Shown: positions 1 to 58,816 of the stretch, one piece after another | How the letters are laid out: every line of letters begins with the position of its first letter | How positions within the stretch are numbered: the first letter of the stretch is position 1 | Assembly: GCA_944389025.1 (NCBI GenBank) | Contig: CALXKU010000015.1 | Span: forward strand, 1 to 58,816 | Reading direction: 5' to 3' | DNA from: an uncultured Spirochaetaceae bacterium | Lineage (GTDB): Bacteria > Spirochaetota > Spirochaetia > Sphaerochaetales > Sphaerochaetaceae | Length of the DNA: 58,816 bases | Program-made: the position numbers and the translations under genes | Notes under the pieces: generated by a model | The model's input: the letters and a program-made list of their open reading frames with translations, nothing else | Databases searched by the model: none | Told to the model about the DNA's origin: nothing

Positions 1-132
1 GCATGGGCGGATTTGATTTCCCATTCATCCCCATTATGGATTGATGACTATTTACCCACCAGAAATAGCGAATAACCTGCTTTATTTCATTTTTTCTTTA
101 CAGATTATCGATTTGTGGAGGAAAATGAATAT

Positions 133-1494
133 ATGAAGTATTTGGCATTCGATATTGGGGCAAGGGAGGTCAAAGCCGCTCTTGCAGAGAGAAGTAACGG
201 GTATCTTGGTATAACCAAGGTTCAGTCATTCAGGGTAAATTTAAGAAAAGATGAGGGACATCTCATCTGGCCGATAGATGAGATTTTTGCCGGTATTGTT
301 GAGGCAATCAGGATTTCCGGTCCTGTCGATTTCATTTCAATAGATTCCTTTGCATCCGATTTCGTTCTCCTAGATGAGGAGGACAGGATAATCGGTGGCG
401 CTGTAAGCTACATGGATGAGAGAACTAGGCGGGTAACCGATCTTCCTGATGAGGCCTGGATTTTCAGCCGTACGGGAATGTGCAGCAGGCATAATACGAC
501 ACTCTACCAGCTGCTCTCTCTGAAAGAGGAGGAACCCGAGGTTCTGAACAGGGCTGTAAGCCTTATGTTCCTTCCTGATTATCTGAATTTCCTTCTTACC
601 GGCATCAAGATGACAAGTCGGAGCATGGCGCTTACAAGTGCTTTAGTAAATGCTGAGAGCCTTACCTGGGACGATGAGATCATCGGAAAACTCGGCTTTA
701 ATAGGGCACTGTTCTCAGAAATCACCGCAGATGGGGAGATAGTCGGCGCTCTGAAGGATGAGATAGCAAAAGAGGTCGGCTATGAGGCAAGAATCATCCT
801 CTCCGGTCATGATACGTCGCTGGCATATCTCTCTTCTCCGATGGATGAGGAAACACTGATGCTCTCTCTGGGAGGTTTTGCACGCATGGGTGCACTTGCA
901 GACTCTCCGATGCTCTCCGATAGCGTAATGAACGCAAAGCTCAGTAACGCTGTCATCTACGGCGGACAGCACGTGCTTTCCAGATATCTGATGGGAACCT
1001 ATCTGATACAGGCGCTCAAAGAGCGGATGAAAGAAGGCACCAGCTATGATGAGATAATGAGAAGGGCAAGGGCGATTCACACTGCAAAGGCTGTTGATAT
1101 CCATGCTATCGATTTTGAGGAGAAGAACGTTTTTGAAAGCATCAACCTCAGCCTGGAAAAAGATGGGAGATCTCCTGCTCAGGATGAGTTCGAGGCCGCT
1201 TCCATCGTATATTCATCTCTTGTAGAATACTATGTTAATGAGATAAAGGTGTTCGAGGACGTTCTTGGAAGGAAAATCAGCAGGATAGCCCTCGTCGGTG
1301 GTGCAGTAAGGGATCAGTATCTTGCACTTCTTCTTGCCATGAAGAGCGAAAGAGAGGTTGTTTCAGGGGCCTACGATGCGGCTCTGATAGGAAATCTTAT
1401 CCTCCAGATGATAAGCCAGGGCGAGATGAACTTTGAAGAGAAGGATGAAGAGCTGAGAAAGGCGATTGGAAGGACAATCTACCGCCTCCAGTAA
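133..1494 (+). CDS. FGGY-family carbohydrate kinase (rhamnulokinase-like)
   Basis: Likely phosphorylates a sugar or polyol with ATP in the cytoplasm. The N-terminus YLAFDIGAREVKAAL is the first phosphate-binding loop of the ASKHA fold, and the later segments LSLGGFARMG and ALVGGAVRDQYLA match the adenosine-side motifs of FGGY kinases. At 453 residues it is slightly shorter than the usual 480-500. I take ATG 133 rather than the in-frame GTG at 115 because GGAGG at 117-121 lies 11 bases before 133. The substrate is not readable; the overall look is closest to rhamnulokinase, but no rhamnose genes are visible nearby. It is convergent with the following hydrolase gene. Confidence 0.8.
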   Translation: MKYLAFDIGAREVKAALAERSNGYLGITKVQSFRVNLRKDEGHLIWPIDEIFAGIVEAIRISGPVDFISIDSFASDFVLLDEEDRIIGGAVSYMDERTRRVTDLPDEAWIFSRTGMCSRHNTTLYQLLSLKEEEPEVLNRAVSLMFLPDYLNFLLTGIKMTSRSMALTSALVNAESLTWDDEIIGKLGFNRALFSEITADGEIVGALKDEIAKEVGYEARIILSGHDTSLAYLSSPMDEETLMLSLGGFARMGALADSPMLSDSVMNAKLSNAVIYGGQHVLSRYLMGTYLIQALKERMKEGTSYDEIMRRARAIHTAKAVDIHAIDFEEKNVFESINLSLEKDGRSPAQDEFEAASIVYSSLVEYYVNEIKVFEDVLGRKISRIALVGGAVRDQYLALLLAMKSEREVVSGAYDAALIGNLILQMISQGEMNFEEKDEELRKAIGRTIYRLQ

Positions 1495-1511
1495 TTATAT
1501 TTTCTGGCATG

Positions 1512-2426
1512 TCAGTTCTGGCATGCCATCATTTCCCTCTCAATGAACTCATAGCAGAGCCTGTTGTATTCTTCGGGGTACTTATCCATGGTACGGGCAT
1601 GCGATGCACCCTCTGCTATCCAGATTTCCTTTTCTCCCCTGTGACTCTCATAGCATGGGACTACCATCCATGTCGGGACGAAATCATCCGCGTTTCCATG
1701 GATGAAGAGCATCGGGATGTCCGTCTTCGCCACAGATTCCGATGGAACCACCTCCGAGAAGCGGAAGCCGAGCCTTAGTGAGCACCACCAGTCTACGAAA
1801 CGGAGTATCAGGGATGATGGGATATGATACTTTTCAAGCTGGAAACGGAATTCCTCATATACGCTTGAGTAGCCGCAGTCCTCAACAGCTGCTACAACAC
1901 CCTCGGGGTTCTCCCCGGATGCGAGCATGACGGTCGCACCTCCCATCGATATCCCGTGCAGTGCGATTTTAGCACTCTCGTCCATATTTCTGATGAAATC
2001 TATCCATGAAAGAAGATCCCTGCTTTCCCATTTGCCCATGCTGAGCCATACTCCTTCGCTCTCCCCGTGTCCTCTCACATCCAGCACGAGCACATCATAT
2101 CCGTGGCAGGCCATGTAGCGGTAGAATATCCCATTATAGAGTGCGGTATCCTTATAGCCATGCATTGTTATGACATATTTGCCGCTTTTGTTCTCATCAT
2201 AGAGGTATGCGTGAAGCCTTAGCCCGTCCTCACTTGTGATATAGACATCACGACAGCTATCAAGGAACGCTTTCGCCTCATCCCTTTCGCTTCCATCCCC
2301 GTAGGGATCGGAAAACACCCTGTCAAATCCCGTATAAAGGGCGTAGCGGAGGAATATCTCCGCCAATGAGAGTGGAATCAGAACGATTAAAAGAAATATG
2401 ATCAGTATCTTAAGTGAATGTTTCAT
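1512..2426 (-). CDS. Membrane-anchored alpha/beta hydrolase, copy A
   Basis: Serine hydrolase of the alpha/beta fold with one N-terminal hydrophobic helix (about residues 5-25) that should tether it to the inner membrane or act as an uncleaved signal. The catalytic triad is visible: Ser in G-I-S-M-G, Asp in NADDFVP and His in GASHARTM; HGYKD forms the oxyanion-loop region. About 304 residues. The start at 2426 (MKHSLKIL) lies just downstream of the stop of the neighbouring paralogue; an upstream GTG at 2462 would overlap it. It is nearly the same length and architecture as the next gene, so the pair is a tandem duplication. Substrate unknown (ester or peptide). Confidence 0.8.
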   Translation of the reverse strand: MKHSLKILIIFLLIVLIPLSLAEIFLRYALYTGFDRVFSDPYGDGSERDEAKAFLDSCRDVYITSEDGLRLHAYLYDENKSGKYVITMHGYKDTALYNGIFYRYMACHGYDVLVLDVRGHGESEGVWLSMGKWESRDLLSWIDFIRNMDESAKIALHGISMGGATVMLASGENPEGVVAAVEDCGYSSVYEEFRFQLEKYHIPSSLILRFVDWWCSLRLGFRFSEVVPSESVAKTDIPMLFIHGNADDFVPTWMVVPCYESHRGEKEIWIAEGASHARTMDKYPEEYNRLCYEFIEREMMACQN

Positions 2427-2428
2427 TT

Positions 2429-3340
2429 CTAGCTCATGTACCTTTCTATGAACTCTGAGCACCGTTTCTGATATTCAGAGCGGTGTCTCATCATCGACTC
2501 CGCATGGCGGGCATCCTCTGCTATCCATACCTCTTTTTCTCCATTATGGCTCTCATAACATCTTGGGCACATCCATAGAGGGACGAAATCATCCGCTTCT
2601 CCATGGATGAAGAGCATCGGTATATGCGTTCTTGCAACCTCTGATGCGGGACTGACGCTCTTAAATGTGAAACCAAGGCGAAGGCGGCACCATAAGCTTA
2701 TGATATCGAGAATGGGGCGGGTGGGAAGGTGGAACATCGCTTTCAGCTGTAGGCTGAACTCATCATATAAATCGGAGTATCCGCAGTCCTCTATGGCAGC
2801 TATCACACCATCTGGATTCTCTCCTGCAGCCATCATGACAGTTGCAGCTCCCATCGACACCCCATGAATAGCAATCCTGGCATCTTTGCATCTCTCTTTC
2901 ACGTAGGCTATCCAGGAGATGAGGTCCCGGCTTTCAAAGCCTCCCATGCCGATCCATTTTCCCCCGCTCTTGCCATGACCTCTCATGTCAGGGACAAGTA
3001 TGCTGTAGCCAAGTGCCGCCATATGCCGGTACAGTACTGAGTTGTTCATGGCATTTCCCTTGTAGCCATGCAGGCTTATGAGGAAAGCATTTCCTCCTTT
3101 ATGAAGATATGCATGAAGAAGCGTGCCGTCAAATCCTCTTATATATACATCCTCTGAAGAGGCGAGGAACTTTTTTGCTTCCTCTTCTTCCTTTTTCAGC
3201 TCATCGCTTTTTTCGTAGTCGCTTTCTTCTACGAGCATCCTGTTATTGTTAAAGGATGATGAGAGTGCGAAGCGGAGGAAGAATTCGCTCATTGCGATTA
3301 TCAGTATGAGTAAGGCCAGTGCTATCAGTAAGAATGTCAT
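2429..3340 (-). CDS. Membrane-anchored alpha/beta hydrolase, copy B
   Basis: Paralogue of the downstream hydrolase. An N-terminal hydrophobic segment (about residues 2-24) is followed by an acidic linker and an alpha/beta-hydrolase domain with HGYKGNA, nucleophile Ser in G-V-S-M-G, Asp in GEADDFVP and His in ARHAESM. 303 residues. It is the first gene of a two-gene minus-strand unit; its stop lies 2 bases before the start of copy A, so the two are probably co-transcribed. It is divergent from the fur-like gene at 3416, with about 75 bases between the starts. Function beyond esterase/peptidase-type hydrolysis is not readable. Confidence 0.8.
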   Translation of the reverse strand: MTFLLIALALLILIIAMSEFFLRFALSSSFNNNRMLVEESDYEKSDELKKEEEEAKKFLASSEDVYIRGFDGTLLHAYLHKGGNAFLISLHGYKGNAMNNSVLYRHMAALGYSILVPDMRGHGKSGGKWIGMGGFESRDLISWIAYVKERCKDARIAIHGVSMGAATVMMAAGENPDGVIAAIEDCGYSDLYDEFSLQLKAMFHLPTRPILDIISLWCRLRLGFTFKSVSPASEVARTHIPMLFIHGEADDFVPLWMCPRCYESHNGEKEVWIAEDARHAESMMRHRSEYQKRCSEFIERYMS

Positions 3341-3378
3341 ATAAGGATATTACAGAGTTGGAGGGAAATGGAAAAGAC

Positions 3379-3411
3379 TTGACTAAAAATCAAAATTGAG
3401 AATAATTCTCA
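3379..3411 (+). promoter_or_regulatory. Promoter with Fur/Zur-type 7-1-7 operator
   Basis: TTGACT (3379-3384) and AATAAT (3401-3406), 16 bases apart, form a sigma-70 type promoter. Lying over the -10 is a perfect 7-1-7 palindrome TGAGAATAATTCTCA (3397-3411), the shape of operators bound by Fur-family regulators. The adjacent gene is a Fur-family regulator, so autoregulation is likely. The start codon GTG at 3416 would lie only about 9 bases after the -10, so the transcript may be almost leaderless. Confidence 0.75.
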
Positions 3412-3415
3412 TTTT

Positions 3416-3793
3416 GTGAAAGAGTACAATACGAGGCAGAAGGAAAGCCTGATGGCCTTTTTGAGGGAGAACAAGCATAATAGCTTCACAGCCGATGAGC
3501 TGCTTGCCCATCTTGATGGGGTGGGGAAATCCACGCTCTACCGCCTTATTTCCCATCTTATGATGGAAGGGGCTCTCAGGGAGGGCATGAGGGGAAGGTG
3601 CAAGACATATTCATTCAGAAGCCATGAGTGCAATGCCCATCTTCATCTTTATTGCGAGGAGTGCGGAAAATACGCACACCTTTCAGAGGATGCTACGAAT
3701 GAAATCATCGGCATAATAAGCCGGGATATGGGATTTGATGCGTCTGCTCTGGACTGGGAGATCCGTGGAAGGTGCAGGGAGTGTGCTAAATGA
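3416..3793 (+). CDS. Fur-family metal-responsive repressor (Zur/Fur-like)
   Basis: Small DNA-binding repressor of 125 residues. The N-terminal winged helix is recognisable (NSFTADELLAHL then GKSTLYRLISHLMMEGAL). The dimerisation part carries HECNAHLHLYCEECGK and a C-terminal RCRECAK, giving two CxxC pairs typical of the structural zinc site. GTG at 3416 is chosen because the helix preceding the HTH needs these residues; no good ribosome site is visible. It overlaps the downstream substrate-binding protein gene by ATGA, and the operon encodes a complete metal ABC importer, so Zur or another metal sensor role is likely. The metal cannot be decided from sequence. Confidence 0.88.
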   Translation: MKEYNTRQKESLMAFLRENKHNSFTADELLAHLDGVGKSTLYRLISHLMMEGALREGMRGRCKTYSFRSHECNAHLHLYCEECGKYAHLSEDATNEIIGIISRDMGFDASALDWEIRGRCRECAK

Positions 3794-4728
3794 GGAAGCT
3801 CTTTCTTATGCTTTTGATCATTCCCATTCTTATCTCATGCCGGAAGAGCAGTAGCGACGAGGAGAAAATAGTGGTCACGGCTCTCAATTTCCCATGCTAC
3901 GATGCGGCCCGTGCAGTCATTCGGGATAGTGCGGATCTTGAGATGCTGATTCCCCCAGGTAGTGAAGTCCATGACTGGGAGCCAAGTCCCGATGATGTGA
4001 TAAGGATAATGGAGAGCGATCTCTTCATATATGTCGGCGGTGAGAGTGATGAGTGGCTTGACGGTCTTCTTTCAGACCTTGACGAGTCTGTGAGGCTTTT
4101 CTCTCTGATTGAACATTCTCCTGTCGTCTTTGATGAGGAGACAGTCGAGGGGATGCAGAGCACTGAGCATGAGGAGAAAGACCACTCGCATATCATGAGC
4201 ACCCGCGATGAGCATGTCTGGACAAGTCTTGAGAACATGGCATCCATTGTCAGTGGCATAAGGGATGAGATGGCAGCCATAGATCCTTTGAATGAAGCGT
4301 CCTACAGAGCCAATGCCGATTCCTATGTTTCCGAGCTAAATGATATCAGGGATGATTATGAAAGGATGATTGAAAACTCGGATCGTCGCCTTATCGTTGT
4401 TGCCGACCGTTTCCCATTCCTCTATCTCGTACGGGAGTTCGGCCTTGATTACTATGCGGCATTCCCAGGCTGTGCAAGTGGAAGCGAGCCGAGTGCGAGA
4501 ACTATATCATTTCTTATCGATAAGGTCAAAGAGAAAGGAATTCCCGTTGTCTTCCATATAGAGCTTTCCAATACCCTGATTGCCGAGCTCGTCGCAGATG
4601 AGACGGGTGCCAATGTGAGAGAGCTTAACAGTGCTCAGAACATAAGCCGTATGGATTTCAATGATGGACTGACATATCTGGATATCATGAGGGGTAACCT
4701 CAGCGTTCTTGAGGAGGCGCTCAATTGA
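3790..4728 (+). CDS. znuA: Metal ABC transporter substrate-binding lipoprotein (ZnuA-like)
   Basis: Captures a divalent metal, probably zinc, and delivers it to the permease encoded two genes on. A lipobox L-I-S-C follows the short signal peptide, so it is probably an inner-membrane-anchored lipoprotein. Candidate metal ligands are the His in GSEVHDWEPS, the His in DEHVWTSL and the His in VVFHIELS. Between the first two lies a short His/acid-rich loop (HEEKDHSH), a feature commoner in zinc than in manganese binding proteins. 312 residues, normal for the cluster 9 family. Start ATG overlaps the stop of the regulator (ATGA), implying translational coupling. Confidence 0.87.
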   Translation: MRKLFLMLLIIPILISCRKSSSDEEKIVVTALNFPCYDAARAVIRDSADLEMLIPPGSEVHDWEPSPDDVIRIMESDLFIYVGGESDEWLDGLLSDLDESVRLFSLIEHSPVVFDEETVEGMQSTEHEEKDHSHIMSTRDEHVWTSLENMASIVSGIRDEMAAIDPLNEASYRANADSYVSELNDIRDDYERMIENSDRRLIVVADRFPFLYLVREFGLDYYAAFPGCASGSEPSARTISFLIDKVKEKGIPVVFHIELSNTLIAELVADETGANVRELNSAQNISRMDFNDGLTYLDIMRGNLSVLEEALN

Positions 4729-5435
4729 GTTTTCTTATCAAAGGTGAGCATCTGGATCTCGGTTATGAGGGGCAGGTGATAGTTCATGATATCTCGTTCT
4801 GCATAAACGAGGGGGATTATCTCTGCATACTCGGAGAGAACGGGGCGGGAAAAAGTACGCTTGTTAAAGCGATATTGTCGCTGCATGCACCGCTGAAGGG
4901 GAAAATAGAGTTCTCACCCATGATGAGGAAGAATGAGGTCGGCTACCTTCCTCAGCAGTCAAGTGCGCAGAAGAGCTTTCCCGCAAGCGTTGAGGAGGTT
5001 GTGCTGAGTGGCAGGGTGAACTCCCTCTCTCGAAGGTTCTTCTACACGAGGGAGGATAGGAGGGTGGCAGATGAGAATCTGGAACGCCTTGGAATACTTT
5101 CTTTAAAGAAGAAGTCTTTTTTCGAACTCTCTGGCGGTCAGATGCAGCGGGTACTTCTTGCCAGAGCACTCTCAGCATGCAGGAAGCTCCTGCTTCTGGA
5201 TGAGCCTGTAACAGGGCTGGATCCTCATACCACAAGCGAGTTCTATCATATGATTGACTCTCTTAACAGTGATGGACTCACGATCATAATGGTGACTCAC
5301 GATGTGCATCCGGCTCTTAACGCCGCAAGCCATGTAATGTATCTGGGACGTGGATATTTCTTCGGCCGTAAAGATGATTATTTCTTATCAGAGGAGGGAC
5401 AGAGGTTCCTCAGGGAGGCTGGTCATGATTCTTGA
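4725..5435 (+). CDS. znuC: Metal ABC transporter ATP-binding protein (ZnuC-like)
   Basis: Cytoplasmic ATPase driving metal import. Walker A is GENGAGKST, the Q-loop is in YLPQQSS, the signature is LSGGQMQR and Walker B LLLLDEPVTGLDP, followed by the H-loop VTHDVH. 236 residues, typical length. The start is TTG at 4725, overlapping the preceding stop (TTGA), with GAGGAGG about 8-14 bases upstream. It is the third gene of the regulator-binding protein-ATPase-permease operon. Confidence 0.9.
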   Translation: MSFLIKGEHLDLGYEGQVIVHDISFCINEGDYLCILGENGAGKSTLVKAILSLHAPLKGKIEFSPMMRKNEVGYLPQQSSAQKSFPASVEEVVLSGRVNSLSRRFFYTREDRRVADENLERLGILSLKKKSFFELSGGQMQRVLLARALSACRKLLLLDEPVTGLDPHTTSEFYHMIDSLNSDGLTIIMVTHDVHPALNAASHVMYLGRGYFFGRKDDYFLSEEGQRFLREAGHDS

Positions 5436-6237
5436 GATGCTCTCATATCCTTTTATGCAGAGGGCGATAATAGTGGGACTTCTCGTCTCTCTTTCCGCAT
5501 CCCTCCTCGGGGTGTCTCTCGTACTTCGGAGGTTCTCCATGATCGGTGATGGGCTGAGCCATGTGGGATTCGGTGCACTTGCTGTCGCTTCTGTTTTCTC
5601 CCTCTCTCCGATGGCGGTAACGGTTCCCATCGTTGTTGTTTCCGCAGTTCTCCTTTTAAGGGTGAGTGAGAAAGCCAAGATCGGCTCTGAGAGCATGATA
5701 GCCCTGATAAGCTCATCCTCTCTTGCTCTGGGTGTCATGATGATAAGCTATGTGAAAGGAACGAATGCCGATATCAACAACTATCTTTTCGGTTCCCTCC
5801 TGGCGGTAAGCAGAAGTGATGCCATTTTCTCTGCCATCCTCTCCTCCATGGTTCTTTTATGCTATGTTCTGCTTTATCCCAGGCTATTTGCGGTAACGTT
5901 TGATCAGGTGTTCTCTGAAGCCTCCGGAATACATTCATCCCGCTACACTCTGCTTCTTGCGGTGCTCTCTGCGTTGACCGTGGTGCTTGGAATGAGGATG
6001 CTTGGCTCACTCTTGATAAGTGCGCTCATAATCTTTCCCCCTCTTACTGCAATGAGGGTATTCAAGACTTACAGGGCCGTAACAGTTTCAAGCGCTATCA
6101 TATCGATTGTCTGTTTCATGATAGGAATAAGCCTCTCTTATGCGGTTGGCACTCCGGTCGGGGCAAGCATCGTGAGCGTGAATCTTGTCGCTTTCCTCAT
6201 GTTCTCCATTGTCCGTCTTATTCTGAGACGTAACTGA
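5425..6237 (+). CDS. znuB: Metal ABC transporter permease (ZnuB-like)
   Basis: Integral membrane permease with about eight hydrophobic helices, 270 residues, ABC-3 family. Characteristic features are the early segment SLVLRRFSMIGDGLSHVGFGA and a late ALIIFPPLTAMR. The start at ATG 5425 (MILEMLSYPFM) is preferred over the longer frame because GGGAGG lies about 8 bases upstream; it overlaps the ATPase gene by 11 bases. Last gene of the operon; its stop abuts the stop of the convergent haemolysin III gene without any spacer, so a classic terminator between them is absent. Confidence 0.88.
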   Translation: MILEMLSYPFMQRAIIVGLLVSLSASLLGVSLVLRRFSMIGDGLSHVGFGALAVASVFSLSPMAVTVPIVVVSAVLLLRVSEKAKIGSESMIALISSSSLALGVMMISYVKGTNADINNYLFGSLLAVSRSDAIFSAILSSMVLLCYVLLYPRLFAVTFDQVFSEASGIHSSRYTLLLAVLSALTVVLGMRMLGSLLISALIIFPPLTAMRVFKTYRAVTVSSAIISIVCFMIGISLSYAVGTPVGASIVSVNLVAFLMFSIVRLILRRN

Positions 6238-6894
6238 TCATGTGAGATAAATGAGTATTCCGACGTAGAAGAATATGGATCCCATAAGAACGAACAGGTG
6301 CCATATGCCATGGTAGTGCGGTATCTTTTTTACAGCGTAGAAGAGAAGGCCCGATGTGTAGCTTATCCCGCCAAGAATCATGAATTTCATAATTCCCTCA
6401 GGAATGAACGGGAATATATCGCTGTAAAAGAACACGCATAGCCATCCCATGATAAGGTAAAGGATTACATGCACCACCTTTAGTTTTTCCCAGAAAAGGA
6501 TTGTGACGGTGATACCTAAGACAACTATTGCCCACATCGCCATGAGCAGATTCATGCATTCTTCTGATCCCACATAGGTTAGAATCGGAGTGTATGTGGC
6601 AGCAATCAGGATGTAGATGCTGCTATGGTCGAATATCCTGAAAATCCTCTTAGCATTCCCCTTTTTTAGAGCATGATAGAGTGTCGATGAGAGATAGAGC
6701 AGTATGTTTGCCACGGCATAGGTTATCATACCGCCTCTCAAGCTAAGGCTTTCCATGCTCTTGCATAAAAATAGTACGAAAATGAAAGCTGCTACTGCGA
6801 GTATGCTTCCCAAGAGGTGCGTATCCGTATTGATCTTCTCATCCCTCGGATCTGTGTAAACAGGGAGGGGAATCTTTCTTTCCAACCAGCTCAT
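6238..6894 (-). CDS. Haemolysin III / PAQR family membrane protein
   Basis: Seven-helix membrane protein of 218 residues related to bacterial haemolysin III and eukaryotic PAQR receptors. Conserved positions visible: the N-terminal DEKINTDTHLLGS, the STLYHAL segment, the RIFDHSSIYILIAATYTP block and the C-terminal GIWHLFVLMGS with the His that forms the putative metal site of this superfamily. Biological role uncertain; members have been linked to lipid metabolism and hydrolase activity. Single gene, convergent with znuB. Confidence 0.88.
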   Translation of the reverse strand: MSWLERKIPLPVYTDPRDEKINTDTHLLGSILAVAAFIFVLFLCKSMESLSLRGGMITYAVANILLYLSSTLYHALKKGNAKRIFRIFDHSSIYILIAATYTPILTYVGSEECMNLLMAMWAIVVLGITVTILFWEKLKVVHVILYLIMGWLCVFFYSDIFPFIPEGIMKFMILGGISYTSGLLFYAVKKIPHYHGIWHLFVLMGSIFFYVGILIYLT

Positions 6895-7030
6895 ATGAAA
6901 AGCCTAAGCCTGATTTGAGAGCTCCAACAAGAGTCAATATTTCCTATTTTTGCCTTTTTCTACGTGTAGTGAATGCTTACTATCCAAGGTTTTTCTTTCA
7001 ATGGAGTGACCACTGATGTAGAATTGTGCT

Positions 7031-8146
7031 ATGGAAAAGAACCTTGAGAGCACATTAAGACGCCGTTTTGCCCGCTCCCTTTCAGCCATCTCGGTAAAAT
7101 CGTGGGAAAGGATGGAGAGCGAGGTTGAGATCGATGGAAAGAGGCGGAGTGCGGATCTGTTTGAAGCCGTGATAAAAGGTGACATCTTCCGCCTTTACAT
7201 AAGACAGATAAGGATAAACAGGACATTCTTCAAGAAGGAGGAGGTCTATGATACGTATGAGCTTGACAGAGCGCCTTGCAAGGCTTTCTCATTGAGGGAG
7301 GTCCTTAACCTGATAAGGGATTCAGGCTATACGGTTCCCTCCTCTCTTTTCGAATCGGGGCGCGATAACTATGGCCTTCCTCCGACTACGCTTCATAGGA
7401 AAGGGGAGGGTGTTAATGCCTTTTTTCATAACTTGAGGAGTTTCGGAATAAGGAGTCTCCGCCTTGTCCTTGATTATGACAGTTCTGCTGAGGGTTCTTT
7501 CTCCCTCTCACTTCTGCTATCTGCTCCCGAGGCGGTGGATACGGGGAACCTTTCCCGCCTTGAGCTTGGAATACATGATTTTGACAGGGAAGTGTCAGAT
7601 GATAAGAAGAAGGCCATGATAAGATATCTCAGCCTGCTCTCAGTCTTCTCCATGCATGCTGGACTCGAGATATTCAACATAGTGGACTATATGAGCCTTA
7701 TTGAGGTGATGCAGGAAAGGGGAAGGGATGATGATTACTCGTTCGCGATTGAAAAGGGCATGAGCCAGTACTGCCTTTCCCATCCCGAGTTCGGAGGCGA
7801 ATCCTATGCCGATTACGGTATACGTCTCACCCCTCTTGATTTCGCATGGTATCTTGATGGTTTCAGGGATACGGACAGCCAGAGGAACGTATTCTTCTCC
7901 TATTACGATTCCGTACTCTCTGAGGAAGATGGGGATGAGGAGGCACATTATCTTGGTCTTCTCGGACTTAAGAAGGGCGCCTCATGGGATGATGTCCAGA
8001 AAGCCTATAAGAGCACCGTCCAGCGTTTTCATCCGGATAAGATATCATCACTTGATATCGACCCGTCGTTTACGGATTTCGCGAACATGCAGATGCAGAG
8101 GGTGAATGAAGCTTATGATAGGCTGAAGAGACTCTTTACTTCTTAG
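7031..8146 (+). CDS. Protein with C-terminal J domain
   Basis: 371 residues. The last roughly 65 residues form a J domain: HYLGLLGLKKGASWDDVQKA, then FHPDK carrying the HPD tripeptide that stimulates Hsp70 ATPase. The preceding 300 residues are not recognised; they contain no zinc-finger or Gly/Phe region, so this is a class III-like J protein with the J domain at the C-terminus, as in DjlA/TerB-type proteins. It probably recruits DnaK to a specific client. It overlaps the convergent DUF2188-like gene by 11 bases. Confidence 0.75.
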   Translation: MEKNLESTLRRRFARSLSAISVKSWERMESEVEIDGKRRSADLFEAVIKGDIFRLYIRQIRINRTFFKKEEVYDTYELDRAPCKAFSLREVLNLIRDSGYTVPSSLFESGRDNYGLPPTTLHRKGEGVNAFFHNLRSFGIRSLRLVLDYDSSAEGSFSLSLLLSAPEAVDTGNLSRLELGIHDFDREVSDDKKKAMIRYLSLLSVFSMHAGLEIFNIVDYMSLIEVMQERGRDDDYSFAIEKGMSQYCLSHPEFGGESYADYGIRLTPLDFAWYLDGFRDTDSQRNVFFSYYDSVLSEEDGDEEAHYLGLLGLKKGASWDDVQKAYKSTVQRFHPDKISSLDIDPSFTDFANMQMQRVNEAYDRLKRLFTS

Positions 8147-8549
8147 TGCCCACTTTGCTGTTCGCCCTGATCTTTCCCTTCTTGCTCTGTATGATGATTG
8201 AACCTGGCATCCCGGAGTTCCTGATGTGCTCCCTTGCCTGGTCGATCGCCTCCTTCTGCGTCCTGTAATACTTGGTGACCCTTACGTTGTCCCTTTCCTT
8301 CTCAAACCAGCCTTTCTCGCTCTTGAAGATGTACCTGACCTGCTTTGTCTTCGGCTTCACCTCAAGGCTTCCGTCATCCTCGATGATTTCGACAGATCCC
8401 TCGAGCCTGACAATCTCCTTTTTCTCCTCTTTTTTCACTGCCGGCACTTTTTTCGTCATATCCTTTTTCATGACATCCTTGACTTCTTTTTCTTTCTTCA
8501 CCGGAACCTCTTTCTTCTTGGCAACGATTTCCTTTCTCTCTTCTGCCAT
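8136..8549 (-). CDS. Lys-rich protein with DUF2188-like domain
   Basis: 137 residues. The N-terminal half is a run of Lys/Glu/Val (about residues 1-50) that looks unstructured and basic. The C-terminal half has GWFEKERDN...YYRTQKEAIDQAREHIRNSG...IIIQSKKGKIR, the pattern of DUF2188-type small domains (repeat in which an aromatic/basic strand, a TQKEAI helix and an I-x-x-KxGKIR strand recur). A perfect AGGAGG lies 8 bases upstream of the ATG. Function unknown; the basic tail suggests nucleic-acid contact, as in histone-like proteins. Confidence 0.65.
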   Translation of the reverse strand: MAEERKEIVAKKKEVPVKKEKEVKDVMKKDMTKKVPAVKKEEKKEIVRLEGSVEIIEDDGSLEVKPKTKQVRYIFKSEKGWFEKERDNVRVTKYYRTQKEAIDQAREHIRNSGMPGSIIIQSKKGKIRANSKVGTKK

Positions 8550-8612
8550 ATATCCTCCTTTTTTCAGGCGTATATGATAATCTTATCACATCTGCTATCA
8601 TGTGGCGTGAAT

Positions 8613-9683
8613 ATGAAGAAAGTTTTAATCGGCCTTTCAGGTGGTATAGACTCATCCGTTGCCGCATATCTTTTAAAGAGTGCGGGGTATGAGGTTGAAG
8701 GGGTGACGATGCTGATCTGGAAGAAGGACAGCCCGTATCCAGCTCCCGTCTCTCCTAACAGCTGTTACAACCCTGATAAAGAGAAGGACCTTGAGGAGAT
8801 AGACAGGATAGCAAGAAAGATCGGGATTCCCCATCGTGTGATAGACTGCTCTGCACTCTATGAGAGTAAGGTTCTCGACAATTTCAAAGCTGAATACATG
8901 AACGCCCGTACACCGAACCCATGCATATGGTGCAATGCCCTGATTAAGTTCGGTGCAATGGTGGATGAGGCGCATCGTGTTGTGGATTTCGATTATTTCG
9001 CAACCGGGCACTATGCGAGGATTGCACGCATTGGAGAGCGCTATGCGATAAGAAAGGCTGCCGATGGGAAGAAAGACCAGTCTTATTTTCTATCCCGGCT
9101 TTCCCAGAAGCAGCTTGAAAGCACTCTTTTCCCCTTGGGGGAACTTAGCAAGGAGGAGGTGAGGCGGCTTGACGTCTCTCTCGGCCTGCATCCGGAGGGA
9201 CAGTCTGAGAGTCAGGATTTCTATGGTGGTGATTATGCCGACCTTCTATGTCGAAATGATGAGAAGGGGGACATAGTATTCAGGGATGGAAAAAAGCTTG
9301 GTGAGCATAACGGGTTCTGGCATTACACCATAGGGCAGAGGAAAGGACTTGGAATCGCATACAGCGAGCCGCTCTATGTTATCGCACTTGATCCTGTAAA
9401 AAACCTTGTCATTGTCGGCCTCAGGGAGGACACGATGATGAGAAGTGCGATATGCGGTGATGTGAATTTCATGGCAAGTGATACGCTCTGTGGGGAAAAA
9501 GAGTACTCAATAAAGATAAGAAGCACCTCACCGGGAGCTTCGGGAAAGGCCACCATCCTTCCTGATGGAAATCTCAGGATAGATTTCATGGCGGATGTGA
9601 ATGCGATAACACCAGGCCAGAGCGCCGTCATCTATGATGGTGATGTCATATGTGCTTCTGCAATTATAGACAGGGTGATATAA
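8613..9683 (+). CDS. mnmA: tRNA 2-thiouridylase MnmA-like, variant active site
   Basis: PP-loop ATPase that normally thiolates U34 of tRNA-Lys/Glu/Gln. SGGIDSS (residues 9-15) is the PP loop; NPCIWCN (C104, C107) includes the catalytic Cys position before N-x-x-IKF; ATGHYARI, GKKDQSYFL and HYTIGQRKGLGIA match the family. 356 residues, normal. The odd point: where standard MnmA carries the second active-site Cys (GICFIG), this protein reads ESQDFYGGDY (about 199-208), so the Cys is absent, though C213 lies nearby, and there is an extra Cys making CxxC at 104-107. It may be a divergent MnmA subfamily using another sulfur chemistry. ATG 8613 chosen by homology of the N-terminus; the ribosome site is weak. 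Confidence 0.8.
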   Translation: MKKVLIGLSGGIDSSVAAYLLKSAGYEVEGVTMLIWKKDSPYPAPVSPNSCYNPDKEKDLEEIDRIARKIGIPHRVIDCSALYESKVLDNFKAEYMNARTPNPCIWCNALIKFGAMVDEAHRVVDFDYFATGHYARIARIGERYAIRKAADGKKDQSYFLSRLSQKQLESTLFPLGELSKEEVRRLDVSLGLHPEGQSESQDFYGGDYADLLCRNDEKGDIVFRDGKKLGEHNGFWHYTIGQRKGLGIAYSEPLYVIALDPVKNLVIVGLREDTMMRSAICGDVNFMASDTLCGEKEYSIKIRSTSPGASGKATILPDGNLRIDFMADVNAITPGQSAVIYDGDVICASAIIDRVI

Positions 9684-9738
9684 TTATTTGCTATTTAACG
9701 ATGTTGCATTTATCATTGATTGAAGAAGGAGATTTATT

Positions 9739-10548
9739 ATGCGCGTTATAATCGAACCGGATTACGAGAAGATGTCCCTCTGGGCTGCCAGGTACATAGT
9801 GTCGAGGATCAAGGAGCACAACAGAAAGGAGAAGAGGCCGTTCGTTCTCGGGCTTCCCACCGGATCAAGTCCGATCGGAACTTATAAAGAGCTTATCAAG
9901 ATGAACAAGAATGGTTTTGTTTCATTCAAGAATGTCGTGACATTCAACATGGATGAGTATGTTGGCCTGCCGAAGGATCATCCTCAGAGCTACTGGACGT
10001 TCATGCATGAGAATTTTTTCAATCATGTCGATCTAAGTGCTGAGAATATAAATATGCTTGATGGAAACGCTGCGGATTTGAAGGCTGAATGTGCACGCTA
10101 TGAGGAGAAAATCAAGAGCTATGGGGGGATAGACCTTTTCATGGGCGGTATCGGTGCCGATGGTCATATCGCATTCAATGAGCCCTTCTCATCCCTGAAA
10201 TCGAGAACGAGAGAAAAGACTCTCACCTATGATACGAAGGTCATGAATTCCCGTTTCTTCGATAATGATATCACGAAGGTGCCTTCAACAGCTCTGACCG
10301 TTGGAGTTGAGACCGTTACGGATAGCAAGGAAGTACTGATCCTCGTAAACGGGCACAACAAGGCAAGAGCTCTGGCTGCTACGGTTGAGGGAAGCGTAAG
10401 CCAGATGTGGACATGCTCGGCCCTTCAGATGCATAAGGCTGCGATAATCGTATGTGATGAGCCTGCATGTGGAGAGCTCAAGGTGGACACATATAAGTAC
10501 TTCAGGGATATCGAGCAGTCGCACCTCGATCCGATGTCCATCGTATGA
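9739..10548 (+). CDS. nagB: Glucosamine-6-phosphate deaminase
   Basis: Converts glucosamine-6-phosphate to fructose-6-phosphate plus ammonia, feeding amino-sugar carbon into glycolysis. 269 residues, the classic hexameric NagB length. Visible motifs: [14 protein letters not shown] phosphate loop, FNMDEYVGL with the catalytic Asp, and [14 protein letters not shown] with the catalytic Asp-His pair and Glu. AAGGAG lies 8 bases upstream of the ATG. A Gfo/Idh/MocA dehydrogenase starts 10 bases after its stop, so the two probably share a transcript. Confidence 0.95.
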
Positions 10549-10558
10549 TGGTGTGATC

Positions 10559-11599
10559 ATGAGAGAAAAGTTGAGATTCGGTATTGTCGGCCTTGGTAGC
10601 ATTGCAAAAACCCATGCTGAGGTGATCTCCTCTCTGGATAATGCGGAGCTGGTGAGCGCTTTTCATAAGAACAAGGAGAAGGCGGATTCTTTCGCCTCCT
10701 CCTATGGTGCGAAAGGGTATAGCGACCTTGATTCGTTCCTCTCATCGGGCATTGATGTGCTGACTGTCACAACCCCGAGCGCTGTAAGATGCGAGTATGC
10801 CCTCCCTGCGATGGAGAGGGGGATAAGCGTACTTCTTGAGAAGCCCATGGATGTGAGCCCCGATAAGGCCAAGCTCATGATAGAAACGGCGGAGAGGTGC
10901 GGCATCACCCTTGGTGTGATTTTTCAGAACAGGTTCTCTCCTCTTAATAAAGAGATAAGAAAGGCAGTAGAGAGCGGAAGGCTTGGTAAGAGGATTCTCT
11001 CCTCAGCATATGTCAAATGGTTCAGATCGCAAGAGTATTATGACTCGGGAGCCTGGAGGGGGACTAAGGAGATTGACGGGGGAGGCTGTCTCATGAATCA
11101 GGCGATTCACGGTCTTGACCTTCTTCTCTCGCTCTCATCCCCTTTGAAGGATGTGCTCTCTTTCTCAGCTCTTTTGAATCATGAGAGAATCGATGTGGAG
11201 GATACCCTTGTCTCATCCCTCCGCTTCTCGGATGGTAGCCTTGGCGGCTTTGAATGCTCTACCGCAGCCTATCCTGGATCTGAGAGAAGGATTGAGCTTA
11301 TCGGCAGTAGCGGGACCATAATCGCTGAGGATGATCGCATTATCACATGGAGCTTTGAAAAAGAGAGTAGTGAGGATGAGGAGATTAGGAGAAGGTTCTC
11401 ATCTTCCCTGAGTGGCCCTGCCAACTCACCGGCAGTCGCCCTGGATAATCACAGGGCTCAGTACGTCGATTTCATTGATGCGATTCTGCATGGCAGACGT
11501 CCTGCCGTTGATGGAAGGGAGGGGCTGAAGTCCCTCCTTGCGGTAGATGCAATCTACAGGAGCGCTGAGAGCGGGAAGATGGTTACTCTTTGCTCCTGA
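10559..11599 (+). CDS. Gfo/Idh/MocA family oxidoreductase
   Basis: NAD(P)-dependent dehydrogenase of sugars or sugar derivatives, 346 residues. The N-terminus FGIVGLGSIAKTHAEV is the Rossmann GxGxxA/G loop, followed by VLLEKPMD (the family's EKP motif) and GGGCLMNQAIHGLDLL, the substrate-side helix with the His. ATG 10559 was chosen over longer in-frame starts because it begins just before the Rossmann strand. Placed directly behind nagB, so an amino-sugar or related sugar substrate is a reasonable inference. Its end overlaps the convergent GDPD gene by 17 bases. Confidence 0.87.
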   Translation: MREKLRFGIVGLGSIAKTHAEVISSLDNAELVSAFHKNKEKADSFASSYGAKGYSDLDSFLSSGIDVLTVTTPSAVRCEYALPAMERGISVLLEKPMDVSPDKAKLMIETAERCGITLGVIFQNRFSPLNKEIRKAVESGRLGKRILSSAYVKWFRSQEYYDSGAWRGTKEIDGGGCLMNQAIHGLDLLLSLSSPLKDVLSFSALLNHERIDVEDTLVSSLRFSDGSLGGFECSTAAYPGSERRIELIGSSGTIIAEDDRIITWSFEKESSEDEEIRRRFSSSLSGPANSPAVALDNHRAQYVDFIDAILHGRRPAVDGREGLKSLLAVDAIYRSAESGKMVTLCS

Positions 11600-12398
11600 G
11601 CCCCATATCGAGTGCAACTTTTATGACGAGTGCGGGGTCATCGGTCATGACCGAGTCGACCCCCATTTCGAAAAGCTCCCTCATGCTCTTCTCATCATTT
11701 ATCGTCCAGACCATCACTACGGCCCCTCTTTTGTGCATCTCTTTAACGAATGATGGGGTTACAACACTTATTCCCGCCTGCGTCCGTGGAACCTGGAATA
11801 TTATTTTCCTCTTAAACTCCTTTGGAAGAATATTGAGCTTCTGTCTTATCAGGAGAGGAATGACCTCCTTGGTGGTGATGCTTGTAAGGATATCGGGAGC
11901 CTTCCTTCTGACTTCGCATAGGTTGCTGTAATGGAAAGAGGCGCAGTTGACCCTCCGCTCTGCCTTATTCTCTCTTATCACGCGAATGAACTCGTCCACT
12001 ATCCTTAGGTCCTTGCTTTTGAGGTCGATGTTGAATCTCTCATCAGGACAGGCTTTTAGCGCCTCGTCAAGTGTGCAAAGCTTTATTCCCTTACCCCTGA
12101 AGGGGAATGTCTTACCTCCATCCTTTGTGAATGTGTAGCCGGCATCATATTTCAGCAGTTCCTCATAACTCTTGCTTTCTATCGTGCCTCTTCCGTCCGT
12201 GTTGCGCTCTAGTGTGGGGTCATGCCAGATTACGAGTACCCCGTCACGGCTTAGATGCACATCGGTCTCAATCACGTCTATGCCCATCTTTACAGCGCTT
12301 AGGAATGCGGGAATCGTGTTTTCCGGATAGTTCTTGCTGTCCCCCCTGTGTGCGATGACCCGTGGCATGGGATCGAGAAAACTCTGGAACTTACTCAT
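11583..12398 (-). CDS. Glycerophosphodiester phosphodiesterase
   Basis: Hydrolyses glycerophosphodiesters (from phospholipid turnover) to glycerol-3-phosphate and an alcohol. 271 residues, TIM-barrel GDPD family: VIAHRGDSKNYPENT carries the catalytic His/Arg, DVIETDVHLSRDG the metal-binding Glu/Asp and IWHDPTLERNTDGRG the second His. No signal peptide, so a cytoplasmic UgpQ-like enzyme. ATG at 12398 with GGAGG about 8 bases upstream; it overlaps the end of the upstream methyltransferase gene by 8 bases, which implies coupling. Confidence 0.92.
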   Translation of the reverse strand: MSKFQSFLDPMPRVIAHRGDSKNYPENTIPAFLSAVKMGIDVIETDVHLSRDGVLVIWHDPTLERNTDGRGTIESKSYEELLKYDAGYTFTKDGGKTFPFRGKGIKLCTLDEALKACPDERFNIDLKSKDLRIVDEFIRVIRENKAERRVNCASFHYSNLCEVRRKAPDILTSITTKEVIPLLIRQKLNILPKEFKRKIIFQVPRTQAGISVVTPSFVKEMHKRGAVVMVWTINDEKSMRELFEMGVDSVMTDDPALVIKVALDMGLRSKE

Positions 12399-13155
12399 CG
12401 CCTTCCTCCTTATTATCCTTGTAAATCTTGATTTTCTCGACTTTTCTGAAAATCTTCTCGAATCTTTGCAGCTCGCTCTCTGATAGCCCTGCACGTTCGG
12501 CTATGTCCTCAAGAAGCTGTTTTGTCCACTTCTTCTCCTCGTCCCATTTGAAATAGGATATGTTATCAAGGTGTTCGACCATCTCAGATCCTGCCTTCTC
12601 AATCCTCTCATGACTTACCGCGCTCATGCCGTCCCTGTATGGACGGGAGGCAAGGAAGAGCTCATATGCTATTATCTGCACCGCCTGAGAGAGATTAAGA
12701 GACGGAAACAGTGGGCTGGTCGGAATCGTTACGATTGCAGAGAGCATGTTCACCTCATCATCACGCAGCCCGTCGGCCTCTCTTCCAAAGACGATCGATA
12801 TCTTTCCGTCAGGGTATGAGGCAAGCTTCTCTGCAAGCTGTGAGGGGGAGTATGAGCTCATTTTCCTGAGCTTTCCCCTCCGTCTTGTCGCCCCGATTGT
12901 AAAGGAGCTGTCCCTGATTGCATCCTCAAGGCTTCTAAACTCCTTCCTTTCAAGATATATGTCCTTCGCATGAAGGGCCAGTGTGGAGACCCTGTCCTCA
13001 TCGTATTTTCTTTCCGTAACGAGTGTAAGATGCGTTAGTCCCATCGTTTTCATCGCCCTGCATACGGAGCCTATGTTTGCCCCGTCCTGGGTATCCACGA
13101 GTATTATCTCTATTCTGTCCAGATATGATTGATCCATATTCTGGATGATATCCAA
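12391..13155 (-). CDS. TrmJ-like SpoU-family RNA 2'-O-methyltransferase
   Basis: SPOUT-fold methyltransferase of 254 residues. The N-terminus DGANIGSVCRAMKTMGL is the hallmark of the TrmJ/LasT group (target Cm32/Um32 in tRNA); the knot motifs are IVFGREADGL and VTIPTSPLFPSLNLSQAV, where SAM binds. A C-terminal helical extension rich in Lys/Glu follows, as in TrmJ. Two possible starts (13155 or the Met six codons later). Divergent from the permease gene at 13193 with only 37 bases between, so both promoters must be tightly packed. Specific target not provable by eye. Confidence 0.83.
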   Translation of the reverse strand: MDIIQNMDQSYLDRIEIILVDTQDGANIGSVCRAMKTMGLTHLTLVTERKYDEDRVSTLALHAKDIYLERKEFRSLEDAIRDSSFTIGATRRRGKLRKMSSYSPSQLAEKLASYPDGKISIVFGREADGLRDDEVNMLSAIVTIPTSPLFPSLNLSQAVQIIAYELFLASRPYRDGMSAVSHERIEKAGSEMVEHLDNISYFKWDEEKKWTKQLLEDIAERAGLSESELQRFEKIFRKVEKIKIYKDNKEEGDE

Positions 13156-13192
13156 TATTGAGTTTTTCCGCTATAGAGGCTAACATTTACTC

Positions 13193-14380
13193 ATGGAAAA
13201 ATGGGACACGCATTATCTTAGGCACATAAGGAACATCCTCGTTATCTTTGCCTTCGCCATCATGATCTTCATATTCAAAGCGGGAGGTGAGATACTCCTG
13301 CCTTTCATAATAGCAGTGTTCATATTCATTCTTTTCAACCCGATGCTCAACAAGCTGGACAGGCTTAAAGTGCCGAATCTGCTTTCGATAATAACGGTGC
13401 TTGTACTTGTTGCCCTGATATTCGTTCTCTTCGTTTATACTGTCTTCCAGATGGTGAACACGCTGTTAAGCCGGCTTGGAATCTATGCTGAGCGTGTAGC
13501 TGAGTTCGATGCATTCATCAGCGTATACCTTGCACGCCTTTTTGATGCGGATCCGGAGGGATATTCCTTCCTCTCATCTCTTAACATAGACTGGCTTTCT
13601 CTTCTTCGCGGTTATCTGACGTCGTTCTCGACAAGGTTCCTTGGAATAATGAGCGATGCGATGATGTGCTTTGTATACCTTCTCTTCCTCCTTATGGAAA
13701 GAAGGAGCTTCACACCCAAGCTGATGGCTATTCTTTCCCGTGACAAAGGTGAGCGATTTTCAAAGCTTGCCATGAAGATGAACCGTCAGGTTTCCAAGTA
13801 CATCTTCCTTAAAATCATAATCAGTGCCGCAACCGGTGTGATGTTCTACCTCGTATCACTTTTAACCGGCCTTGATTTCGCACTTGTCTGGGGAGTGCTC
13901 GCCTTCGTACTTAATTTCATCCCGACAATTGGAAGCATCATAGTGACTGTCGGCACTATCGTCATGGCGATAATCCAGTTTATGCCTGAGTGGGGGTATG
14001 TCATATATGTGGGTATAATGATGGTCAGCATCGAGATGATAATCGGTAACATACTGGATCCGAAACTGCAGGGGGTTCAGCTTAACATCAGCCCTGTCGC
14101 AATCCTTGTATCGCTTGCCCTCTGGGGGTATATCTGGGGAATGGTCGGCATGTTCCTCGCAGTTCCGCTCACATCCATGATACAGATCGTATGTGCCAAC
14201 ATACCGGCTCTCAAACCTGTTGCAATCTTCCTCTCCACAGGCAAGTTCCTCTCATTCGGTAAGAATGAGGAGAAGAGGGGAAGAAGGAAGAAGAGAAGCG
14301 AGGAGGGGGATTCGTTCGATGTCGAGATGCCAATAGGAAGGAACCCTGAGGATCTCGATGATGAGAACTTCAACGACTGA
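13193..14380 (+). CDS. AI-2E family (TqsA/PerM-like) membrane permease
   Basis: Integral membrane protein of 395 residues with about eight helices and the family's signature late segment ALVWGVLAFVLNFIPTIGS, followed by GNILDPKLQGVQLNISPV and GMVGMFLAVPLTSMIQI. Members include TqsA (exports AI-2) and sodium/proton antiporters, so the transported molecule cannot be assigned. The C-terminal 50 residues are a charged, cytoplasmic Lys/Arg then Asp/Glu-rich tail. It overlaps the convergent transporter gene by 11 bases. Confidence 0.87.
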   Translation: MEKWDTHYLRHIRNILVIFAFAIMIFIFKAGGEILLPFIIAVFIFILFNPMLNKLDRLKVPNLLSIITVLVLVALIFVLFVYTVFQMVNTLLSRLGIYAERVAEFDAFISVYLARLFDADPEGYSFLSSLNIDWLSLLRGYLTSFSTRFLGIMSDAMMCFVYLLFLLMERRSFTPKLMAILSRDKGERFSKLAMKMNRQVSKYIFLKIIISAATGVMFYLVSLLTGLDFALVWGVLAFVLNFIPTIGSIIVTVGTIVMAIIQFMPEWGYVIYVGIMMVSIEMIIGNILDPKLQGVQLNISPVAILVSLALWGYIWGMVGMFLAVPLTSMIQIVCANIPALKPVAIFLSTGKFLSFGKNEEKRGRRKKRSEEGDSFDVEMPIGRNPEDLDDENFND

Positions 14381-15266
14381 CTTTCCTCTCCAGCGACAGA
14401 AGTATCCCCGCAAGCATCACAAGGCTTCCATAAAGCAGTACCGCCTCGAACGTGTCATAGAGCACATAGTCTATGAGAAGGGCTGTGAGTATCTGTCCAG
14501 ATGAGAGAAGAAGGGCTGAATAAACGGCTGGAATTTTCGGAATTACGATATTCGTATTAACCACGACAGCGCATGCCAGCAGCCCTCCCATCAGCATTAC
14601 GGGAACTGATGCGTCGGGTAAGACTTTAAATCCTTCAACAGTCGTCTGGGCATGGAAAATGAAAGAGTAGAGCAGTGCACCAGCCAGACCTGAGAGCACA
14701 TTCATCCTCGCAGAATAGAAGGCTCCCTTGGCTTTTGCAAGACGTGAATTGTAAACCATCTGCACCATCGTAAGGATTCCTGCGAGTATTGATGGCAAGA
14801 GGTAGAAATTGATGCTCTCCCCTCCGAGAAAGTATATAAGGATGCCGATGAAACACACTGTGAGGCTTGCCACCCTGCGTCCAGAGATTCTCTCCTGTTT
14901 CATTCCCATGAGTCCGGTTATATCAAAAACAAGACCTGTCAGAGACTGCCCAAACACCGCTCCTGCCATGGCAACCGTTGCACCTGATCCGACAACGCTT
15001 ATGTAGTTCAGCGATATTATGCAGACTCCGAACAGCCCTCCGAAATAGTGGTTGTACCATTTGATATCCTCTTTGGGAGGGTTTATCGTGGCACTGTTTC
15101 TTCCCGCTACCATGATTAAGCTGAGTGTAATGATTCCGACAATCTGGTTTATTATGAGGCTCACTTCACTGCTTGTGATGCGACCAGATTCTGTGTTGAA
15201 TGTTACCATCACAGATATGATTGCTCCGGTGATGAATGATACCAGGTAACAAATACTTTTACGCAT
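14370..15266 (-). CDS. YdcZ/DUF606-like DMT-superfamily transporter
   Basis: About ten hydrophobic helices in 298 residues arranged as two similar five-helix halves, with the first half containing NQIVGIITLSLIMVAGR and YNHYFGGLFGVCIISLNYI, which resembles the DUF606 (YdcZ) branch of the drug/metabolite transporter superfamily. Substrate unknown. ATG 15266 is preferred to an in-frame TTG 18 bases upstream because the ATG begins directly before the first helix; neither has a strong ribosome site. Convergent, overlapping end with the AI-2E permease. Confidence 0.72.
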   Translation of the reverse strand: MRKSICYLVSFITGAIISVMVTFNTESGRITSSEVSLIINQIVGIITLSLIMVAGRNSATINPPKEDIKWYNHYFGGLFGVCIISLNYISVVGSGATVAMAGAVFGQSLTGLVFDITGLMGMKQERISGRRVASLTVCFIGILIYFLGGESINFYLLPSILAGILTMVQMVYNSRLAKAKGAFYSARMNVLSGLAGALLYSFIFHAQTTVEGFKVLPDASVPVMLMGGLLACAVVVNTNIVIPKIPAVYSALLLSSGQILTALLIDYVLYDTFEAVLLYGSLVMLAGILLSLERKVSR

Positions 15267-15336
15267 AGCAAAAAGTATAGGCAATAGTGCATCTCTCTTC
15301 TAGCTCAAAACGTCACTCTTGTCATATAATCGGTGC

Positions 15337-15936
15337 ATGACAGTTGTATGCTTGGACCTTGAAGGGGTACTGGTACCCGAGATTTGGATTAGTTTCGCTC
15401 AAAAGACAGGGCTCGATGAGCTTAAAAGGACGACAAGGGATGAACCTGATTACCATAAGCTGATGGATTACAGGATATCCATCTTGAAGAGGGAGAACCT
15501 GAAGCTTAGCGATATACAGGAGACGATAAGTTCTATTAGGCCGCTGGATGGGGCCAAGAAATTCCTAGATGAGCTCAGGAGCTTGACGCAGGTGATAATA
15601 CTCTCGGATACCTTCGAGGAGTTTGCGAAGCCTCTGATGCGCCAGCTCGGATGGCCTACGATATTCTCCAACAGCCTTGTTGTGAGGGATGATGTCATCG
15701 AGGGCATCAGAATGAGACAGGAGGATGGTAAGATGAATGCCGTAAAGGCACTCTCTTCAATCGGTTTCAGGACATTCGCAGCAGGGGACAGCTATAACGA
15801 TCTTAAGATGATACGCGAGGCGGATGCAGGGTGTCTCTTTCGCGCTCCTGAGAACATACTGGCAGAAAATCCGGATTTGAAGCTCTGCAACGATTATTCC
15901 GAGTTTCTATCGGTCATAAAGGAAAATCTTAAGTGA
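15337..15936 (+). CDS. thrH: ThrH-type phosphoserine/homoserine phosphotransferase
   Basis: HAD-superfamily phosphatase of 199 residues. The nucleophile motif is CLDLEGVLVPEIW (DxEG instead of the usual DxDGT), which is the mark of ThrH; motif II is ILSDTFEEF and motif III/IV GDSYNDLKMI. ThrH enzymes dephosphorylate phosphoserine and can transfer phosphate to homoserine, linking serine and threonine synthesis. ATG 15337 is chosen because it directly precedes the first strand. The next small membrane gene overlaps its stop by 4 bases. Confidence 0.87.
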   Translation: MTVVCLDLEGVLVPEIWISFAQKTGLDELKRTTRDEPDYHKLMDYRISILKRENLKLSDIQETISSIRPLDGAKKFLDELRSLTQVIILSDTFEEFAKPLMRQLGWPTIFSNSLVVRDDVIEGIRMRQEDGKMNAVKALSSIGFRTFAAGDSYNDLKMIREADAGCLFRAPENILAENPDLKLCNDYSEFLSVIKENLK

Positions 15937-16133
15937 AAAAGAGTTCGAAACTCCGGCTTTCGATCATATTCCTGCTCATTTTCATGACAGTGGGTTACAC
16001 TCTTCTGCTTCTGGCATATGGAGGTCCCCGATGGGTGGCTTTCATTATGTTCATAGTTTATGTTTTTGTCGTGTATTTCCTAATCGTTACGACGCATCGA
16101 CTTATAAAAGCTCTGAAAGAAAAAGGTGAATAA
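15933..16133 (+). CDS. Small two-helix membrane protein
   Basis: 66 residues, not recognised. Two hydrophobic segments (about residues 9-28 and 32-53) separated by GGPRW, and a basic N-terminus KKSSKLR, so both ends are probably cytoplasmic. GTG start overlaps the thrH stop, so translation is coupled. Similar small membrane genes follow many housekeeping operons; no function can be proposed. Confidence 0.6.
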   Translation: MKKSSKLRLSIIFLLIFMTVGYTLLLLAYGGPRWVAFIMFIVYVFVVYFLIVTTHRLIKALKEKGE

Positions 16134-16147
16134 GGTTATCTTTTCCC

Positions 16148-16176
16148 TTGACCGGAAGAAAAAGCTATTGTATTTT
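16148..16176 (+). promoter_or_regulatory. Sigma-70 type promoter of the DksA-like gene
   Basis: TTGACC (16148-16153), a 17-base spacer and TATTTT (16171-16176), about 50 bases upstream of the start. An AGTAAA-containing leader follows, ending in AAGGGGG before ATG 16227. Assigned by eye only. Confidence 0.5.
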
Positions 16177-16226
16177 ACTTCAAAGTAAAGCTGTAAGAAT
16201 TGGCTTAAGTAAAGGGGGCTGATAAA

Positions 16227-16580
16227 ATGGATGCTTTTACACAGGAGATGCAGGAGAAACTTCTCAAAGAGAGGGAGGAACTGCTTAGGAAGCTGAATGC
16301 GGAGGAGGATAATTTCCGTCAGGAGGCGTTAGCCGCATCCGGCAGGGATTCGAGCGATCTTGCGAGCGATGATGCCGCATACCGTAAGATGGAGGCTCTT
16401 AACGCGATGGATGCCAAGAGGCTTAAGGCCATAGAAGGGGCGCTCAAGAGAATCAGCGAAGGAAAGTATGGAATCTGCTTGCAGTGCGGAAAGAAGATAC
16501 CTGAGGGTAGGCTGAGAGCAATACCGTCTGCGGTACTCTGCATTGATTGCAAGACTGAGAATGAGAAATTAGGTGTTTAA
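16227..16580 (+). CDS. DksA/TraR-family zinc-finger protein
   Basis: 117 residues with an N-terminal coiled coil (about 1-75, Glu/Lys rich) and a C-terminal C4 zinc finger CLQCGKKIPEGRLRAIPS...CIDC. This is the DksA layout in which the coiled coil enters the RNA polymerase secondary channel and modulates initiation together with (p)ppGpp. The coiled-coil tip has DSSDLASDDA, acidic as in DksA. It might instead be one of the shorter DksA-like proteins (YteA/YocK type) with an uncertain role. Preceded by AAGGGGG and its own promoter. Confidence 0.85.
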   Translation: MDAFTQEMQEKLLKEREELLRKLNAEEDNFRQEALAASGRDSSDLASDDAAYRKMEALNAMDAKRLKAIEGALKRISEGKYGICLQCGKKIPEGRLRAIPSAVLCIDCKTENEKLGV

Positions 16581-16584
16581 GAGT

Positions 16585-17229
16585 TTAAAGGCCGTAAAAG
16601 GCCTTTTCCTCTTTTATAGTGGTTCTCTCACCATGTCCTGGCAGGACGAGAGCGTTGTCATCAGATTCTTTTAGAAGTCTCTTGATGGAAGAGAACAGCT
16701 CGCTCTGGCTCCCACCTGGGAAGTCCGTTCTGCCATATGATGATTTGAAAATGGTATCCCCTGAGAATATTATGTTCTCTTTTCTATCATAAAGGCATAC
16801 GGAACCTTTCGTATGCCCTGGGGTTCTTATTACGTCATAGCTGAGGATTTTCTCGCCATAAAATTCATATTCACTTGGAAGAGCTTCAAGGTAGGGACTG
16901 AATGCGCTAAGCATGAAAGGGAATCCATTATTAAGCAGTTCTATATTCCCTTCCCCTTTCGCTCTAAGAAAGAAATCATCCGCCTTATCCACGAAAATCC
17001 TCACGAGTGGGAATTCCTTTCTTATCTCTCCAAGGCCCATCACATGATCGAAATGGGCATGGGTGAGGAGGACGTGGGTAAGGGTGAGCCCTTTTTCTCT
17101 GATAAAGCCGAGTGCTTTGGCAATTCCATCCGGAGCGTCTATCATGTACGCCTCGTTTCCTTTGCCATAGTCATATACCACATACGTGTTAGTAGCGATC
17201 TCTCCGAGAGTAAATGGCTGTATCCTCAT
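16585..17229 (-). CDS. Metallo-beta-lactamase-fold hydrolase (glyoxalase II-like)
   Basis: 214 residues. TNTYVVYD at the N-terminus, then THAHFDHVMG (HxHxDH metal motif), RTPGHTKGSVCLYD with the third His, and FSGDTIFKSSYGRTDFPGG with the bridging Asp, LPGHGERTT with the last His. This is the complete dinuclear zinc site of glyoxalase II-like thioester hydrolases. Substrate unknown. AAGGAGG is 4 bases upstream of the ATG. Its start is 15 bases after the stop of the upstream RNA-binding gene, so they form a two-gene unit. Confidence 0.88.
   Translation of the reverse strand: MRIQPFTLGEIATNTYVVYDYGKGNEAYMIDAPDGIAKALGFIREKGLTLTHVLLTHAHFDHVMGLGEIRKEFPLVRIFVDKADDFFLRAKGEGNIELLNNGFPFMLSAFSPYLEALPSEYEFYGEKILSYDVIRTPGHTKGSVCLYDRKENIIFSGDTIFKSSYGRTDFPGGSQSELFSSIKRLLKESDDNALVLPGHGERTTIKEEKAFYGL
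16587..16607 (+). terminator. Short terminator-like hairpin between convergent genes
   Basis: AAAGGCC (16587-16593) and GGCCTTT (16600-16606) can pair over a 6-base loop and are followed by TTTTCC on the plus strand. It lies in the last codons of the minus-strand hydrolase gene and just after the dksA-like stop, so it could serve either direction. The T tract is short. Confidence 0.4.
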
Positions 17230-17244
17230 CCGTCCTCCTTGTCT

Positions 17245-17799
17245 TTATCTATTGGAGAAATTGAGCTGGCAGACCCTGCCGTTAATCTCCTTTCCGTTGA
17301 GAGCCTCGATTGCCCTGTTGCAGTTTTCCTCGCTCATAGTGATGAATGAGTACTTGTCATGGATGCGAAGGCTGTATATGTCATCTCTTGTGATTCCAAG
17401 CTCGCTCTGAAGAAGCTGTGAAAGGTTCTTTGCATAAAGGTGTTTCATCTTTCCGACATTGAGGTAAAGTGTTCTTGCCCCTTCAGGAACGGTTCTCTCC
17501 TTCTTCTCTGGGCTGCTCGTACCCTCATCCTTAGCAACCTCACTCTTCATGGCTCTCTCTCTTCTTACCTCAGCTCTTGCCTTGCGCTCCCCTCTGGTCG
17601 CGTTGGATGATACGAGCTCTCTTAACAGGTATGCTGAAAAGGCGCTTCTCGTGAAGAACGGTACGTTTTTCTTAATGAGTTTCTTTATCTCTTCAAGCTC
17701 TTCGGGCTTTGTTGATGCGTCGTTGTTGATTCTCTTCACGATTTCCTGGATTCTGCTCTCCAGTTCTCCAAGATTCAGCTCATTGGATTCTCTTTCCAT
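17245..17799 (-). CDS. Stand-alone DbpA-type RNA-binding domain protein
   Basis: 184 residues. The N-terminal 110 residues are charged and helical with no recognised fold (ELEEIKKLIKKN, RKARAEVRRERA). The C-terminal 75 residues read TLYLNVGKMKHLYAKNLSQL...GITRDDIYSLRIHDKYSFI...CQLNFSN, the pattern of the DbpA-type RRM normally found at the C-terminus of DEAD-box helicases. Here there is no helicase attached, while the DEAD-box gene at 31473-33263 carries a similar domain. It probably binds structured RNA, perhaps helping ribosome assembly. First gene of a two-gene unit with the MBL hydrolase. Confidence 0.7.
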   Translation of the reverse strand: MERESNELNLGELESRIQEIVKRINNDASTKPEELEEIKKLIKKNVPFFTRSAFSAYLLRELVSSNATRGERKARAEVRRERAMKSEVAKDEGTSSPEKKERTVPEGARTLYLNVGKMKHLYAKNLSQLLQSELGITRDDIYSLRIHDKYSFITMSEENCNRAIEALNGKEINGRVCQLNFSNR

Positions 17800-18015
17800 A
17801 AAAATTAATTAAATACTCCTAAATGAATGAATTAGCTGGAATAAACCTGTAAAAAACATGGATAATGCAACTTATTCCCAGCCTCAGAAAGGATATAATT
17901 TCTCTTCTCTCTTTGTCAATGTGAACATGCTCTCCATCTTACGCTACGCATAAGAAGATGGAGCTTCCTGCCGAGATTTCCTCAGCCAGGCGAACCCCGT
18001 GTGTCCCACGGTTTT

Positions 18016-19246
18016 CTATTTCCTCATAAGGGTTCTTACTCCTGCCTTCAGGATGTTCAGTGCCGCGTTCTGATCGCGGTCATAGATGCGACCGCAGACC
18101 GGGCATTCTATCGTCTGCATCCCGAGAACGATATCGGGATTCACATAGCCGCACTGGCAGGTCTTCGAGGTCGGCTCACAGCGGCTTATCCTGACCAGCG
18201 CGCCGCCTTTCGCATTCAGCTTCCGTTCCAGTATCGAGAGGAACTGGCCAAAGCCGTTATCCATCGTGCTCTTACCGAATCTCAGTGCCTGCGAAAGGCC
18301 ATGGAAATCCAGAGATTCCACGGCGACGACATCATAGCGTGCGGCGAGCTTCGTCGCTTCCTTCTCCTGCCAGTCGCGCCTCTGTGCGGCGATATGTTCA
18401 TGGAGCTTCGCCACCTTCCGCTTCTGTTTCTGGTTGTTCTTCGAGCCCTTCACCTTGCGCGACAGCCTCTGCTGTTCCAGAGCAAGCCGCTCCTCGGCAA
18501 GCCTGTACCAGTGCGGCATATCCGCGACGTATCCATCGCTCGACACGAAGAAGTGCGGAGAAGAGTAATCGAGGCCGACTGCGCGGAGCGTGCGGAAGGG
18601 CTCGGACGGCTTGGCTTTCACCGTCTCTGCCTCTTCTGCGATCTCCTCGTAGAAGCCTTTTTTCGCCTTCTCCATCCTCTCTGTGAGTATGGATACGTAT
18701 ACGGCGTCCGATGGCATCTCTGTCACTGTGACGCTCTTTATCGCGGCATCGGCAGGGATCTGCCTATGCAGCCTCAGTTTCAGCCACCCGGCCTTCGGAA
18801 GCTTCAGATAGTTTGCAGACAGCTCGATGTTGTTGTGAGAGATATTCGTAGTATATGATTTCTTCGAGAAATGCTTCGCGCGGAAGTTGGGGTACCCGAA
18901 ATGCCCGGGGTTCTTCCTATGGTTCGCGAACGCGTTCTCGACATCAAGCTGGGCATTCAGGAGCGCGAAGGAGTCAACCTCTTTCAGATAAGGGAAACGT
19001 GCCTTGTATTCAGCCGGCGTATGCTGGTCGTATTCCCCCATCCCATTCCTCGTCCTTGCCATGCTTCTCTGCATTATCGCCAAGGATGAGGTTATAGACC
19101 TTACGCGTGCATCCGAAGGTCTTGCGGAAAAGCGTGAGCTGGCTGGCATTCGGATACGCACGGAAACGGTACGCCTTCATTTCAGGCGCATATCCATCCG
19201 GTATAGCCTTCTTCCTGCGTCGTCCGCCCATATCCTTCTCCTGCAT
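18016..19246 (-). pseudogene. tnpB: tnpB (IS605 family RNA-guided nuclease), frameshifted
   Basis: TnpB-family RuvC nuclease. The main frame (from about 19051 down to 18016) has all three RuvC acidic blocks, VGLDYSS (Asp), AVESLDFH (Glu) and RDQNAALNI (Asp), plus the zinc ribbon CQCGYVN...CPVCG. The N-terminal part, MKAYRFRAYPNASQLTLF and following, lies in a different frame (19246 to about 19050). The two frames meet at a G5 run (complement of CCCCC near 19035-19039): with one G fewer the reading would be continuous (D-G-E-Y-D-Q). So it is a one-base frameshift, either a true mutation or a homopolymer sequencing error; if an error, the gene is intact. Confidence 0.8.
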
Positions 19247-19309
19247 TGTTGTTATATCACAAAACGGAGATTATATCATCGAGCCGGGATGGAAAAACGC
19301 AATTCCCCA

Positions 19310-19327
19310 CCAGCCTGCAGAGGCTGG
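19310..19327 (-). repeat. Left-end hairpin of IS element 1
   Basis: Perfect 7-bp stem CCAGCCT/AGGCTGG with a GCAG loop. With the adjacent GAATTGC and GCAAG it matches the arrangement at 57411-57462 in element 3, which is how the left end was recognised. Confidence 0.6.
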
Positions 19328-19442
19328 AGACCCCTTGCTGTTTTTATGTTGGAAAGTGGAAAATCATTCTTGGCCGCAATGATCCGGTATTCGGCATGCG
19401 CTATGATTTCCGCCTTAAGGCGTTTGTGCTATATTTTCTATT

Positions 19443-20417
19443 ATGAGTGATAAGAGGGATGCTCTCAATGAAAGGAAAAATGAACTTTTCGCTCTCCTAT
19501 CTGATACCGTCATAAGGGACGGTTATGACCCTCCGCTGGGAATGAACCTCAAGAGGGAGCTTGTTTCCATTATGGAGGAGAACAGGAGGAAAGCTGAGCA
19601 GAGGAAGGATGCGCTATCATCTCAGGCCAGGATTGAGAAGATTTCCAGCACTCTCAGCGGTGTGGAGGAAAAGAGGAATACGATCCAGAAATCCCTTGAT
19701 GAGGAGTACACGAGGCTTGGTGCGATCATGTTCGAGCAGAAGAAGCTTGGAATACTTGATAAGCGTATCAGCTACGTCGATTCGGATTATGCGACATATC
19801 TGAGGCTGCTTGAAGGAAGTCAGAACCCTCTGAGAAGGGTGCTTTCGAAATTCGATCTCGCATCGTTTGAGAAAGATGCCCCCCTGCGATACCGAAACTA
19901 CTCAGCCTCTCTCTACCGTGATGGAAATGAGAATCTTCTTACCGGTGATAACGCGCTTGGCGTGAAGGCTGTGATTGCAAAGCTCCGCGCCCGTCTTGAG
20001 GCGCAGGATGAGGCTTATGCGATGATGAAGAGAAAACTCGAGGAGGAGAGGAAAAACAAGCCTGAAGTGGAGGAGGGCGACTGCTCTCAGGAGGAGAGTC
20101 TGAGAATAAGCTATGGCAGCTATCTCTTTGAGAACGGACAGCGTTGGATTGATTCCGATACCCCCGATGACATTCTTGATGTGATAAGCTCCATCCTGGA
20201 AATAGAGGGGGAGATCGATCAGGAGGAGGGGAGGATCAGGAAAGAGGAAGGCATGCTGAAAGTTAAGGAGCTTGATGCCCTCATCTCAGAAAATCTAAAA
20301 AGAATAGATGCCATAGAGGCGGAGATCGAACGCCTTGAGGCCAAAATCAGTTCGATAAGACATGATATAAAGACGCTTGAGGAGCAGAAGGGTGATATAA
20401 TGGCTTCAAGCAATTAG
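19443..20417 (+). CDS. Coiled-coil protein of unknown function
   Basis: 324 residues, not recognised. Long heptad-like stretches rich in Glu/Lys/Arg/Ile occupy about residues 40-100 and 185-324 (for example RIDAIEAEIERLEAKISSIRH near the end), with a less helical middle (about 120-175, LRYRNYSASLYRDGNEN). No signal peptide or membrane helix, so cytoplasmic. It starts about 100 bases from the left end of IS element 1 and overlaps the stop of the convergent RluA-family gene by 4 bases. May be structural or a nucleic-acid associated scaffold; no firmer statement is possible. Confidence 0.65.
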   Translation: MSDKRDALNERKNELFALLSDTVIRDGYDPPLGMNLKRELVSIMEENRRKAEQRKDALSSQARIEKISSTLSGVEEKRNTIQKSLDEEYTRLGAIMFEQKKLGILDKRISYVDSDYATYLRLLEGSQNPLRRVLSKFDLASFEKDAPLRYRNYSASLYRDGNENLLTGDNALGVKAVIAKLRARLEAQDEAYAMMKRKLEEERKNKPEVEEGDCSQEESLRISYGSYLFENGQRWIDSDTPDDILDVISSILEIEGEIDQEEGRIRKEEGMLKVKELDALISENLKRIDAIEAEIERLEAKISSIRHDIKTLEEQKGDIMASSN

Positions 20418-21661
20418 AACGGAGCTTTCTCCTCAACGCTCATCTCCTCTCCGGTCGCAGGATGTGTGAATGTTATCCTCGCAGCATGAAGCATCAGGCG
20501 CTCTCCTTCGATGAGGTGTCCATAAAGACGGTCTGAGAGAATCGGGTGAGATATGTATGCGGCGTGCACTCTGAGCTGATGGGTGCGCCCCGTTAGGGGA
20601 TAGAAACGGACCCTTGAGCAGAGGATGCCATCCTTCCACTCATATGAGAGCACCTTGTAATCTGTAATGGCATTCTTGCCATCCTTGAAATCTATTATCT
20701 GATATGGCCTGTTATCGATATCGAGGCGCATCGGAGCCTCAATCCTTCCTTCCCTGTTTTCGAGCCGGCCTTCCAGAAGTGCCTCATACTCTTTTTTCAC
20801 ATTCCTTCTTTCAAAATCCATTGAGAGCTTCCTGTGATCCTCTCTGGTGAGGGCGAGTATCAGGAGGCCGGAGGTGTCCATGTCTAGCCTGTGTACGAAA
20901 GGGCTTTGGGGTGTGCGTGGAAATATCTTTTTAAGCCTCTCGGATGCTGAATCAAGCTTCTCTATCCCCTTTCCAGGAGCTGAAAGGAGCCCCGAATCCT
21001 TGTTTATCACGGCGATGTGCTCATCAAGGTAAATGAAGTCAAGGCCGAGCATCCTCTTTATTATCTTCCGACATCGCTCCTCACATGGGCTATAGCATTC
21101 TCCGCATTTCCTTTTTGTCGTTTCTGGCCCATAGTAGAACTCTGTGAAACCGAGAATCTTATAGCCTTTTCTCATCGCATGATTGAGAACCTTGATTCCC
21201 GCGCAGTCTCCGCTTCCCGTCGGCATTCTCCCGCCCTCCAAGTCGCGGAGTGTGAAAGTGCCCCCGTTTATATCGGTAAAGATATGAAGATCTGCGAACC
21301 GATCGGAATAGAGAGAGCTTCTCCTTCTTCTCTCGCTCTCGCTTATTCCATCTTCCTTCACGCTCTCATCACACTCTTTCTCAAGCGCTTTGAATGCATT
21401 GATGCTGTATGTCGGATTTACATATCCGGGTACCTGATGGTGGCTCTCAGCCAGACCTGAGAACCCTTTTATGACGACACGCTCTCCTTCCTTTGTCTCT
21501 GCAATCAGGATTGCGAACATTAGACCTTTTCGCTCTTTAAGAAGATTCTCACTCCTATACTCTTTTAATGGGGGATATGAGTAGCTCCCGCTCTCCCTGA
21601 AATGGGCAAGCATCTTATCCTTCTCTTTGAGCACATCCTCTGTTACAAGTGAAAAAGGCAT
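20414..21661 (-). CDS. RluA-family pseudouridine synthase with extended N-terminus
   Basis: 415 residues. The C-terminal about 215 residues are a RluA-type catalytic domain: DEHIAVINKDSGLLSAPGKG, then FVHRLDMDTSGLLILA containing the catalytic Asp in HRLDxxTSG, and LTGRTHQLRVH. The N-terminal about 190 residues are unusual: a segment VVIKGFSGLAESHHQVPGYV and a Cys cluster CGECYSPCEERC that may bind zinc. Longer RluA proteins of this type occur in several anaerobes. ATG 21661 is preferred because AGAGGGA stands 5-11 bases upstream; an in-frame ATG at 21706 lies inside a terminator-like hairpin. Target RNA unknown. Confidence 0.85.
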   Translation of the reverse strand: MPFSLVTEDVLKEKDKMLAHFRESGSYSYPPLKEYRSENLLKERKGLMFAILIAETKEGERVVIKGFSGLAESHHQVPGYVNPTYSINAFKALEKECDESVKEDGISESERRRRSSLYSDRFADLHIFTDINGGTFTLRDLEGGRMPTGSGDCAGIKVLNHAMRKGYKILGFTEFYYGPETTKRKCGECYSPCEERCRKIIKRMLGLDFIYLDEHIAVINKDSGLLSAPGKGIEKLDSASERLKKIFPRTPQSPFVHRLDMDTSGLLILALTREDHRKLSMDFERRNVKKEYEALLEGRLENREGRIEAPMRLDIDNRPYQIIDFKDGKNAITDYKVLSYEWKDGILCSRVRFYPLTGRTHQLRVHAAYISHPILSDRLYGHLIEGERLMLHAARITFTHPATGEEMSVEEKAPF

Positions 21662-21676
21662 AGGTTCCCTCTTATG

Positions 21677-21702
21677 AAAAAGCCTCATCGGGATGATGAG
21701 GC
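21677..21702 (-). terminator. Intrinsic terminator just upstream of the RluA-family gene (possible attenuator)
   Basis: On the minus strand GCCTCATC-ATCCC-GATGAGGC forms a perfect 8-bp stem with a 5-base loop and is followed at once by TTTTTC (complement of 21677-21681). It ends only about 16 bases before the start codon at 21661 and points into that gene. No minus-strand gene ends directly before it, so it may act on the leader of the RluA-family gene itself. Confidence 0.6.
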
Positions 21703-21796
21703 ACATACCGGCAATTCGGCATCTCCTGTTTATTTGGAATTTGACAATTTATGTTTTTGCAAATTTTATTAGAAATAAAATCTATGTTCAAGACAT

Positions 21797-21931
21797 CGTC
21801 CCATAAAGCAAACATTTAAAAGGTAACAGCTCTACCGTGCCATTGCGACTGCAGACGTTATCATTTTGCAAAGCGAAAGATGCTTATTACGTAATTGTAT
21901 AAGAGATTCTATCGTTCCTTTATGGGACATA
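21797..21931. repeat. 11-bp inverted repeat GTCCCATAAAG
   Basis: GTCCCATAAAG near 21798-21808 and its exact complement CTTTATGGGAC near 21918-21930 enclose about 110 bases with no gene. Could be the tips of a small non-autonomous element or a long RNA stem. The 21707-21982 interval holds nothing else recognisable except the terminator hairpin at its lower end. Confidence 0.4.
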
Positions 21932-21982
21932 CCGCCAGAAAACCTGCCAGGCTCGCTCTGCAGGATGAAGGCGGCAGAGATT

Positions 21983-22168
21983 CTATTTTCTCGGCCTGGA
22001 GAGAAAACACCACCCGATGAAGAGAATACAGATGAAAGCTATCAGGTGGGTAAAGAAGTTCTGCCTTGGCAGATTGAGGGAGAATAACATGTCGGCAACG
22101 ATGAACAGCACGATGGCTGCAATTGCAATCATCCCTGCAACTCTTCGCTTCCTAATCATTCTGTACAT
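21983..22168 (-). CDS. Small two-helix membrane protein
   Basis: 61 residues: a basic start RMIRKRR, two hydrophobic helices (about 12-31 and 39-56) and a basic end SRPRK. Not recognised. The frame is continuous upstream with part of the decayed tnpA, so the start is uncertain; ATG 22168 is preceded by GGAAG about 11 bases away. Its first codons overlap the end of the tnpA remnant, so it may be a chromosomal gene whose promoter was replaced by the insertion. Confidence 0.45.
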   Translation of the reverse strand: MYRMIRKRRVAGMIAIAAIVLFIVADMLFSLNLPRQNFFTHLIAFICILFIGWCFLSRPRK

Positions 22169-22555
22169 CCGATGTTCGACTTCCGATTCTTTATGTACCT
22201 CTTCACGCTTTCCTCTGTGATTGCGCCGGCACTCCCGTAATAGCATCCCCTCGACCATAGTCCGGATCCCCAGAACTTGCACTCCTTTAGCTTCGTAAAG
22301 GCTGTAAAGATATGTACTGCAGATATCGATTTCAAAGTATGCGCTATCATGGGAAGGAGCCTCACCTGGAGAAGCTTCAAGAAAAAGGTAGGCATGTTCA
22401 GGCATGACCTCTATAGCCTTGAGACTCCAGTCATACTCGGCACAGGTCTGTGCCAATATGGTCTTCGTTTCCACTTCCACCGCTCCTGTGAGCACAGGAT
22501 ACCTGTGCTTTGCAATCGGATGATAGTGGTTCAGGAAATTATGAGTTTTTTTGAA
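22156..22555 (-). pseudogene. tnpA: IS200/IS605 tnpA (Y1 transposase), decayed
   Basis: Y1/HUH transposase remnant. One frame holds NHYHPIAKHRYPVLTGAVEV and PEHAYLFLEASPGEAPS; a second frame continues with KECKFWGSGLWSRGCYYGS and AGAITEESVKRYIKNRK, where the Tyr of VKRY is the expected nucleophile. The switch of frame near 22340-22350 marks a frameshift. The HUH signature, usually PDHVHLL, reads PEHAYLF, so the second His is also gone. No start codon exists before an in-frame stop upstream. It is therefore broken in at least three ways and cannot mobilise the element. Confidence 0.75.
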
Positions 22556-22587
22556 AGGAATTCATTTATCCGGGCTATTATACTTAC

Positions 22588-23823
22588 ATGAGAAGGTCAG
22601 TCACTGTTTTCCCAAAGCTTACAGACAATGAGGTCTCCGCTATAGAGGAGACGAGGAAGCAGTATGCAAGGGCCTTCAACATGTCATCAGAGTGCCTAAT
22701 CAATAACAGAAGCACATCCAAGAGGTTCCTTCACAATGTCCAGTATGAAAGGATAAAGGAGGAGTGTCCCTCTCTTCCCACGGGACTCATACAGTGTGCC
22801 CGTGATGTCGCAGTGGAAGCTGTAAAGAACTGGAATGTGAAGAGGACGAAGCTTAAGCAGAAACATCCGAAGAAAGCAGAGAGGATGAAAAGGCCATCGA
22901 TGAAGGAGAGGTGCACGATGCGCTATGATGTGCGCACCGTAACACTCCGCGGTTCTCAGCTAACATTCAGCACCTGCGACAAGAGGATAAAGACAATAAT
23001 AACGATTCCTGAGTTCTTCAGAGAGAGATATTCCCCATCAGAAGGATGGAAACTCAAAGGTGCGAACATAGGGATAAATGGGAAAGGACGGGTGTTCGTC
23101 AATCTCATCTACGAATGCCCTGATCCTGTAATCGAAGAGAATAATGATGGGAAGATAGTGGGACTGGACAGGGGTGTGTATAACATTGTCACGACTTCTG
23201 ATGGGGTCCACTATGGAGCGAAGGATGTAAGGCGGGTTAAGAGGAAATACAACCATGTGCGTTCCGAGTTGCAGAAGAAAGGCACTCGCAGTGCGAAGAG
23301 GAGGCTTAAAGCCATCTCCGGCCGTGAGAAGAGGTTTGTTCAGGACCAGAACCACTGCATTTCCAAAAAGCTTGCCAATAGTGATGATGTATCCGCATAC
23401 GTCCTTGAAGACCTTTCATCCATGAACATGCTGAGGCTCAAGGGTAAGAGCAGCAAGACCATGAGGAAATGGATATCCAACTGGTCATACTCGGATCTTG
23501 AGACGAAGCTCAGCTACAAATGCCAGATGAACGGCATAAGGGTGGAATTCGTGGATGGGCGCTATACGAGCCAGAAATGCTCGGTGTGCAAAATGATAGA
23601 CAAGGCTTCAAGGAAAGGGAACAGATACATATGCAGGCATTGCGGAAGCAGGATGCACGCAGATACGAATGCTGCCATCAACATCCGCGACAGCTATATT
23701 ACCCAGGTCCAGAAGCCTGGGCAGGCTGCAGTCAATCAGCCGTATGGATGGGGTGCCACAGGTAAACCGGAAACGGAATCTGTGGATAAAACGCTCATGT
23801 CCAAGCCTTCAGGCTTGTCCTGA
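22588..23823 (+). CDS. tnpB: TnpB-family RNA-guided nuclease, intact
   Basis: 411 residues. RuvC acidic residues are present: VGLDRGVYN (Asp), VLEDLSSM (Glu) and HADTNAAINI (Asp). The zinc ribbon is CSVCKMI...CRHCGS. The N-terminal half carries many basic residues typical of the nucleic-acid binding wedge and helical domains. It differs clearly from the other two TnpB proteins here, so the three were not copied from one another recently. The gene keeps a full frame although its tnpA partner is dead, consistent with TnpB being selected for its own cleavage activity. The 3' end of the gene runs into hairpins expected of an omega-RNA. Confidence 0.88.
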   Translation: MRRSVTVFPKLTDNEVSAIEETRKQYARAFNMSSECLINNRSTSKRFLHNVQYERIKEECPSLPTGLIQCARDVAVEAVKNWNVKRTKLKQKHPKKAERMKRPSMKERCTMRYDVRTVTLRGSQLTFSTCDKRIKTIITIPEFFRERYSPSEGWKLKGANIGINGKGRVFVNLIYECPDPVIEENNDGKIVGLDRGVYNIVTTSDGVHYGAKDVRRVKRKYNHVRSELQKKGTRSAKRRLKAISGREKRFVQDQNHCISKKLANSDDVSAYVLEDLSSMNMLRLKGKSSKTMRKWISNWSYSDLETKLSYKCQMNGIRVEFVDGRYTSQKCSVCKMIDKASRKGNRYICRHCGSRMHADTNAAINIRDSYITQVQKPGQAAVNQPYGWGATGKPETESVDKTLMSKPSGLS

Positions 23824-23890
23824 AGGTCGTTGACCAGAAGAACCGAAAGAAGGCACCATCTAAGCATTAGCGAATGATGGAGTAATTCAC
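23806..23890 (+). ncRNA. Probable omega-RNA 3' scaffold / right end of IS element 2
   Basis: Begins inside the last tnpB codons. Stem 1 CCTTCAGG/CCTGAAGG has a CTTGT loop (23806-23826); stem 2 has CATT/AATG and CCATC/GATGG arms (23856-23880); the element ends at TTCAC (23886-23890). In IS200/IS605 systems the transcript over the tnpB 3' end and right end is the guide RNA, with the guide taken from the flanking DNA, here the toxin gene region beyond 23890. RNA borders are inferred. Confidence 0.45.
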
Positions 23891-24144
23891 TTATACACAT
23901 CTCTTCTGTGTCCAATCTTGATTACGGAAATCAAGATGTCCTCTTCAAATATCTCACATATGATGCGGTAGTCTCCTACACGGTATCGCCATAGTCCTCT
24001 CATGTTCTCAACCATTGCCTTGCCTCTGGAGTGGGGATTTTCAAGAAGAGCCACTTCATCCATATAGTCAAGAATCCTTTTCTGCATGGTCCTATCCAAC
24101 TTTTTGAGCTGTTTCTTTGAGGTCTCCGTATATATGATTCTCAT
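23887..24144 (-). CDS. RelE/ParE-family toxin
   Basis: 85 residues of the RelE-like fold: YTETSKKQLKKLDRTMQKRIL at the start, LWRYRVGDYRIICEI in the middle and IKIGHRRDVYK at the C-terminus; the last His-Arg-Arg-x-x-x-Tyr is typical of ribosome-dependent mRNA interferases of the RelE group. Overlaps the antitoxin stop by 4 bases. The stop codon TGA lies within the TTCAC right-end motif of IS element 2, so the insertion abuts the exact 3' end of the gene without removing coding sequence as far as can be seen. Confidence 0.85.
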   Translation of the reverse strand: MRIIYTETSKKQLKKLDRTMQKRILDYMDEVALLENPHSRGKAMVENMRGLWRYRVGDYRIICEIFEEDILISVIKIGHRRDVYK

Positions 24145-24374
24145 AAACCGAGCTCTTTCCTGACTTCTTCTGCAGTGTACGTCTTTTCTTTCCCCGCTTT
24201 CACCCTTGCAGATATTTCAAGAGCATCGTAGATATCTTCTAGATCGTCCAGATAGTCTTCAAGAAGAACGTTGTAGTAGAACCCTGCGCTTCTCTTCGTT
24301 CTTTTTGCAAGCTCTTCAATTCTGGCTTTTTTCTCTGGTGTCGTCCTGAATGTTACAGTTGCAGTCATCGCCAT
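24141..24374 (-). CDS. RelB/DinJ-type antitoxin
   Basis: 77 residues. N-terminal TATVTFRTTPEKKARIEELAKRT fits a ribbon-helix-helix DNA-binding part; the C-terminal half (YLDDLEDIYDALEISARVKA then TYTAEEVRKELGL) is the flexible toxin-binding arm ending in the common EEVRKELGL. AAGGAG is 10 bases upstream of the ATG at 24374; a second Met follows two codons on. Antitoxin before toxin with a 4-base overlap is the usual order, and a strong palindrome in the promoter indicates conditional autorepression. Confidence 0.85.
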   Translation of the reverse strand: MAMTATVTFRTTPEKKARIEELAKRTKRSAGFYYNVLLEDYLDDLEDIYDALEISARVKAGKEKTYTAEEVRKELGL

Positions 24375-24398
24375 TTTCCCTCATCTCCTTATGAATAC

Positions 24399-24427
24399 AT
24401 TGTAATATAGTGTATTACATAAGTCAA
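24399..24427 (-). promoter_or_regulatory. relBE-like promoter and operator
   Basis: On the minus strand TTGACT (24427-24422), 17-base spacer, TACAAT (24404-24399). The spacer holds a perfect palindrome TGTAATA-TAGTG-TATTACA (24401-24419), overlapping the -10. This is where the antitoxin or the toxin-antitoxin complex should bind. Confidence 0.75.
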
Positions 24428-24696
24428 TTTCACGTGTTGCTTGACATCCGATGTTTATCAGAAGAACGAAAGAAATTTACGCCTTTTTACTTTAGAAACG
24501 GTCGACGACTTATTGTATGAATCTGTCGATAGACATGCCTATCAGAGGTTTCCTTTGTTTTCTCCTTCCAAGAACCACGTTTGGCACTGTGTTTTTGCCA
24601 GTTTTTACAAAAGTAATTATCGGTACAATTACTTATCTTGTAAATACTTGAAAGGAGAAAAATTGTGGGGTTGTTTTGGCCTACATGCAAAAATAA
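24428..24696. other. Intergenic stretch between antitoxin promoter and tRNA terminator
   Basis: Low-GC stretch with no convincing gene. It contains one perfect inverted repeat AAGTAATT/AATTACTT (24611-24618 and 24627-24634) without a T tract. CAGAAGAACGAAAGAA near 24460-24475 resembles a segment at 23833-23849 beside the IS right end, possibly a scrap of an older insertion. Confidence 0.35.
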
Positions 24697-24733
24697 AAAA
24701 GCTAAGTACTTTTATTCTGAGAACTTAGCTTTT
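24697..24733 (-). terminator. Intrinsic terminator of tRNA-Leu
   Basis: AAAAGCTAAGT (24697-24707) pairs with ACTTAGCTTTT (24723-24733). Read on the minus strand the stem is followed by TTTTTTATTTTT. It ends 10 bases beyond the tRNA 3' end, in the right orientation. Confidence 0.8.
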
Positions 24734-24742
24734 GAAAATCGT

Positions 24743-24825
24743 TACCGGCAATCGGACTTGAACCGATACAGGATCGCTCCCGGTAGATTTTGAGTCTACT
24801 GTGTCTACCATTCCACCATGCCGGC
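24743..24825 (-). tRNA. tRNA-Leu (anticodon CAA)
   Basis: 83-base cloverleaf on the minus strand. Acceptor arm GCCGGCA pairs with TGCCGGT (one G-T pair). Anticodon arm GTAGA-CTCAAAA-TCTAC gives anticodon CAA, reading UUG. A long variable arm follows (CGGGAGCGATCCTG), as expected of class II tRNA-Leu, then the T arm ATCGGTTCAAGTCCGAT. CCA is not encoded. Terminator immediately downstream. Confidence 0.95.
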
Positions 24826-24908
24826 TAAAAGTAAATCCATCTTAACAAAAAGAAAAGACAAGGTAAAGAAGATTGATTACATCATTGCTTTTGAGTATTC
24901 TTTTATTC

Positions 24909-26864
24909 ATGTTGAAAAAGGCTTTTCTATTTCTTCTCTTGCTTATGATTCCTTTCCTCGTTTTCGCTGAGGATGAAGACTATTTCTTTACCAGTGATAT
25001 CCCTGTGACATATGGGGATACGCTTTTCAGAGAAAGGATTCTTGAGCGCACTGGTGGTGATAGGGATCCGATTGGGCTTGTACTTACCGGTGGAAGTGCG
25101 AGGGCGCTTGCACACCTTGGTGTGCTTTCATACCTTGAGGAGAATGGAATCGTACCTGATTTCATAATAAGCAATTCAATGGGCTCTATAATAGCCCTCC
25201 TTTATGCTGCCGGCCTTGAGCCAGCACAGATTGCGGAGTTTCTTAAAATAGGGGACCTCTCTAATTACTTCAGCCTTACACTTCCCCTATATGGCGGGCT
25301 TCTGGACGCATCCGGTTTCAGGAGTCTTGTCGATGCCGTGGTTGGCCCTGATCTCCGTCTTGAGGATCTTGAGATACCGGTCATGGTTATATGTGACGAC
25401 CTTGTAACCAAGAGGGAGATAAGAATCGCAGAAGGGGACTTTACCGATGTCCTAATAGCCTCTTTCGCCCTGCCTGTATATTTTCCTCCATGCGAGTATA
25501 ACGGGCATCTTCTTCTTGATGGAGGGGTGAAATCACTGGCTCCGATTTCGGATGCTTACGAGTATTCCGATACTGTCATAATATCCACGACATTCTATGA
25601 TCTTGATACGATAAACCTGAGAAACCCGATAACAGTGCTTAACAGCGCTTTTGATGTCGGAAAAAGGCAGAGGGCCGCATCCGACATGAAGGAACATTCG
25701 GGCTACATCTGGATCCGCTGCGCAGTTGAGCAGTTCTCATTCATGGATTTCGCATCCGCATTTGAGATGATGGAAATCGGTTATGAATCGGCAAAAGAGC
25801 AGGCCGATGCACTGGAGGGTATTTATAAGAGCGGAAGCGATGGCTTCAGTGCTCTCAGAGCCTCGTATGAGGAGAACATAGCAAAGGTCAGGAAAGATCT
25901 TTATTATTTTGATCGTGTGGAATCAAAGGATGTCTCTAACGTCCTCAGCCTCGGCTACAAGGGTTATGATGCGGATGATTCCTATCTGAATGAAGCTCTT
26001 GCCCTGGGTCTTAAGTACAAGCTACGTTACAGGATGGTTGATTTCGATGCCCTCATCGGTTACGCATTCAATACCCATAGCTCATACTGGGGTGAGCTTG
26101 GACCTTCTCTGGATATGTCCCTGAATCTCTATCCGGTGGACAGGCTCCGCATCTCTCTTGGCAGTAACTATACATGGTATGACTGGCGCTGGGTTCCGTC
26201 TGTCTATCTTAAAGAGGGGCTTGATTACCGTCTTCTCGTGATACCAGATTCAATCAGGCTGAATCTCGGTGAGGATTTCGAGTTCTTCCGCTCACAGGAT
26301 GGGGCTTGGATGTATCTTGGAAATGTCTCTTTTGAGGCTGCTTATGAGAGCGGATTCTGGAAGATGGATAACGCAAGGCTCTCTTATCTTCTCACTCAGA
26401 GAAACGGAGGGGATTTTAGGCAGTATGTTGAGCTTGGAATGGACAACAGGATCTCTCTTCCTCTCTCGTTTTTCGCCGATGCATCATTCATGATGCGTTT
26501 CTCCATTGATGGAAAGCCGGGAGTTCCGCTTTTCTTCCGTGACGGTTTTGAGAGCAACAGCATAAGCCCGAACTTCGGCTATCTTCTTCAGGGAAGGATC
26601 GCATCACTCCTCTCATTTGCTGCGGGGTACGAGCTCCCTTCATCACCGACTATTGCAGAGTTCCTGATACTCGATGACATCACGTTCTCTGCCTATTTCG
26701 ACATACTTCTGGATGATGTGCGCTTCTATTTCTCGACAGGAGCCGAAATCCAGATGAGGATGAGTCTCATAGGCCTGGTGGATCTGCCTCTTCGTCTGCG
26801 CCTTGGCTATGATAGCATTTCTGATGGATTTGTCGGCTCCCTGCTGTTCTCAACTAAGTTCTAG
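24909..26864 (+). CDS. Patatin-like phospholipase with C-terminal outer-membrane barrel
   Basis: 651 residues with a signal peptide (KKAFLFLLLLMIPFLVFA, cleavage near 20). The patatin domain spans about 52-260: oxyanion loop LVLTGGSARALAHLGV, nucleophile S90 in SNSMG (a variant of G-x-S-x-G in which the first Gly is Asn-preceded Ser), and catalytic D204 in LLLDGGVKS. The remaining about 300 residues alternate aromatic and polar strands and end in SLLFSTKF, a terminal Phe as in BAM-inserted barrels. The layout equals PlpD-type (type Vd) secreted phospholipases in which the barrel exports the patatin. The product should sit in the outer membrane. ATG 24909 is preferred to an upstream TTG because it begins the signal peptide. 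Confidence 0.85.
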   Translation: MLKKAFLFLLLLMIPFLVFAEDEDYFFTSDIPVTYGDTLFRERILERTGGDRDPIGLVLTGGSARALAHLGVLSYLEENGIVPDFIISNSMGSIIALLYAAGLEPAQIAEFLKIGDLSNYFSLTLPLYGGLLDASGFRSLVDAVVGPDLRLEDLEIPVMVICDDLVTKREIRIAEGDFTDVLIASFALPVYFPPCEYNGHLLLDGGVKSLAPISDAYEYSDTVIISTTFYDLDTINLRNPITVLNSAFDVGKRQRAASDMKEHSGYIWIRCAVEQFSFMDFASAFEMMEIGYESAKEQADALEGIYKSGSDGFSALRASYEENIAKVRKDLYYFDRVESKDVSNVLSLGYKGYDADDSYLNEALALGLKYKLRYRMVDFDALIGYAFNTHSSYWGELGPSLDMSLNLYPVDRLRISLGSNYTWYDWRWVPSVYLKEGLDYRLLVIPDSIRLNLGEDFEFFRSQDGAWMYLGNVSFEAAYESGFWKMDNARLSYLLTQRNGGDFRQYVELGMDNRISLPLSFFADASFMMRFSIDGKPGVPLFFRDGFESNSISPNFGYLLQGRIASLLSFAAGYELPSSPTIAEFLILDDITFSAYFDILLDDVRFYFSTGAEIQMRMSLIGLVDLPLRLRLGYDSISDGFVGSLLFSTKF

Positions 26865-27943
26865 CTCTCACTGTGGCTCTTGAGCCATGCCTCGTCATCG
26901 GCATTTAGCTCTGTACTGACATCGGTCTTTTCACTCTCGAGGCTCTCATCCTCCTCGCTCTTCAAGACGTAGTCGTTCTTGAAATCCGGCATCTCTGGAT
27001 AGCCAGGGAGGATGTCATCAGTACATCTTTCAACCTCGACCTTCCTTATCTTTGGCAGATTTGATTTCAATGCCAGCATCCTGTCGCTGTTTATGGCATC
27101 GACCCATTTGAGCCTTGTAGCTGGATTTTCAAGACCTTCGATCATCTCCTCAATCTCGCTGCTCTGGAGAAGGGATGTGTTCGTGAATGATGAGTAAAGA
27201 GAATCCTTAAGCATCCTGATAGAATCTCTCACATGGCCGTAGTGGAGGTAGATGTATGCATAGTGGATGTATGGATCGGGGTAGCTCGGGTCCATTTGGG
27301 AAAAGAGTTTTTCAATCATAGCACCCGCCTTCTCATAATCTGATCCCGTCATGTAATAGACAGCCTGAAGGTCTATCAGGGGAACGCTCGTCGAGTCGTT
27401 CTTGAATGCGTCAGAGAGTGTCCTCCTGAAGCTCTTCCTATCTCCCTTTGCCAGGTAGTATGTGCAGAGGTTCACATAGAGGTTCGCACTTTTCGTCTTC
27501 TCCTTTCTCACATCCTCTGCAAGCGCTATCGCTTTATCAAGATCCCTTATCATCCAGTAATACATCGACAGGGAGAGCTTAGCTGCGCTTCTTATGTTCT
27601 TTGAACTGCTGGATGTCATCTCCTCAAGGTACCTTGCAGCCTTATCGGCATTGCCATGCTGCAGTACCAGCGTTGCCGCGATTACCGTGTTGTTCTCACT
27701 GCATCCGGTATCCAGCGCCCTCTCCATCATGCTTATCGCCTTCGGCAATTCAGCGGGATTCTTACGTGCGATTATCTTCGTTGCCTTCGCATATATGCTG
27801 TTCCCGCGGTTAAGTACCATAATCACTATAAGGGCGGAGATTATGGCTATCAGCTTCGCCTCGTTCGAGGATTCGATGAAGAATACGAATGCGGCTGTGA
27901 ACACTCCTACTGCAAGGCATAGTGCCATCTTATATTTTCTCAT
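26861..27943 (-). CDS. TPR-repeat membrane protein
   Basis: 360 residues. Two N-terminal hydrophobic helices (about 6-24 and 29-46) then an alpha-helical region with tetratricopeptide-like pattern (AARYLEEMTSSS, DKAIALAEDVRKEK, ANLYVNLCTYYLAKGD, PYIHYAYIYLHYGHV). The acidic tail (about 325-360) is disordered. Anchored in the inner membrane with the TPR on one face, probably a scaffold. No specific partner can be read; it overlaps the convergent patatin gene by 4 bases and is divergent from queH. Confidence 0.75.
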   Translation of the reverse strand: MRKYKMALCLAVGVFTAAFVFFIESSNEAKLIAIISALIVIMVLNRGNSIYAKATKIIARKNPAELPKAISMMERALDTGCSENNTVIAATLVLQHGNADKAARYLEEMTSSSSKNIRSAAKLSLSMYYWMIRDLDKAIALAEDVRKEKTKSANLYVNLCTYYLAKGDRKSFRRTLSDAFKNDSTSVPLIDLQAVYYMTGSDYEKAGAMIEKLFSQMDPSYPDPYIHYAYIYLHYGHVRDSIRMLKDSLYSSFTNTSLLQSSEIEEMIEGLENPATRLKWVDAINSDRMLALKSNLPKIRKVEVERCTDDILPGYPEMPDFKNDYVLKSEEDESLESEKTDVSTELNADDEAWLKSHSES

Positions 27944-27978
27944 AACTCACCTGTGAAAAATTCTTTTTTTATCTTATT

Positions 27979-28542
27979 ATGAACTATATGCAAAATGGGA
28001 AAAATATTCTACTTCATGTATGCTGCGGTCCATGCTCGACAAGCTCTGTGGAGCGTCTTCTTGCCGAGGGCTGGAATCCTGTGCTCTATTTTTCCAACAG
28101 CAACATAGATACGAAGGAGGAGTTCGAGAAGAGATATGCCGAGCTTCTCAAGGTCGCTGCACTAAATGGCCTCAGAGTCATAAAGGATGATTATGACCAC
28201 GCATCATGGCTTTCTGCCATCTCCGGATTCGAGGATGAGAGGGAGGGGGGTGCGCGCTGCCTCATCTGTTTCGACTTCAACCTCAGAAGAGCCGCTATCA
28301 AGGCAAAGGAGCTTGGAATCGATCATTTTGCCACAACTCTTACCGTTTCGCGATTCAAGAACTCTGCACGCATTTTCTCCGTAGGGGAGAAGTACGAGGG
28401 GTTCGAGAAGATGGATTTCAAGAAAAAGGACGGGTTTAACCGCTCCATAGTCCTTTCCAGAGAGATGGGGCTTTACAGGCAGAACTACTGCGGATGCGAA
28501 TTCTCAAAAGATGAGAGGGGGAAGTGTGAGAAAACTGTTTAA
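27979..28542 (+). CDS. queH: Epoxyqueuosine reductase QueH
   Basis: Reduces epoxyqueuosine to queuosine in tRNA, the last step of Q synthesis; the non-cobalamin alternative to QueG. 187 residues. LLHVCCGPCSTSSVERL carries the CC and CxxC cysteines, GGARCLICFDFNLRRA and NYCGCEFS supply the others that hold the iron-sulfur cluster and second iron; TTLTVSRFKNS is also typical. Met 1 or Met 4 may be used. It is followed with overlap by the cardiolipin synthase gene. Confidence 0.93.
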   Translation: MNYMQNGKNILLHVCCGPCSTSSVERLLAEGWNPVLYFSNSNIDTKEEFEKRYAELLKVAALNGLRVIKDDYDHASWLSAISGFEDEREGGARCLICFDFNLRRAAIKAKELGIDHFATTLTVSRFKNSARIFSVGEKYEGFEKMDFKKKDGFNRSIVLSREMGLYRQNYCGCEFSKDERGKCEKTV

Positions 28543-30049
28543 GCTCATCACATCCCGTCTTCTGTGGTCTGCGATACTCATAGTATTCGAGTTCGCGATG
28601 ATGGTCTATCTCGTGTTCTGGGCGGCATATGCGCGCGGCTACTACGTCTATTTCTATGTGTTAAGCGCTGCTGTCACACTCTTTGTCCTCACAAGGAAGG
28701 AAAATCCTTCATACAAGGTCGTATGGATCGCTCTGGCTTCCATATTCCCGACCCTCGGAGGTGTGCTTTATCTGGTATTCGGGAACAAGAAGATCGGACA
28801 GAGGGCACAGAAGAGGCTCAGAGATTATAAGAACAGCCATCTAATCTTGGAAAAGGATACCCAGGAGATGGAGGAGGCGAGGAAGATGCTTACCCTTGAT
28901 GGGGATGTACGCCTCTCTTCCTACATCTATAACATGACAGGTCTTCCCGCCTATGACGGCACAGCTGCCGAGTACTTTCCAAACGGAGAGGATTTCTTCA
29001 TGGATCTCTATGATGAGCTGGAGAAAGCGGAGAGATACATATTCATAGAGTATTTCATAATAGGGCTTGGCGAGGTATGGTCAAAGACCTTGGAAATCCT
29101 GAAGCGCAAGGTGGCCGAGGGTGTTGATGTCCGCCTTATCTATGATGACCTCGGTTCAATCAATGCCGTCCCTCTTTATTACGAGAGGCAGTTAAGGGAG
29201 TACGGTATCAAGGCTGTGGCATTCAATCCTGTGAAAATGCATATGAATCCCCGCCTTAACTTCCGAGATCACCGTAAGATTATGTCGATAGACGGGGAGA
29301 TATGCTATACGGGAGGGCTCAATCTTGCCGACGAGTATGCGAACAGAGAGATCAGATTCGGTTACTGGAAGGATAATGCGATAAAGCTTCGTGGCAAGGC
29401 ATGCTTTTCCCTTACCCGTCTATTCCTTGAGACCTGGTGCTCGCTGGATAAGTGTAAGGTGGAGCTTGAAGCATACAGGCCAAAGAGGAGCGCAAAAAGC
29501 GATGGTCTTGTCCAGGTCTTCGGTACGAGTCCTTTCTTTCCCGAGCCGATGGGGGAGAACGCGTATCTTCATATAATCAACAGCGCAAGGCGGTACGTAT
29601 GGATTACGACACCGTATCTTATTCCCGATGATAAGCTCTCAGATGCGCTCTGCATGGCCTCAGAAAGCGGAATAGATGTGCGTATCGTAACCCCGAACTA
29701 CCCTGATAAACCTCAGGTGCATGAGGTTACGCGCAGCAATTATGAGAATCTTTTACAAGCAGGTGTGAAAATCTATGAGTTCATCCCAGGCTTCGTTCAT
29801 TCTAAAATGTTCATCTCCGATGATGTGCGAGCCATCGTCGGGACTACCAATCTCGATTACCGCTCTTTCTTCCTCCATTTCGAACTCTCGGTAGCTTTCT
29901 ACGCATCATCCGTGATTGCCGATGTAAAGAGCGATTTTGAAAAGATTTTCTCCCTTTCAAAGGAGATGAGGAAAGGGGATAACGAGAAAATCGGCATAAT
30001 AAGAAAGGCTTTCAGGTATTTTTACAAGCTTTTTTCACCCGCACTCTGA
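28526..30049 (+). CDS. cls: Cardiolipin synthase (phospholipase D family)
   Basis: Condenses phosphatidylglycerol to cardiolipin in the inner membrane. Two N-terminal hydrophobic helices (about residues 10-60), then two HKD motifs: FRDHRKIMSIDGEICYTGG and GFVHSKMFISDDVRAIVGTTN. About 507 residues, normal. GTG 28526 is preferred over ATG 28511 because GAGGGGGAAG stands just before it; the gene then overlaps queH by 17 bases, showing coupling rather than functional relation. Confidence 0.92.
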   Translation: MRKLFKLITSRLLWSAILIVFEFAMMVYLVFWAAYARGYYVYFYVLSAAVTLFVLTRKENPSYKVVWIALASIFPTLGGVLYLVFGNKKIGQRAQKRLRDYKNSHLILEKDTQEMEEARKMLTLDGDVRLSSYIYNMTGLPAYDGTAAEYFPNGEDFFMDLYDELEKAERYIFIEYFIIGLGEVWSKTLEILKRKVAEGVDVRLIYDDLGSINAVPLYYERQLREYGIKAVAFNPVKMHMNPRLNFRDHRKIMSIDGEICYTGGLNLADEYANREIRFGYWKDNAIKLRGKACFSLTRLFLETWCSLDKCKVELEAYRPKRSAKSDGLVQVFGTSPFFPEPMGENAYLHIINSARRYVWITTPYLIPDDKLSDALCMASESGIDVRIVTPNYPDKPQVHEVTRSNYENLLQAGVKIYEFIPGFVHSKMFISDDVRAIVGTTNLDYRSFFLHFELSVAFYASSVIADVKSDFEKIFSLSKEMRKGDNEKIGIIRKAFRYFYKLFSPAL

Positions 30050-30070
30050 AAAAAATGATAGTATGTTGCT

Positions 30071-30391
30071 ATGAAACAGAACGATGTGATGAGAACTGAG
30101 GAAGGCCGTCTTGCCTATGAGGATATCCTTTCTGTGATTTCCTCTATAGCTGACAAGGAGAGGCTACGCAGTCTTTTCGATGACCTCTTCACGGAGGCCG
30201 AGATATCCGATTTCGTACTCAGATGGCTTTTGATGGATGATCTTAAGCGTGGTAAGAGCCAGCGTGATATAGCAAAGAACAGGAATATAAGCCTGTGTAA
30301 GATAACACGTGGTAGTAAGATGCTCAAGAAGAAGGACGGCTTCATGCGCGCCCTTCTCTCAGAGCGTTATGATGATCACCTGCATCTCTGA
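30071..30391 (+). CDS. TrpR-family transcriptional regulator
   Basis: 106 residues, the size of Trp repressor (108). The helix-turn-helix KRGKSQRDIAKNRNISLCKITRGSKMLK lines up with the E. coli TrpR segment around [27 protein letters not shown], including the TRGS corepressor-contact region. The upstream helical part is divergent. It may be a tryptophan-responsive repressor or a YerC-like relative. No trp gene is in the window, so targets are elsewhere. Its 3' end overlaps the convergent glf gene by 16 bases. Confidence 0.82.
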   Translation: MKQNDVMRTEEGRLAYEDILSVISSIADKERLRSLFDDLFTEAEISDFVLRWLLMDDLKRGKSQRDIAKNRNISLCKITRGSKMLKKKDGFMRALLSERYDDHLHL

Positions 30392-31476
30392 TAGCAGTCA
30401 AGGGCAGCTTCTATGCTCTTATCCATGTCGTAATACCTGTACTCTGCGAGGCGGCCGCCTATTATCAGGTGCTTATCGCTTTCGCTGAGGGTGCGGTATT
30501 TCTTATAGAGTTCCGTATTCCTTTCATCTGATACGGGGTAGTAGGGCTCTCCGGTCTCCTCGTAGCTTACGGGGTATTCCCTGCTTATCCAGCTGACCGG
30601 GCTCTCTTCCTTGAGAAAATGCTTATGCTCGATGATTCTTGTGAACGGATACTCGTGTGAGGTGTAGTTTACAACAGCGTTCCCCTGCCAGTTCTCACTT
30701 TCAACGCGCTCATGTTCGAATATCTCAGAGCGGTACTCAAGCTTTCCATACCTGTAACCGTAGAACTCATCAAGGCATCCGGTGTAAAGTACGCGATCTG
30801 CCATTCCATCCCATTTTTCCCTCTCTTTGAGATAGTCGGTTGAAAGTATGATGTCCGCTTTTTCCGTGAGACGTTCGATTATCGTATTATACCCTTCCTC
30901 AGGTATCCCCTGATAGCGGTCATTGAAATAGTTGTTGTCATAGGTGAACCTCACAGGAAGGCGTTTGATGATTGAGGCTGGAAGATCCCTGCAGTCTCTT
31001 CCCCACTGCTTCTCGGTATACTCCTTGACGAGCTTTTCGTAGATTGTCCTTCCCACAAGGCTAATCGCCTGCTCCTCAAGGTTCCTAGGCTCTCCCTTTA
31101 TCTCCGCCCTCTCCTGATCAATCCTCTTCTTCGCCTCCTCAGGGGTTATGACTGAGAACATCTTTGAGAACGTGTTCATGTTGAAGGGTAGGTTGTATAT
31201 CTCCCCATGATAGTTCGCGATGGGGCTGTTGATATAATTATTGAAGGATGTGAAGCGGTTCACATAGTCCCATACCTTCTTGTTTGAGGTATGGAATATG
31301 TGCGCCCCATACTTATGGATGGATATCCCATCCTTCTTCTCCTGGTATACATTGCCGCCAGCGTGGTCTCTTTTCTCTATTATGAGAACGCTTTTACCGT
31401 CACTTGCCGCCTCATGTGCGAATATCGATGAGAACAGCCCCGCGCCAACGAGCACAAAGTCATAGTGGTCTCTCAT
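30376..31476 (-). CDS. glf: UDP-galactopyranose mutase
   Basis: Flavoenzyme interconverting UDP-galactopyranose and UDP-galactofuranose for surface glycans. 366 residues. N-terminal FAD loop VGAGLFSSIFAHEAASDGK and the following EKRDHAGGNVYQEK, then HKYGAHIFHTSNKKVWDYV (substrate/FAD contact), and PVSDERNTELYKKYR, GGRLAEYRYYDMDKSIEAAL at the C-terminus, all standard for Glf. It starts inside the last codons of the DEAD-box gene (4-base overlap). The RmlB-type gene at 50634 is another nucleotide-sugar gene in the window, so the organism probably builds surface polysaccharide. Confidence 0.95.
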   Translation of the reverse strand: MRDHYDFVLVGAGLFSSIFAHEAASDGKSVLIIEKRDHAGGNVYQEKKDGISIHKYGAHIFHTSNKKVWDYVNRFTSFNNYINSPIANYHGEIYNLPFNMNTFSKMFSVITPEEAKKRIDQERAEIKGEPRNLEEQAISLVGRTIYEKLVKEYTEKQWGRDCRDLPASIIKRLPVRFTYDNNYFNDRYQGIPEEGYNTIIERLTEKADIILSTDYLKEREKWDGMADRVLYTGCLDEFYGYRYGKLEYRSEIFEHERVESENWQGNAVVNYTSHEYPFTRIIEHKHFLKEESPVSWISREYPVSYEETGEPYYPVSDERNTELYKKYRTLSESDKHLIIGGRLAEYRYYDMDKSIEAALDCYQRCR

Positions 31477-33263
31477 TTTCTCCTCTTTCGGGACTTTTCT
31501 TTCTTTCCTTTCCTCTTTTCATTGATTCTGGGCTTCGGGGAGCCATCCAGCCTGACATCTTTTCCGTATGGCTGATCTTCAACCCTTGCCCGTCCTCTCC
31601 TATGAGAGCGAACCCTTTCCCTCTCTGAGGATCTCGTGACCTTGACCTCATCCATGTGAGCTTTGGTCACAATAGGACGTCCCTTGCTTTTCGAGTAATA
31701 TTTTAAGACCTTTTCTGCCGTTTCGGAAGGGGCATTTACAAAAGAGAAATCTTCCATGACTTCTAGCCCTGAGAGATCGGATTCCTTTACTTTTGTCTGT
31801 TCCGTAATCGCTTCTAGGAGACTTTTCTTGGTAAAGCCATCTCTCTTACCCCGTGCGATGAAGAGCCTGACAAGTCCGTCATCAGCTTCTTTTTTCGCTT
31901 CTTTCCTCTCTCCTCGTCTTGCCTTCTCATCCCTTACCTGGGAAATCTTCTTATACTGGCTTATATCGAGCTCATCCTTGTAGATTGAGCCGATTATTGC
32001 TGCGAATGCCCTCAGCGGGTCCTTCTCCTTGCCGAGGATGGAGTAGGCGATTGAGATGTAATCTTCTTTAGGTTCTGCTGCGATCTTCTCCCTGAGGTCG
32101 GCTACGATCTTTCTCCTCTTTGCCTGGATGACCTCCTCCGGCTCCGGTACGTTCTGCTTCTCAATCTCTGATGATGTCGCCTTCTTTATGAAGTTGAACC
32201 TTCTCACCTCCCTCGGTGTGATAAGCGTAATCGCGGTTCCCTCGTGCCCGGCGCGTCCAGTTCTTCCAACCCTGTGGATATAGATTTCGGGATCCTCCGG
32301 TATCGAGTAGTTGATTACATGTGTGAGCTCCTGGATGTCGAGACCGCGGGATGCCACATCGGTTGCGACGAGGATTGAGAGCCTCTTTTCTTTCATCCTC
32401 TTGAGTATGACCTCCCTCTCCCTCTGGGAAAGATCCCCATGTAGAGCCTGGGCATCATAGCCGCGACTTATGAGCTTGTTCGCAATCTCCTCGCACTGTA
32501 TCTTCGTACGGCAGAATATGACGCCGTAGAATCCGACTTCCCTGTCTATGATTCTTGTGAGGGCCTCAAGCTTGTCTGCCTCCCTTACCTCAAAATAGAT
32601 CTGATGGGTGTTCCTGCTTGAAATGTCCTTGATCTCGGTTCTTACGAGCTTATAGTCATGCATGAAGCGTTCTGCGATGGAGAGTACCGGCTTTGGCATC
32701 GTGGCACTGAACATCAGCATCCTTTTCTCTTCCGGTGTTGCCTCTAAAATCGCTTCGATATCCTCGATAAAGCCCATGTCCAGCATCTCATCCGCCTCAT
32801 CAAGAACAGCGAACTTAAGCTTCTCAAGCTTCAGTGTTCCACGTCTTATATGGTCAAGAACCCTTCCTGGTGTTCCGACTACGACATCAACACCCTTTTT
32901 AAGCCTTCTCAGCTGTGTCTCCATGCTGGCACCGCCATAGACTGCTATAACCTCAATGCCTTTTTTGCCTTTGAGGCTGATTATCTCCTCTGATACCTGT
33001 ATTGCAAGCTCCCTGGTTGGGCAGAGTATGAGCGCCTCTGGCTCCTTTGAGCCGCCTTCTATCGTTTCTATTATCGGGAGTGCGAACGCCGCTGTCTTTC
33101 CCGTTCCCGTCTGAGCCTGCCCGATTACTTCCGTATTCTCCTCGAGAAGCTGTGGTATGCATAGCTTCTGTATCTCAGTCGGTTCTTCAAATCCCTTAGC
33201 CTGTAGGGCCTCGAGGGTCTTATCGCTTAGACCCAGTTTCCTAAATTCCTCTAAATTTTCCAT
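31473..33263 (-). CDS. DEAD-box RNA helicase with DbpA-type RNA-binding domain (DeaD/CshA-like)
   Basis: 596 residues. Q motif before GFEEPTEIQ, motif I AQTGTGKT (50-57), PTRELA, TPGRVLDH, DEADEMLDMG, SATMPK, VATDVASRGLD and HRVGRTGRAG. After the core, residues about 470-545 form a DbpA-type RRM (DGLVRLFIARGKRDGFTKKSLL...GLEVMEDFSFVN) and the last 45 residues are Arg/Lys rich. Unwinds structured RNA, probably in ribosome assembly or cold adaptation. The minus-strand promoter region between 33264 and 33498 is shared with the divergent helicase operon. Confidence 0.92.
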   Translation of the reverse strand: MENLEEFRKLGLSDKTLEALQAKGFEEPTEIQKLCIPQLLEENTEVIGQAQTGTGKTAAFALPIIETIEGGSKEPEALILCPTRELAIQVSEEIISLKGKKGIEVIAVYGGASMETQLRRLKKGVDVVVGTPGRVLDHIRRGTLKLEKLKFAVLDEADEMLDMGFIEDIEAILEATPEEKRMLMFSATMPKPVLSIAERFMHDYKLVRTEIKDISSRNTHQIYFEVREADKLEALTRIIDREVGFYGVIFCRTKIQCEEIANKLISRGYDAQALHGDLSQREREVILKRMKEKRLSILVATDVASRGLDIQELTHVINYSIPEDPEIYIHRVGRTGRAGHEGTAITLITPREVRRFNFIKKATSSEIEKQNVPEPEEVIQAKRRKIVADLREKIAAEPKEDYISIAYSILGKEKDPLRAFAAIIGSIYKDELDISQYKKISQVRDEKARRGERKEAKKEADDGLVRLFIARGKRDGFTKKSLLEAITEQTKVKESDLSGLEVMEDFSFVNAPSETAEKVLKYYSKSKGRPIVTKAHMDEVKVTRSSERERVRSHRRGRARVEDQPYGKDVRLDGSPKPRINEKRKGKKEKSRKRRK

Positions 33264-33432
33264 AACCCGTGAAGTCTATAGTATTAAAAGAGTTAATGCA
33301 ATATGAAATGGAAAAAATATTTCTGTGTCAAGAAAGACCTTGATGAAAATGAAAAGGAGGATAGCAAGCATATATTTTTACATTGAGATTACTGTTTTTG
33401 TTTTAATATTTGTTAACAGTCTGCCATTTTTA

Positions 33433-33461
33433 TTGACTTATGGTTATAGCAAACGGATAAT
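33433..33461 (+). promoter_or_regulatory. Promoter of the three-gene helicase operon
   Basis: TTGACT (33433-33438), 17-base spacer, GATAAT (33456-33461), with ATG at 33499 after a short AT-rich leader ending in GGGTGGG. The rest of the 33264-33498 interval is AT-rich with no convincing gene. Confidence 0.6.
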
Positions 33462-33498
33462 TATAAAAGTTATGTCATATTGGCATTAAGGGTGGGTT

Positions 33499-35646
33499 AT
33501 GGATTTAATAAAGGGTAGTGAATACCTCGTCAGTAAGGGGCTGAACCCCAGTCAGGTGGATGCTGTGATGGATTTCTCCCATGATCTTCTCGTTCTCTCA
33601 ACAGCGGGATCTGGAAAGACGAGAGTAATCTCAGAGAAAATAGCTTTCGCATTGAATTACATGCTCTATGAGCCTTCCTCGATTCTTGCTCTGACTTATA
33701 CAAAGAAGGCCGCAGAGGAGATGAGGAATAGGGTAGCAACTCTTTGTGGTAATAGGGTCAGACTTGATGAATTGAAAATATCCACATTCAACGCATATGG
33801 TATGAGCCTCATCAGCAAATATATGTCGGATTATGAGTACGACGTAGTCGATGAGATTGATCAGCAGATTATAATAAAAGGTATCAAGGAGGAAATGATT
33901 GCACGAGGGAATACTTCTTGCAAAGATGCGAAAACAAAAGATCTTGTAGATTTGATTGCAAAGACTAAATGCAGCGGTATCCGCCCAGAAAACCAAGCGG
34001 CTGTGCACAAAACCGCAAAAAATGCTAAAATTCCTGATTTCCCTGAGATCTATAAAGCATATGAGGAGACTCTTCATGATAATAACATGGTGGATTTCGA
34101 GGATCAGATACTAAAGTCGATTGAGATCCTCGATAACAGATCTGATGTAAGGGATGAGCTTCATGAGAGATACCGTCTGATTCTTGTTGATGAGTATCAG
34201 GATACAAACAGGATGCAGGATGTATTCCTTAATAAGCTCAGGGGGCACAATACACAGCTTGTAATTGTTGGAGATGATGACCAGAGCATATATGGTTTCA
34301 GGGGCGCAGAGGTTGAAAACATACGCAAATATGATAATCTCAAAGGGTTCCGTACCGTCCACCTTGCTCAGAACTACCGGTCCTCGAAAGCAATTCTCGA
34401 ATTCGCAGATGCCATAATCAGGCAGGATGCAGGAAGAAAACAGAAAAGAATATTCACCGAAAAACCTTATGGGGAAAAACCGTACTGTTTGGAAGCAAAG
34501 GATATGGCTGATGAAATCAATCAGGTAATCAGAGTGATAAAAAGAAAGGAGGATACGGAAACGGCAATCCTTGCTAGAATAAATGTCACGCTCAACCGTT
34601 TCATCTATCCAATGCTCAAAGCAGGTCTAGATATAGATATCAAGGACAGTATTTATCAGCTTTTAAAACCTGGGTATATGCAACGCGTTTACGCTTTTCT
34701 CCTTCTTCTTGAAAGGCCGGACAATACTGAGGCTTTTAGGGCTCTTGCCGATTCAAAAGTCACAGATGAGGAGCTTGATGAGGTCATTCCCCTTTCTAAG
34801 GATTTCATAACCAGTCTCAAAATCGGATTGGAAAAAAATATTTTTAATGAGACAAGTGCCCCCTGGGTTGGGAATTTCCTGAGATGCTATGATGAGGCGA
34901 AGCATCTTAAGGATAAGAGCGTCTCTGACTCCTTCGAGGACGATGTGATAAAAGCTGTTCTTGGTGGCGATGCGTTATCGGGGAATAAGAAAGCTTCCCA
35001 GAGGGAGAGAATCCGTGAGTTTTTGCAACTCAAGAATACAGGATTGGTTAAATCGGGAAGTACACTGCTTAGGGATTTTCTTCTAACTCTTAAAAGCGAT
35101 AGCGGGGAAAGCAGGATAAAACTGCTTACGATTCATGCATCCAAAGGCCTTGAGTTTGAAAGGGTGTTCATAGTTCATGTGAATGAGGGTTTCATTCCAT
35201 TAGAGAGAGTGGAAAATGATGAGGAAAATGATGAGGGAAGTATTGAGAAGAAGGCTAAGGAGAGGGCCGAGGAGCTGCGTCTTTTCTTCGTCGCTGCTAC
35301 AAGGGCGGAAAAGCAGCTTTATCTCAGCTATGTGAATTCGGATGATAAGATAGATGACATACAGCCATCCTCTTTCCTTGATGCTATTGACAGTTCCCTT
35401 TATGAATACACTCTCGCGGATGAATACGTTTTTAAGGAAGACGATAAGCCTGCGCCGATGGTTGCGGACGTATCATCAGAAATTTCTTTCTCCGTAGGAG
35501 ATATCGTGGAGACAAGCAGAGGTGAGAATGCGGTTGTAACAGAGGTCGGGGATAAGATTTTCATAAAAGTTTCAGAGACATATAAAAGATACTCATACGA
35601 ACTTAAAGAAGCTTTGAAGGAACTGAAACTAAAGAGGAGAGCATGA
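33499..35646 (+). CDS. UvrD/PcrA-like superfamily 1A DNA helicase
   Basis: 715 residues. Motif I TAGSGKTRV (35-43), Ia LTYTKKAAEEMRNR, motif II ILVDEYQDTN, III VGDDDQSIYGFRGA, IV LAQNYRSS, V LLTIHASKGLEFERVFI and VI FFVAATRAEKQLYLS. The C-terminal 60 residues (ISFSVGDIVETSRGENAVVTEVGD) look like the small Tudor/KOW-like tail that follows PcrA. Mid-region (about 390-520) is shorter and divergent. It translocates 3'-5' on single-stranded DNA. It leads an operon with a PIF1-like helicase (4-base ATGA overlap) and a membrane protein; this is not the usual setting of housekeeping uvrD, so an accessory or defence role is possible. Confidence 0.88.
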   Translation: MDLIKGSEYLVSKGLNPSQVDAVMDFSHDLLVLSTAGSGKTRVISEKIAFALNYMLYEPSSILALTYTKKAAEEMRNRVATLCGNRVRLDELKISTFNAYGMSLISKYMSDYEYDVVDEIDQQIIIKGIKEEMIARGNTSCKDAKTKDLVDLIAKTKCSGIRPENQAAVHKTAKNAKIPDFPEIYKAYEETLHDNNMVDFEDQILKSIEILDNRSDVRDELHERYRLILVDEYQDTNRMQDVFLNKLRGHNTQLVIVGDDDQSIYGFRGAEVENIRKYDNLKGFRTVHLAQNYRSSKAILEFADAIIRQDAGRKQKRIFTEKPYGEKPYCLEAKDMADEINQVIRVIKRKEDTETAILARINVTLNRFIYPMLKAGLDIDIKDSIYQLLKPGYMQRVYAFLLLLERPDNTEAFRALADSKVTDEELDEVIPLSKDFITSLKIGLEKNIFNETSAPWVGNFLRCYDEAKHLKDKSVSDSFEDDVIKAVLGGDALSGNKKASQRERIREFLQLKNTGLVKSGSTLLRDFLLTLKSDSGESRIKLLTIHASKGLEFERVFIVHVNEGFIPLERVENDEENDEGSIEKKAKERAEELRLFFVAATRAEKQLYLSYVNSDDKIDDIQPSSFLDAIDSSLYEYTLADEYVFKEDDKPAPMVADVSSEISFSVGDIVETSRGENAVVTEVGDKIFIKVSETYKRYSYELKEALKELKLKRRA

Positions 35647-37292
35647 GCAATTCATTTGTTTATAATAATAAGAGATATGATTTACCTGAGGGTTTTGATA
35701 ACATAAGGCTGGATAGTAAGAAGTTCTGCCAGGCGATTGCAGAGTGCTATGACGGCTTTTATGAGATAGTCACCATAGCCGGTGCTGGAGGCTGCGGTAA
35801 GAGTGTTATCTATCAGATAATATGCAAGAAGTTCGGTCAAAGATGTCTTTCAACAGCCAGTACGGGGGTTGCGGCATTCAATATCGCACAGCATGGGATA
35901 AACTGCTCTACGCTCCATTCGGCACTCCGTCTTCCCGCTGTTGATATGCTGGACTGGAATAAAGCTGACCCGTCACTGGTCACCCTCCTTGAAAAATATG
36001 ATTACCTTCTCATCGATGAGATCAGTATGGTTAACTGCAACATACTTGATTACATTCTCATCCATGTCCGTTTGGCAAATGAGGAAAGATTTGGAAGAAA
36101 GAAGCTCAAGGTTATTCTTTTCGGTGACGTGCTTCAGCTTCCTCCTGTTTCCGCCATCCTCGATAAGAAGAATACCAATGATGAGGATAGAAAACTCAGG
36201 AAATTCTGGAAGGAAAGATACGGGGAGGCTGAGGTCGGCTACTGGTTTTTCTCTCCGGTTTTCAGAGAGACAAGAAGAATCACGATTGAGCTTGATGCCG
36301 TGTATCGTCAGAGTGATGATAAGTTTAAAAGTGCTCTCGACGTAATACGAAAAGCGGATATGGCAGGGCTTGAAAAGGCTTTGGAGAATATAAACGGTAG
36401 AGTTGTTGATGAAGAGGAACACAGAGCCCTTTATGAGAAAAATGGTACACCAATGCTGTATCTCACAGGACGGAACAGGGATGTGAGGGCATATAACATG
36501 AGACATCTGGAGCCGCTTAGAAAAAGCGGGGTGGAAGCTCATGAATACGTATCATCAATCAATGGGCCTATGACCAGTGACCGCTATTATATGAGTTATG
36601 ATCCCTGTGATGAGAATGGCAGGAAGCTGATTTTCAAACATTTCTTTCCCATACTTGAGGACAGGCAGACACTCTACCTTGGTTCCCAGGTCATGTGTCT
36701 CTGCAATGATAGGACGAAAGGATTTCAGAACGGAACGCTAGGGAAAATCATAGATTTCCGTTACGACAGCGAGGAGGACGCCATTCTTCCCGTGGTCAAG
36801 CCATTCGATAACCGGAAGGCATTCACTGTTCCTTATCATGATTTCGAATACTTCGCGACATATATTAAGCCAAGCGGAGAAATCGTTCATGATAAGATAT
36901 TCATCGTTCGCTCCATTGCCTGCAAGAGTGCTTACGCCGTTACTTTCCATAAGGCTCAGGGGCTTACACTTGATGCGGTTTATATCGATACCAGACACGG
37001 TGGCAGCGATAGCGACAGCAATGTCGGGGAAAGCTATATCCCGTACTCGGGAATATACCTTGGACTATCCAGATGTAAGACGCTCGAAGGTGTTGGACTG
37101 AGCGATAAGATCACACCTGATCAGGTTAAGGTTAACGAGTACGCGCCTCTCTTCTTCCTTCCCGACAGGGACAGGGTTGTGCAGAGTGGTGATGATGATT
37201 TTCTTTTTAAAAGGATGATTGTCGCAAAAACCGTCATCCGTAAGAGGAAGAAGAAAACGAGACTGTCTGATCTGCTTGATAGCGATGTTTGA
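35643..37292 (+). CDS. PIF1-like superfamily 1B helicase
   Basis: 549 residues. Walker A GAGGCGKSVIYQI (47-59), then STASTGVAAFNI and NCSTLHSALRLP (motif Ia of PIF1), motif II LLIDEISMVNCNILDYI, GDVLQLPPV (motif III), and the late VTFHKAQGLTLDAVYID and YLGLSRCKTLEGV equivalents of V and VI. A 5'-3' helicase of the PIF1/RecD group. The bacterial Pif1 homologues act on G-quadruplexes and forks; here it is second in an operon with a UvrD-like helicase and a membrane protein. The segment between III and V (about 250-400) is poorly conserved. Confidence 0.85.
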   Translation: MSNSFVYNNKRYDLPEGFDNIRLDSKKFCQAIAECYDGFYEIVTIAGAGGCGKSVIYQIICKKFGQRCLSTASTGVAAFNIAQHGINCSTLHSALRLPAVDMLDWNKADPSLVTLLEKYDYLLIDEISMVNCNILDYILIHVRLANEERFGRKKLKVILFGDVLQLPPVSAILDKKNTNDEDRKLRKFWKERYGEAEVGYWFFSPVFRETRRITIELDAVYRQSDDKFKSALDVIRKADMAGLEKALENINGRVVDEEEHRALYEKNGTPMLYLTGRNRDVRAYNMRHLEPLRKSGVEAHEYVSSINGPMTSDRYYMSYDPCDENGRKLIFKHFFPILEDRQTLYLGSQVMCLCNDRTKGFQNGTLGKIIDFRYDSEEDAILPVVKPFDNRKAFTVPYHDFEYFATYIKPSGEIVHDKIFIVRSIACKSAYAVTFHKAQGLTLDAVYIDTRHGGSDSDSNVGESYIPYSGIYLGLSRCKTLEGVGLSDKITPDQVKVNEYAPLFFLPDRDRVVQSGDDDFLFKRMIVAKTVIRKRKKKTRLSDLLDSDV

Positions 37293-37315
37293 AAGTATGA
37301 AGGAGAAGTGTGATT

Positions 37316-39007
37316 ATGAGTGAGAAGTCATTTAAACTGTATCTTTCCGCTTTTTTCCATTTTAAGAAGGATTTCTATTTAATTGCACCTGAAGGGTTCG
37401 AGAATAGTTTTTCTGCATGCAATCATATAAATAAATACACTCTTCGGAATGTGACCAATTCCTATTTCGACTACAAAGAGGAAGGAAAGGTTGATAATTC
37501 CAATTCTGGAAAACCTAATAGTAACGGAAAAGAAAGCAGTTTTGGTGGAAATGCTGATTCTCAAAAGAATCCAATCAGTTGCCATCCATTGGAATGGTAT
37601 ATCGAAAAGCCGAATGGAAACAGTTTTTACAATACAAGATATAATCGTGATTCATTCACTTTGAATTCTGTTGACATATATCAGAAAGGATCATACATAG
37701 CTATTTCTTACTGTTTTTCGCCTGAGAGCGCATCATCTTTCTCTGATGCTGTCCACCAGCTTGCTGCCTTTACCAGAGAGTGCACCTACAAAAGAAGTAA
37801 GACCTGGCTTAGAAAAAAAACGGTAACTCTCCTTCGTGATATCCTCAGCTCTAATGCTCTAAGTGAAAGTGATGTAGAATCGATATATTTTGAAAACAAG
37901 GACTTCAGTATAGGACGATTTGATGAGAGTGTTTTCCTTGAGATGGATAGGGATGATAATTTTAAGTCAGTCCCCGACAAGGTATATAAAAGATTGCCTT
38001 TTTTCATCTTTTTAAATATCGATGCTCTCAGGGATTGGAAGAAAGAGAGCGAGGAGAGTGATAAGCCTTCCATGATAAATTCTTTTCCAGGTACTGCTCC
38101 TGATAGCAATGTCTGCTATGAGCTAATGGAATATAAGAAATGTGTTGGAGAAAAAAGCATCAGCATGAGAAGGCTGGTTCCTTCTGATTCCATAATCAAT
38201 GATTACCTTTACAGGATTGCCAAAGGGGAGACAACACGTAACATGAGTTCGGAAAAGGCAGTTCAGGCGGAGGCTAACCTGCATACAGGGATAGGGTATC
38301 TTGAGCTTTTCCAGGCGCAATCAGGACTTGTGGCTTTGCGTTCATATGAATCCGATTCGGTAATCTCCAACCTAATTGATGGAATCATGACAAAGCTGGA
38401 TCTGATTGTAAGGCGTAGGATGCTTTCTTCTGAGTATGCTGAAGTCGTAGCACGTTCGGATAAGGCTGAGCTGAAGAAGCTCGAGAACAAGGCTGAAGGT
38501 TTCCGCCTTTCCTGTCTGGATTTCAAGATCGATATTCAGGATAAGTGCTTCTCTTCCGACAAGGTAAAAAGGACAGAGGGGGAATATCTTGCCAGTACCG
38601 GCACTCTGGATATGATAGCTCATGCTGAGGCATTTGCCGATACCGTATTGGAAATACTTGATAAGCAGTATGGTAATATTAAGGAATCGGAAGAGGAGAG
38701 ACAGAAGAAGCTGGATGGCATATTGAATATCATAGCTCTCGTAGCTTTTGTCTCAGCCATAAAAGACGGTTCGGATCTCTATCTCACAATGAAACAGAAT
38801 CTTTCCGAGAGCCCATTATCACCATTTAACATCGCCATTTCCATTCTTGCCTCATTTCTTATGATAAGTCTTGCGGGATATGTGGTTTTCAAATATCTGG
38901 AGTACAGGAATCCTAAGAAAGAATATGGAAAGAAGGTGTGGCTCATTGTGGCTGGAGTAGGGATTCTTTTCACTCTGATTATGGTAGCTTTCTCATTCTT
39001 TTTCTGA
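37316..39007 (+). CDS. Large protein of unknown function with C-terminal membrane helices
   Basis: 563 residues, not recognised. About 460 soluble residues come first, with a low-complexity Asn/Ser/Gly/Lys insert near 58-85 and helical stretches at 155-200 and 360-470. The last 95 residues hold three hydrophobic helices (near LNIIALVAFVSAIKDG, FNIAISILASFLMISLAGYVVF and VWLIVAGVGILFTLIMVAFSFFF), reminiscent in layout, not sequence, of CorA-type or effector proteins. ATG 37316 is preferred to GTG 37310 because AGGAG is 10 bases before it. Base composition is richer in A/T than the neighbours. It closes the helicase operon 17-23 bases after the PIF1-like stop; a membrane effector is my inference. 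Confidence 0.7.
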   Translation: MSEKSFKLYLSAFFHFKKDFYLIAPEGFENSFSACNHINKYTLRNVTNSYFDYKEEGKVDNSNSGKPNSNGKESSFGGNADSQKNPISCHPLEWYIEKPNGNSFYNTRYNRDSFTLNSVDIYQKGSYIAISYCFSPESASSFSDAVHQLAAFTRECTYKRSKTWLRKKTVTLLRDILSSNALSESDVESIYFENKDFSIGRFDESVFLEMDRDDNFKSVPDKVYKRLPFFIFLNIDALRDWKKESEESDKPSMINSFPGTAPDSNVCYELMEYKKCVGEKSISMRRLVPSDSIINDYLYRIAKGETTRNMSSEKAVQAEANLHTGIGYLELFQAQSGLVALRSYESDSVISNLIDGIMTKLDLIVRRRMLSSEYAEVVARSDKAELKKLENKAEGFRLSCLDFKIDIQDKCFSSDKVKRTEGEYLASTGTLDMIAHAEAFADTVLEILDKQYGNIKESEEERQKKLDGILNIIALVAFVSAIKDGSDLYLTMKQNLSESPLSPFNIAISILASFLMISLAGYVVFKYLEYRNPKKEYGKKVWLIVAGVGILFTLIMVAFSFFF

Positions 39008-39406
39008 TTATTCGTCGATTTTCTCAGAAAGAAGATTGAGCCCTACAACGACTACGATTGCACCGATTGTGAGAAGGTAGAGCTTATAGAATCTGTCGAG
39101 GAATGAGCGCTCATCATTCTCAACATATTCTGCTCCTGAGAGATAAACTTTGGCATGTATGGCGTTTATGTCTTTTGCTTTGAGGTTCTCCGCATTACCC
39201 CTTGCGATGGCGAAAACCCCGGAAAAGAGGTTCTCAGCCGCCGTCTCAGTCTTTTCTTCGTTCAGGGTGTATGCATATATCGTAACGCTCTCACTTTTAT
39301 CGATGCTGGAGAAAGAGAACATCATGCCCTTGAGCATGATTGAGAATGCCATGAGAAGCACGCCGCATACCACTATTGCCGTTCCGAACGCTTTTTTTAC
39401 TTTCAT
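39008..39406 (-). CDS. Small two-helix membrane protein
   Basis: 132 residues, not recognised. Helix 1 at about 7-27 (FGTAIVVCGVLLMAFSIML), a polar extracytoplasmic domain of about 75 residues (KAKDINAIHAKVYLSGAEYVENDERS) and helix 2 at about 108-126 (LYLLTIGAIVVVVGLNLL). Layout suggests both ends in the cytoplasm with a loop outside. Its stop is immediately next to the stop of the operon coming from the left (39007). Confidence 0.6.
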   Translation of the reverse strand: MKVKKAFGTAIVVCGVLLMAFSIMLKGMMFSFSSIDKSESVTIYAYTLNEEKTETAAENLFSGVFAIARGNAENLKAKDINAIHAKVYLSGAEYVENDERSFLDRFYKLYLLTIGAIVVVVGLNLLSEKIDE

Positions 39407-39458
39407 AGCTAAAGAATATAGCAGTTGTGTTTGTATTTTGTTTGTGCATGAAAAGAAG

Positions 39459-39484
39459 TATCCCGGCCTTTTGGGGCCGGGATA
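39459..39484 (-). terminator. Terminator of the symporter gene
   Basis: Perfect 10-bp stem TATCCCGGCC/GGCCGGGATA (39459-39468, 39475-39484) with a 6-base loop right after the symporter stop. On the minus strand it is followed by CTTCTTTT, a moderate T tract. Confidence 0.65.
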
Positions 39485-39491
39485 AGATTTC

Positions 39492-40922
39492 TTACTCCTC
39501 GTATGCGCTTGGAGCCGCTTTTATTCCCATCTTCCATTCTATGAGGTTCACGAGGAAGAATGTAACGGTTCCGACCGCGCAGCCGAATACGACAGGAAGT
39601 ATTCCCATGTAGAAATCGCCACCTGAGAGGATCTGCCAGACGACTACTCCGATCGTACCGGTTATAATCGATATCTGTCCTGAGTGCTTCGTTGCTCGCG
39701 GGACTACCATACCAAGTCCGTATGCTGCGAACGGGCCTGCACAGCGGATTGCGAATGCGAATGTGTTCATCGTGACTATATCGACTCCAAGCAGGCTTAT
39801 GAGCATGGCAACCACGCAGAAGAGGACGTTGCAGAGCCTTGTCGTGAAGATGATCTGTCTGTCATTCATCTCCTTGCCTTTCTTGAAGTACTTGAGATAG
39901 ATGTCGTTCATGAACATTGTGGACATGCAGAGGAGGTTGGAGTCCGCACTGCTCATCGTAGCACTTATGATAGCTGCGGATATGACACCTGTGATGATTG
40001 ATGGTGCGAAATGGTTTGTTACCATCATCATCGAACTTGCTGCTTCCATTCCTGGAACCTTGTCGGCCATTGCAAGGGCTGTAAGGCCGAGAAGAGTCGG
40101 GAAGACTGCCATGGCTGCCATGAGAACGGCAGAAAGGAGGGAGGCGTATTTCGCAGTCTTCTCATCCTTCGCGCTCTCGAAGCGGCTGATCATCTCAGGC
40201 CCTGAGAGGAATGTGCAGAAATAGTTGAAGATGTAGCCGATGATTACCACCCAGCCGATCTTATCTATTGAGAGCTGTTCGCCTGGAAGGGCAGCAGAGA
40301 TTGCTTCCCATCCGCCAGCGCCATGGATGACTATCGGGGTTGCGACAGCAAGACCCACGAGGATTATTATGAACTGAACAAGATCGGATACCTGGTCAGC
40401 AATCATCCCTCCGAGGGTCGTATATATGATAATTACAAGACCTGCGACTATGAGACATACGTTGAGAGGAATGCCTGTAAGTGAGTAGATTACGCTTCCC
40501 GATGCTGCAACCTGGCTGCTAGTAAGGCAGAAGAGGGCGAGTATGTTAAGCACGGCGGAGAATACGCTGCTTGCGTCTCCGAATCTCCTGTTGATGACTT
40601 CAGGAATGGTCAGCGCCATCGTCTTCCTGATTTTCGGTGCGAACCATGCGAGGGGAATCATTGCGACAGAGGCGGCAAGTACATACCATACGGCACTCAT
40701 ACCCCATTCGCCGAAAGCCTTGCTTGCAAGTCCTGTTGTGCTTCCTCCTCCAATGTTGTTTGCTGAGAGGCTGAATGCGACCATGAAAAGTCCCATCCTT
40801 CTTCCCGCTACCATATAGTCTTCGCTGTTCTTGATCTTGAGCTTACCTACAAGATATCCGACAAGAAGCATGCCAATGAGGTATGCTCCCGTGATGATTA
40901 ATGCGCCTACGTTAACAGACAT
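39492..40922 (-). CDS. Sodium:solute symporter family (SSS) transporter
   Basis: 476 residues with about 13 hydrophobic helices. Opening GAYLIGMLLVGYLVGKLKIKNSEDYMVAGRRMG is the SSS helix-1 region, and AISATMSSADSNLLCMST is the conserved sodium-site segment. Substrate could be proline, pantothenate, an acid or a sugar; not decidable. GGGAG lies 10 bases upstream of the ATG. Single gene with its own terminator; the 96 bases before it hold no further feature. Confidence 0.9.
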   Translation of the reverse strand: MSVNVGALIITGAYLIGMLLVGYLVGKLKIKNSEDYMVAGRRMGLFMVAFSLSANNIGGGSTTGLASKAFGEWGMSAVWYVLAASVAMIPLAWFAPKIRKTMALTIPEVINRRFGDASSVFSAVLNILALFCLTSSQVAASGSVIYSLTGIPLNVCLIVAGLVIIIYTTLGGMIADQVSDLVQFIIILVGLAVATPIVIHGAGGWEAISAALPGEQLSIDKIGWVVIIGYIFNYFCTFLSGPEMISRFESAKDEKTAKYASLLSAVLMAAMAVFPTLLGLTALAMADKVPGMEAASSMMMVTNHFAPSIITGVISAAIISATMSSADSNLLCMSTMFMNDIYLKYFKKGKEMNDRQIIFTTRLCNVLFCVVAMLISLLGVDIVTMNTFAFAIRCAGPFAAYGLGMVVPRATKHSGQISIITGTIGVVVWQILSGGDFYMGILPVVFGCAVGTVTFFLVNLIEWKMGIKAAPSAYEE

Positions 40923-41018
40923 AAAATATCTCCCTTATCTGAAATTGTTATTCTCAGGGTAAAGGAGAAGAGCCATGAAGTCCAGAAAAATCAAATATTC
41001 CCTGTTTTCTGAAAGGGG

Positions 41019-42470
41019 CTATTTCGTCCAGAATTTCTTAGTAAAGAGGGAGAATACCGTGAAAAGTTCAAGCCTTCCAACGAGCATGAGTGCTGATAGA
41101 ACCCACTGGAACGGGGCTTCAAAATCATGGAACGAGGTGCTTACTCCCATTCCTCCGATCGCGATTCCTATGTTACCGATTGCCTGCATGACGCTTGTGA
41201 GGCAGGTTACGAAATCCATGTCGGAAAGAGAGATTATCACAGTGCCGATAAGGGCTGTGATGAGATAAAAGCACACGAAACCAGCGATTGAGAGGCATGT
41301 GTCGGTATTGTACGTATCATCTCCTATCCGGACGGTGGTGAGTGCGTTCGGATGGTTCCTTTTTATCATGGCGTTCGTTCCCATCTTGAAAAGGACGCGG
41401 ATCCTTATTACCTTGATTCCCCCTCCCGTACTTCCTGCGCATCCTCCGATGAACATCATCAGGAACATCAGCATCTGCGGAAACATCGGCCAGAGGTTGT
41501 AGTCGGTGCTGTAAAAGCCGGTTGTCGTTATGATCGAAACAATCTGGAAGAACGCGTGTCTTATGCTGTCATGAAGGTTGAAAAATCCCTTTGCGAAGAG
41601 ATTCAGTCCCGCAAGCAGGCTGGATATGGCGACAATCGCGAAATAAAGGCGGTATTCACCGTCGTGAAACACCCTGCTGAATTTTCTTTGAATGAGTTTG
41701 AAGTAAAGAGCGAAATTTCCACCGGCAATGAACATGAATATTATGCATATCCACTCCACATAGGCGCTGTTAAAGCTTGCAATTGACTGGTTCGTAGGTG
41801 TGAATCCTGCAGCTCCCATCGTTCCGAACATGACTGTGAGGGAATCGAAGAGAGAGAGGCCTCCAAGCTTTAAGAGTATTACCTGTATTGCGCTGATACC
41901 TATGTATATGAGCCAGAGGGACATCGCCGTTCCCCTTATCTGCGGGGTAAGCTTGTCCTTTGTAGGCCCTACGGACTCGGCTCCCACCAGTGCCGTTCCT
42001 TTTACTCCGAATACGGGGAGAACGGCTACGAAGAGAACTACGATTCCCATACCTCCGAGCCAGTTCGTGAGGTTCCTCCAGAATAGTATCGAGTAGGGGT
42101 GGTCCTCTACGACAGGGATTGCTGTGGCTCCGGTTGTTGTGAAACCGCTCATTATCTCGAAGAATGATTCAGAATAGGAGGTTGTCGTTCCTGTAAGGTA
42201 AAGGGGAAGACAGCCGAATGCTGTTGCGACTATCCAGGTAAGGGTTACGAAAATATAACTGTCCTTTACTGATATGTCCAGAATCCTGACCTTTCTGGTA
42301 AAGAGGAGGATGATCAGGCAGAATGCTAGAATCATGCCCTCGGTCTTGAAGAACGCAACAAGACTTTCATACTCCCCATAGTAATATGCCATGCCTGTGG
42401 GAATGAGTATGATCAGCCCGATGAAGAGCATTATGTATGATAGAAGTTTTAGATCGGCTTTAAGGTTCAT
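41019..42470 (-). CDS. trkH: Trk potassium uptake membrane subunit TrkH
   Basis: 483 residues with about ten helices and the four pore loops of the Trk/Ktr family: SGFTTTGATAI, FGTMGAAGFTP, ITTTGFYSTDYN and AIGNIGIAIG each carry a filter Gly. GGCAGSTGGGIKVIRI is the intramembrane loop typical of TrkH. Forms potassium uptake complex with the TrkA protein encoded directly upstream; the TrkA stop and TrkH start share one base. Confidence 0.92.
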   Translation of the reverse strand: MNLKADLKLLSYIMLFIGLIILIPTGMAYYYGEYESLVAFFKTEGMILAFCLIILLFTRKVRILDISVKDSYIFVTLTWIVATAFGCLPLYLTGTTTSYSESFFEIMSGFTTTGATAIPVVEDHPYSILFWRNLTNWLGGMGIVVLFVAVLPVFGVKGTALVGAESVGPTKDKLTPQIRGTAMSLWLIYIGISAIQVILLKLGGLSLFDSLTVMFGTMGAAGFTPTNQSIASFNSAYVEWICIIFMFIAGGNFALYFKLIQRKFSRVFHDGEYRLYFAIVAISSLLAGLNLFAKGFFNLHDSIRHAFFQIVSIITTTGFYSTDYNLWPMFPQMLMFLMMFIGGCAGSTGGGIKVIRIRVLFKMGTNAMIKRNHPNALTTVRIGDDTYNTDTCLSIAGFVCFYLITALIGTVIISLSDMDFVTCLTSVMQAIGNIGIAIGGMGVSTSFHDFEAPFQWVLSALMLVGRLELFTVFSLFTKKFWTK

Positions 42471-43834
42471 CAGGCATTCGCTCCAAACATCGCCTGCACC
42501 GTCTGCTGGTCGCGGTGTGCCGCTGCAACTATTACCGTGTCGTTGAGTGTGAACGAGTAGTTTCCTCCAGGAATGAAGTTCTCCCCATCCCCTCTCTTTA
42601 TTCCTGCTATTATCATTTTGCCTCTGAGATTGACATCCTTAAGGGCTTTATCAAGGAATTTGAAATCTTTTCCGATGAGGAACTCGTAAACCTCAAGATC
42701 TCCGTCAAACAGGGTGTGCAGTGTCTCGATCGTAGAGCCTCTGAGATGCCTGACAAGGGTGTCAACCGTAGCGTTGGTCGTACTTATTGCGGCATCAATA
42801 TCGAGATGAGAGGCAAGCTGCAGGTAGTTGTTATTGGTCTTTACGAGTGAAATCACCCTTTTTACTCCGAGGCGTTTGGCGTAGAGAGATGCGATGATAT
42901 TAAGCTCATCGTTTTCCGTGACACTTATGACGAGGTCCGAGTCCGAAAGCTTTTCCTCATCCCATACCGCCTCATCCGTGATGCTTGCATTCAGAACCAA
43001 TATCTCAGGGAAAAGATCCAGGAACTCTCTTGCATCCGCCTCGCTCTTTTCGATGAGCGTGACCTTTTTTCTCTCCTGAGGGGTAAACGAAGAGAGGAGA
43101 TAGCGTGCTATCCTCGTGGCTCCGATTATGAGCATTTTCCTTATTCTGGAATTGTCCACGGGGCCGTTGAGCTCGGAGAATATGTTGCGGCTTTCCTCCT
43201 CATCCACGATTATCGCAATCTCATCCCCGACTTTTATCACCGAGTCACCATAAGGAGTGAAGACCTTGCCTTTCCTTCTTATCCCAGCAATGACATACTG
43301 CCCTGGTATTTCCTTTCTCGCTTCTATGAGTGTCTTGTCCCTGAATGGGCTGTCTTTTGTTATCGGGGTTGCAAAGAGCATGAAGTGGGCATCAGGGAAT
43401 GAGATGACATCCCTGTAGAGTCCGCTCCTTATAATACCTATTATTCTATTTGCAGCCTCCTGGTCGGGGTTCACGATGTATGATATCCCTAGAATCGGAT
43501 GGTGTGATTCCTTTCCCAGGTAGCTTATGCTTCTTATTGCTGCTATCGTTGTCTTTACTTGCGGGAATTCTGAGGCTACAATACCGCAGCTCACGAGATT
43601 TGTCTCGTCGTTGTCCGTTACCGCGATTACCGCATCGGAGTCGGGAACTTCCGCCTCTATGAGCTTGTCCACATCGGTCGCGCTTCCGCATATTGCCATG
43701 CAGTCAAGTTTCGCAATCGCCTGCTGACACCTTTCCGAGTTTGAATCGAGGAATATAACGTTCTTGTTCTCCTCGATCAAATGTTTTGCAAGGCGCAAGC
43801 CTCTCCTTCCTGCACCTATGATGACGACTTTCAT
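42470..43834 (-). CDS. trkA: Trk potassium uptake regulator TrkA
   Basis: 454 residues, two tandem RCK units. The first starts VVIIGAGRRGLRLAKHLIEENKNVIFLDSN (Rossmann, Asp for NAD), the second MLIIGATRIARYLLSS; each is followed by a TrkA-C domain. Binds NAD(H)/ATP and gates the TrkH channel. Upstream of it lies the 331-base interval with the divergent hsp20 promoter. Confidence 0.93.
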   Translation of the reverse strand: MKVVIIGAGRRGLRLAKHLIEENKNVIFLDSNSERCQQAIAKLDCMAICGSATDVDKLIEAEVPDSDAVIAVTDNDETNLVSCGIVASEFPQVKTTIAAIRSISYLGKESHHPILGISYIVNPDQEAANRIIGIIRSGLYRDVISFPDAHFMLFATPITKDSPFRDKTLIEARKEIPGQYVIAGIRRKGKVFTPYGDSVIKVGDEIAIIVDEEESRNIFSELNGPVDNSRIRKMLIIGATRIARYLLSSFTPQERKKVTLIEKSEADAREFLDLFPEILVLNASITDEAVWDEEKLSDSDLVISVTENDELNIIASLYAKRLGVKRVISLVKTNNNYLQLASHLDIDAAISTTNATVDTLVRHLRGSTIETLHTLFDGDLEVYEFLIGKDFKFLDKALKDVNLRGKMIIAGIKRGDGENFIPGGNYSFTLNDTVIVAAAHRDQQTVQAMFGANA

Positions 43835-43988
43835 AGCCCATGATTATATCGAGCCTTATATTCTAATGCAATATTGCAGATGATGCTTTCCTTTTGTATA
43901 TAGAATAATTATTTATATTATAAATAGTTATTTAGGATATGTGTTAATATGATACATATTTGCCAGCCCTTGAAAGAGCTCAGGTAGA

Positions 43989-44045
43989 CAAAATGTCCCA
44001 TTTTAAACGCTCCGCCTGATATGGTGTATCAAAATGACTCATTAA
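43989..44045 (+). promoter_or_regulatory. Paired upstream activator-like sites
   Basis: Two direct copies of CAAAATG-N3-CATT (43989-44004, 44030-44045), each built on the palindrome ATG-N3-CAT, with centres 41 bp apart, close to four helical turns. They lie about 60-115 bp before the -24 element, where enhancer-binding proteins for sigma-54 normally bind. Confidence 0.5.
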
Positions 44046-44105
44046 TAAGGATTCTCAAATGTATCTTAAAATATAAATCATTAAAATATAATGAATTATA
44101 AAAGT

Positions 44106-44121
44106 TGGCACGCTATTTGCA
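44106..44121 (+). promoter_or_regulatory. Sigma-54 (RpoN) promoter of the hsp20 pair
   Basis: TGGCACGCTATTTGCA: TGGCAC at -24 and TTGCA at -12, with GG and GC 10 bases apart, an exact match to the consensus TGGCAC-N5-TTGCW. Predicted start of transcription near 44133, with AAGGAGG 13 bases before the ATG at 44166. Confidence 0.8.
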
Positions 44122-44165
44122 TTATTGGTTGTACAAAACAAAAAGAAAGTTAAGGAGGCCCTAAA

Positions 44166-44567
44166 ATGGCAATAATGAAATATCAGAGACACTACAACGA
44201 TTTGGATGGACTTATCGATTCCCTTTTCACAGGAGTTAAGATTCCACCTGTAGACATCAAGGAGACAGCTTCAGGATACGCTATCAGCGCAGAGATTCCT
44301 GGATATAAGGAGAATGAGATCAACCTCTATGTTGAGAACCACGTCCTTACTCTCGAGGGAAAGAAAGAAGAGAAGAAGGATGAGAAGGATGGAAAGAAGT
44401 ACCTTGTAAGAGAGCGTGTTGTAAGAGACTTCAAGAGAAGCTTCACACTTCCTGAGGATGCCGATGAGGAAAAGGTGAGCGCATCTTTCAAGAATGGCGT
44501 TCTCGAGATAGATCTTCCGAAGACTGAGAAGGCTCAGCCGAAGAGGATTGAGGTAAAGGCTAACTAA
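44166..44567 (+). CDS. Small heat-shock protein Hsp20, copy 1
   Basis: 133 residues. Alpha-crystallin domain from about residue 34: PPVDIKETASGYAISAEIPGYKENEINL and FTLPEDADEEKVSASFKNGVLEIDLPK, where A-x-x-x-n-GVL is the signature. ATP-independent holdase that keeps unfolding proteins soluble until Hsp70 acts. The short N-terminus is followed by the crystallin core; the tail lacks a clear I-x-I/V beyond RIEVKAN. First gene of a pair behind a sigma-54 promoter. Confidence 0.93.
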   Translation: MAIMKYQRHYNDLDGLIDSLFTGVKIPPVDIKETASGYAISAEIPGYKENEINLYVENHVLTLEGKKEEKKDEKDGKKYLVRERVVRDFKRSFTLPEDADEEKVSASFKNGVLEIDLPKTEKAQPKRIEVKAN

Positions 44568-44579
44568 GGAGGCAGGACG

Positions 44580-44984
44580 ATGAGATACTATATTCAGAGA
44601 GATTTTCCAAGTCTGTTCGATTTCGACAGTTTCTTCAATGATTTCTTCGAGTCCAGCTCAGACAGGTTCCCACCTGTGGACGTGTTCGAAACGGATAATG
44701 CATACGTGATCGAAGCAGAGGTTCCGGGCTACAAGGAAGATGATATAAAGATCTTCTGCAAGAACAGGGTTCTTACAATCTCTTCAGATGCTGTAACGAA
44801 GGAAAGGGAGAACGGTTTCATAACCGAGGAAATCTCGCTTCCATCTTTCCAGAGGAGCTTCCAGCTTCCTGATGATGCTGATGAGGACATGGTAAGCGCA
44901 ACAAGCGAGAATGGAATCCTTTCCATAACAATTAGCAAGAAAGAGAAGAAGGAACCAAAGAGAATTGAAGTTAAAATTAACTGA
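44580..44984 (+). CDS. Small heat-shock protein Hsp20, copy 2
   Basis: 134 residues, alpha-crystallin domain FPPVDVFETDNAYVIEAEVPGYKEDDIKIF and FQLPDDADEDMVSATSENGILSITISKK. A tandem relative of copy 1, 12 bases downstream with AAGGAGGCAGG before its ATG. Two sHSPs of this kind often co-assemble. A strong terminator follows at 45018. Confidence 0.93.
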   Translation: MRYYIQRDFPSLFDFDSFFNDFFESSSDRFPPVDVFETDNAYVIEAEVPGYKEDDIKIFCKNRVLTISSDAVTKERENGFITEEISLPSFQRSFQLPDDADEDMVSATSENGILSITISKKEKKEPKRIEVKIN

Positions 44985-45017
44985 TAATTCCCTATAATAT
45001 ATGGACTCAACACACAG

Positions 45018-45055
45018 CAGGGTGCTTTCAGGCGACTGAAGGTACCCTGTTTTTT
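45018..45055 (+). terminator. Terminator of the hsp20 operon
   Basis: CAGGGTGCTTTCAG (45018-45031) pairs with CTGAAGGTACCCTG (45036-45049) with G-T pairs, loop GCGA, followed by TTTTTT (45050-45055). Confidence 0.85.
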
Positions 45056-45115
45056 GTCATCTTAGCATATGCAAACCTTGAAAATGGCATTTGGCTCTGT
45101 TAAGATTCTCAGGGT

Positions 45116-46408
45116 ATGCAAAATAGAAGAAAACTTCAGCCGGGATTGCAACTTGCTCTGGGCTTCCTGCTGATTATCGTTACGGGAGCCGTGCTCCTAT
45201 ATCTTCCTCTTTCGCATCAGGATGGGGTTGAAATATCGTTTCTTGATTCTTTTTTCGTCTCCACTTCGGCCGTATGCGTTACCGGTCTCACACCTGTGGA
45301 CATCTCTAAGACTCTATCCGATTTCGGATCGTTCATTCTGATGCTGCTGATACAGCTTGGAGGACTCGGATATGCTGTTCTCGCCGTTCTGATAATCCGC
45401 TTAGCAAGTGGAAAGATAGACGCCTCAACTGGCAATCTCCTCAGAGATTCGCTTGGTGCCGATCACAGGATGGGGACAAAGAAGCTTCTTACGCTGGCAC
45501 TTTCCGTTACAGGTATAATAGAGCTCCTGGGAGCGGTGCTGCTGTTCATATCGTTTTCTGGCAGATATCCGCTTGCAAGGGCTGTGTACCTCTCCATATT
45601 CCACTCGGTCTCCGCATTCAACAACGCGGGATTCGATCTTTTCTCCGACAGTCTCATGAAGTGGAACGAGGATCCGCTCGTGCTGATAACAATCGCTTCG
45701 CTGATTGCACTCGGCGGTCTTGGATTCATCCTGTATGGGGATCTTCTGGATCACATCAGACACGGTAAGAAGATAACCGTCCATACGAAGATCGTGCTTT
45801 CGACTACGCTATTCCTGATTGTTTCCGGAACGGTGCTCTTCCGTCTTATTCTTCCTGGCATCGACTGGAAAAACGCGTTCTTCCAGTCGGTTACGACAAG
45901 GACTGCCGGGTATTTCTCTTACGATCAGTCGATTCTGCCCCCTGCGGGAGTCGCTCTTACAATCATTCTGATGTTCATCGGTGCATCCCCGGGCTCCACA
46001 GGTGGCGGTGTTAAGACCACATCGTTCTTCACGGCTGTCAAGGCCTCATTCTTCCTGATTCTTGGAAGAAACCCTGTGGCGTTCAAGAGGGAGATCAGTT
46101 CCGAGTCCGTCATGAAGGCGTTTTTCGTCATCATAATATCTGTACTGCTTGTGGCGATGGCAACCCTTGCGATATCGATTACGGACCCTGAGTTCGGTGG
46201 GGATCAGATACTCTACGAGGTCGTGTCAGCTTACGCTACTGTCGGTCTTACGATGGGAATTACTCCGTCTGTCTCATCTGCGGGGAAAATCATTCTAATA
46301 ATAATGATGTATCTCGGAAGGGTTGGATTCATGACGATAATATCGGCATTCGCACGTCGCCGTCTTACTGGCGCAAGATATATAGAAGAGAAGGTAATCA
46401 TAGGATAG
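45116..46408 (+). CDS. ktrB: Ktr potassium uptake membrane subunit (KtrB-like)
   Basis: 430 residues with about ten helices, shorter than TrkH as expected of KtrB. Pore-loop segments STSAVCVTGLTPVD, SAFNNAGFDLFSD, TTRTAGYFSYD and YATVGLTMGITP carry the filter glycines; the intramembrane loop is SPGSTGGGVKTTSFF. Works with the RCK protein encoded 4 bases downstream for sodium-dependent potassium uptake. The 60 bases between the hsp20 terminator and this gene give little room for its promoter. Confidence 0.9.
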   Translation: MQNRRKLQPGLQLALGFLLIIVTGAVLLYLPLSHQDGVEISFLDSFFVSTSAVCVTGLTPVDISKTLSDFGSFILMLLIQLGGLGYAVLAVLIIRLASGKIDASTGNLLRDSLGADHRMGTKKLLTLALSVTGIIELLGAVLLFISFSGRYPLARAVYLSIFHSVSAFNNAGFDLFSDSLMKWNEDPLVLITIASLIALGGLGFILYGDLLDHIRHGKKITVHTKIVLSTTLFLIVSGTVLFRLILPGIDWKNAFFQSVTTRTAGYFSYDQSILPPAGVALTIILMFIGASPGSTGGGVKTTSFFTAVKASFFLILGRNPVAFKREISSESVMKAFFVIIISVLLVAMATLAISITDPEFGGDQILYEVVSAYATVGLTMGITPSVSSAGKIILIIMMYLGRVGFMTIISAFARRRLTGARYIEEKVIIG

Positions 46409-46412
46409 GACC

Positions 46413-47084
46413 ATGAGAAAGAAAGATGGTAATCAGGTATTCGGTGTTATAGGAACGGGCAGGTTCGGTCTTGCTGTTGCGGAGGAACTCCTCTCCAGGG
46501 GCAAGTATGTTATCGCCCTCGATCAGGATCAGCAGAGGCTCAAGCCACTTTATGAGACCGATGCGGAGGTCTTCGTTGTGAATGACATCTCGAAGGAGTC
46601 GCTCATGGATGCGGGACTTCAGGAGGCCGATACCGTGATAGTCGGAATCGGAAAGGATGTCGAGAGCTCGATTCTCGCAGCCCTCAACGCTCTTGAGCTT
46701 GGAGTGAAGCATGTCATATGCAAGGTAATCAGCGAGGACCACGCCAAGATTCTTAAAAAGCTCGGTGCCGATGTCGTATTCCCGGAGACTGAGATTGGAA
46801 GGCGTACCGCAATAAGGCTCTCAGAGCGCCTTGCAGAGGATATCCTCCCCCTTTCAGAGGAGTTCTCAATCATACAGATGAGAACGCCTGCAGAGCTTGA
46901 CGGGAAGACTGTCAAGGACATCAAAATCCGTGAGCGCTACGGAATAACTCTTATCGCGGTAGTACGGGATGGGAAGGCAAACGGTAGTGTCGGCCCTGAT
47001 ACTGTGCTCCATGTCGATGAGATCCTCGTACTCTCAGGATCGAACAAGGATCTTGATAAGTTCCAGCATTCATTTAATGACTGA
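46413..47084 (+). CDS. ktrA: Ktr potassium uptake regulator (KtrA-like)
   Basis: 223 residues, a single RCK_N plus RCK_C unit: FGVIGTGRFGLAVAEELLSRGKYVIALDQD is the nucleotide loop and LDGKTVKDIKIRERYGITLIA starts the C domain. One-unit length distinguishes KtrA from TrkA. Forms an octameric ring gating KtrB. Followed by a terminator. Confidence 0.92.
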   Translation: MRKKDGNQVFGVIGTGRFGLAVAEELLSRGKYVIALDQDQQRLKPLYETDAEVFVVNDISKESLMDAGLQEADTVIVGIGKDVESSILAALNALELGVKHVICKVISEDHAKILKKLGADVVFPETEIGRRTAIRLSERLAEDILPLSEEFSIIQMRTPAELDGKTVKDIKIRERYGITLIAVVRDGKANGSVGPDTVLHVDEILVLSGSNKDLDKFQHSFND

Positions 47085-47090
47085 ATTTTT

Positions 47091-47118
47091 CGGAGCGGGT
47101 TTTTCCTGCTCCGTTTTT
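47091..47118 (+). terminator. Terminator of the ktr operon
   Basis: CGGAGCGGG (47091-47099), loop TTTTT, CCTGCTCCG (47105-47113), then TTTTT (47114-47118). Placed 6 bases after the ktrA stop. Confidence 0.85.
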
Positions 47119-47206
47119 CGTTTCAGTTTTTTATTTTCCCCGCTTTTTTCTTTTTTTCTAATCATATATCTTATATTCAACTTATTAAACGGAAGGAAAT
47201 GCATTG

Positions 47207-48055
47207 ATGTATAGGATTCTCAAGAAGGAAAAATTATCAAAAGAGGTTTTCCGTTTCACCATCGAGGCTCCGATGATCGCCCGTGAGAGGAAGGCTGGAC
47301 AGTTCGTAATCGTCCAGAAAGGTGGCGACTTTGAGGAGCGCATCCCGCTGACAATCGCAGATGCGGATAGCGAAAAGGGGACGATAACCATAGTTTTCCA
47401 GGCAATCGGAGAAGGTACTCACCGTCTTGCCATGATGAATGAGGGAGATGCGATTGAGAACGTACTCGGGCCTCTAGGACGCCCGACCCATATAGAGAAG
47501 TTCGGACGCTGCGTATGCGTAGGAGGAGGAATCGGGGTCGCACCTCTTTATCCGATAGCAAAAGCTTTGAAGGAAGCTGGAAATGAGCTGAGGATCATAA
47601 TCGGTGCCAGAAATGAGAGCCTCATAATTGAAGAGGATGAGATGCGAGCTCTGGATCCAGAGCTCATAGTCGTCACTGATGACGGCACGAGGGGAAGAAA
47701 GGGGGTTGTCACCGAGCCCCTGAAGGAGCTCTGCGAAAGCTGGAAGCCAGATTTCGTCGTAACTATCGGACCGACAATCATGATGAAGTTCTGCGCTCTT
47801 ACCACAGCCCCTTACGGGATTAAGACTCTTGCCTCCCTTAACACCATCATGATCGATGGGACTGGAATGTGCGGTGGCTGCCGCGTATCCGTCGGAGGAG
47901 AGACCAAGTTCGTATGTGTGGATGGACCTGAGTTCGATGCTCATGAGGTTGACTGGGACAACATGATGATAAGACAGAGGACTTACTCCTCCTATGAGAA
48001 GGAAGCCCATCACAGATGTCACCTTGAGACGGGAATCAAAGAGGGGGAGGCCTGA
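47207..48055 (+). CDS. Ferredoxin-NADP+ oxidoreductase small subunit (NfnA/SudB-like)
   Basis: 282 residues. N-terminal FAD domain (AGQFVIVQ..., ERIPLTIADAD), NAD loop CVGGGIGVAPLYPIAKAL, and a C-terminal Cys cluster for a 2Fe-2S centre, GTGMCGGCRVSVGGETKFVCVDGPEFD. With the partner encoded directly after it, this is the layout of NfnAB, which bifurcates electrons between NADH, NADPH and ferredoxin, or of SudAB. ATG 47207 chosen over TTG 47204; GGAAGG is 10 bases upstream. Confidence 0.87.
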   Translation: MYRILKKEKLSKEVFRFTIEAPMIARERKAGQFVIVQKGGDFEERIPLTIADADSEKGTITIVFQAIGEGTHRLAMMNEGDAIENVLGPLGRPTHIEKFGRCVCVGGGIGVAPLYPIAKALKEAGNELRIIIGARNESLIIEEDEMRALDPELIVVTDDGTRGRKGVVTEPLKELCESWKPDFVVTIGPTIMMKFCALTTAPYGIKTLASLNTIMIDGTGMCGGCRVSVGGETKFVCVDGPEFDAHEVDWDNMMIRQRTYSSYEKEAHHRCHLETGIKEGEA

Positions 48056-48056
48056 T

Positions 48057-49529
48057 ATGACAAGAGAGGAAATGGACAGAAAGGCGAAAGAGTGCCTTTC
48101 ATCTCTCCCATCCAGCCTGAGTGTTAAGGACAGGATGGCAATCGAGCATCAGGAGATGCCTAGCCAGGATGCGAAAGAGAGGATACATAACATGGATGAG
48201 GTCGCCCTCGGCTATAGCGAGGACATGGCTGTACTTGAGGCCTCAAGATGCCTTAACTGCAAAAACAAGCCATGCGTAAGCGGCTGTCCCGTATCAATAG
48301 ATATTCCGGCATTCATCTCCCGTGTGCAGGAGAGGGATTTCAAAGGTGCTTTTGAAATCATTCAGAAGGAGAGCATTCTTCCAAGCATCTGCGGCCGCGT
48401 ATGCCCGCAGGAATCACAGTGCCAGAAGTACTGCACGGTTGGAAAGGCATTGAAAGATGTTGACAAGGCTGTCGCAATCGGGCGTCTTGAACGTTTTGTC
48501 GCCGATTACAACGCAGGAGATGACAGCCTTCCTGAGATCAAGGCGGAAACCGGTAAGCGCGTTGCCATCGTAGGATCTGGACCGGCATCGATCGCATGTG
48601 CCGCGGATGTCAGACGGGAAGGGCATACGGTCGTTATGTATGAGGCCCTTCATAAGACTGGAGGGGTCCTAAGCTACGGAATTCCCGAATTCCGTCTTCC
48701 AAAGCGTCTTGTGGACAAGGAGATTCAGAAGCTCGAGAGGATGGGTGTTGATATCGAAAGGAATGTTCTCATCGGGAGAACGAGGACCATAGAGGAACTC
48801 AAGAGCGAGGATGGCTTTGATGCGATCTTCATCGGAACGGGTGCCGGACTGCCGAAGTTCATGGGAATTCCGGGGGAGAACCTTGTCGGAGTGCTCTCTG
48901 CCAACGAGTATCTCACAAGAAGCAACCTCATGAAAGCATATGACACCAAGAACAGTCATACTCCCGAATATGAGGGAAGGCGTGTGGCGGTTCTCGGTGG
49001 AGGAAACGTCGCAATGGATGCTGCCCGTACGGCGCTTCGCCTTGGAGCGGAATGTGTCGACATAATCTACCGCAGGACGAGAGCCGAGATGCCTGCCAGG
49101 AAGGAGGAGGTCGAACATGCAGTTGAGGAAGGGTGCAATATCAGGATGCTAAGCCAGCCTGTCGAGATCCTGGGGGATGAGAGTGGCCGGGTAAGGGCTC
49201 TCGTGATAAGAAAGTGCGAGCTTGGACCGGTTGATCAGAGTGGAAGAAGAAGCCCTGTTGAGATAGAGGGAAGTGACGAGGAAGTCATGTACGATGAGGT
49301 GATCGTCGCAATCGGAAACGCATCCAATCCACTTATCAAGCTGACGACTCCTGAGATCGAGGTCAACAGAAGAGGTAACTTCATCGTTGATGAGGAGACA
49401 AACAGGACGAGCATCGAGGGCGTATATGCCGGAGGTGACATCGTTCTTGGAGCTGCTACCGTAATCCTTGCAATGGGACAGGGAAGAAAGGCCGCCAAGG
49501 CTATCAACGAGTATCTTAAAGGGAAATGA
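48057..49529 (+). CDS. Glutamate synthase small-subunit-like flavoprotein (NfnB/GltA-like)
   Basis: 490 residues. N-terminal iron-sulfur region CLNCKNKPCVSGCPVSI and ICGRVCPQESQCQKYC (two 4Fe-4S clusters), then FAD loop VAIVGSGPASIACAADVRREG and NADPH loop VAVLGGGNVAMDAARTALRLG, and YAGGDIVLGAATVILAMGQGRKAA at the end. Labelled GltA in many annotations, but the NfnA-type gene next to it and absence of a GOGAT large subunit favour NfnB. GAGGGGGAGG precedes the ATG; the start is 2 bases after the previous stop. Confidence 0.88.
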   Translation: MTREEMDRKAKECLSSLPSSLSVKDRMAIEHQEMPSQDAKERIHNMDEVALGYSEDMAVLEASRCLNCKNKPCVSGCPVSIDIPAFISRVQERDFKGAFEIIQKESILPSICGRVCPQESQCQKYCTVGKALKDVDKAVAIGRLERFVADYNAGDDSLPEIKAETGKRVAIVGSGPASIACAADVRREGHTVVMYEALHKTGGVLSYGIPEFRLPKRLVDKEIQKLERMGVDIERNVLIGRTRTIEELKSEDGFDAIFIGTGAGLPKFMGIPGENLVGVLSANEYLTRSNLMKAYDTKNSHTPEYEGRRVAVLGGGNVAMDAARTALRLGAECVDIIYRRTRAEMPARKEEVEHAVEEGCNIRMLSQPVEILGDESGRVRALVIRKCELGPVDQSGRRSPVEIEGSDEEVMYDEVIVAIGNASNPLIKLTTPEIEVNRRGNFIVDEETNRTSIEGVYAGGDIVLGAATVILAMGQGRKAAKAINEYLKGK

Positions 49530-49993
49530 TCGAGTCTCTTGAAAGGGTTTTCACCCGCTTGGAAAGCACAGATAAGTATGATGCGATTGATGAGGTGATC
49601 TCCAAGTGCTCCATCTTCGATGAGCTGGAGGACAAGGAGAAGTTCATACGTGCGGTTCACAGGAGGGAGAGGCTCCAGTCTACAGGAATAGGACACGGGG
49701 TGGCGATAGCTCATGGCAAGCTTCATCACCTCGATAAATGCCACATAGCCCTAGGCTATTCTGAGCACGGGATAGTGTTCGATGAGCATTATCCCGAGCC
49801 TGTGCAGCTTGTGTTCGTAATCGCATCATGCCAGAGTCGTCAGGGTGAATACATCCATGCGGTATCAAATATCCTTTCTTGGGTGCATGACAGCTCATTC
49901 AGGGAGGATCTCAGGGAAGGGAGGATGACCGATCAGGTCGTCACCTTCCTATCCTATCTAGCAAATCAGACATTCATAGCCCGCCCGATATGA
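49526..49993 (+). CDS. PTS EIIA domain protein, fructose/nitrogen type (PtsN-like)
   Basis: 155 residues. The phosphorylatable His sits in STGIGHGVAIAHGK; compare the PtsN motif STGIGxGIAIPH. LGYSEHGIVFDEHYPEPVQLVFVIA is the characteristic strand-turn. Either a regulator of the PtsN type, linking PTS phosphorylation to nitrogen or potassium metabolism, or an orphan EIIA. It overlaps the NfnB-like stop by 4 bases, so it is co-transcribed with a redox enzyme. PtsN regulates Trk in E. coli and two potassium systems lie nearby, but the link is inference. Ends within the convergent cyclo-ligase gene by 20 bases. Confidence 0.8.
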   Translation: MIESLERVFTRLESTDKYDAIDEVISKCSIFDELEDKEKFIRAVHRRERLQSTGIGHGVAIAHGKLHHLDKCHIALGYSEHGIVFDEHYPEPVQLVFVIASCQSRQGEYIHAVSNILSWVHDSSFREDLREGRMTDQVVTFLSYLANQTFIARPI

Positions 49994-50483
49994 TATGCTC
50001 CAGCCTCTCATCCATCACTCCTACGGGAAGTGTCTCATAAAGCTGGAAAGAGAAGCATACGCCGATTGTCACGATCCTGTTTCTGTTTTCTCTTATATAC
50101 CTGTCGTAATAACCTTTCCCCCTCCCGATTCTCTCACCTTTCTTTGATAGCGCTCTTGCCGGTGCTATGAGCAGTGCATGATTATAGCATGTTTCAATTC
50201 GTGAGACCGGTTCCATTATACCGAATGCACCTTTTACGAGGGGTGGCGGGGAAAAGAACATGCTATCCCCTTCTATATAAGGGAAAAGGAAGGTCTTTCC
50301 ATCAGAAAAGAGGGGACTGAGGTCCGCTTCATCATAAAGCGCATGATAAACAAGCACGGTATTGGCAGCATTATAGGCCTCAAGTGCTCTTATCCTGGAT
50401 ATTATCCTTTCCTCTTCAGCTTTCTTATCGCTGAAATGGGAGAACGCATCTCTTACCTCTTTCCTGATTTTTCTCTTATCCAC
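49974..50483 (-). CDS. 5-formyltetrahydrofolate cyclo-ligase
   Basis: 169 residues. Converts 5-formyl-THF to 5,10-methenyl-THF with ATP. Features: N-terminal KRKIRKEVRDAF, and the C-terminal LIAPARALSKKGERIGRGKGYYDRYI with the ATP loop (G-R-G-x-G-Y-Y-D), the family hallmark. Slightly shorter than average. A 150-base AT-rich interval separates it from the next gene. Confidence 0.9.
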   Translation of the reverse strand: MDKRKIRKEVRDAFSHFSDKKAEEERIISRIRALEAYNAANTVLVYHALYDEADLSPLFSDGKTFLFPYIEGDSMFFSPPPLVKGAFGIMEPVSRIETCYNHALLIAPARALSKKGERIGRGKGYYDRYIRENRNRIVTIGVCFSFQLYETLPVGVMDERLEHIISGGL

Positions 50484-50543
50484 AAGAAAAGTGTAAATGT
50501 TTGAAAACTTTTTTTGAAGTATTTATCTTAAATTCAAACAATT

Positions 50544-50625
50544 AATTATAAATATAATTGTGAATTCGGAACTGAATTTCTTATTTACTATTTTGCTACA
50601 TATCTGTTCTTTGCGATGGTATAAT
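50544..50625 (+). promoter_or_regulatory. Extended -10 promoter and AT palindrome before the rmlB-like gene
   Basis: TGGTATAAT (50617-50625) is an extended -10 nine bases before ATG 50634, so the leader is very short or absent. AATTATA-AA-TATAATT (50544-50559) is a perfect palindrome about 60 bases upstream. No clear -35. Confidence 0.5.
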
Positions 50626-50633
50626 CCATAGCT

Positions 50634-51602
50634 ATGAAGATACTCGTAACGGGAGGAGCCGGTTTCATGGGCTCTTCATTCATAAGACGCATGAGAAAAA
50701 CGCATTGTGATGTGGAGATTGTTGCACTCGATGCTCTCACTTACGCCTCTGACATGCGCTCTCTTTCCGCCCTTTCTGGCGACAGGCTCTTTAAATTCGT
50801 AGAGGGGGATATCTCAGACAGGGATCTGGTATTCAGTCTCTTTGAGAAGGAGAATTTCGATGCTGTGGTGAACTATGCGGCGGAGACTCATGTGGACAAC
50901 TCTATTCGTAGCTCAAGTCCTTTTCTCATTTCCAATGTCGTAGGTGTGGGGGTGCTTCTCGATGCTGTGAACAGGTATGGGACAAAGCGTTTTCATCAGG
51001 TCTCGACAGACGAGGTGTACGGGGATCTTCCTCTTGGCTCATCATCTTCTTTTTCTGAGATGAGTCCGATTCACCCCAGCAATCCTTACTCGGCGAGTAA
51101 GGCATCGGCAGACCTTTTATGCCTATCATATTTCAGGACATACGGGACACCGGTCACGATAAGCCGCTCGGTGAACAACTACGGACCGTTCCAGAACAGC
51201 GAGAAACTTATTCCTCATTCAATAAGGCAGATAATGTGTGGTGAGCCGGTTCCCATTTATGGCAGTGGAGAGAACATCCGCTCCTGGATACATGTGAGCG
51301 ACCACAGCAGAGCTGTTGAGCGCATACTCTTTGACGGCAGAGTCGGGGAAGTGTATAACATCTCAGCCGGTTTCGAGATAAGCAATATAGAGCTGATAAG
51401 AAGAATTCTCTCAATAATGGGAAAGAGCGATGATCTTATTTCTTTCGTCGCCGACAGGCCCGGGCATGACAGACGTTACAGCCTCGACTTTGCAAAGCTC
51501 AGGAGCACATTTTCTTTTGCTCCTCTTATCTCATTCGATGACGGGCTTAGCAGTACGGTACGCTGGTATGCCGAGAATGCGGATTTCTCCGAGGGAGTGT
51601 GA
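50634..51602 (+). CDS. rfbB: dTDP-glucose 4,6-dehydratase-like (RmlB family)
   Basis: 322 residues, extended short-chain dehydrogenase fold. NAD loop TGGAGFMGSSFIRRM, then NYAAETHVDNSIRSS, the catalytic STDEVYG and YSASKASADLL (Tyr-x3-Lys), NNYGPFQNSEKLIP and RSWIHVSDHSRAV. Makes dTDP-4-keto-6-deoxyglucose, the branch point for deoxy sugars in surface glycans. No other rml gene is adjacent. A related UDP-sugar dehydratase or epimerase cannot be excluded. Confidence 0.9.
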   Translation: MKILVTGGAGFMGSSFIRRMRKTHCDVEIVALDALTYASDMRSLSALSGDRLFKFVEGDISDRDLVFSLFEKENFDAVVNYAAETHVDNSIRSSSPFLISNVVGVGVLLDAVNRYGTKRFHQVSTDEVYGDLPLGSSSSFSEMSPIHPSNPYSASKASADLLCLSYFRTYGTPVTISRSVNNYGPFQNSEKLIPHSIRQIMCGEPVPIYGSGENIRSWIHVSDHSRAVERILFDGRVGEVYNISAGFEISNIELIRRILSIMGKSDDLISFVADRPGHDRRYSLDFAKLRSTFSFAPLISFDDGLSSTVRWYAENADFSEGV

Positions 51603-51633
51603 TACATTTCCATCAGACTACAGTTCTTTTAAC

Positions 51634-51663
51634 TTGACAATCGCTTTTAGGGGGGGGCATACT
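51634..51663 (+). promoter_or_regulatory. Promoter with a G8 tract in its spacer (phase-variable candidate)
   Basis: TTGACA (51634-51639), an 18-base spacer that ends in eight G (51650-51657), then CATACT (51658-51663). AGGAGG stands before ATG 51689. Each gain or loss of a G changes the -35 to -10 distance, so expression of the lipoprotein should switch with tract length; with seven G the spacer would be 17. Confidence 0.7.
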
Positions 51664-51688
51664 GAGTAAAACAACTTAGGAGGACCCT

Positions 51689-54600
51689 ATGATAGGCAAA
51701 AGGAAAGCAGCCATAATGCTGTGTCTGATAAGTCTTTTCGCCTTCCTTCTCATTTCATGCCCATCAGAGGTGGAAATGCAGAAGCTCAGTTTGCCCGTGA
51801 TTGAAAGTTCCAGTTCCGAAATCAATGAGGATACGATAATCACGATTAAAACCAATGAAGGCGCAACCATTTATTATACTGAGGACGGATCGGATCCGCG
51901 TGTCTCAGATAGCAGGAAAGAGTATGTAGAAGCTTTCAAACCTGCACTCGATAGCAGTATTGTAATAAAGGCATATGCCACCATGTCTGGCTATATTGAC
52001 TCGGATGTGGCGGAGGCTGAGTTCAAATACTCTGGAAATCTTCCAGCTCCTGTATTCGAAATTGAAAACGACGCAGTCATTCCTTTTCTCAATGTCAAAG
52101 TCATTGTGAATGCAGCCCAGGGCTATGTTGTGCATTACACCTTGGATGGCAGTACCCCGAATGAGAATAGCAATAAAGCGGAGAATGGTCTTATTGATCT
52201 ATCATCTTTTGCAGGGGAGAGTGTGACTATCAAGGCATATGCTGCGAAGGAGGGGATGGAGAATTCTGAGATTGCAACAGTGACTTACCAGAAGAAGAAA
52301 GTAAGCTCTCCTGTAATTAATCCTGAGAGCAAGAAATTCCTGGAGCCAATCGAGGTCTCAATTACAGCGGAAGAAGGGGCGATGATATATTACACTCTGG
52401 ACGGAAGTGAGCCATCCTCTTCGTCGACACCATATAAGAAGCCTTTCTTACTCGAGAAAGCAGCGATATTGAAAGCCATAGCGGTTATGGAAGGCTGCAC
52501 AGATTCAGAGATTGCGATTGCTGAATACTCATCAAAGACACCGGCTCCTGTCATCACGCCCGAAGATGGTATCGTACCTTTCATAGCGGATAATATCACA
52601 ATTGAAGCGGGGGAGAATGACAGGATCTACTATAGCACGAACGGAGATGATCCTGTTCTGAGTGGAGAGTATAAAACCGGATCAGTTACTCTTTCCATGA
52701 TGGAAGCGGGGGTAGTGAAAGCCATAGCAGTCAGAGATGGGTATGAACCATCCGAGCTTATATCGCTTACGATAAAGCAGGCTCAGTTACCTGAACCTGT
52801 GGTAAGCTATCCAGATCCATTCATCTTAGGGGAATCAAAGATAACGATCACATCTGAAGTTGAAGGGGTTAGCCTGATTTATGATTCCTCCGAGCCGATA
52901 GAAAATGCTTATACCGGGCCTTTCATCTTAAGTGAAGCAGATATCTTTAACGGTAATTATACTTTGATTGTAGAAGCTAAGAAGGATGGATATAAGCCAT
53001 CATATTTGCGTGAGACGATATGGGTTTATGAAAGGGATGATTCCCTTCCTGTATTCTCCCTTCCCGAGGGGATACCGAATGCTCAAAATATGACTCTTAA
53101 GATACTCGCACCGGGATCTGTCCGCTATACGACGGACGGCTCAGATCCAACCACAAAATCTGAAATTGGATCTTCCATTAACCTCTCATCTCAAATCAGG
53201 ACGGTTAAGGCAATCTATGTGATGACAGGAGATAGGAGAGTCAGCAATGTTGCAACCCTAAACCTTTCAGATGCCAAAGATCCTTCGCTGGTAAATGGTG
53301 AGTGGATCTCATTTACTTCCGATTTCTCCATCCAAGATGGTAGGATAACAACAGGTGATTATAATAACCGTGTTATTTTGGATTATGCCATCAGCGATGA
53401 TGTCTTAGCTGTTTCCATTAATGGTAATGATGATATTAACAGTGAATACATATTCGATGAGGCATCTCTTACTCTAACAATGGGTGAAGATACAATAAAT
53501 CTTACAAAAGGATATGGAAACACCTATGAAGGGGAGGGCGTAACACTTATCCTGAATGAGGAGGCTTTCTCTCTTTCAATAGATGGAACGTATGAGAGTG
53601 GAACGGTGGAAGGAAGCACGCTTAAAGCGGACAAGACGGTTCTTCTTTCTGACATATCAGATGTAGATGTTGCAAAAGGTCCTGTCTCGATTCCTAAGAT
53701 TGGCACAGTATACCGTCGTCCTGAATTCACTATTACCCCTGAAAGGGGTGCGGCTATCGCGGTAAATGAGGAAGTTGAGATTACATTGAGCTATGATACT
53801 CTTCCAGAAGGTATCAGCATAGGTGATGAGATTACCTACGAGTTACATTCCGATAATGGTGACTCCTCTTCCGGTTCATTCGTATATGGTAATTCTGTGA
53901 AATACACACCAACAGTTTTATCACTCTCTTACGAATTCACAATTCCAGTGAGCCTTTCTGATGAGGGTAAAAGGAATTTCGTAATTGGTGGTGAGTATAA
54001 TGTGATGGAAAGATATGGAATACCTTATGTGGGACCTTACACGGTACTTACCGATGCTTCCATGAAAGGTGATGGCATTGAAGTGGGGATAAGGGATCTT
54101 GATTCTACTTATAACGGTAATAACCTCTATTTCAATATTTCATCAGAATATAATGGAAATGATTTTGTATTTAATCCGAACCGTACTTTTCCAAATGGCT
54201 ATAAAGATAAAGTAATGACCTCCAATGATGATACTTTCACTCAGACCGGGGCAATGAAGGGTCACCTTGATAACGCTTCTGCTGATAAGCTGCCATCGAA
54301 ACAGAATATAAAGACATTCTATACATCGGATGATACTGCCGGCTCTCTTTCCGATACTACATGGTCCGGTTCGATGGAGCTAGAAAGCTTTGGCCCTATT
54401 ACTCTAACTCTGACGGTGGATGAAAACTGCGACTATGAGGTATATGCGGATTCGCTTGGGACTGCCTATAAGGGGAAGGCACGCTACAGCGAAGAGAAGA
54501 ACATGATTCTCATTGATTTCAAGAATGACAATCAGCTCAAGATGAATGATAAGCCTTACTTTATGAGTGTAAATTTAGATTATACATATAATTCTGCTGA

Positions 54601-54940
54601 TGATTCTCTTACTATCAATGATATTGTGTTCTACCGTGCATCTGGAGATAAGGGCAGTGCAGAAGGCTACTGGATTGAGAAGAATAATGATGATGAGATT
54701 ACAAGAAGTGAGTTCGTCCTCGATGGAGAATGGATTTCCTACCGTGGCAATCTCTGGAGTGGCAACCAGGAAATCTATATCTATGAGGGAACTTTCAGTT
54801 ATGACGATAATGGAGATATCACATTCCCTGAATCTACAGGAGAAGGAATCGATAATTATTACATCCTTTCCTATCCTTGCTTGAGAGATGATGGCAACAC
54901 TCTTTTTGTTGCTGGTCTTGATTTTACTAAGTCAAATTAA
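51689..54940 (+). CDS. Surface lipoprotein with about six chitobiase-like repeats
   Basis: 1083 residues. Signal peptide II with lipobox L-I-S-C (Cys 24). From about 40 to 530 there are six copies of a beta-rich repeat, each with a core like TIYYTEDGSDPRVS, HYTLDGSTPNEN, IYYTLDGSEPSS or RYTTDGSDPTTK and ending K-A-I/Y-A-V; these match CHB_HEX_C-type (chitobiase C-terminal) domains common in spirochaete surface lipoproteins. The C-terminal half is unrecognised and contains two similar segments, GEWISFTSDFSI and GEWISYRGNLWSG. Outer-membrane or periplasmic lipoprotein; may bind host or polysaccharide. Preceded by a promoter with a G8 run. Confidence 0.82.
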   Translation: MIGKRKAAIMLCLISLFAFLLISCPSEVEMQKLSLPVIESSSSEINEDTIITIKTNEGATIYYTEDGSDPRVSDSRKEYVEAFKPALDSSIVIKAYATMSGYIDSDVAEAEFKYSGNLPAPVFEIENDAVIPFLNVKVIVNAAQGYVVHYTLDGSTPNENSNKAENGLIDLSSFAGESVTIKAYAAKEGMENSEIATVTYQKKKVSSPVINPESKKFLEPIEVSITAEEGAMIYYTLDGSEPSSSSTPYKKPFLLEKAAILKAIAVMEGCTDSEIAIAEYSSKTPAPVITPEDGIVPFIADNITIEAGENDRIYYSTNGDDPVLSGEYKTGSVTLSMMEAGVVKAIAVRDGYEPSELISLTIKQAQLPEPVVSYPDPFILGESKITITSEVEGVSLIYDSSEPIENAYTGPFILSEADIFNGNYTLIVEAKKDGYKPSYLRETIWVYERDDSLPVFSLPEGIPNAQNMTLKILAPGSVRYTTDGSDPTTKSEIGSSINLSSQIRTVKAIYVMTGDRRVSNVATLNLSDAKDPSLVNGEWISFTSDFSIQDGRITTGDYNNRVILDYAISDDVLAVSINGNDDINSEYIFDEASLTLTMGEDTINLTKGYGNTYEGEGVTLILNEEAFSLSIDGTYESGTVEGSTLKADKTVLLSDISDVDVAKGPVSIPKIGTVYRRPEFTITPERGAAIAVNEEVEITLSYDTLPEGISIGDEITYELHSDNGDSSSGSFVYGNSVKYTPTVLSLSYEFTIPVSLSDEGKRNFVIGGEYNVMERYGIPYVGPYTVLTDASMKGDGIEVGIRDLDSTYNGNNLYFNISSEYNGNDFVFNPNRTFPNGYKDKVMTSNDDTFTQTGAMKGHLDNASADKLPSKQNIKTFYTSDDTAGSLSDTTWSGSMELESFGPITLTLTVDENCDYEVYADSLGTAYKGKARYSEEKNMILIDFKNDNQLKMNDKPYFMSVNLDYTYNSADDSLTINDIVFYRASGDKGSAEGYWIEKNNDDEITRSEFVLDGEWISYRGNLWSGNQEIYIYEGTFSYDDNGDITFPESTGEGIDNYYILSYPCLRDDGNTLFVAGLDFTKSN

Positions 54941-54956
54941 ACTTACCTGCTTTACT

Positions 54957-54994
54957 TCCCGTCCTTTCTTTTTGAGAGGGGACGGGATTATTTT
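54957..54994. terminator. Bidirectional terminator between lipoprotein and ATPase genes
   Basis: TCCCGTCC (54957-54964) pairs with GGACGGGA (54980-54987) over a 15-base loop; followed by TTATTTT on the plus strand, and preceded by AAAGTAAAG-type T-rich sequence on the other. Lies between convergent stops. Confidence 0.65.
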
Positions 54995-56367
54995 ACGAAT
55001 TCGTCTGTTGTAATAAGAACAATCCTCTTGTCTCTTTTTGCTTCTTCAATTATTTCAGAGTCAAAGCTGGAGCGTGAGAGAAGATAATATTTTCTTATGC
55101 TGCAGGCTGTTGCTATTGAGGCTTTTCTTTTTAGATCTTCAAGTACGTTTAGTCCTATCTTGTTTTTCTTCCACTTGCATTCTCCAAAGGAAACTGTACC
55201 ATCGTCGTATTTTATAACGAGATCTATTTCCTCATTTACTTTGGTATTAGGATTTGCAAACTCTCCATATCCTGCTTCAAGCACATTCTCAGGATCTAAG
55301 GTGAGGACGAATCGTAAAAAATCCTTCTCTATGGCTTTTGAAACGAAGAGAGAGATTTCTTCATTCATTTTTCCGACCTCTATGTTTATATCATTTTCTA
55401 TTAAGAGCTGACGAGGTGCTACAAATTTATAATAGAATGCGAAGAAGTTGTCGGAGATAATCCACTTTTTCTTATCTTTCTCACGCAGTATGTTTGTCTT
55501 CTGCTCACAGATTCTTAGAATTCTGAGCTTGTTAAGGGCTGCACTTATATTACTCTTATCCATATGGGACTTGTCCGATATCTCATTATTGACATTTGCC
55601 CCCTTTGATATAAGTCGAAGTATGGTATCATATGTGGCAAAATTTCTAACAGATGATGAGAAAAACAATTTGACTTCATTAAACAGTCCACCTAATGAAT
55701 TGAAGAGAACTTTTTCCAATGCCTCATTGAGATTCGGATAATCTTTGAATGCTTTAAGGTAAAATGGAATTCCTCCTGAGATGACATGAGCATTTATTTT
55801 ATCGTCAATGCTCCAGCAAGGATTAAGATAGTCAATACTTTCCTGAATTGTGAAAGCCCTAAGTTCGATTTGAAGTGGAATCCTTCCATATAAAGGGCCT
55901 TCAGTGCTCAAAACCTCTGATTCAATATATGAGATTGAAGAACCTGAAATAATCAGCATCAAAGAATTGTTATCCTGATTCTGGTCAACTAAACGTTGTA
56001 GGACGCTTAGCACTGTTCTATCTTCTTTTCTTGCGATGTAAGGAAGTTCATCTATTACGAAAATCAGTTTTTCTTTCCCTTTGTAGGAGAATACAGCTCT
56101 AAAAGCATCATCATAGCTTGTGTAGCTTACGCCATCAGAGCCAAAAAGACTTTCCCCTATGAGACGGGAGAGTTCGGTTAGATTGCTTGCATTGTTCTCA
56201 CTGGCTTGGAAAAAGATGTTTTTTTTGTTTTTTATAAAATTACGGATCAGAAAACTTTTCCCGACTCTTCTTCTTCCATATACGACAGCAGCTGAGAAAG
56301 CTTCTTTTTCGTATTCTGCTTTAAGAGCCTCAAGCTCTTTCTTCCTTCCTATGAAGCGCTGTTCCAT
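54988..56367 (-). CDS. AAA+ ATPase with DUF234/PD-(D/E)XK-like C-terminus
   Basis: About 459 residues. Walker A VVYGRRRVGKSFLIRNF, Walker B KLIFVIDELPYIA, sensor region LMLIISGSS. A winged-helix-like segment (about 225-300, KSHMDKSNISAALNKLRIL) follows, then the C-terminal EEIDLVIKYDDGTVSFGECKWKKN with the E...D...E-C-K of a PD-(D/E)XK nuclease-like fold (DUF234). These ATPases are widespread in archaea, Bacteroides and spirochaetes, role unknown. ATG 56367 (MEQRFIGRKKEL) is chosen; another Met is two codons upstream. The upstream region has tandem repeats, suggesting autoregulation. Confidence 0.8.
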   Translation of the reverse strand: MEQRFIGRKKELEALKAEYEKEAFSAAVVYGRRRVGKSFLIRNFIKNKKNIFFQASENNASNLTELSRLIGESLFGSDGVSYTSYDDAFRAVFSYKGKEKLIFVIDELPYIARKEDRTVLSVLQRLVDQNQDNNSLMLIISGSSISYIESEVLSTEGPLYGRIPLQIELRAFTIQESIDYLNPCWSIDDKINAHVISGGIPFYLKAFKDYPNLNEALEKVLFNSLGGLFNEVKLFFSSSVRNFATYDTILRLISKGANVNNEISDKSHMDKSNISAALNKLRILRICEQKTNILREKDKKKWIISDNFFAFYYKFVAPRQLLIENDINIEVGKMNEEISLFVSKAIEKDFLRFVLTLDPENVLEAGYGEFANPNTKVNEEIDLVIKYDDGTVSFGECKWKKNKIGLNVLEDLKRKASIATACSIRKYYLLSRSSFDSEIIEEAKRDKRIVLITTDEFVK

Positions 56368-56390
56368 AAGCAATAATATATATTGTAAAA

Positions 56391-56453
56391 TTATGTTTTG
56401 TCAAATCGTAATTTGACAAATTATGATTTAACAAAATTGTGATTTGCAATATA
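56391..56453. repeat. Four tandem AT-rich repeats (TTTGnCAAA-like) upstream of the ATPase gene
   Basis: Approximate 15-16-base units TTATGTTTTGTCAAAT, CGTAATTTGACAAAT, TATGATTTAACAAAAT and TGTGATTTGCAATATA follow each other from 56391 to 56453. Each contains or nearly contains the small palindrome TTTGnCAAA. They lie between the divergent genes at 56367 and 56478 and cover the promoter of the latter, so they may be cooperative protein-binding sites. Confidence 0.55.
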
Positions 56454-56455
56454 AT
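56428..56455 (+). promoter_or_regulatory. Promoter of the YwaF-like gene
   Basis: TTAACA (56428-56433), 16-base spacer, TATAAT (56450-56455). It overlaps the tandem repeat array, so repeat-binding proteins would control it. Start codon ATG 56478 follows. Confidence 0.55.
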
Positions 56456-56477
56456 CGCTCTGGTGTATTCTTTGCTC

Positions 56478-57236
56478 ATGAATCCGTATCTTGCTACGAA
56501 ATATACCGTCCCTGACGGGTATGGCCATCCGCTCTTTTCTCTTCCTCATATCTTTTCCCTCATTTTCACGGGAGTTGCCATCATCTTTCTTTCCAGTCTC
56601 TATAGGGAAAAAGACGAGAAGGGAAGGCTGATGATAAGGCGTGTGCTAGCCTTGCTGCTCCTTCTTGATGAAATCGTAAAGGACGCAAATGCCATTGTCA
56701 CAGGGCAGTGGAACTGGAATCTGCTTCCACTTCATCTTTGCTCAGTCAATATCTTCATAATACTTCTTGATGCTTTTCATGAATCAGAGGCGACTAAGAA
56801 TTATCTATATGCTGTATGCATTCCCGCATCCGTTTCTGCCTTGATTTTCCCTTCCTGGATGACAGTCCTTCCATATTTTTCTCTGATGAGCATTCATTCA
56901 TGGAGCGTTCACATAATGCTTCTGATGTATCCTGTGCTCCTTCTCTCAGGAGGTTTTGTCCCTTCTCTAAGAGTATTCTTTCAGAAAAGGGTTATTATCC
57001 CGTTTGCACTATTTCTTGTGTTCGATTATTTCTTCAATTATGCATTCAACACCGATTTCTTCTTCCTAAGAAATGGAGGAGAGGAGAATCCTCTCTCATT
57101 CTTTGAATCCATAATGCCCGATTATCTTTATCTCGCATTTGTGGTGTTTCTACTAATTAGCATGGTGCTGGCGATGTACGGCTTGAATGCATTGGTTGGT
57201 AGAATGAGAAAATGCGACAAATTGGCAAGGCAATGA
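56478..57236 (+). CDS. YwaF/TIGR02206-like integral membrane protein
   Basis: About 252 residues with seven hydrophobic helices. The segment WNWNLLPLHLCSVNIFIILLDAF (LPLHLC core) and MSIHSWSVHIMLLMYPVLLL agree with the TIGR02206/YwaF family, bacterial relatives of TMEM164. Function not established. ATG 56478 chosen because it lies after the promoter TATAAT and starts before the first helix; an earlier in-frame ATG lies in the repeat array. Confidence 0.75.
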   Translation: MNPYLATKYTVPDGYGHPLFSLPHIFSLIFTGVAIIFLSSLYREKDEKGRLMIRRVLALLLLLDEIVKDANAIVTGQWNWNLLPLHLCSVNIFIILLDAFHESEATKNYLYAVCIPASVSALIFPSWMTVLPYFSLMSIHSWSVHIMLLMYPVLLLSGGFVPSLRVFFQKRVIIPFALFLVFDYFFNYAFNTDFFFLRNGGEENPLSFFESIMPDYLYLAFVVFLLISMVLAMYGLNALVGRMRKCDKLARQ

Positions 57237-57265
57237 AGTTTAATCTTTGTGCTCACTTCCTTGTC

Positions 57266-57410
57266 TTACTCTTCTTGCTTTTTTCCTTCCCAATCCTCAA
57301 TAAACGTCTGTACTTCATCTTCCAATGCTTTTTTCTCAGGGAGATAGAGTACATATTTTGAAGCAAAGATTCTGTTCTCAAGTCCTCCAAGAACATACTC
57401 TATCGATAAA
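57266..57410 (-). pseudogene. 3' remnant of a probable DUF1016/YhcG-type nuclease
   Basis: The last about 48 codons of a minus-strand gene: LAALSIEYVLGGLENRIFAS, then KYVLYLPEKKALEDEVQTFI before the stop. The pattern EYxLxGxENxIFASxYxxYLP is like the C-terminal tail of DUF1016 (YhcG) PDDEXK proteins. The frame meets the left end of IS element 3 near 57411 and nothing of the rest is visible in the window, so the insertion replaced or removed the N-terminal part. The wider open frame reaches 57577 only by crossing the element. Confidence 0.5.
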
Positions 57411-57505
57411 GCGGCAAGAGGACACCACCTTCTAATCGAAGAGTAAGGTGGTGATGAATTGCCGCATCTGCTTGGCTCGTAAACATATATATGGTATAAT
57501 AAGAC

Positions 57506-58744
57506 ATGGACGACGAGGCTAGGAAAGCGAAGAACAGGATCATCAAGGAGAAAGGCAGGGAGACGCGTCTCCGCCATGCCTCCATGCGCCCCGTCGTCAT
57601 CGAGCTCAAGCTCGACCTGAAGTGTCTGAACAATGCAGAGCGTGATAAGCTCTTCCTGTATTTCGCTGAATGCAGATGGCTCTGCAACTACCTTATCGGG
57701 CTTGAATCCGATAAGTTCAAGAACTTCAGCACAAAGACGCGTGGCATCACTTCCCTTGATAAGGACGGCAAGCCCGTCGCAAGGAGCCTGATGATGCCTG
57801 CCAAGTTCATACAGGCCGTATACTCGTCCCTGAAGCAGGACATGAGCTCGCTTGCCGCAAAGCGCAGGAAGACAGGGAAGAAGAACGGGAAGCTGAAGTT
57901 CCGCTCATCCTATGATTCCATCGAGCTCAATCAGTATAACGATACCCACTGGATATGCTTCGGCCCGGGCGGCAATGCGAACGGCAGGTATAAGAATACC
58001 GTGCATATCGCGGGGATAAAGAGGCCGATACGCGTATTCGGGATGGATCAGATTCCTGCCGATGCTGAATGCGCCAACGCAAAGCTCGTGAAGAGGGCAT
58101 CGGGCATATACCTCATGCTGACATGCTACATCCCGAAGCATGATGGGACAGCTGAAACGGAGAAGAAGCCGGGCATCGGACTTGATTTCGGCATAAAGAC
58201 AACGATAACGACCTCGGAAGGAGAGAAATTCGACATATCGGTCCAAGAACAGGAGCGCCTCAAGGGCCTGCAGCGGAAGCTCGCAAGGCAGGTGAAGGGC
58301 TCCGGGGGCTGGCGTGATACGAAGCATCGGATCCAGAGGGAGTATGAGAGGCTCGCCAACAAGAGGCGTGCAAAGGCCAATCAGGTATATCACGATATCG
58401 TCACGGACAGGGGCCTTGTAGTCATGCAGGATGAGAACATCAAGGGCTGGCACAAGGGACTCTTTGGGAAGCAGGTGCAGAATTCAGCACTCGGCACGCT
58501 CAAGAGCAAGCTCAAGGCGAATGAGAATGTGCTGATGATAAACCGCTTCTTTCCGTCGACGAGGATGTGCCCGGTCTGCGGACATATACATGAGGATATC
58601 ACGCTCTCAGACAGGGAATTCGTCTGCCCTGCGTGCGGATATGCCGAAGAACGTGATACGAAGGCCGCGAAAACGCTGCTTCTTGCAGGTGGGCATGAGA
58701 TAGCCTGCACGCTTCCGGAACAGAAGCGTACTCCGGTGGAGTGA
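57506..58744 (+). CDS. tnpB: TnpB-family RNA-guided nuclease, intact
   Basis: 412 residues. RuvC residues: IGLDFGIKTTI (Asp), VVMQDENIKGW (Glu) and ERDTKAAKTLL (Asp). Zinc ribbon CPVCGHIHED...CPACGYAEE. Start codon: ATG 57506 lies only 5 bases after an extended -10 TGGTATAAT (57492-57500), so translation may be leaderless or begin at the Met 26 codons later (57584), which would fit the usual TnpB N-terminus better. Distinct in sequence from the other two TnpB proteins. Confidence 0.85.
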   Translation: MDDEARKAKNRIIKEKGRETRLRHASMRPVVIELKLDLKCLNNAERDKLFLYFAECRWLCNYLIGLESDKFKNFSTKTRGITSLDKDGKPVARSLMMPAKFIQAVYSSLKQDMSSLAAKRRKTGKKNGKLKFRSSYDSIELNQYNDTHWICFGPGGNANGRYKNTVHIAGIKRPIRVFGMDQIPADAECANAKLVKRASGIYLMLTCYIPKHDGTAETEKKPGIGLDFGIKTTITTSEGEKFDISVQEQERLKGLQRKLARQVKGSGGWRDTKHRIQREYERLANKRRAKANQVYHDIVTDRGLVVMQDENIKGWHKGLFGKQVQNSALGTLKSKLKANENVLMINRFFPSTRMCPVCGHIHEDITLSDREFVCPACGYAEERDTKAAKTLLLAGGHEIACTLPEQKRTPVE

Positions 58745-58801
58745 TACGCTCCCCTCAAGTAGGACAAAGAAAAACGAAAACTACTTGAAGGGAGTATTCA
58801 C
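58745..58801 (+). ncRNA. Probable omega-RNA 3' hairpin / right end of IS element 3
   Basis: CTCCCCTCAAGTAG (58749-58762) and CTACTTGAAGGGAG (58781-58794) give a long stem with an A-rich 18-base loop, followed by TTCAC. Starts right after the tnpB stop, the usual place of the guide-RNA scaffold. Transcript ends not shown by sequence alone. Confidence 0.4.
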
Positions 58802-58816
58802 ATGGGAAAGAAAAAA

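Follow-up and report, generated by a model that had tools for sequence, protein, structure and literature searches.

The locus described here raises the question of how a pair of small heat-shock genes comes to be placed behind a sigma-54 promoter, and which enhancer-binding protein would switch it on. It lies in a contig of 58,816 nucleotides from an uncultured Spirochaetaceae bacterium, which was analyzed at its full length and is called the window below. Judged from the sequence, the pair is very probably switched on by a relative of the Borrelia regulator Rrp2, acting via upstream sites that are common to a stress sigma factor gene.

A sigma-54 promoter in front of two hsp20 genes

The sequence TGGCACGCTATTTGCA (44106-44121, + strand) matches the motif TGGCACGN4TTGCW perfectly, with the GG of the -24 element and the GC of the -12 element at the correct spacing, and it is conserved in relatives. 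A preliminary description of this DNA had reported an exact RpoN consensus, and this is borne out, the site being the only exact match within the window. The complete genome (2.31 Mb) contains four such matches, none of them inside a convincing gene. Sigma-54 geometry places the predicted transcription start at 44132 (+), about 12 bp past the -12 GC, and it is followed by a Shine-Dalgarno sequence, AAGGAGG (44152-44158, +), and by hsp20-1 (44166-44567, +), which encodes a small heat-shock protein of 133 aa. The hsp20-2 gene (44580-44984, +; 134 aa) is located 12 bp 3' of hsp20-1. Both ORFs, already described as hsp20 genes, were confirmed by the Pfam HSP20 profile with E values of 2e-26 and 2e-23, respectively. 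A hairpin resembling an intrinsic terminator, with a 16-bp stem and a T run, is found 3' of hsp20-2 (45016-45051, or 45016-45055 in its wider extent, +), about one such site being expected by chance in the region. Gene pairs for Trk/Ktr-type potassium uptake lie on either side of the operon (41019-43834 and 45116-47084), as named from the ORF translations.

Three palindromes upstream of the promoter

Two copies of CAAAATG-N3-CATT had been proposed as paired binding sites of an activator. Both copies exist (43989-44002 and 44030-44043, 41 bp apart) and are the only exact ones in the window, but relatives do not keep the CATT half, and the alignment of the promoter region with theirs revealed instead three conserved blocks whose core is the palindrome TGTCA-N3-TGACA. 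AAATG-N3-CATT occurs 29 times genome-wide against 21 for the reversed control, and because it is hardly enriched we dropped it as the recognition unit.

The first putative upstream activator site, TGTTAATATGATA (43942-43954, +), is located 164 bp 5' of the -24 element, outside the interval of the preliminary description, where it was overlooked. It is aligned and conserved in relatives, with TGTCAAAATGATA in G070 and TGTAAAAATGACA in G074 as its counterparts. The second, AGACAAAATGTCC (43986-43998, +), is a degenerate copy 120 bp 5' of the -24 element that corresponds to TTCAAAAATGACA in G070, and the third, TATCAAAATGACT (44027-44039, +), lies at 79 bp, a distance that is among the preferred positions in relatives. 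As sequence, the three are thus placed where activator sites are expected, about 80-200 bp upstream. The copies in the window are imperfect, departing from TGTCA-N3-TGACA at roughly 2 to 4 positions, and the perfect palindrome is found in relatives, for example as TGTCAAAATGACA in G062. A search of the same genome for TGTCAAAATGANA, allowing 1 mismatch, gave 13 matches, of which only those at a sigma factor gene have an evident sigma-54 promoter downstream.

This gene (contig C18, 11001) encodes a group-2 sigma factor of 290 aa (RpoS/RpoD-like), hereafter type A, and is preceded at C18:10959 by a sigma-54 site with one mismatch, an arrangement shared with the Borrelia-type cascade. Three palindromes precede this promoter at a spacing of exactly 40 bp. 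On the same strand, about 4 kb before this gene begins, the contig carries a histidine kinase gene (4724-5866) followed by a gene for an NtrC-type regulator (5878-7245).

Conservation of the promoter and the palindromes

From a sample of 81 genomes of the family, probably Sphaerochaetaceae, belonging to 22 genera we took the best 30 hsp20 loci and the best 30 sigma loci, of which 28 and 29, respectively, could be scored. Counting best matches with no more than 2 mismatches, a sigma-54 site was present in 26 of the 28 hsp20 loci, compared with 0.9% of shuffled sequences, and 21 of these 26 also contain the palindrome at up to 2 mismatches (2.3 expected). At the group-2 sigma loci, the sigma-54 site was found in 29/29 and the palindrome in 28/29 (3.5 expected), and about 20 palindrome pairs are phased at exactly 40 bp. 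A blind search for the palindrome followed by a gap of 60-90 bp and a sigma-54 site in 139 family genomes yielded 25 matches, against none for the reversed pattern used as control. Since 23 of the 25 precede an hsp20 gene or this group-2 sigma gene, the search points to a small, dedicated regulon; the two matches found elsewhere look like chance.

Extending the blind search to the whole class gave three further matches, two of which precede hsp20 genes in other families. The genome scan beyond the family used the sigma alignment as query, the hsp20 alignment being too variable. In other families, 34 of 36 type A loci have a sigma-54 site at up to 2 mismatches, and the palindrome occurs in 8 of them at up to 1 mismatch (0.16 expected) and in 20 at up to 2 (2.7 expected), again with the 40-bp spacing. 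Taken within the family and beyond it, this conservation supports the earlier proposal that sigma-54 and upstream activator sites would control hsp20. Sigma-54 promoters were found 5' of group-2 sigma genes in over 30 spirochaete families, and therefore a cascade from Rrp2 and sigma-54 to a sigma factor seems to be ancestral.

A second group-2 sigma gene, type B, was observed in 18 families (loci L254-L271), with a sigma-54 promoter in 18/18 genomes. TGTCA-N3-TGACA was found at only 1/18 of the type B promoters at up to 2 mismatches, with 0.95 expected, and we therefore abandoned the idea that all the sigma genes driven by sigma-54 use the palindromes. In the phylogenetic tree, the type A sigma factors form a separate clade (support 99/98), and the Borrelia-like RpoS, whose branch is very long, is provisionally grouped with type B. 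The sigma factors of L365 and L368, labelled as Bifidobacterium breve and Polynucleobacter MAGs, are as near to the query as the Bacteroidota ones listed, and these contigs are possibly mislabelled bins, as judged from the match list only.

Sigma-54 machinery and the Rrp2 orthologue

The search for rpoN and enhancer-binding protein genes, suggested earlier as a check on the promoter, was successful. The genome has one rpoN gene, whose product contains the AID, core-binding, and DNA-binding domains, and encodes four enhancer-binding proteins (EBPs), two further weak matches being other AAA proteins. Those of contigs C18 and C12 are NtrC-type response regulators, each adjoining a kinase; the third is PspF-like and adjoins a pspA gene that has its own sigma-54 promoter, and the fourth, on C36, is devoid of a receiver domain. 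Two pspA-like genes were observed, each directly behind a sigma-54 site (C4:57316 and C4:114164), and pspF (C4:58292-59299) lies beside phage terminase-like genes.

Contig C27 carries two perfect sigma-54 sites in tandem (20441-20456 and 20628-20643, - strand; locus L054, 6270-6790), each followed by a similar short stretch, CAGAGCAA..CAGTTTTTTC..CCTCCTT (similar to an anti-Shine-Dalgarno sequence), and by a hairpin resembling a terminator. These units, located just 5' of an rlmE/ftsJ-like gene, contain no clear ORF and are candidates for sigma-54-dependent small RNAs. No palindrome was found upstream of the tandem sites, and an Rfam search of the intergenic transcripts returned nothing credible.

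The C18 regulator has the receiver, AAA+, and Fis-type HTH domains of the Rrp2 family and follows its kinase. One clear orthologue, with 52-66% identity, was found in 51/51 genomes spanning 45 families, the other EBPs of these genomes being mostly below 50% identity to it. The gene order cvpA-holB-histidine kinase-EBP, with names taken from the translations, is common to our genome (G000), to the Borrelia-like G194, and to Treponema-like genomes; the Borrelia-like label of G194 rests on its 0.93-Mb chromosome and its rpoS neighbourhood. The pair occupying this position in Borrelia is HK2-Rrp2, and the shared order shows the C18 regulator to be the orthologue of Rrp2. In most other genomes and families, a C18-type regulator gene is located 3-14 kb upstream of the type A sigma gene.

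The recognition helix of these orthologues, IGRKTL(H/Y)RK, with IGRKTLHRK as its H form, is near-invariant. All three Borrelia-like genomes and G151 have IGRKTLHNK instead, the T. pallidum-like G211 has IGRKTLYLK, and G381 and G222 have IGRKTLYQK, so the Borrelia Rrp2 has lost an arginine that hardly varies elsewhere. In G222, the type A sigma promoter has no palindrome, and the other genomes with a changed helix have no clear type A sigma gene. This correlation, built on few independent losses, fits what would be expected if the helix reads the palindrome.

Proposed explanation and its alternatives

The explanation that we consider probable is the following. The two hsp20 genes would constitute a single operon, which the sigma-54 RNA polymerase would transcribe from the site at 44106-44121. 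The C18 regulator would bind the three sites of the TGTCA-N3-TGACA type located about 80, 120, and 164 bp upstream and, once bound, would contact the closed complex by looping of the DNA and activate transcription. The adjacent kinase, which occupies the HK2 position, would presumably phosphorylate the regulator in response to a signal. The same regulator, through like sites, would also drive the group-2 sigma gene on C18, so that the small heat-shock proteins and the stress sigma factor would be co-induced as one small direct regulon. We can thus point with good confidence to the Rrp2 orthologue as the activator, which the preliminary description held to be unknown, given that the palindromes also precede the sigma gene near the gene of this orthologue.

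It is unlikely, although the genome encodes four EBPs, that this promoter, while sigma-54-dependent, is activated by another of them, i.e., the NtrC-type protein of C12, PspF, or the EBP of C36. The C12 type in particular is widespread in the family and shares about 40-45% identity with the C18 regulator. However, the sites seen at hsp20 recur at the sigma gene near the C18 regulator but not at the pspA promoters, the likely PspF targets, where TGTCA-N3-TGACA is absent, and the C12 protein has a different recognition helix, ISRRTLISK. In addition, G073 (92% complete) and G028, two incomplete genomes in which the only EBP found is of the Rrp2 type, keep the hsp20 sites, a finding that lends support but is not final.

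We give little credence to the possibility that hsp20 is expressed mainly from a sigma-70-type or a group-2-sigma promoter, the sigma-54 site being secondary. The E. coli ibpAB genes, which belong to sigma-32 and whose ibpB sigma-54 promoter is disputed, would offer a parallel, but no sigma-70-like site was found between 43840 and 44165, 5' of hsp20-1, and no CIRCE inverted repeat, with up to 3 mismatches allowed, exists in the window, which also sets the operon apart from the CIRCE/HrcA-controlled class of heat-shock genes. Moreover, nearly all the relatives have the sigma-54 site of their hsp20 loci at a suitable leader distance. Finally, it is scarcely credible that AT-rich intergenic DNA produced the sigma-54 site and the repeats by chance, since the poor genome-wide enrichment of AAATG-N3-CATT is outweighed by the conservation and enrichment of the elements across genomes.

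Comparison with known systems

The activation of the operon by the Rrp2 orthologue would provide a likely activator and a predicted binding site for a sigma-54 heat-shock operon. In the myxobacterium Stigmatella aurantiaca, the small heat-shock gene hspA reportedly has a sigma-54-type promoter. Another parallel is ibpB of E. coli, a small heat-shock gene for which a sigma-54 promoter has likewise been proposed. This precedent had been regarded as established, but it is disputed: the sigma-54 ChIP signal at ibpB is only at background level and a misannotation has been suggested (PMC4591121), although the promoter is still cited by others (PMC4370416). Unlike the ibpB site, the one described here is kept across many genera and is accompanied by putative activator sites, and it would thus represent a conserved example of small heat-shock proteins controlled by sigma-54. 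In a survey of 2025 based on PSSMs, IbpA/COG0071 belongs to a chaperone cluster that is linked to sigma-54 and enriched in Planctomycetota and Bacteroidota (PMC12316311). We found no report of an hsp20/sigma-54 regulon in spirochaetes, which is weak evidence of novelty, as subscription journals were mostly outside the search.

The enterobacterial PspF/pspA system is likewise a sigma-54 stress response, and our genome carries pspF as well as two pspA genes placed behind sigma-54 promoters. It differs from the hsp20 circuit in that PspF has no receiver domain and in that its likely targets here are without TGTCA-N3-TGACA.

The hsp20 circuit also resembles the Rrp2-RpoN-RpoS cascade of Borrelia burgdorferi, with which it shares a predicted activator that is orthologous (cvpA-holB-HK2-rrp2 order, 52% identity) and, as target, a group-2 sigma gene located behind a sigma-54 promoter. 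Three differences can be noticed. Firstly, the small heat-shock genes would be direct targets here. Secondly, the sigma target here is the type A paralogue and not an orthologue of the Borrelia RpoS, which groups with type B. Thirdly, no binding of the Borrelia Rrp2 to the DNA upstream of rpoS was observed, and its activation of rpoS was reported to be enhancer-independent (PMC1976401), whereas enhancers are recognizable here as palindromes conserved at both hsp20 and the sigma gene. The way in which signals set off rpoS transcription in Borrelia is still described as an open question (PMC11898620).

We lean towards the reading that a circuit of Rrp2, sigma-54, and palindromes governing the sigma gene and hsp20 is ancestral to Spirochaetia, and that the enhancer-less virulence cascade of Borrelia is a reduced derivative of it, from which the type A sigma gene, the enhancers, and the recognition-helix arginine have disappeared. 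This reading offers an evolutionary answer to the enhancer-free behavior of the Borrelia Rrp2: its relatives have TGTCA-N3-TGACA sites, and the helix expected to read them is the one altered in Borrelia, whose switch would then look like the eroded form of an ancient stress circuit.

Follow-up and report, generated by a model that had tools for sequence, protein, structure and literature searches.

A poly-G promoter spacer upstream of a spirochaete lipoprotein gene belongs to a genus-wide promoter class and is a candidate for phase variation

The window, the whole stretch of 58,816 nt that was analysed (contig CALXKU010000015.1 of an uncultured Spirochaetaceae bacterium), carries a large lipoprotein gene preceded by a predicted promoter whose spacer ends in eight Gs. 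The features of the locus, with the -35 and -10 boxes assigned by consensus from the sequence, are:

51634 to 51639, + strand: -35 hexamer TTGACA, a consensus match, the identical hexamer occurring at 237 sites in the genus
51640 to 51649, + strand: spacer leader ATCGCTTTTA, 10 nt, the modal leader length of the promoter class
51650 to 51657, + strand: G8 tract directly adjoining the -10, the putative slippage tract
51658 to 51663, + strand: -10 hexamer CATACT, 4/6 to consensus, total spacer 18 bp
51678 to 51683, + strand: Shine-Dalgarno sequence AGGAGG
51689 to 54940, + strand: lipoprotein of 1083 aa, with signal peptide, lipobox LISC and five CHB_HEX_C_1 / Fn3_assoc repeats
54957 to 54987, + strand: terminator-like hairpin immediately 3' of the lipoprotein gene

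The original prediction placed TTGACA and CATACT 18 bases apart, with a spacer ending in G8, in front of a large lipoprotein with chitobiase-like repeats, and both the coordinates and the gene are as it described them: the full spacer (51640-51657) is ATCGCTTTTA followed by G8, and the 1083-aa product carries the LISC lipobox and five CHB_HEX_C_1 repeats. The TTGACA/CATACT pair is the sole 10-of-12 sigma-70-type match in a promoter scan of 50.5-52.0 kb, and the lipoprotein ATG at 51689 is 25 bp downstream of CATACT. The CHB_HEX_C_1 / Fn3_assoc repeats (n=5) are confined to the N-terminal half of the protein, and the C-terminal half has no Pfam match. Because the terminator-like hairpin directly follows the gene, the arrangement suggests a single-gene transcript. 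Further downstream are an AAA ATPase (54988-56373) that contains DUF234 and whose C-terminus is Mrr-like, and an OrfB_IS605 / TnpB-like protein (57506-58744).

Three other readings of the promoter region were considered and rejected. A tract position of the tpr type (overlapping the -10 or at the start of transcription) does not fit, as the window tract stops just before the predicted -10; an invertible promoter lacks flanking inverted repeats, the only pair being of chance size (10 nt, 584 nt apart, within coding sequence); and the leader has no Rfam match to an RNA element or riboswitch. A lone G8 run is expected 0.95 times by chance in the window, so the tract by itself is not significant, and a simple promoter scan of the window gave no excess over shuffled sequence; the window alone could therefore not settle the question. 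The weak -10 (CATACT, 4/6) was counted against the reading as a phase-variable promoter.

The comparative evidence comes from the genus, where genome-wide site counts were obtained by pattern searches. The pattern TTGAC-N(1-13)-G8, searched in 60 relatives, was frequent in same-genus genomes and nearly absent in the reversed control, and the stricter TTGACA-N(1-16)-G6+-TA occurred at 237 sites in 36 of 48 genus genomes against 1 in the reversed control (table sum), with up to 16 sites per genome. The class is non-random and lends strong comparative support to the promoter reading at the window. The arrangement had been predicted as a feature of one gene; it is present there, and is in fact a promoter class found across the genus. 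Of the 150 sites listed, 108 have a leader of 9 or 10 nt and 135 have a tract of G8 to G12. In the complete site sets of six genomes, a lipoprotein signal peptide lies directly downstream of 55 of the 60 sites, with the start codon mostly 26-43 nt past the tract; the baseline is 4 of 44 long frames in the window, where the same rule (a lipobox called by sequence) was applied more generously. The lipoprotein target foreseen for the window gene likewise gains strong comparative support. A class restricted to poly-G was rejected, since poly-C in the equivalent spacer position also precedes some lipoproteins. Flagellin was absent from all nine genus genomes searched for it. Ribosomal proteins L2 and S3 gave their best match to 8fmw, the Borrelia ribosome, and with the missing flagellin this points tentatively to a non-motile family of spirochaetes such as Sphaerochaetaceae. 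Several poly-G lipoprotein promoters (L040, L065-L067 in G012, L047 in G008, L061 in G019) have one end of an apparent IS3-like element some tens of bases before them.

The window's own genome holds a small set relative to its genus relatives, with few such sites and only two strict ones (TTGAC-N(1-13)-G8, 2 vs. 0 in the reversed control), a low number that was counted against the phase-variable promoter reading. A lipoprotein gene begins shortly after four of its 15 G/C runs of at least 8: C2:46291 (poly-C), C3:1240, the window run on C15, and C20:36742 (no clear -35). Two further runs, a G8 and a C8 (G000:C13:65453, L014:1501-1508; G000:C38:6406, L023:1501-1508), lie within lipoprotein genes directly after the lipobox and are currently in frame, and may possibly be translational contingency loci beside the promoter ones. 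Similarly, G/C8-10 runs in apparent DNA methyltransferase genes (L006/L008/L009, G000:C4:99149-102324; L019/L022, G000:C33:510-1950), one of the two regions having intein-like sequence, could possibly give phase-variable methylation. Beyond the genus, a similar pattern was found in 69 of 393 phylum genomes, mostly of the same class, with two reversed-control matches. In G328, from another family of that class, 8 of the 10 sites retrieved precede lipoproteins and the spacer is mostly 15-16 bp, and in G392 (same class) the tracts are G12-G16.

Full-length orthologues of the window lipoprotein were found in only two of the 48 genus genomes, G010 (52% identity) and G020 (48%); in named genomes its relatives were only distant CHB_HEX-repeat proteins from gut Lachnospiraceae and Bacteroidales MAGs, which were not informative. 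The G020 orthologue has TTGACT-7 nt-G10-TATTCT (spacer 17 bp), and the G010 orthologue TTGACA-9 nt-GGGGTGGGGG-TATTCT (spacer 19 bp), with an interrupted G run. The flanking genes, within the flanks retrieved, differ in all three genomes, yet both orthologues retain a G-rich spacer, which indicates that the promoter travels with the gene.

Tract length differs between promoter copies that otherwise match. Two copies in G019 agree at 134/134 non-tract bases and carry G10 and G9; in G063, two copies identical at 108/108 non-tract bases carry G9 and G8; and in G028, two copies identical at 57/57 non-tract bases, and at 50/50 bases upstream, carry G9 and G10. Tract length differs in 14 of 24 near-identical promoter pairs, although these pairs are not independent, and one pair of orthologous lipoprotein promoters has G8 in the window's own genome (C3, L004) and G9 in G017 (L043). 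These comparisons cover copies within one genome and one orthologous pair, at loci other than the window, and almost all of the sequences come from assemblies, where a homopolymer may be off by one base in any single case. Slippage, as originally proposed, gains strong comparative support from promoter copies that differ only in their number of Gs.

Spacer lengths peak at 19 and 18 bp among the 150 sites listed. Pure long tracts have scattered spacers, mostly 16-22 bp with a mode of 19 bp, which exceeds the textbook optimum of 17 bp for -35/-10 spacing and was counted against the phase-variable promoter reading. The spacer is 18-19 bp in 14 of 15 short (G5-G6) or interrupted tracts before lipoproteins, vs. 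90 of 139 pure tracts (Fisher p = 0.04, a comparison chosen post hoc). A strictly fixed total spacing would make leader and tract length negatively correlated, but no such correlation was found (rho -0.12, p 0.15). Promoters of the genus without poly-G numbered four among the loci retrieved, too few for a comparison. The preference of short and interrupted tracts suggests that 18-19 bp is the working distance in the genus and that other lengths would be weaker states, in which case the window promoter (18 bp) would be ON. For the predicted tuning of transcription through spacers of 17, 18 and 19 bp, comparative spacing favours 18-19 bp over the textbook 17 bp, and this preference gives indirect support to a dependence of transcription on tract length.

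Taken together, we consider it very probable that the lipoprotein gene is driven by a phase-variable sigma-70-type promoter in which the G8 run is the part that varies, and that the locus is one of a genus-wide set; on comparative grounds, transcriptional phase variation by slippage is the preferred interpretation. During replication, slipped-strand mispairing would add or remove Gs in the tract, and the G number would shift the -35 relative to the -10 (G7 giving 17 bp, G8 18 bp and G9 19 bp). This spacing would determine how efficiently RNA polymerase transcribes the lipoprotein gene, which starts 25 bp past the -10, the assembled 18-bp state being predicted ON. Each promoter of the set (as many as 16 in one genome, almost always before lipoproteins) would switch independently, so that a clone would yield a mosaic of surface coats.

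The main alternative is a fixed promoter element, in which the G run is contacted by a sigma factor or regulator and marks a co-regulated lipoprotein regulon, with its length constrained and no switch. The tract always adjoins the -10, which is fixed by the search pattern yet also true of sites found without it; the class is specific for lipoproteins; and among the 150 sites listed the leader frequently ends in AC or ACC. A ptsI-like gene (G019:C137, G033:C1; L196, L203) has a conserved promoter of fixed spacing, TTGACA-GATGGGTAAAGGC-G5-TAGAAT, and this housekeeping promoter with G5 beside the -10 implies that short runs of G may be a normal part of promoters in these bacteria. However, otherwise identical copies differ in tract length, spacers are widely spread, and poly-C replaces poly-G at some lipoprotein promoters, a substitution incompatible with base-specific contact; we judge a fixed element unlikely. 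Less probable still are recombination cassettes, where identical promoter-plus-signal-peptide blocks reflect gene conversion and the chief role of the G tract is to mark or promote recombination, not to tune transcription. Blocks of ~60-134 bp in G063 and G019 are identical between loci with differing upstream flanks, and contigs often end at such blocks, but this leaves unexplained the 18-19 bp preference of short or interrupted tracts, the fixed distance to TTGACA and the many sites with distinct leaders. Chance placement of a G8 in one gene's promoter, for which the expectation of about one run in the window and a promoter scan no better than shuffles could be cited, is contradicted by the genus counts (237 vs. 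1) and by the G-rich spacers of both orthologues, and is the least credible of all.

Returning to phase-variable promoters, their position before lipoproteins in nearly all cases means that G gain and loss probably switches the surface coat. A broader version is a genus-wide combinatorial switch of as many as 16 lipoprotein genes in a genome, every one behind a poly-G spacer promoter of its own, where the promoter-signal-peptide block has spread and been homogenised between genes and some members are locked by a substitution within the tract; we hold it to be evenly balanced between true and false. If true, the related Treponema-family sets with another usual spacing (15-16 bp) would indicate that the strategy is old in this bacterial class. 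In this uncultured spirochaete lineage without flagellin, such promoters appear to have become a standard means of driving lipoproteins, and one may ask what need these bacteria have of variable surfaces. The promoters also offer hundreds of naturally occurring variants in which the effects of spacer length and G tract on transcription could be measured, and a simple sequence signature by which switchable lipoproteins might be predicted in other genomes of the bacterial class.

Accounts of promoter-homopolymer phase variation have dealt with single genes, mostly those of pathogens. In Bordetella, several paralogous surface genes (fim) each have their own promoter homopolymer, as here, but these are a handful of fimbrial genes with poly-C and dependence on an activator. 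A literature search found no such system for this lineage, which is weak evidence of absence. According to PMC7864442, which for this gene cites earlier work, Treponema pallidum tp0126 (an OmpW homologue) has a poly-G between -35 and -10 with transcription optimal at 17 bp, and Neisseria meningitidis porA has a poly-G between the boxes with transcription dropping off the optimal spacing. As in tp0126/porA-type loci, the homopolymer in our class lies between the -35 and -10 (boxes by consensus), tract length varies with constant flanks (between copies and orthologous promoters, at loci other than the window), and the product is an envelope protein by the lipobox rule (55/60 sites and the window lipoprotein), with surface exposure predicted. 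The original prediction invoked both tp0126 and tpr of T. pallidum, and on the same source only the first is apt: tp0126, the closest case with transcription data, shares the poly-G between boxes, the envelope protein target and a spacing-dependent optimum. The tprE/G/J and tprL genes are alike in that a poly-G of variable length modulates surface-protein transcription, but the tract of tprL takes in part of the -10 and those of the other tpr genes come shortly before the transcription start, leaving the box spacing unaltered (PMC7864442, for tprL). tp0126 itself is a single outer-membrane-protein gene of a flagellated Treponema, whereas here there are up to 16 sites per genome before lipoproteins, with a preferred spacing of 18-19 bp, in another family; porA, alike in its poly-G between the boxes, is a single gene for a porin and comes from an unrelated phylum. 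The mechanism is therefore already known singly, in tp0126 and porA, and its scale and dedication to lipoproteins in a flagellin-less genus outside Treponema are new as far as our literature search shows.
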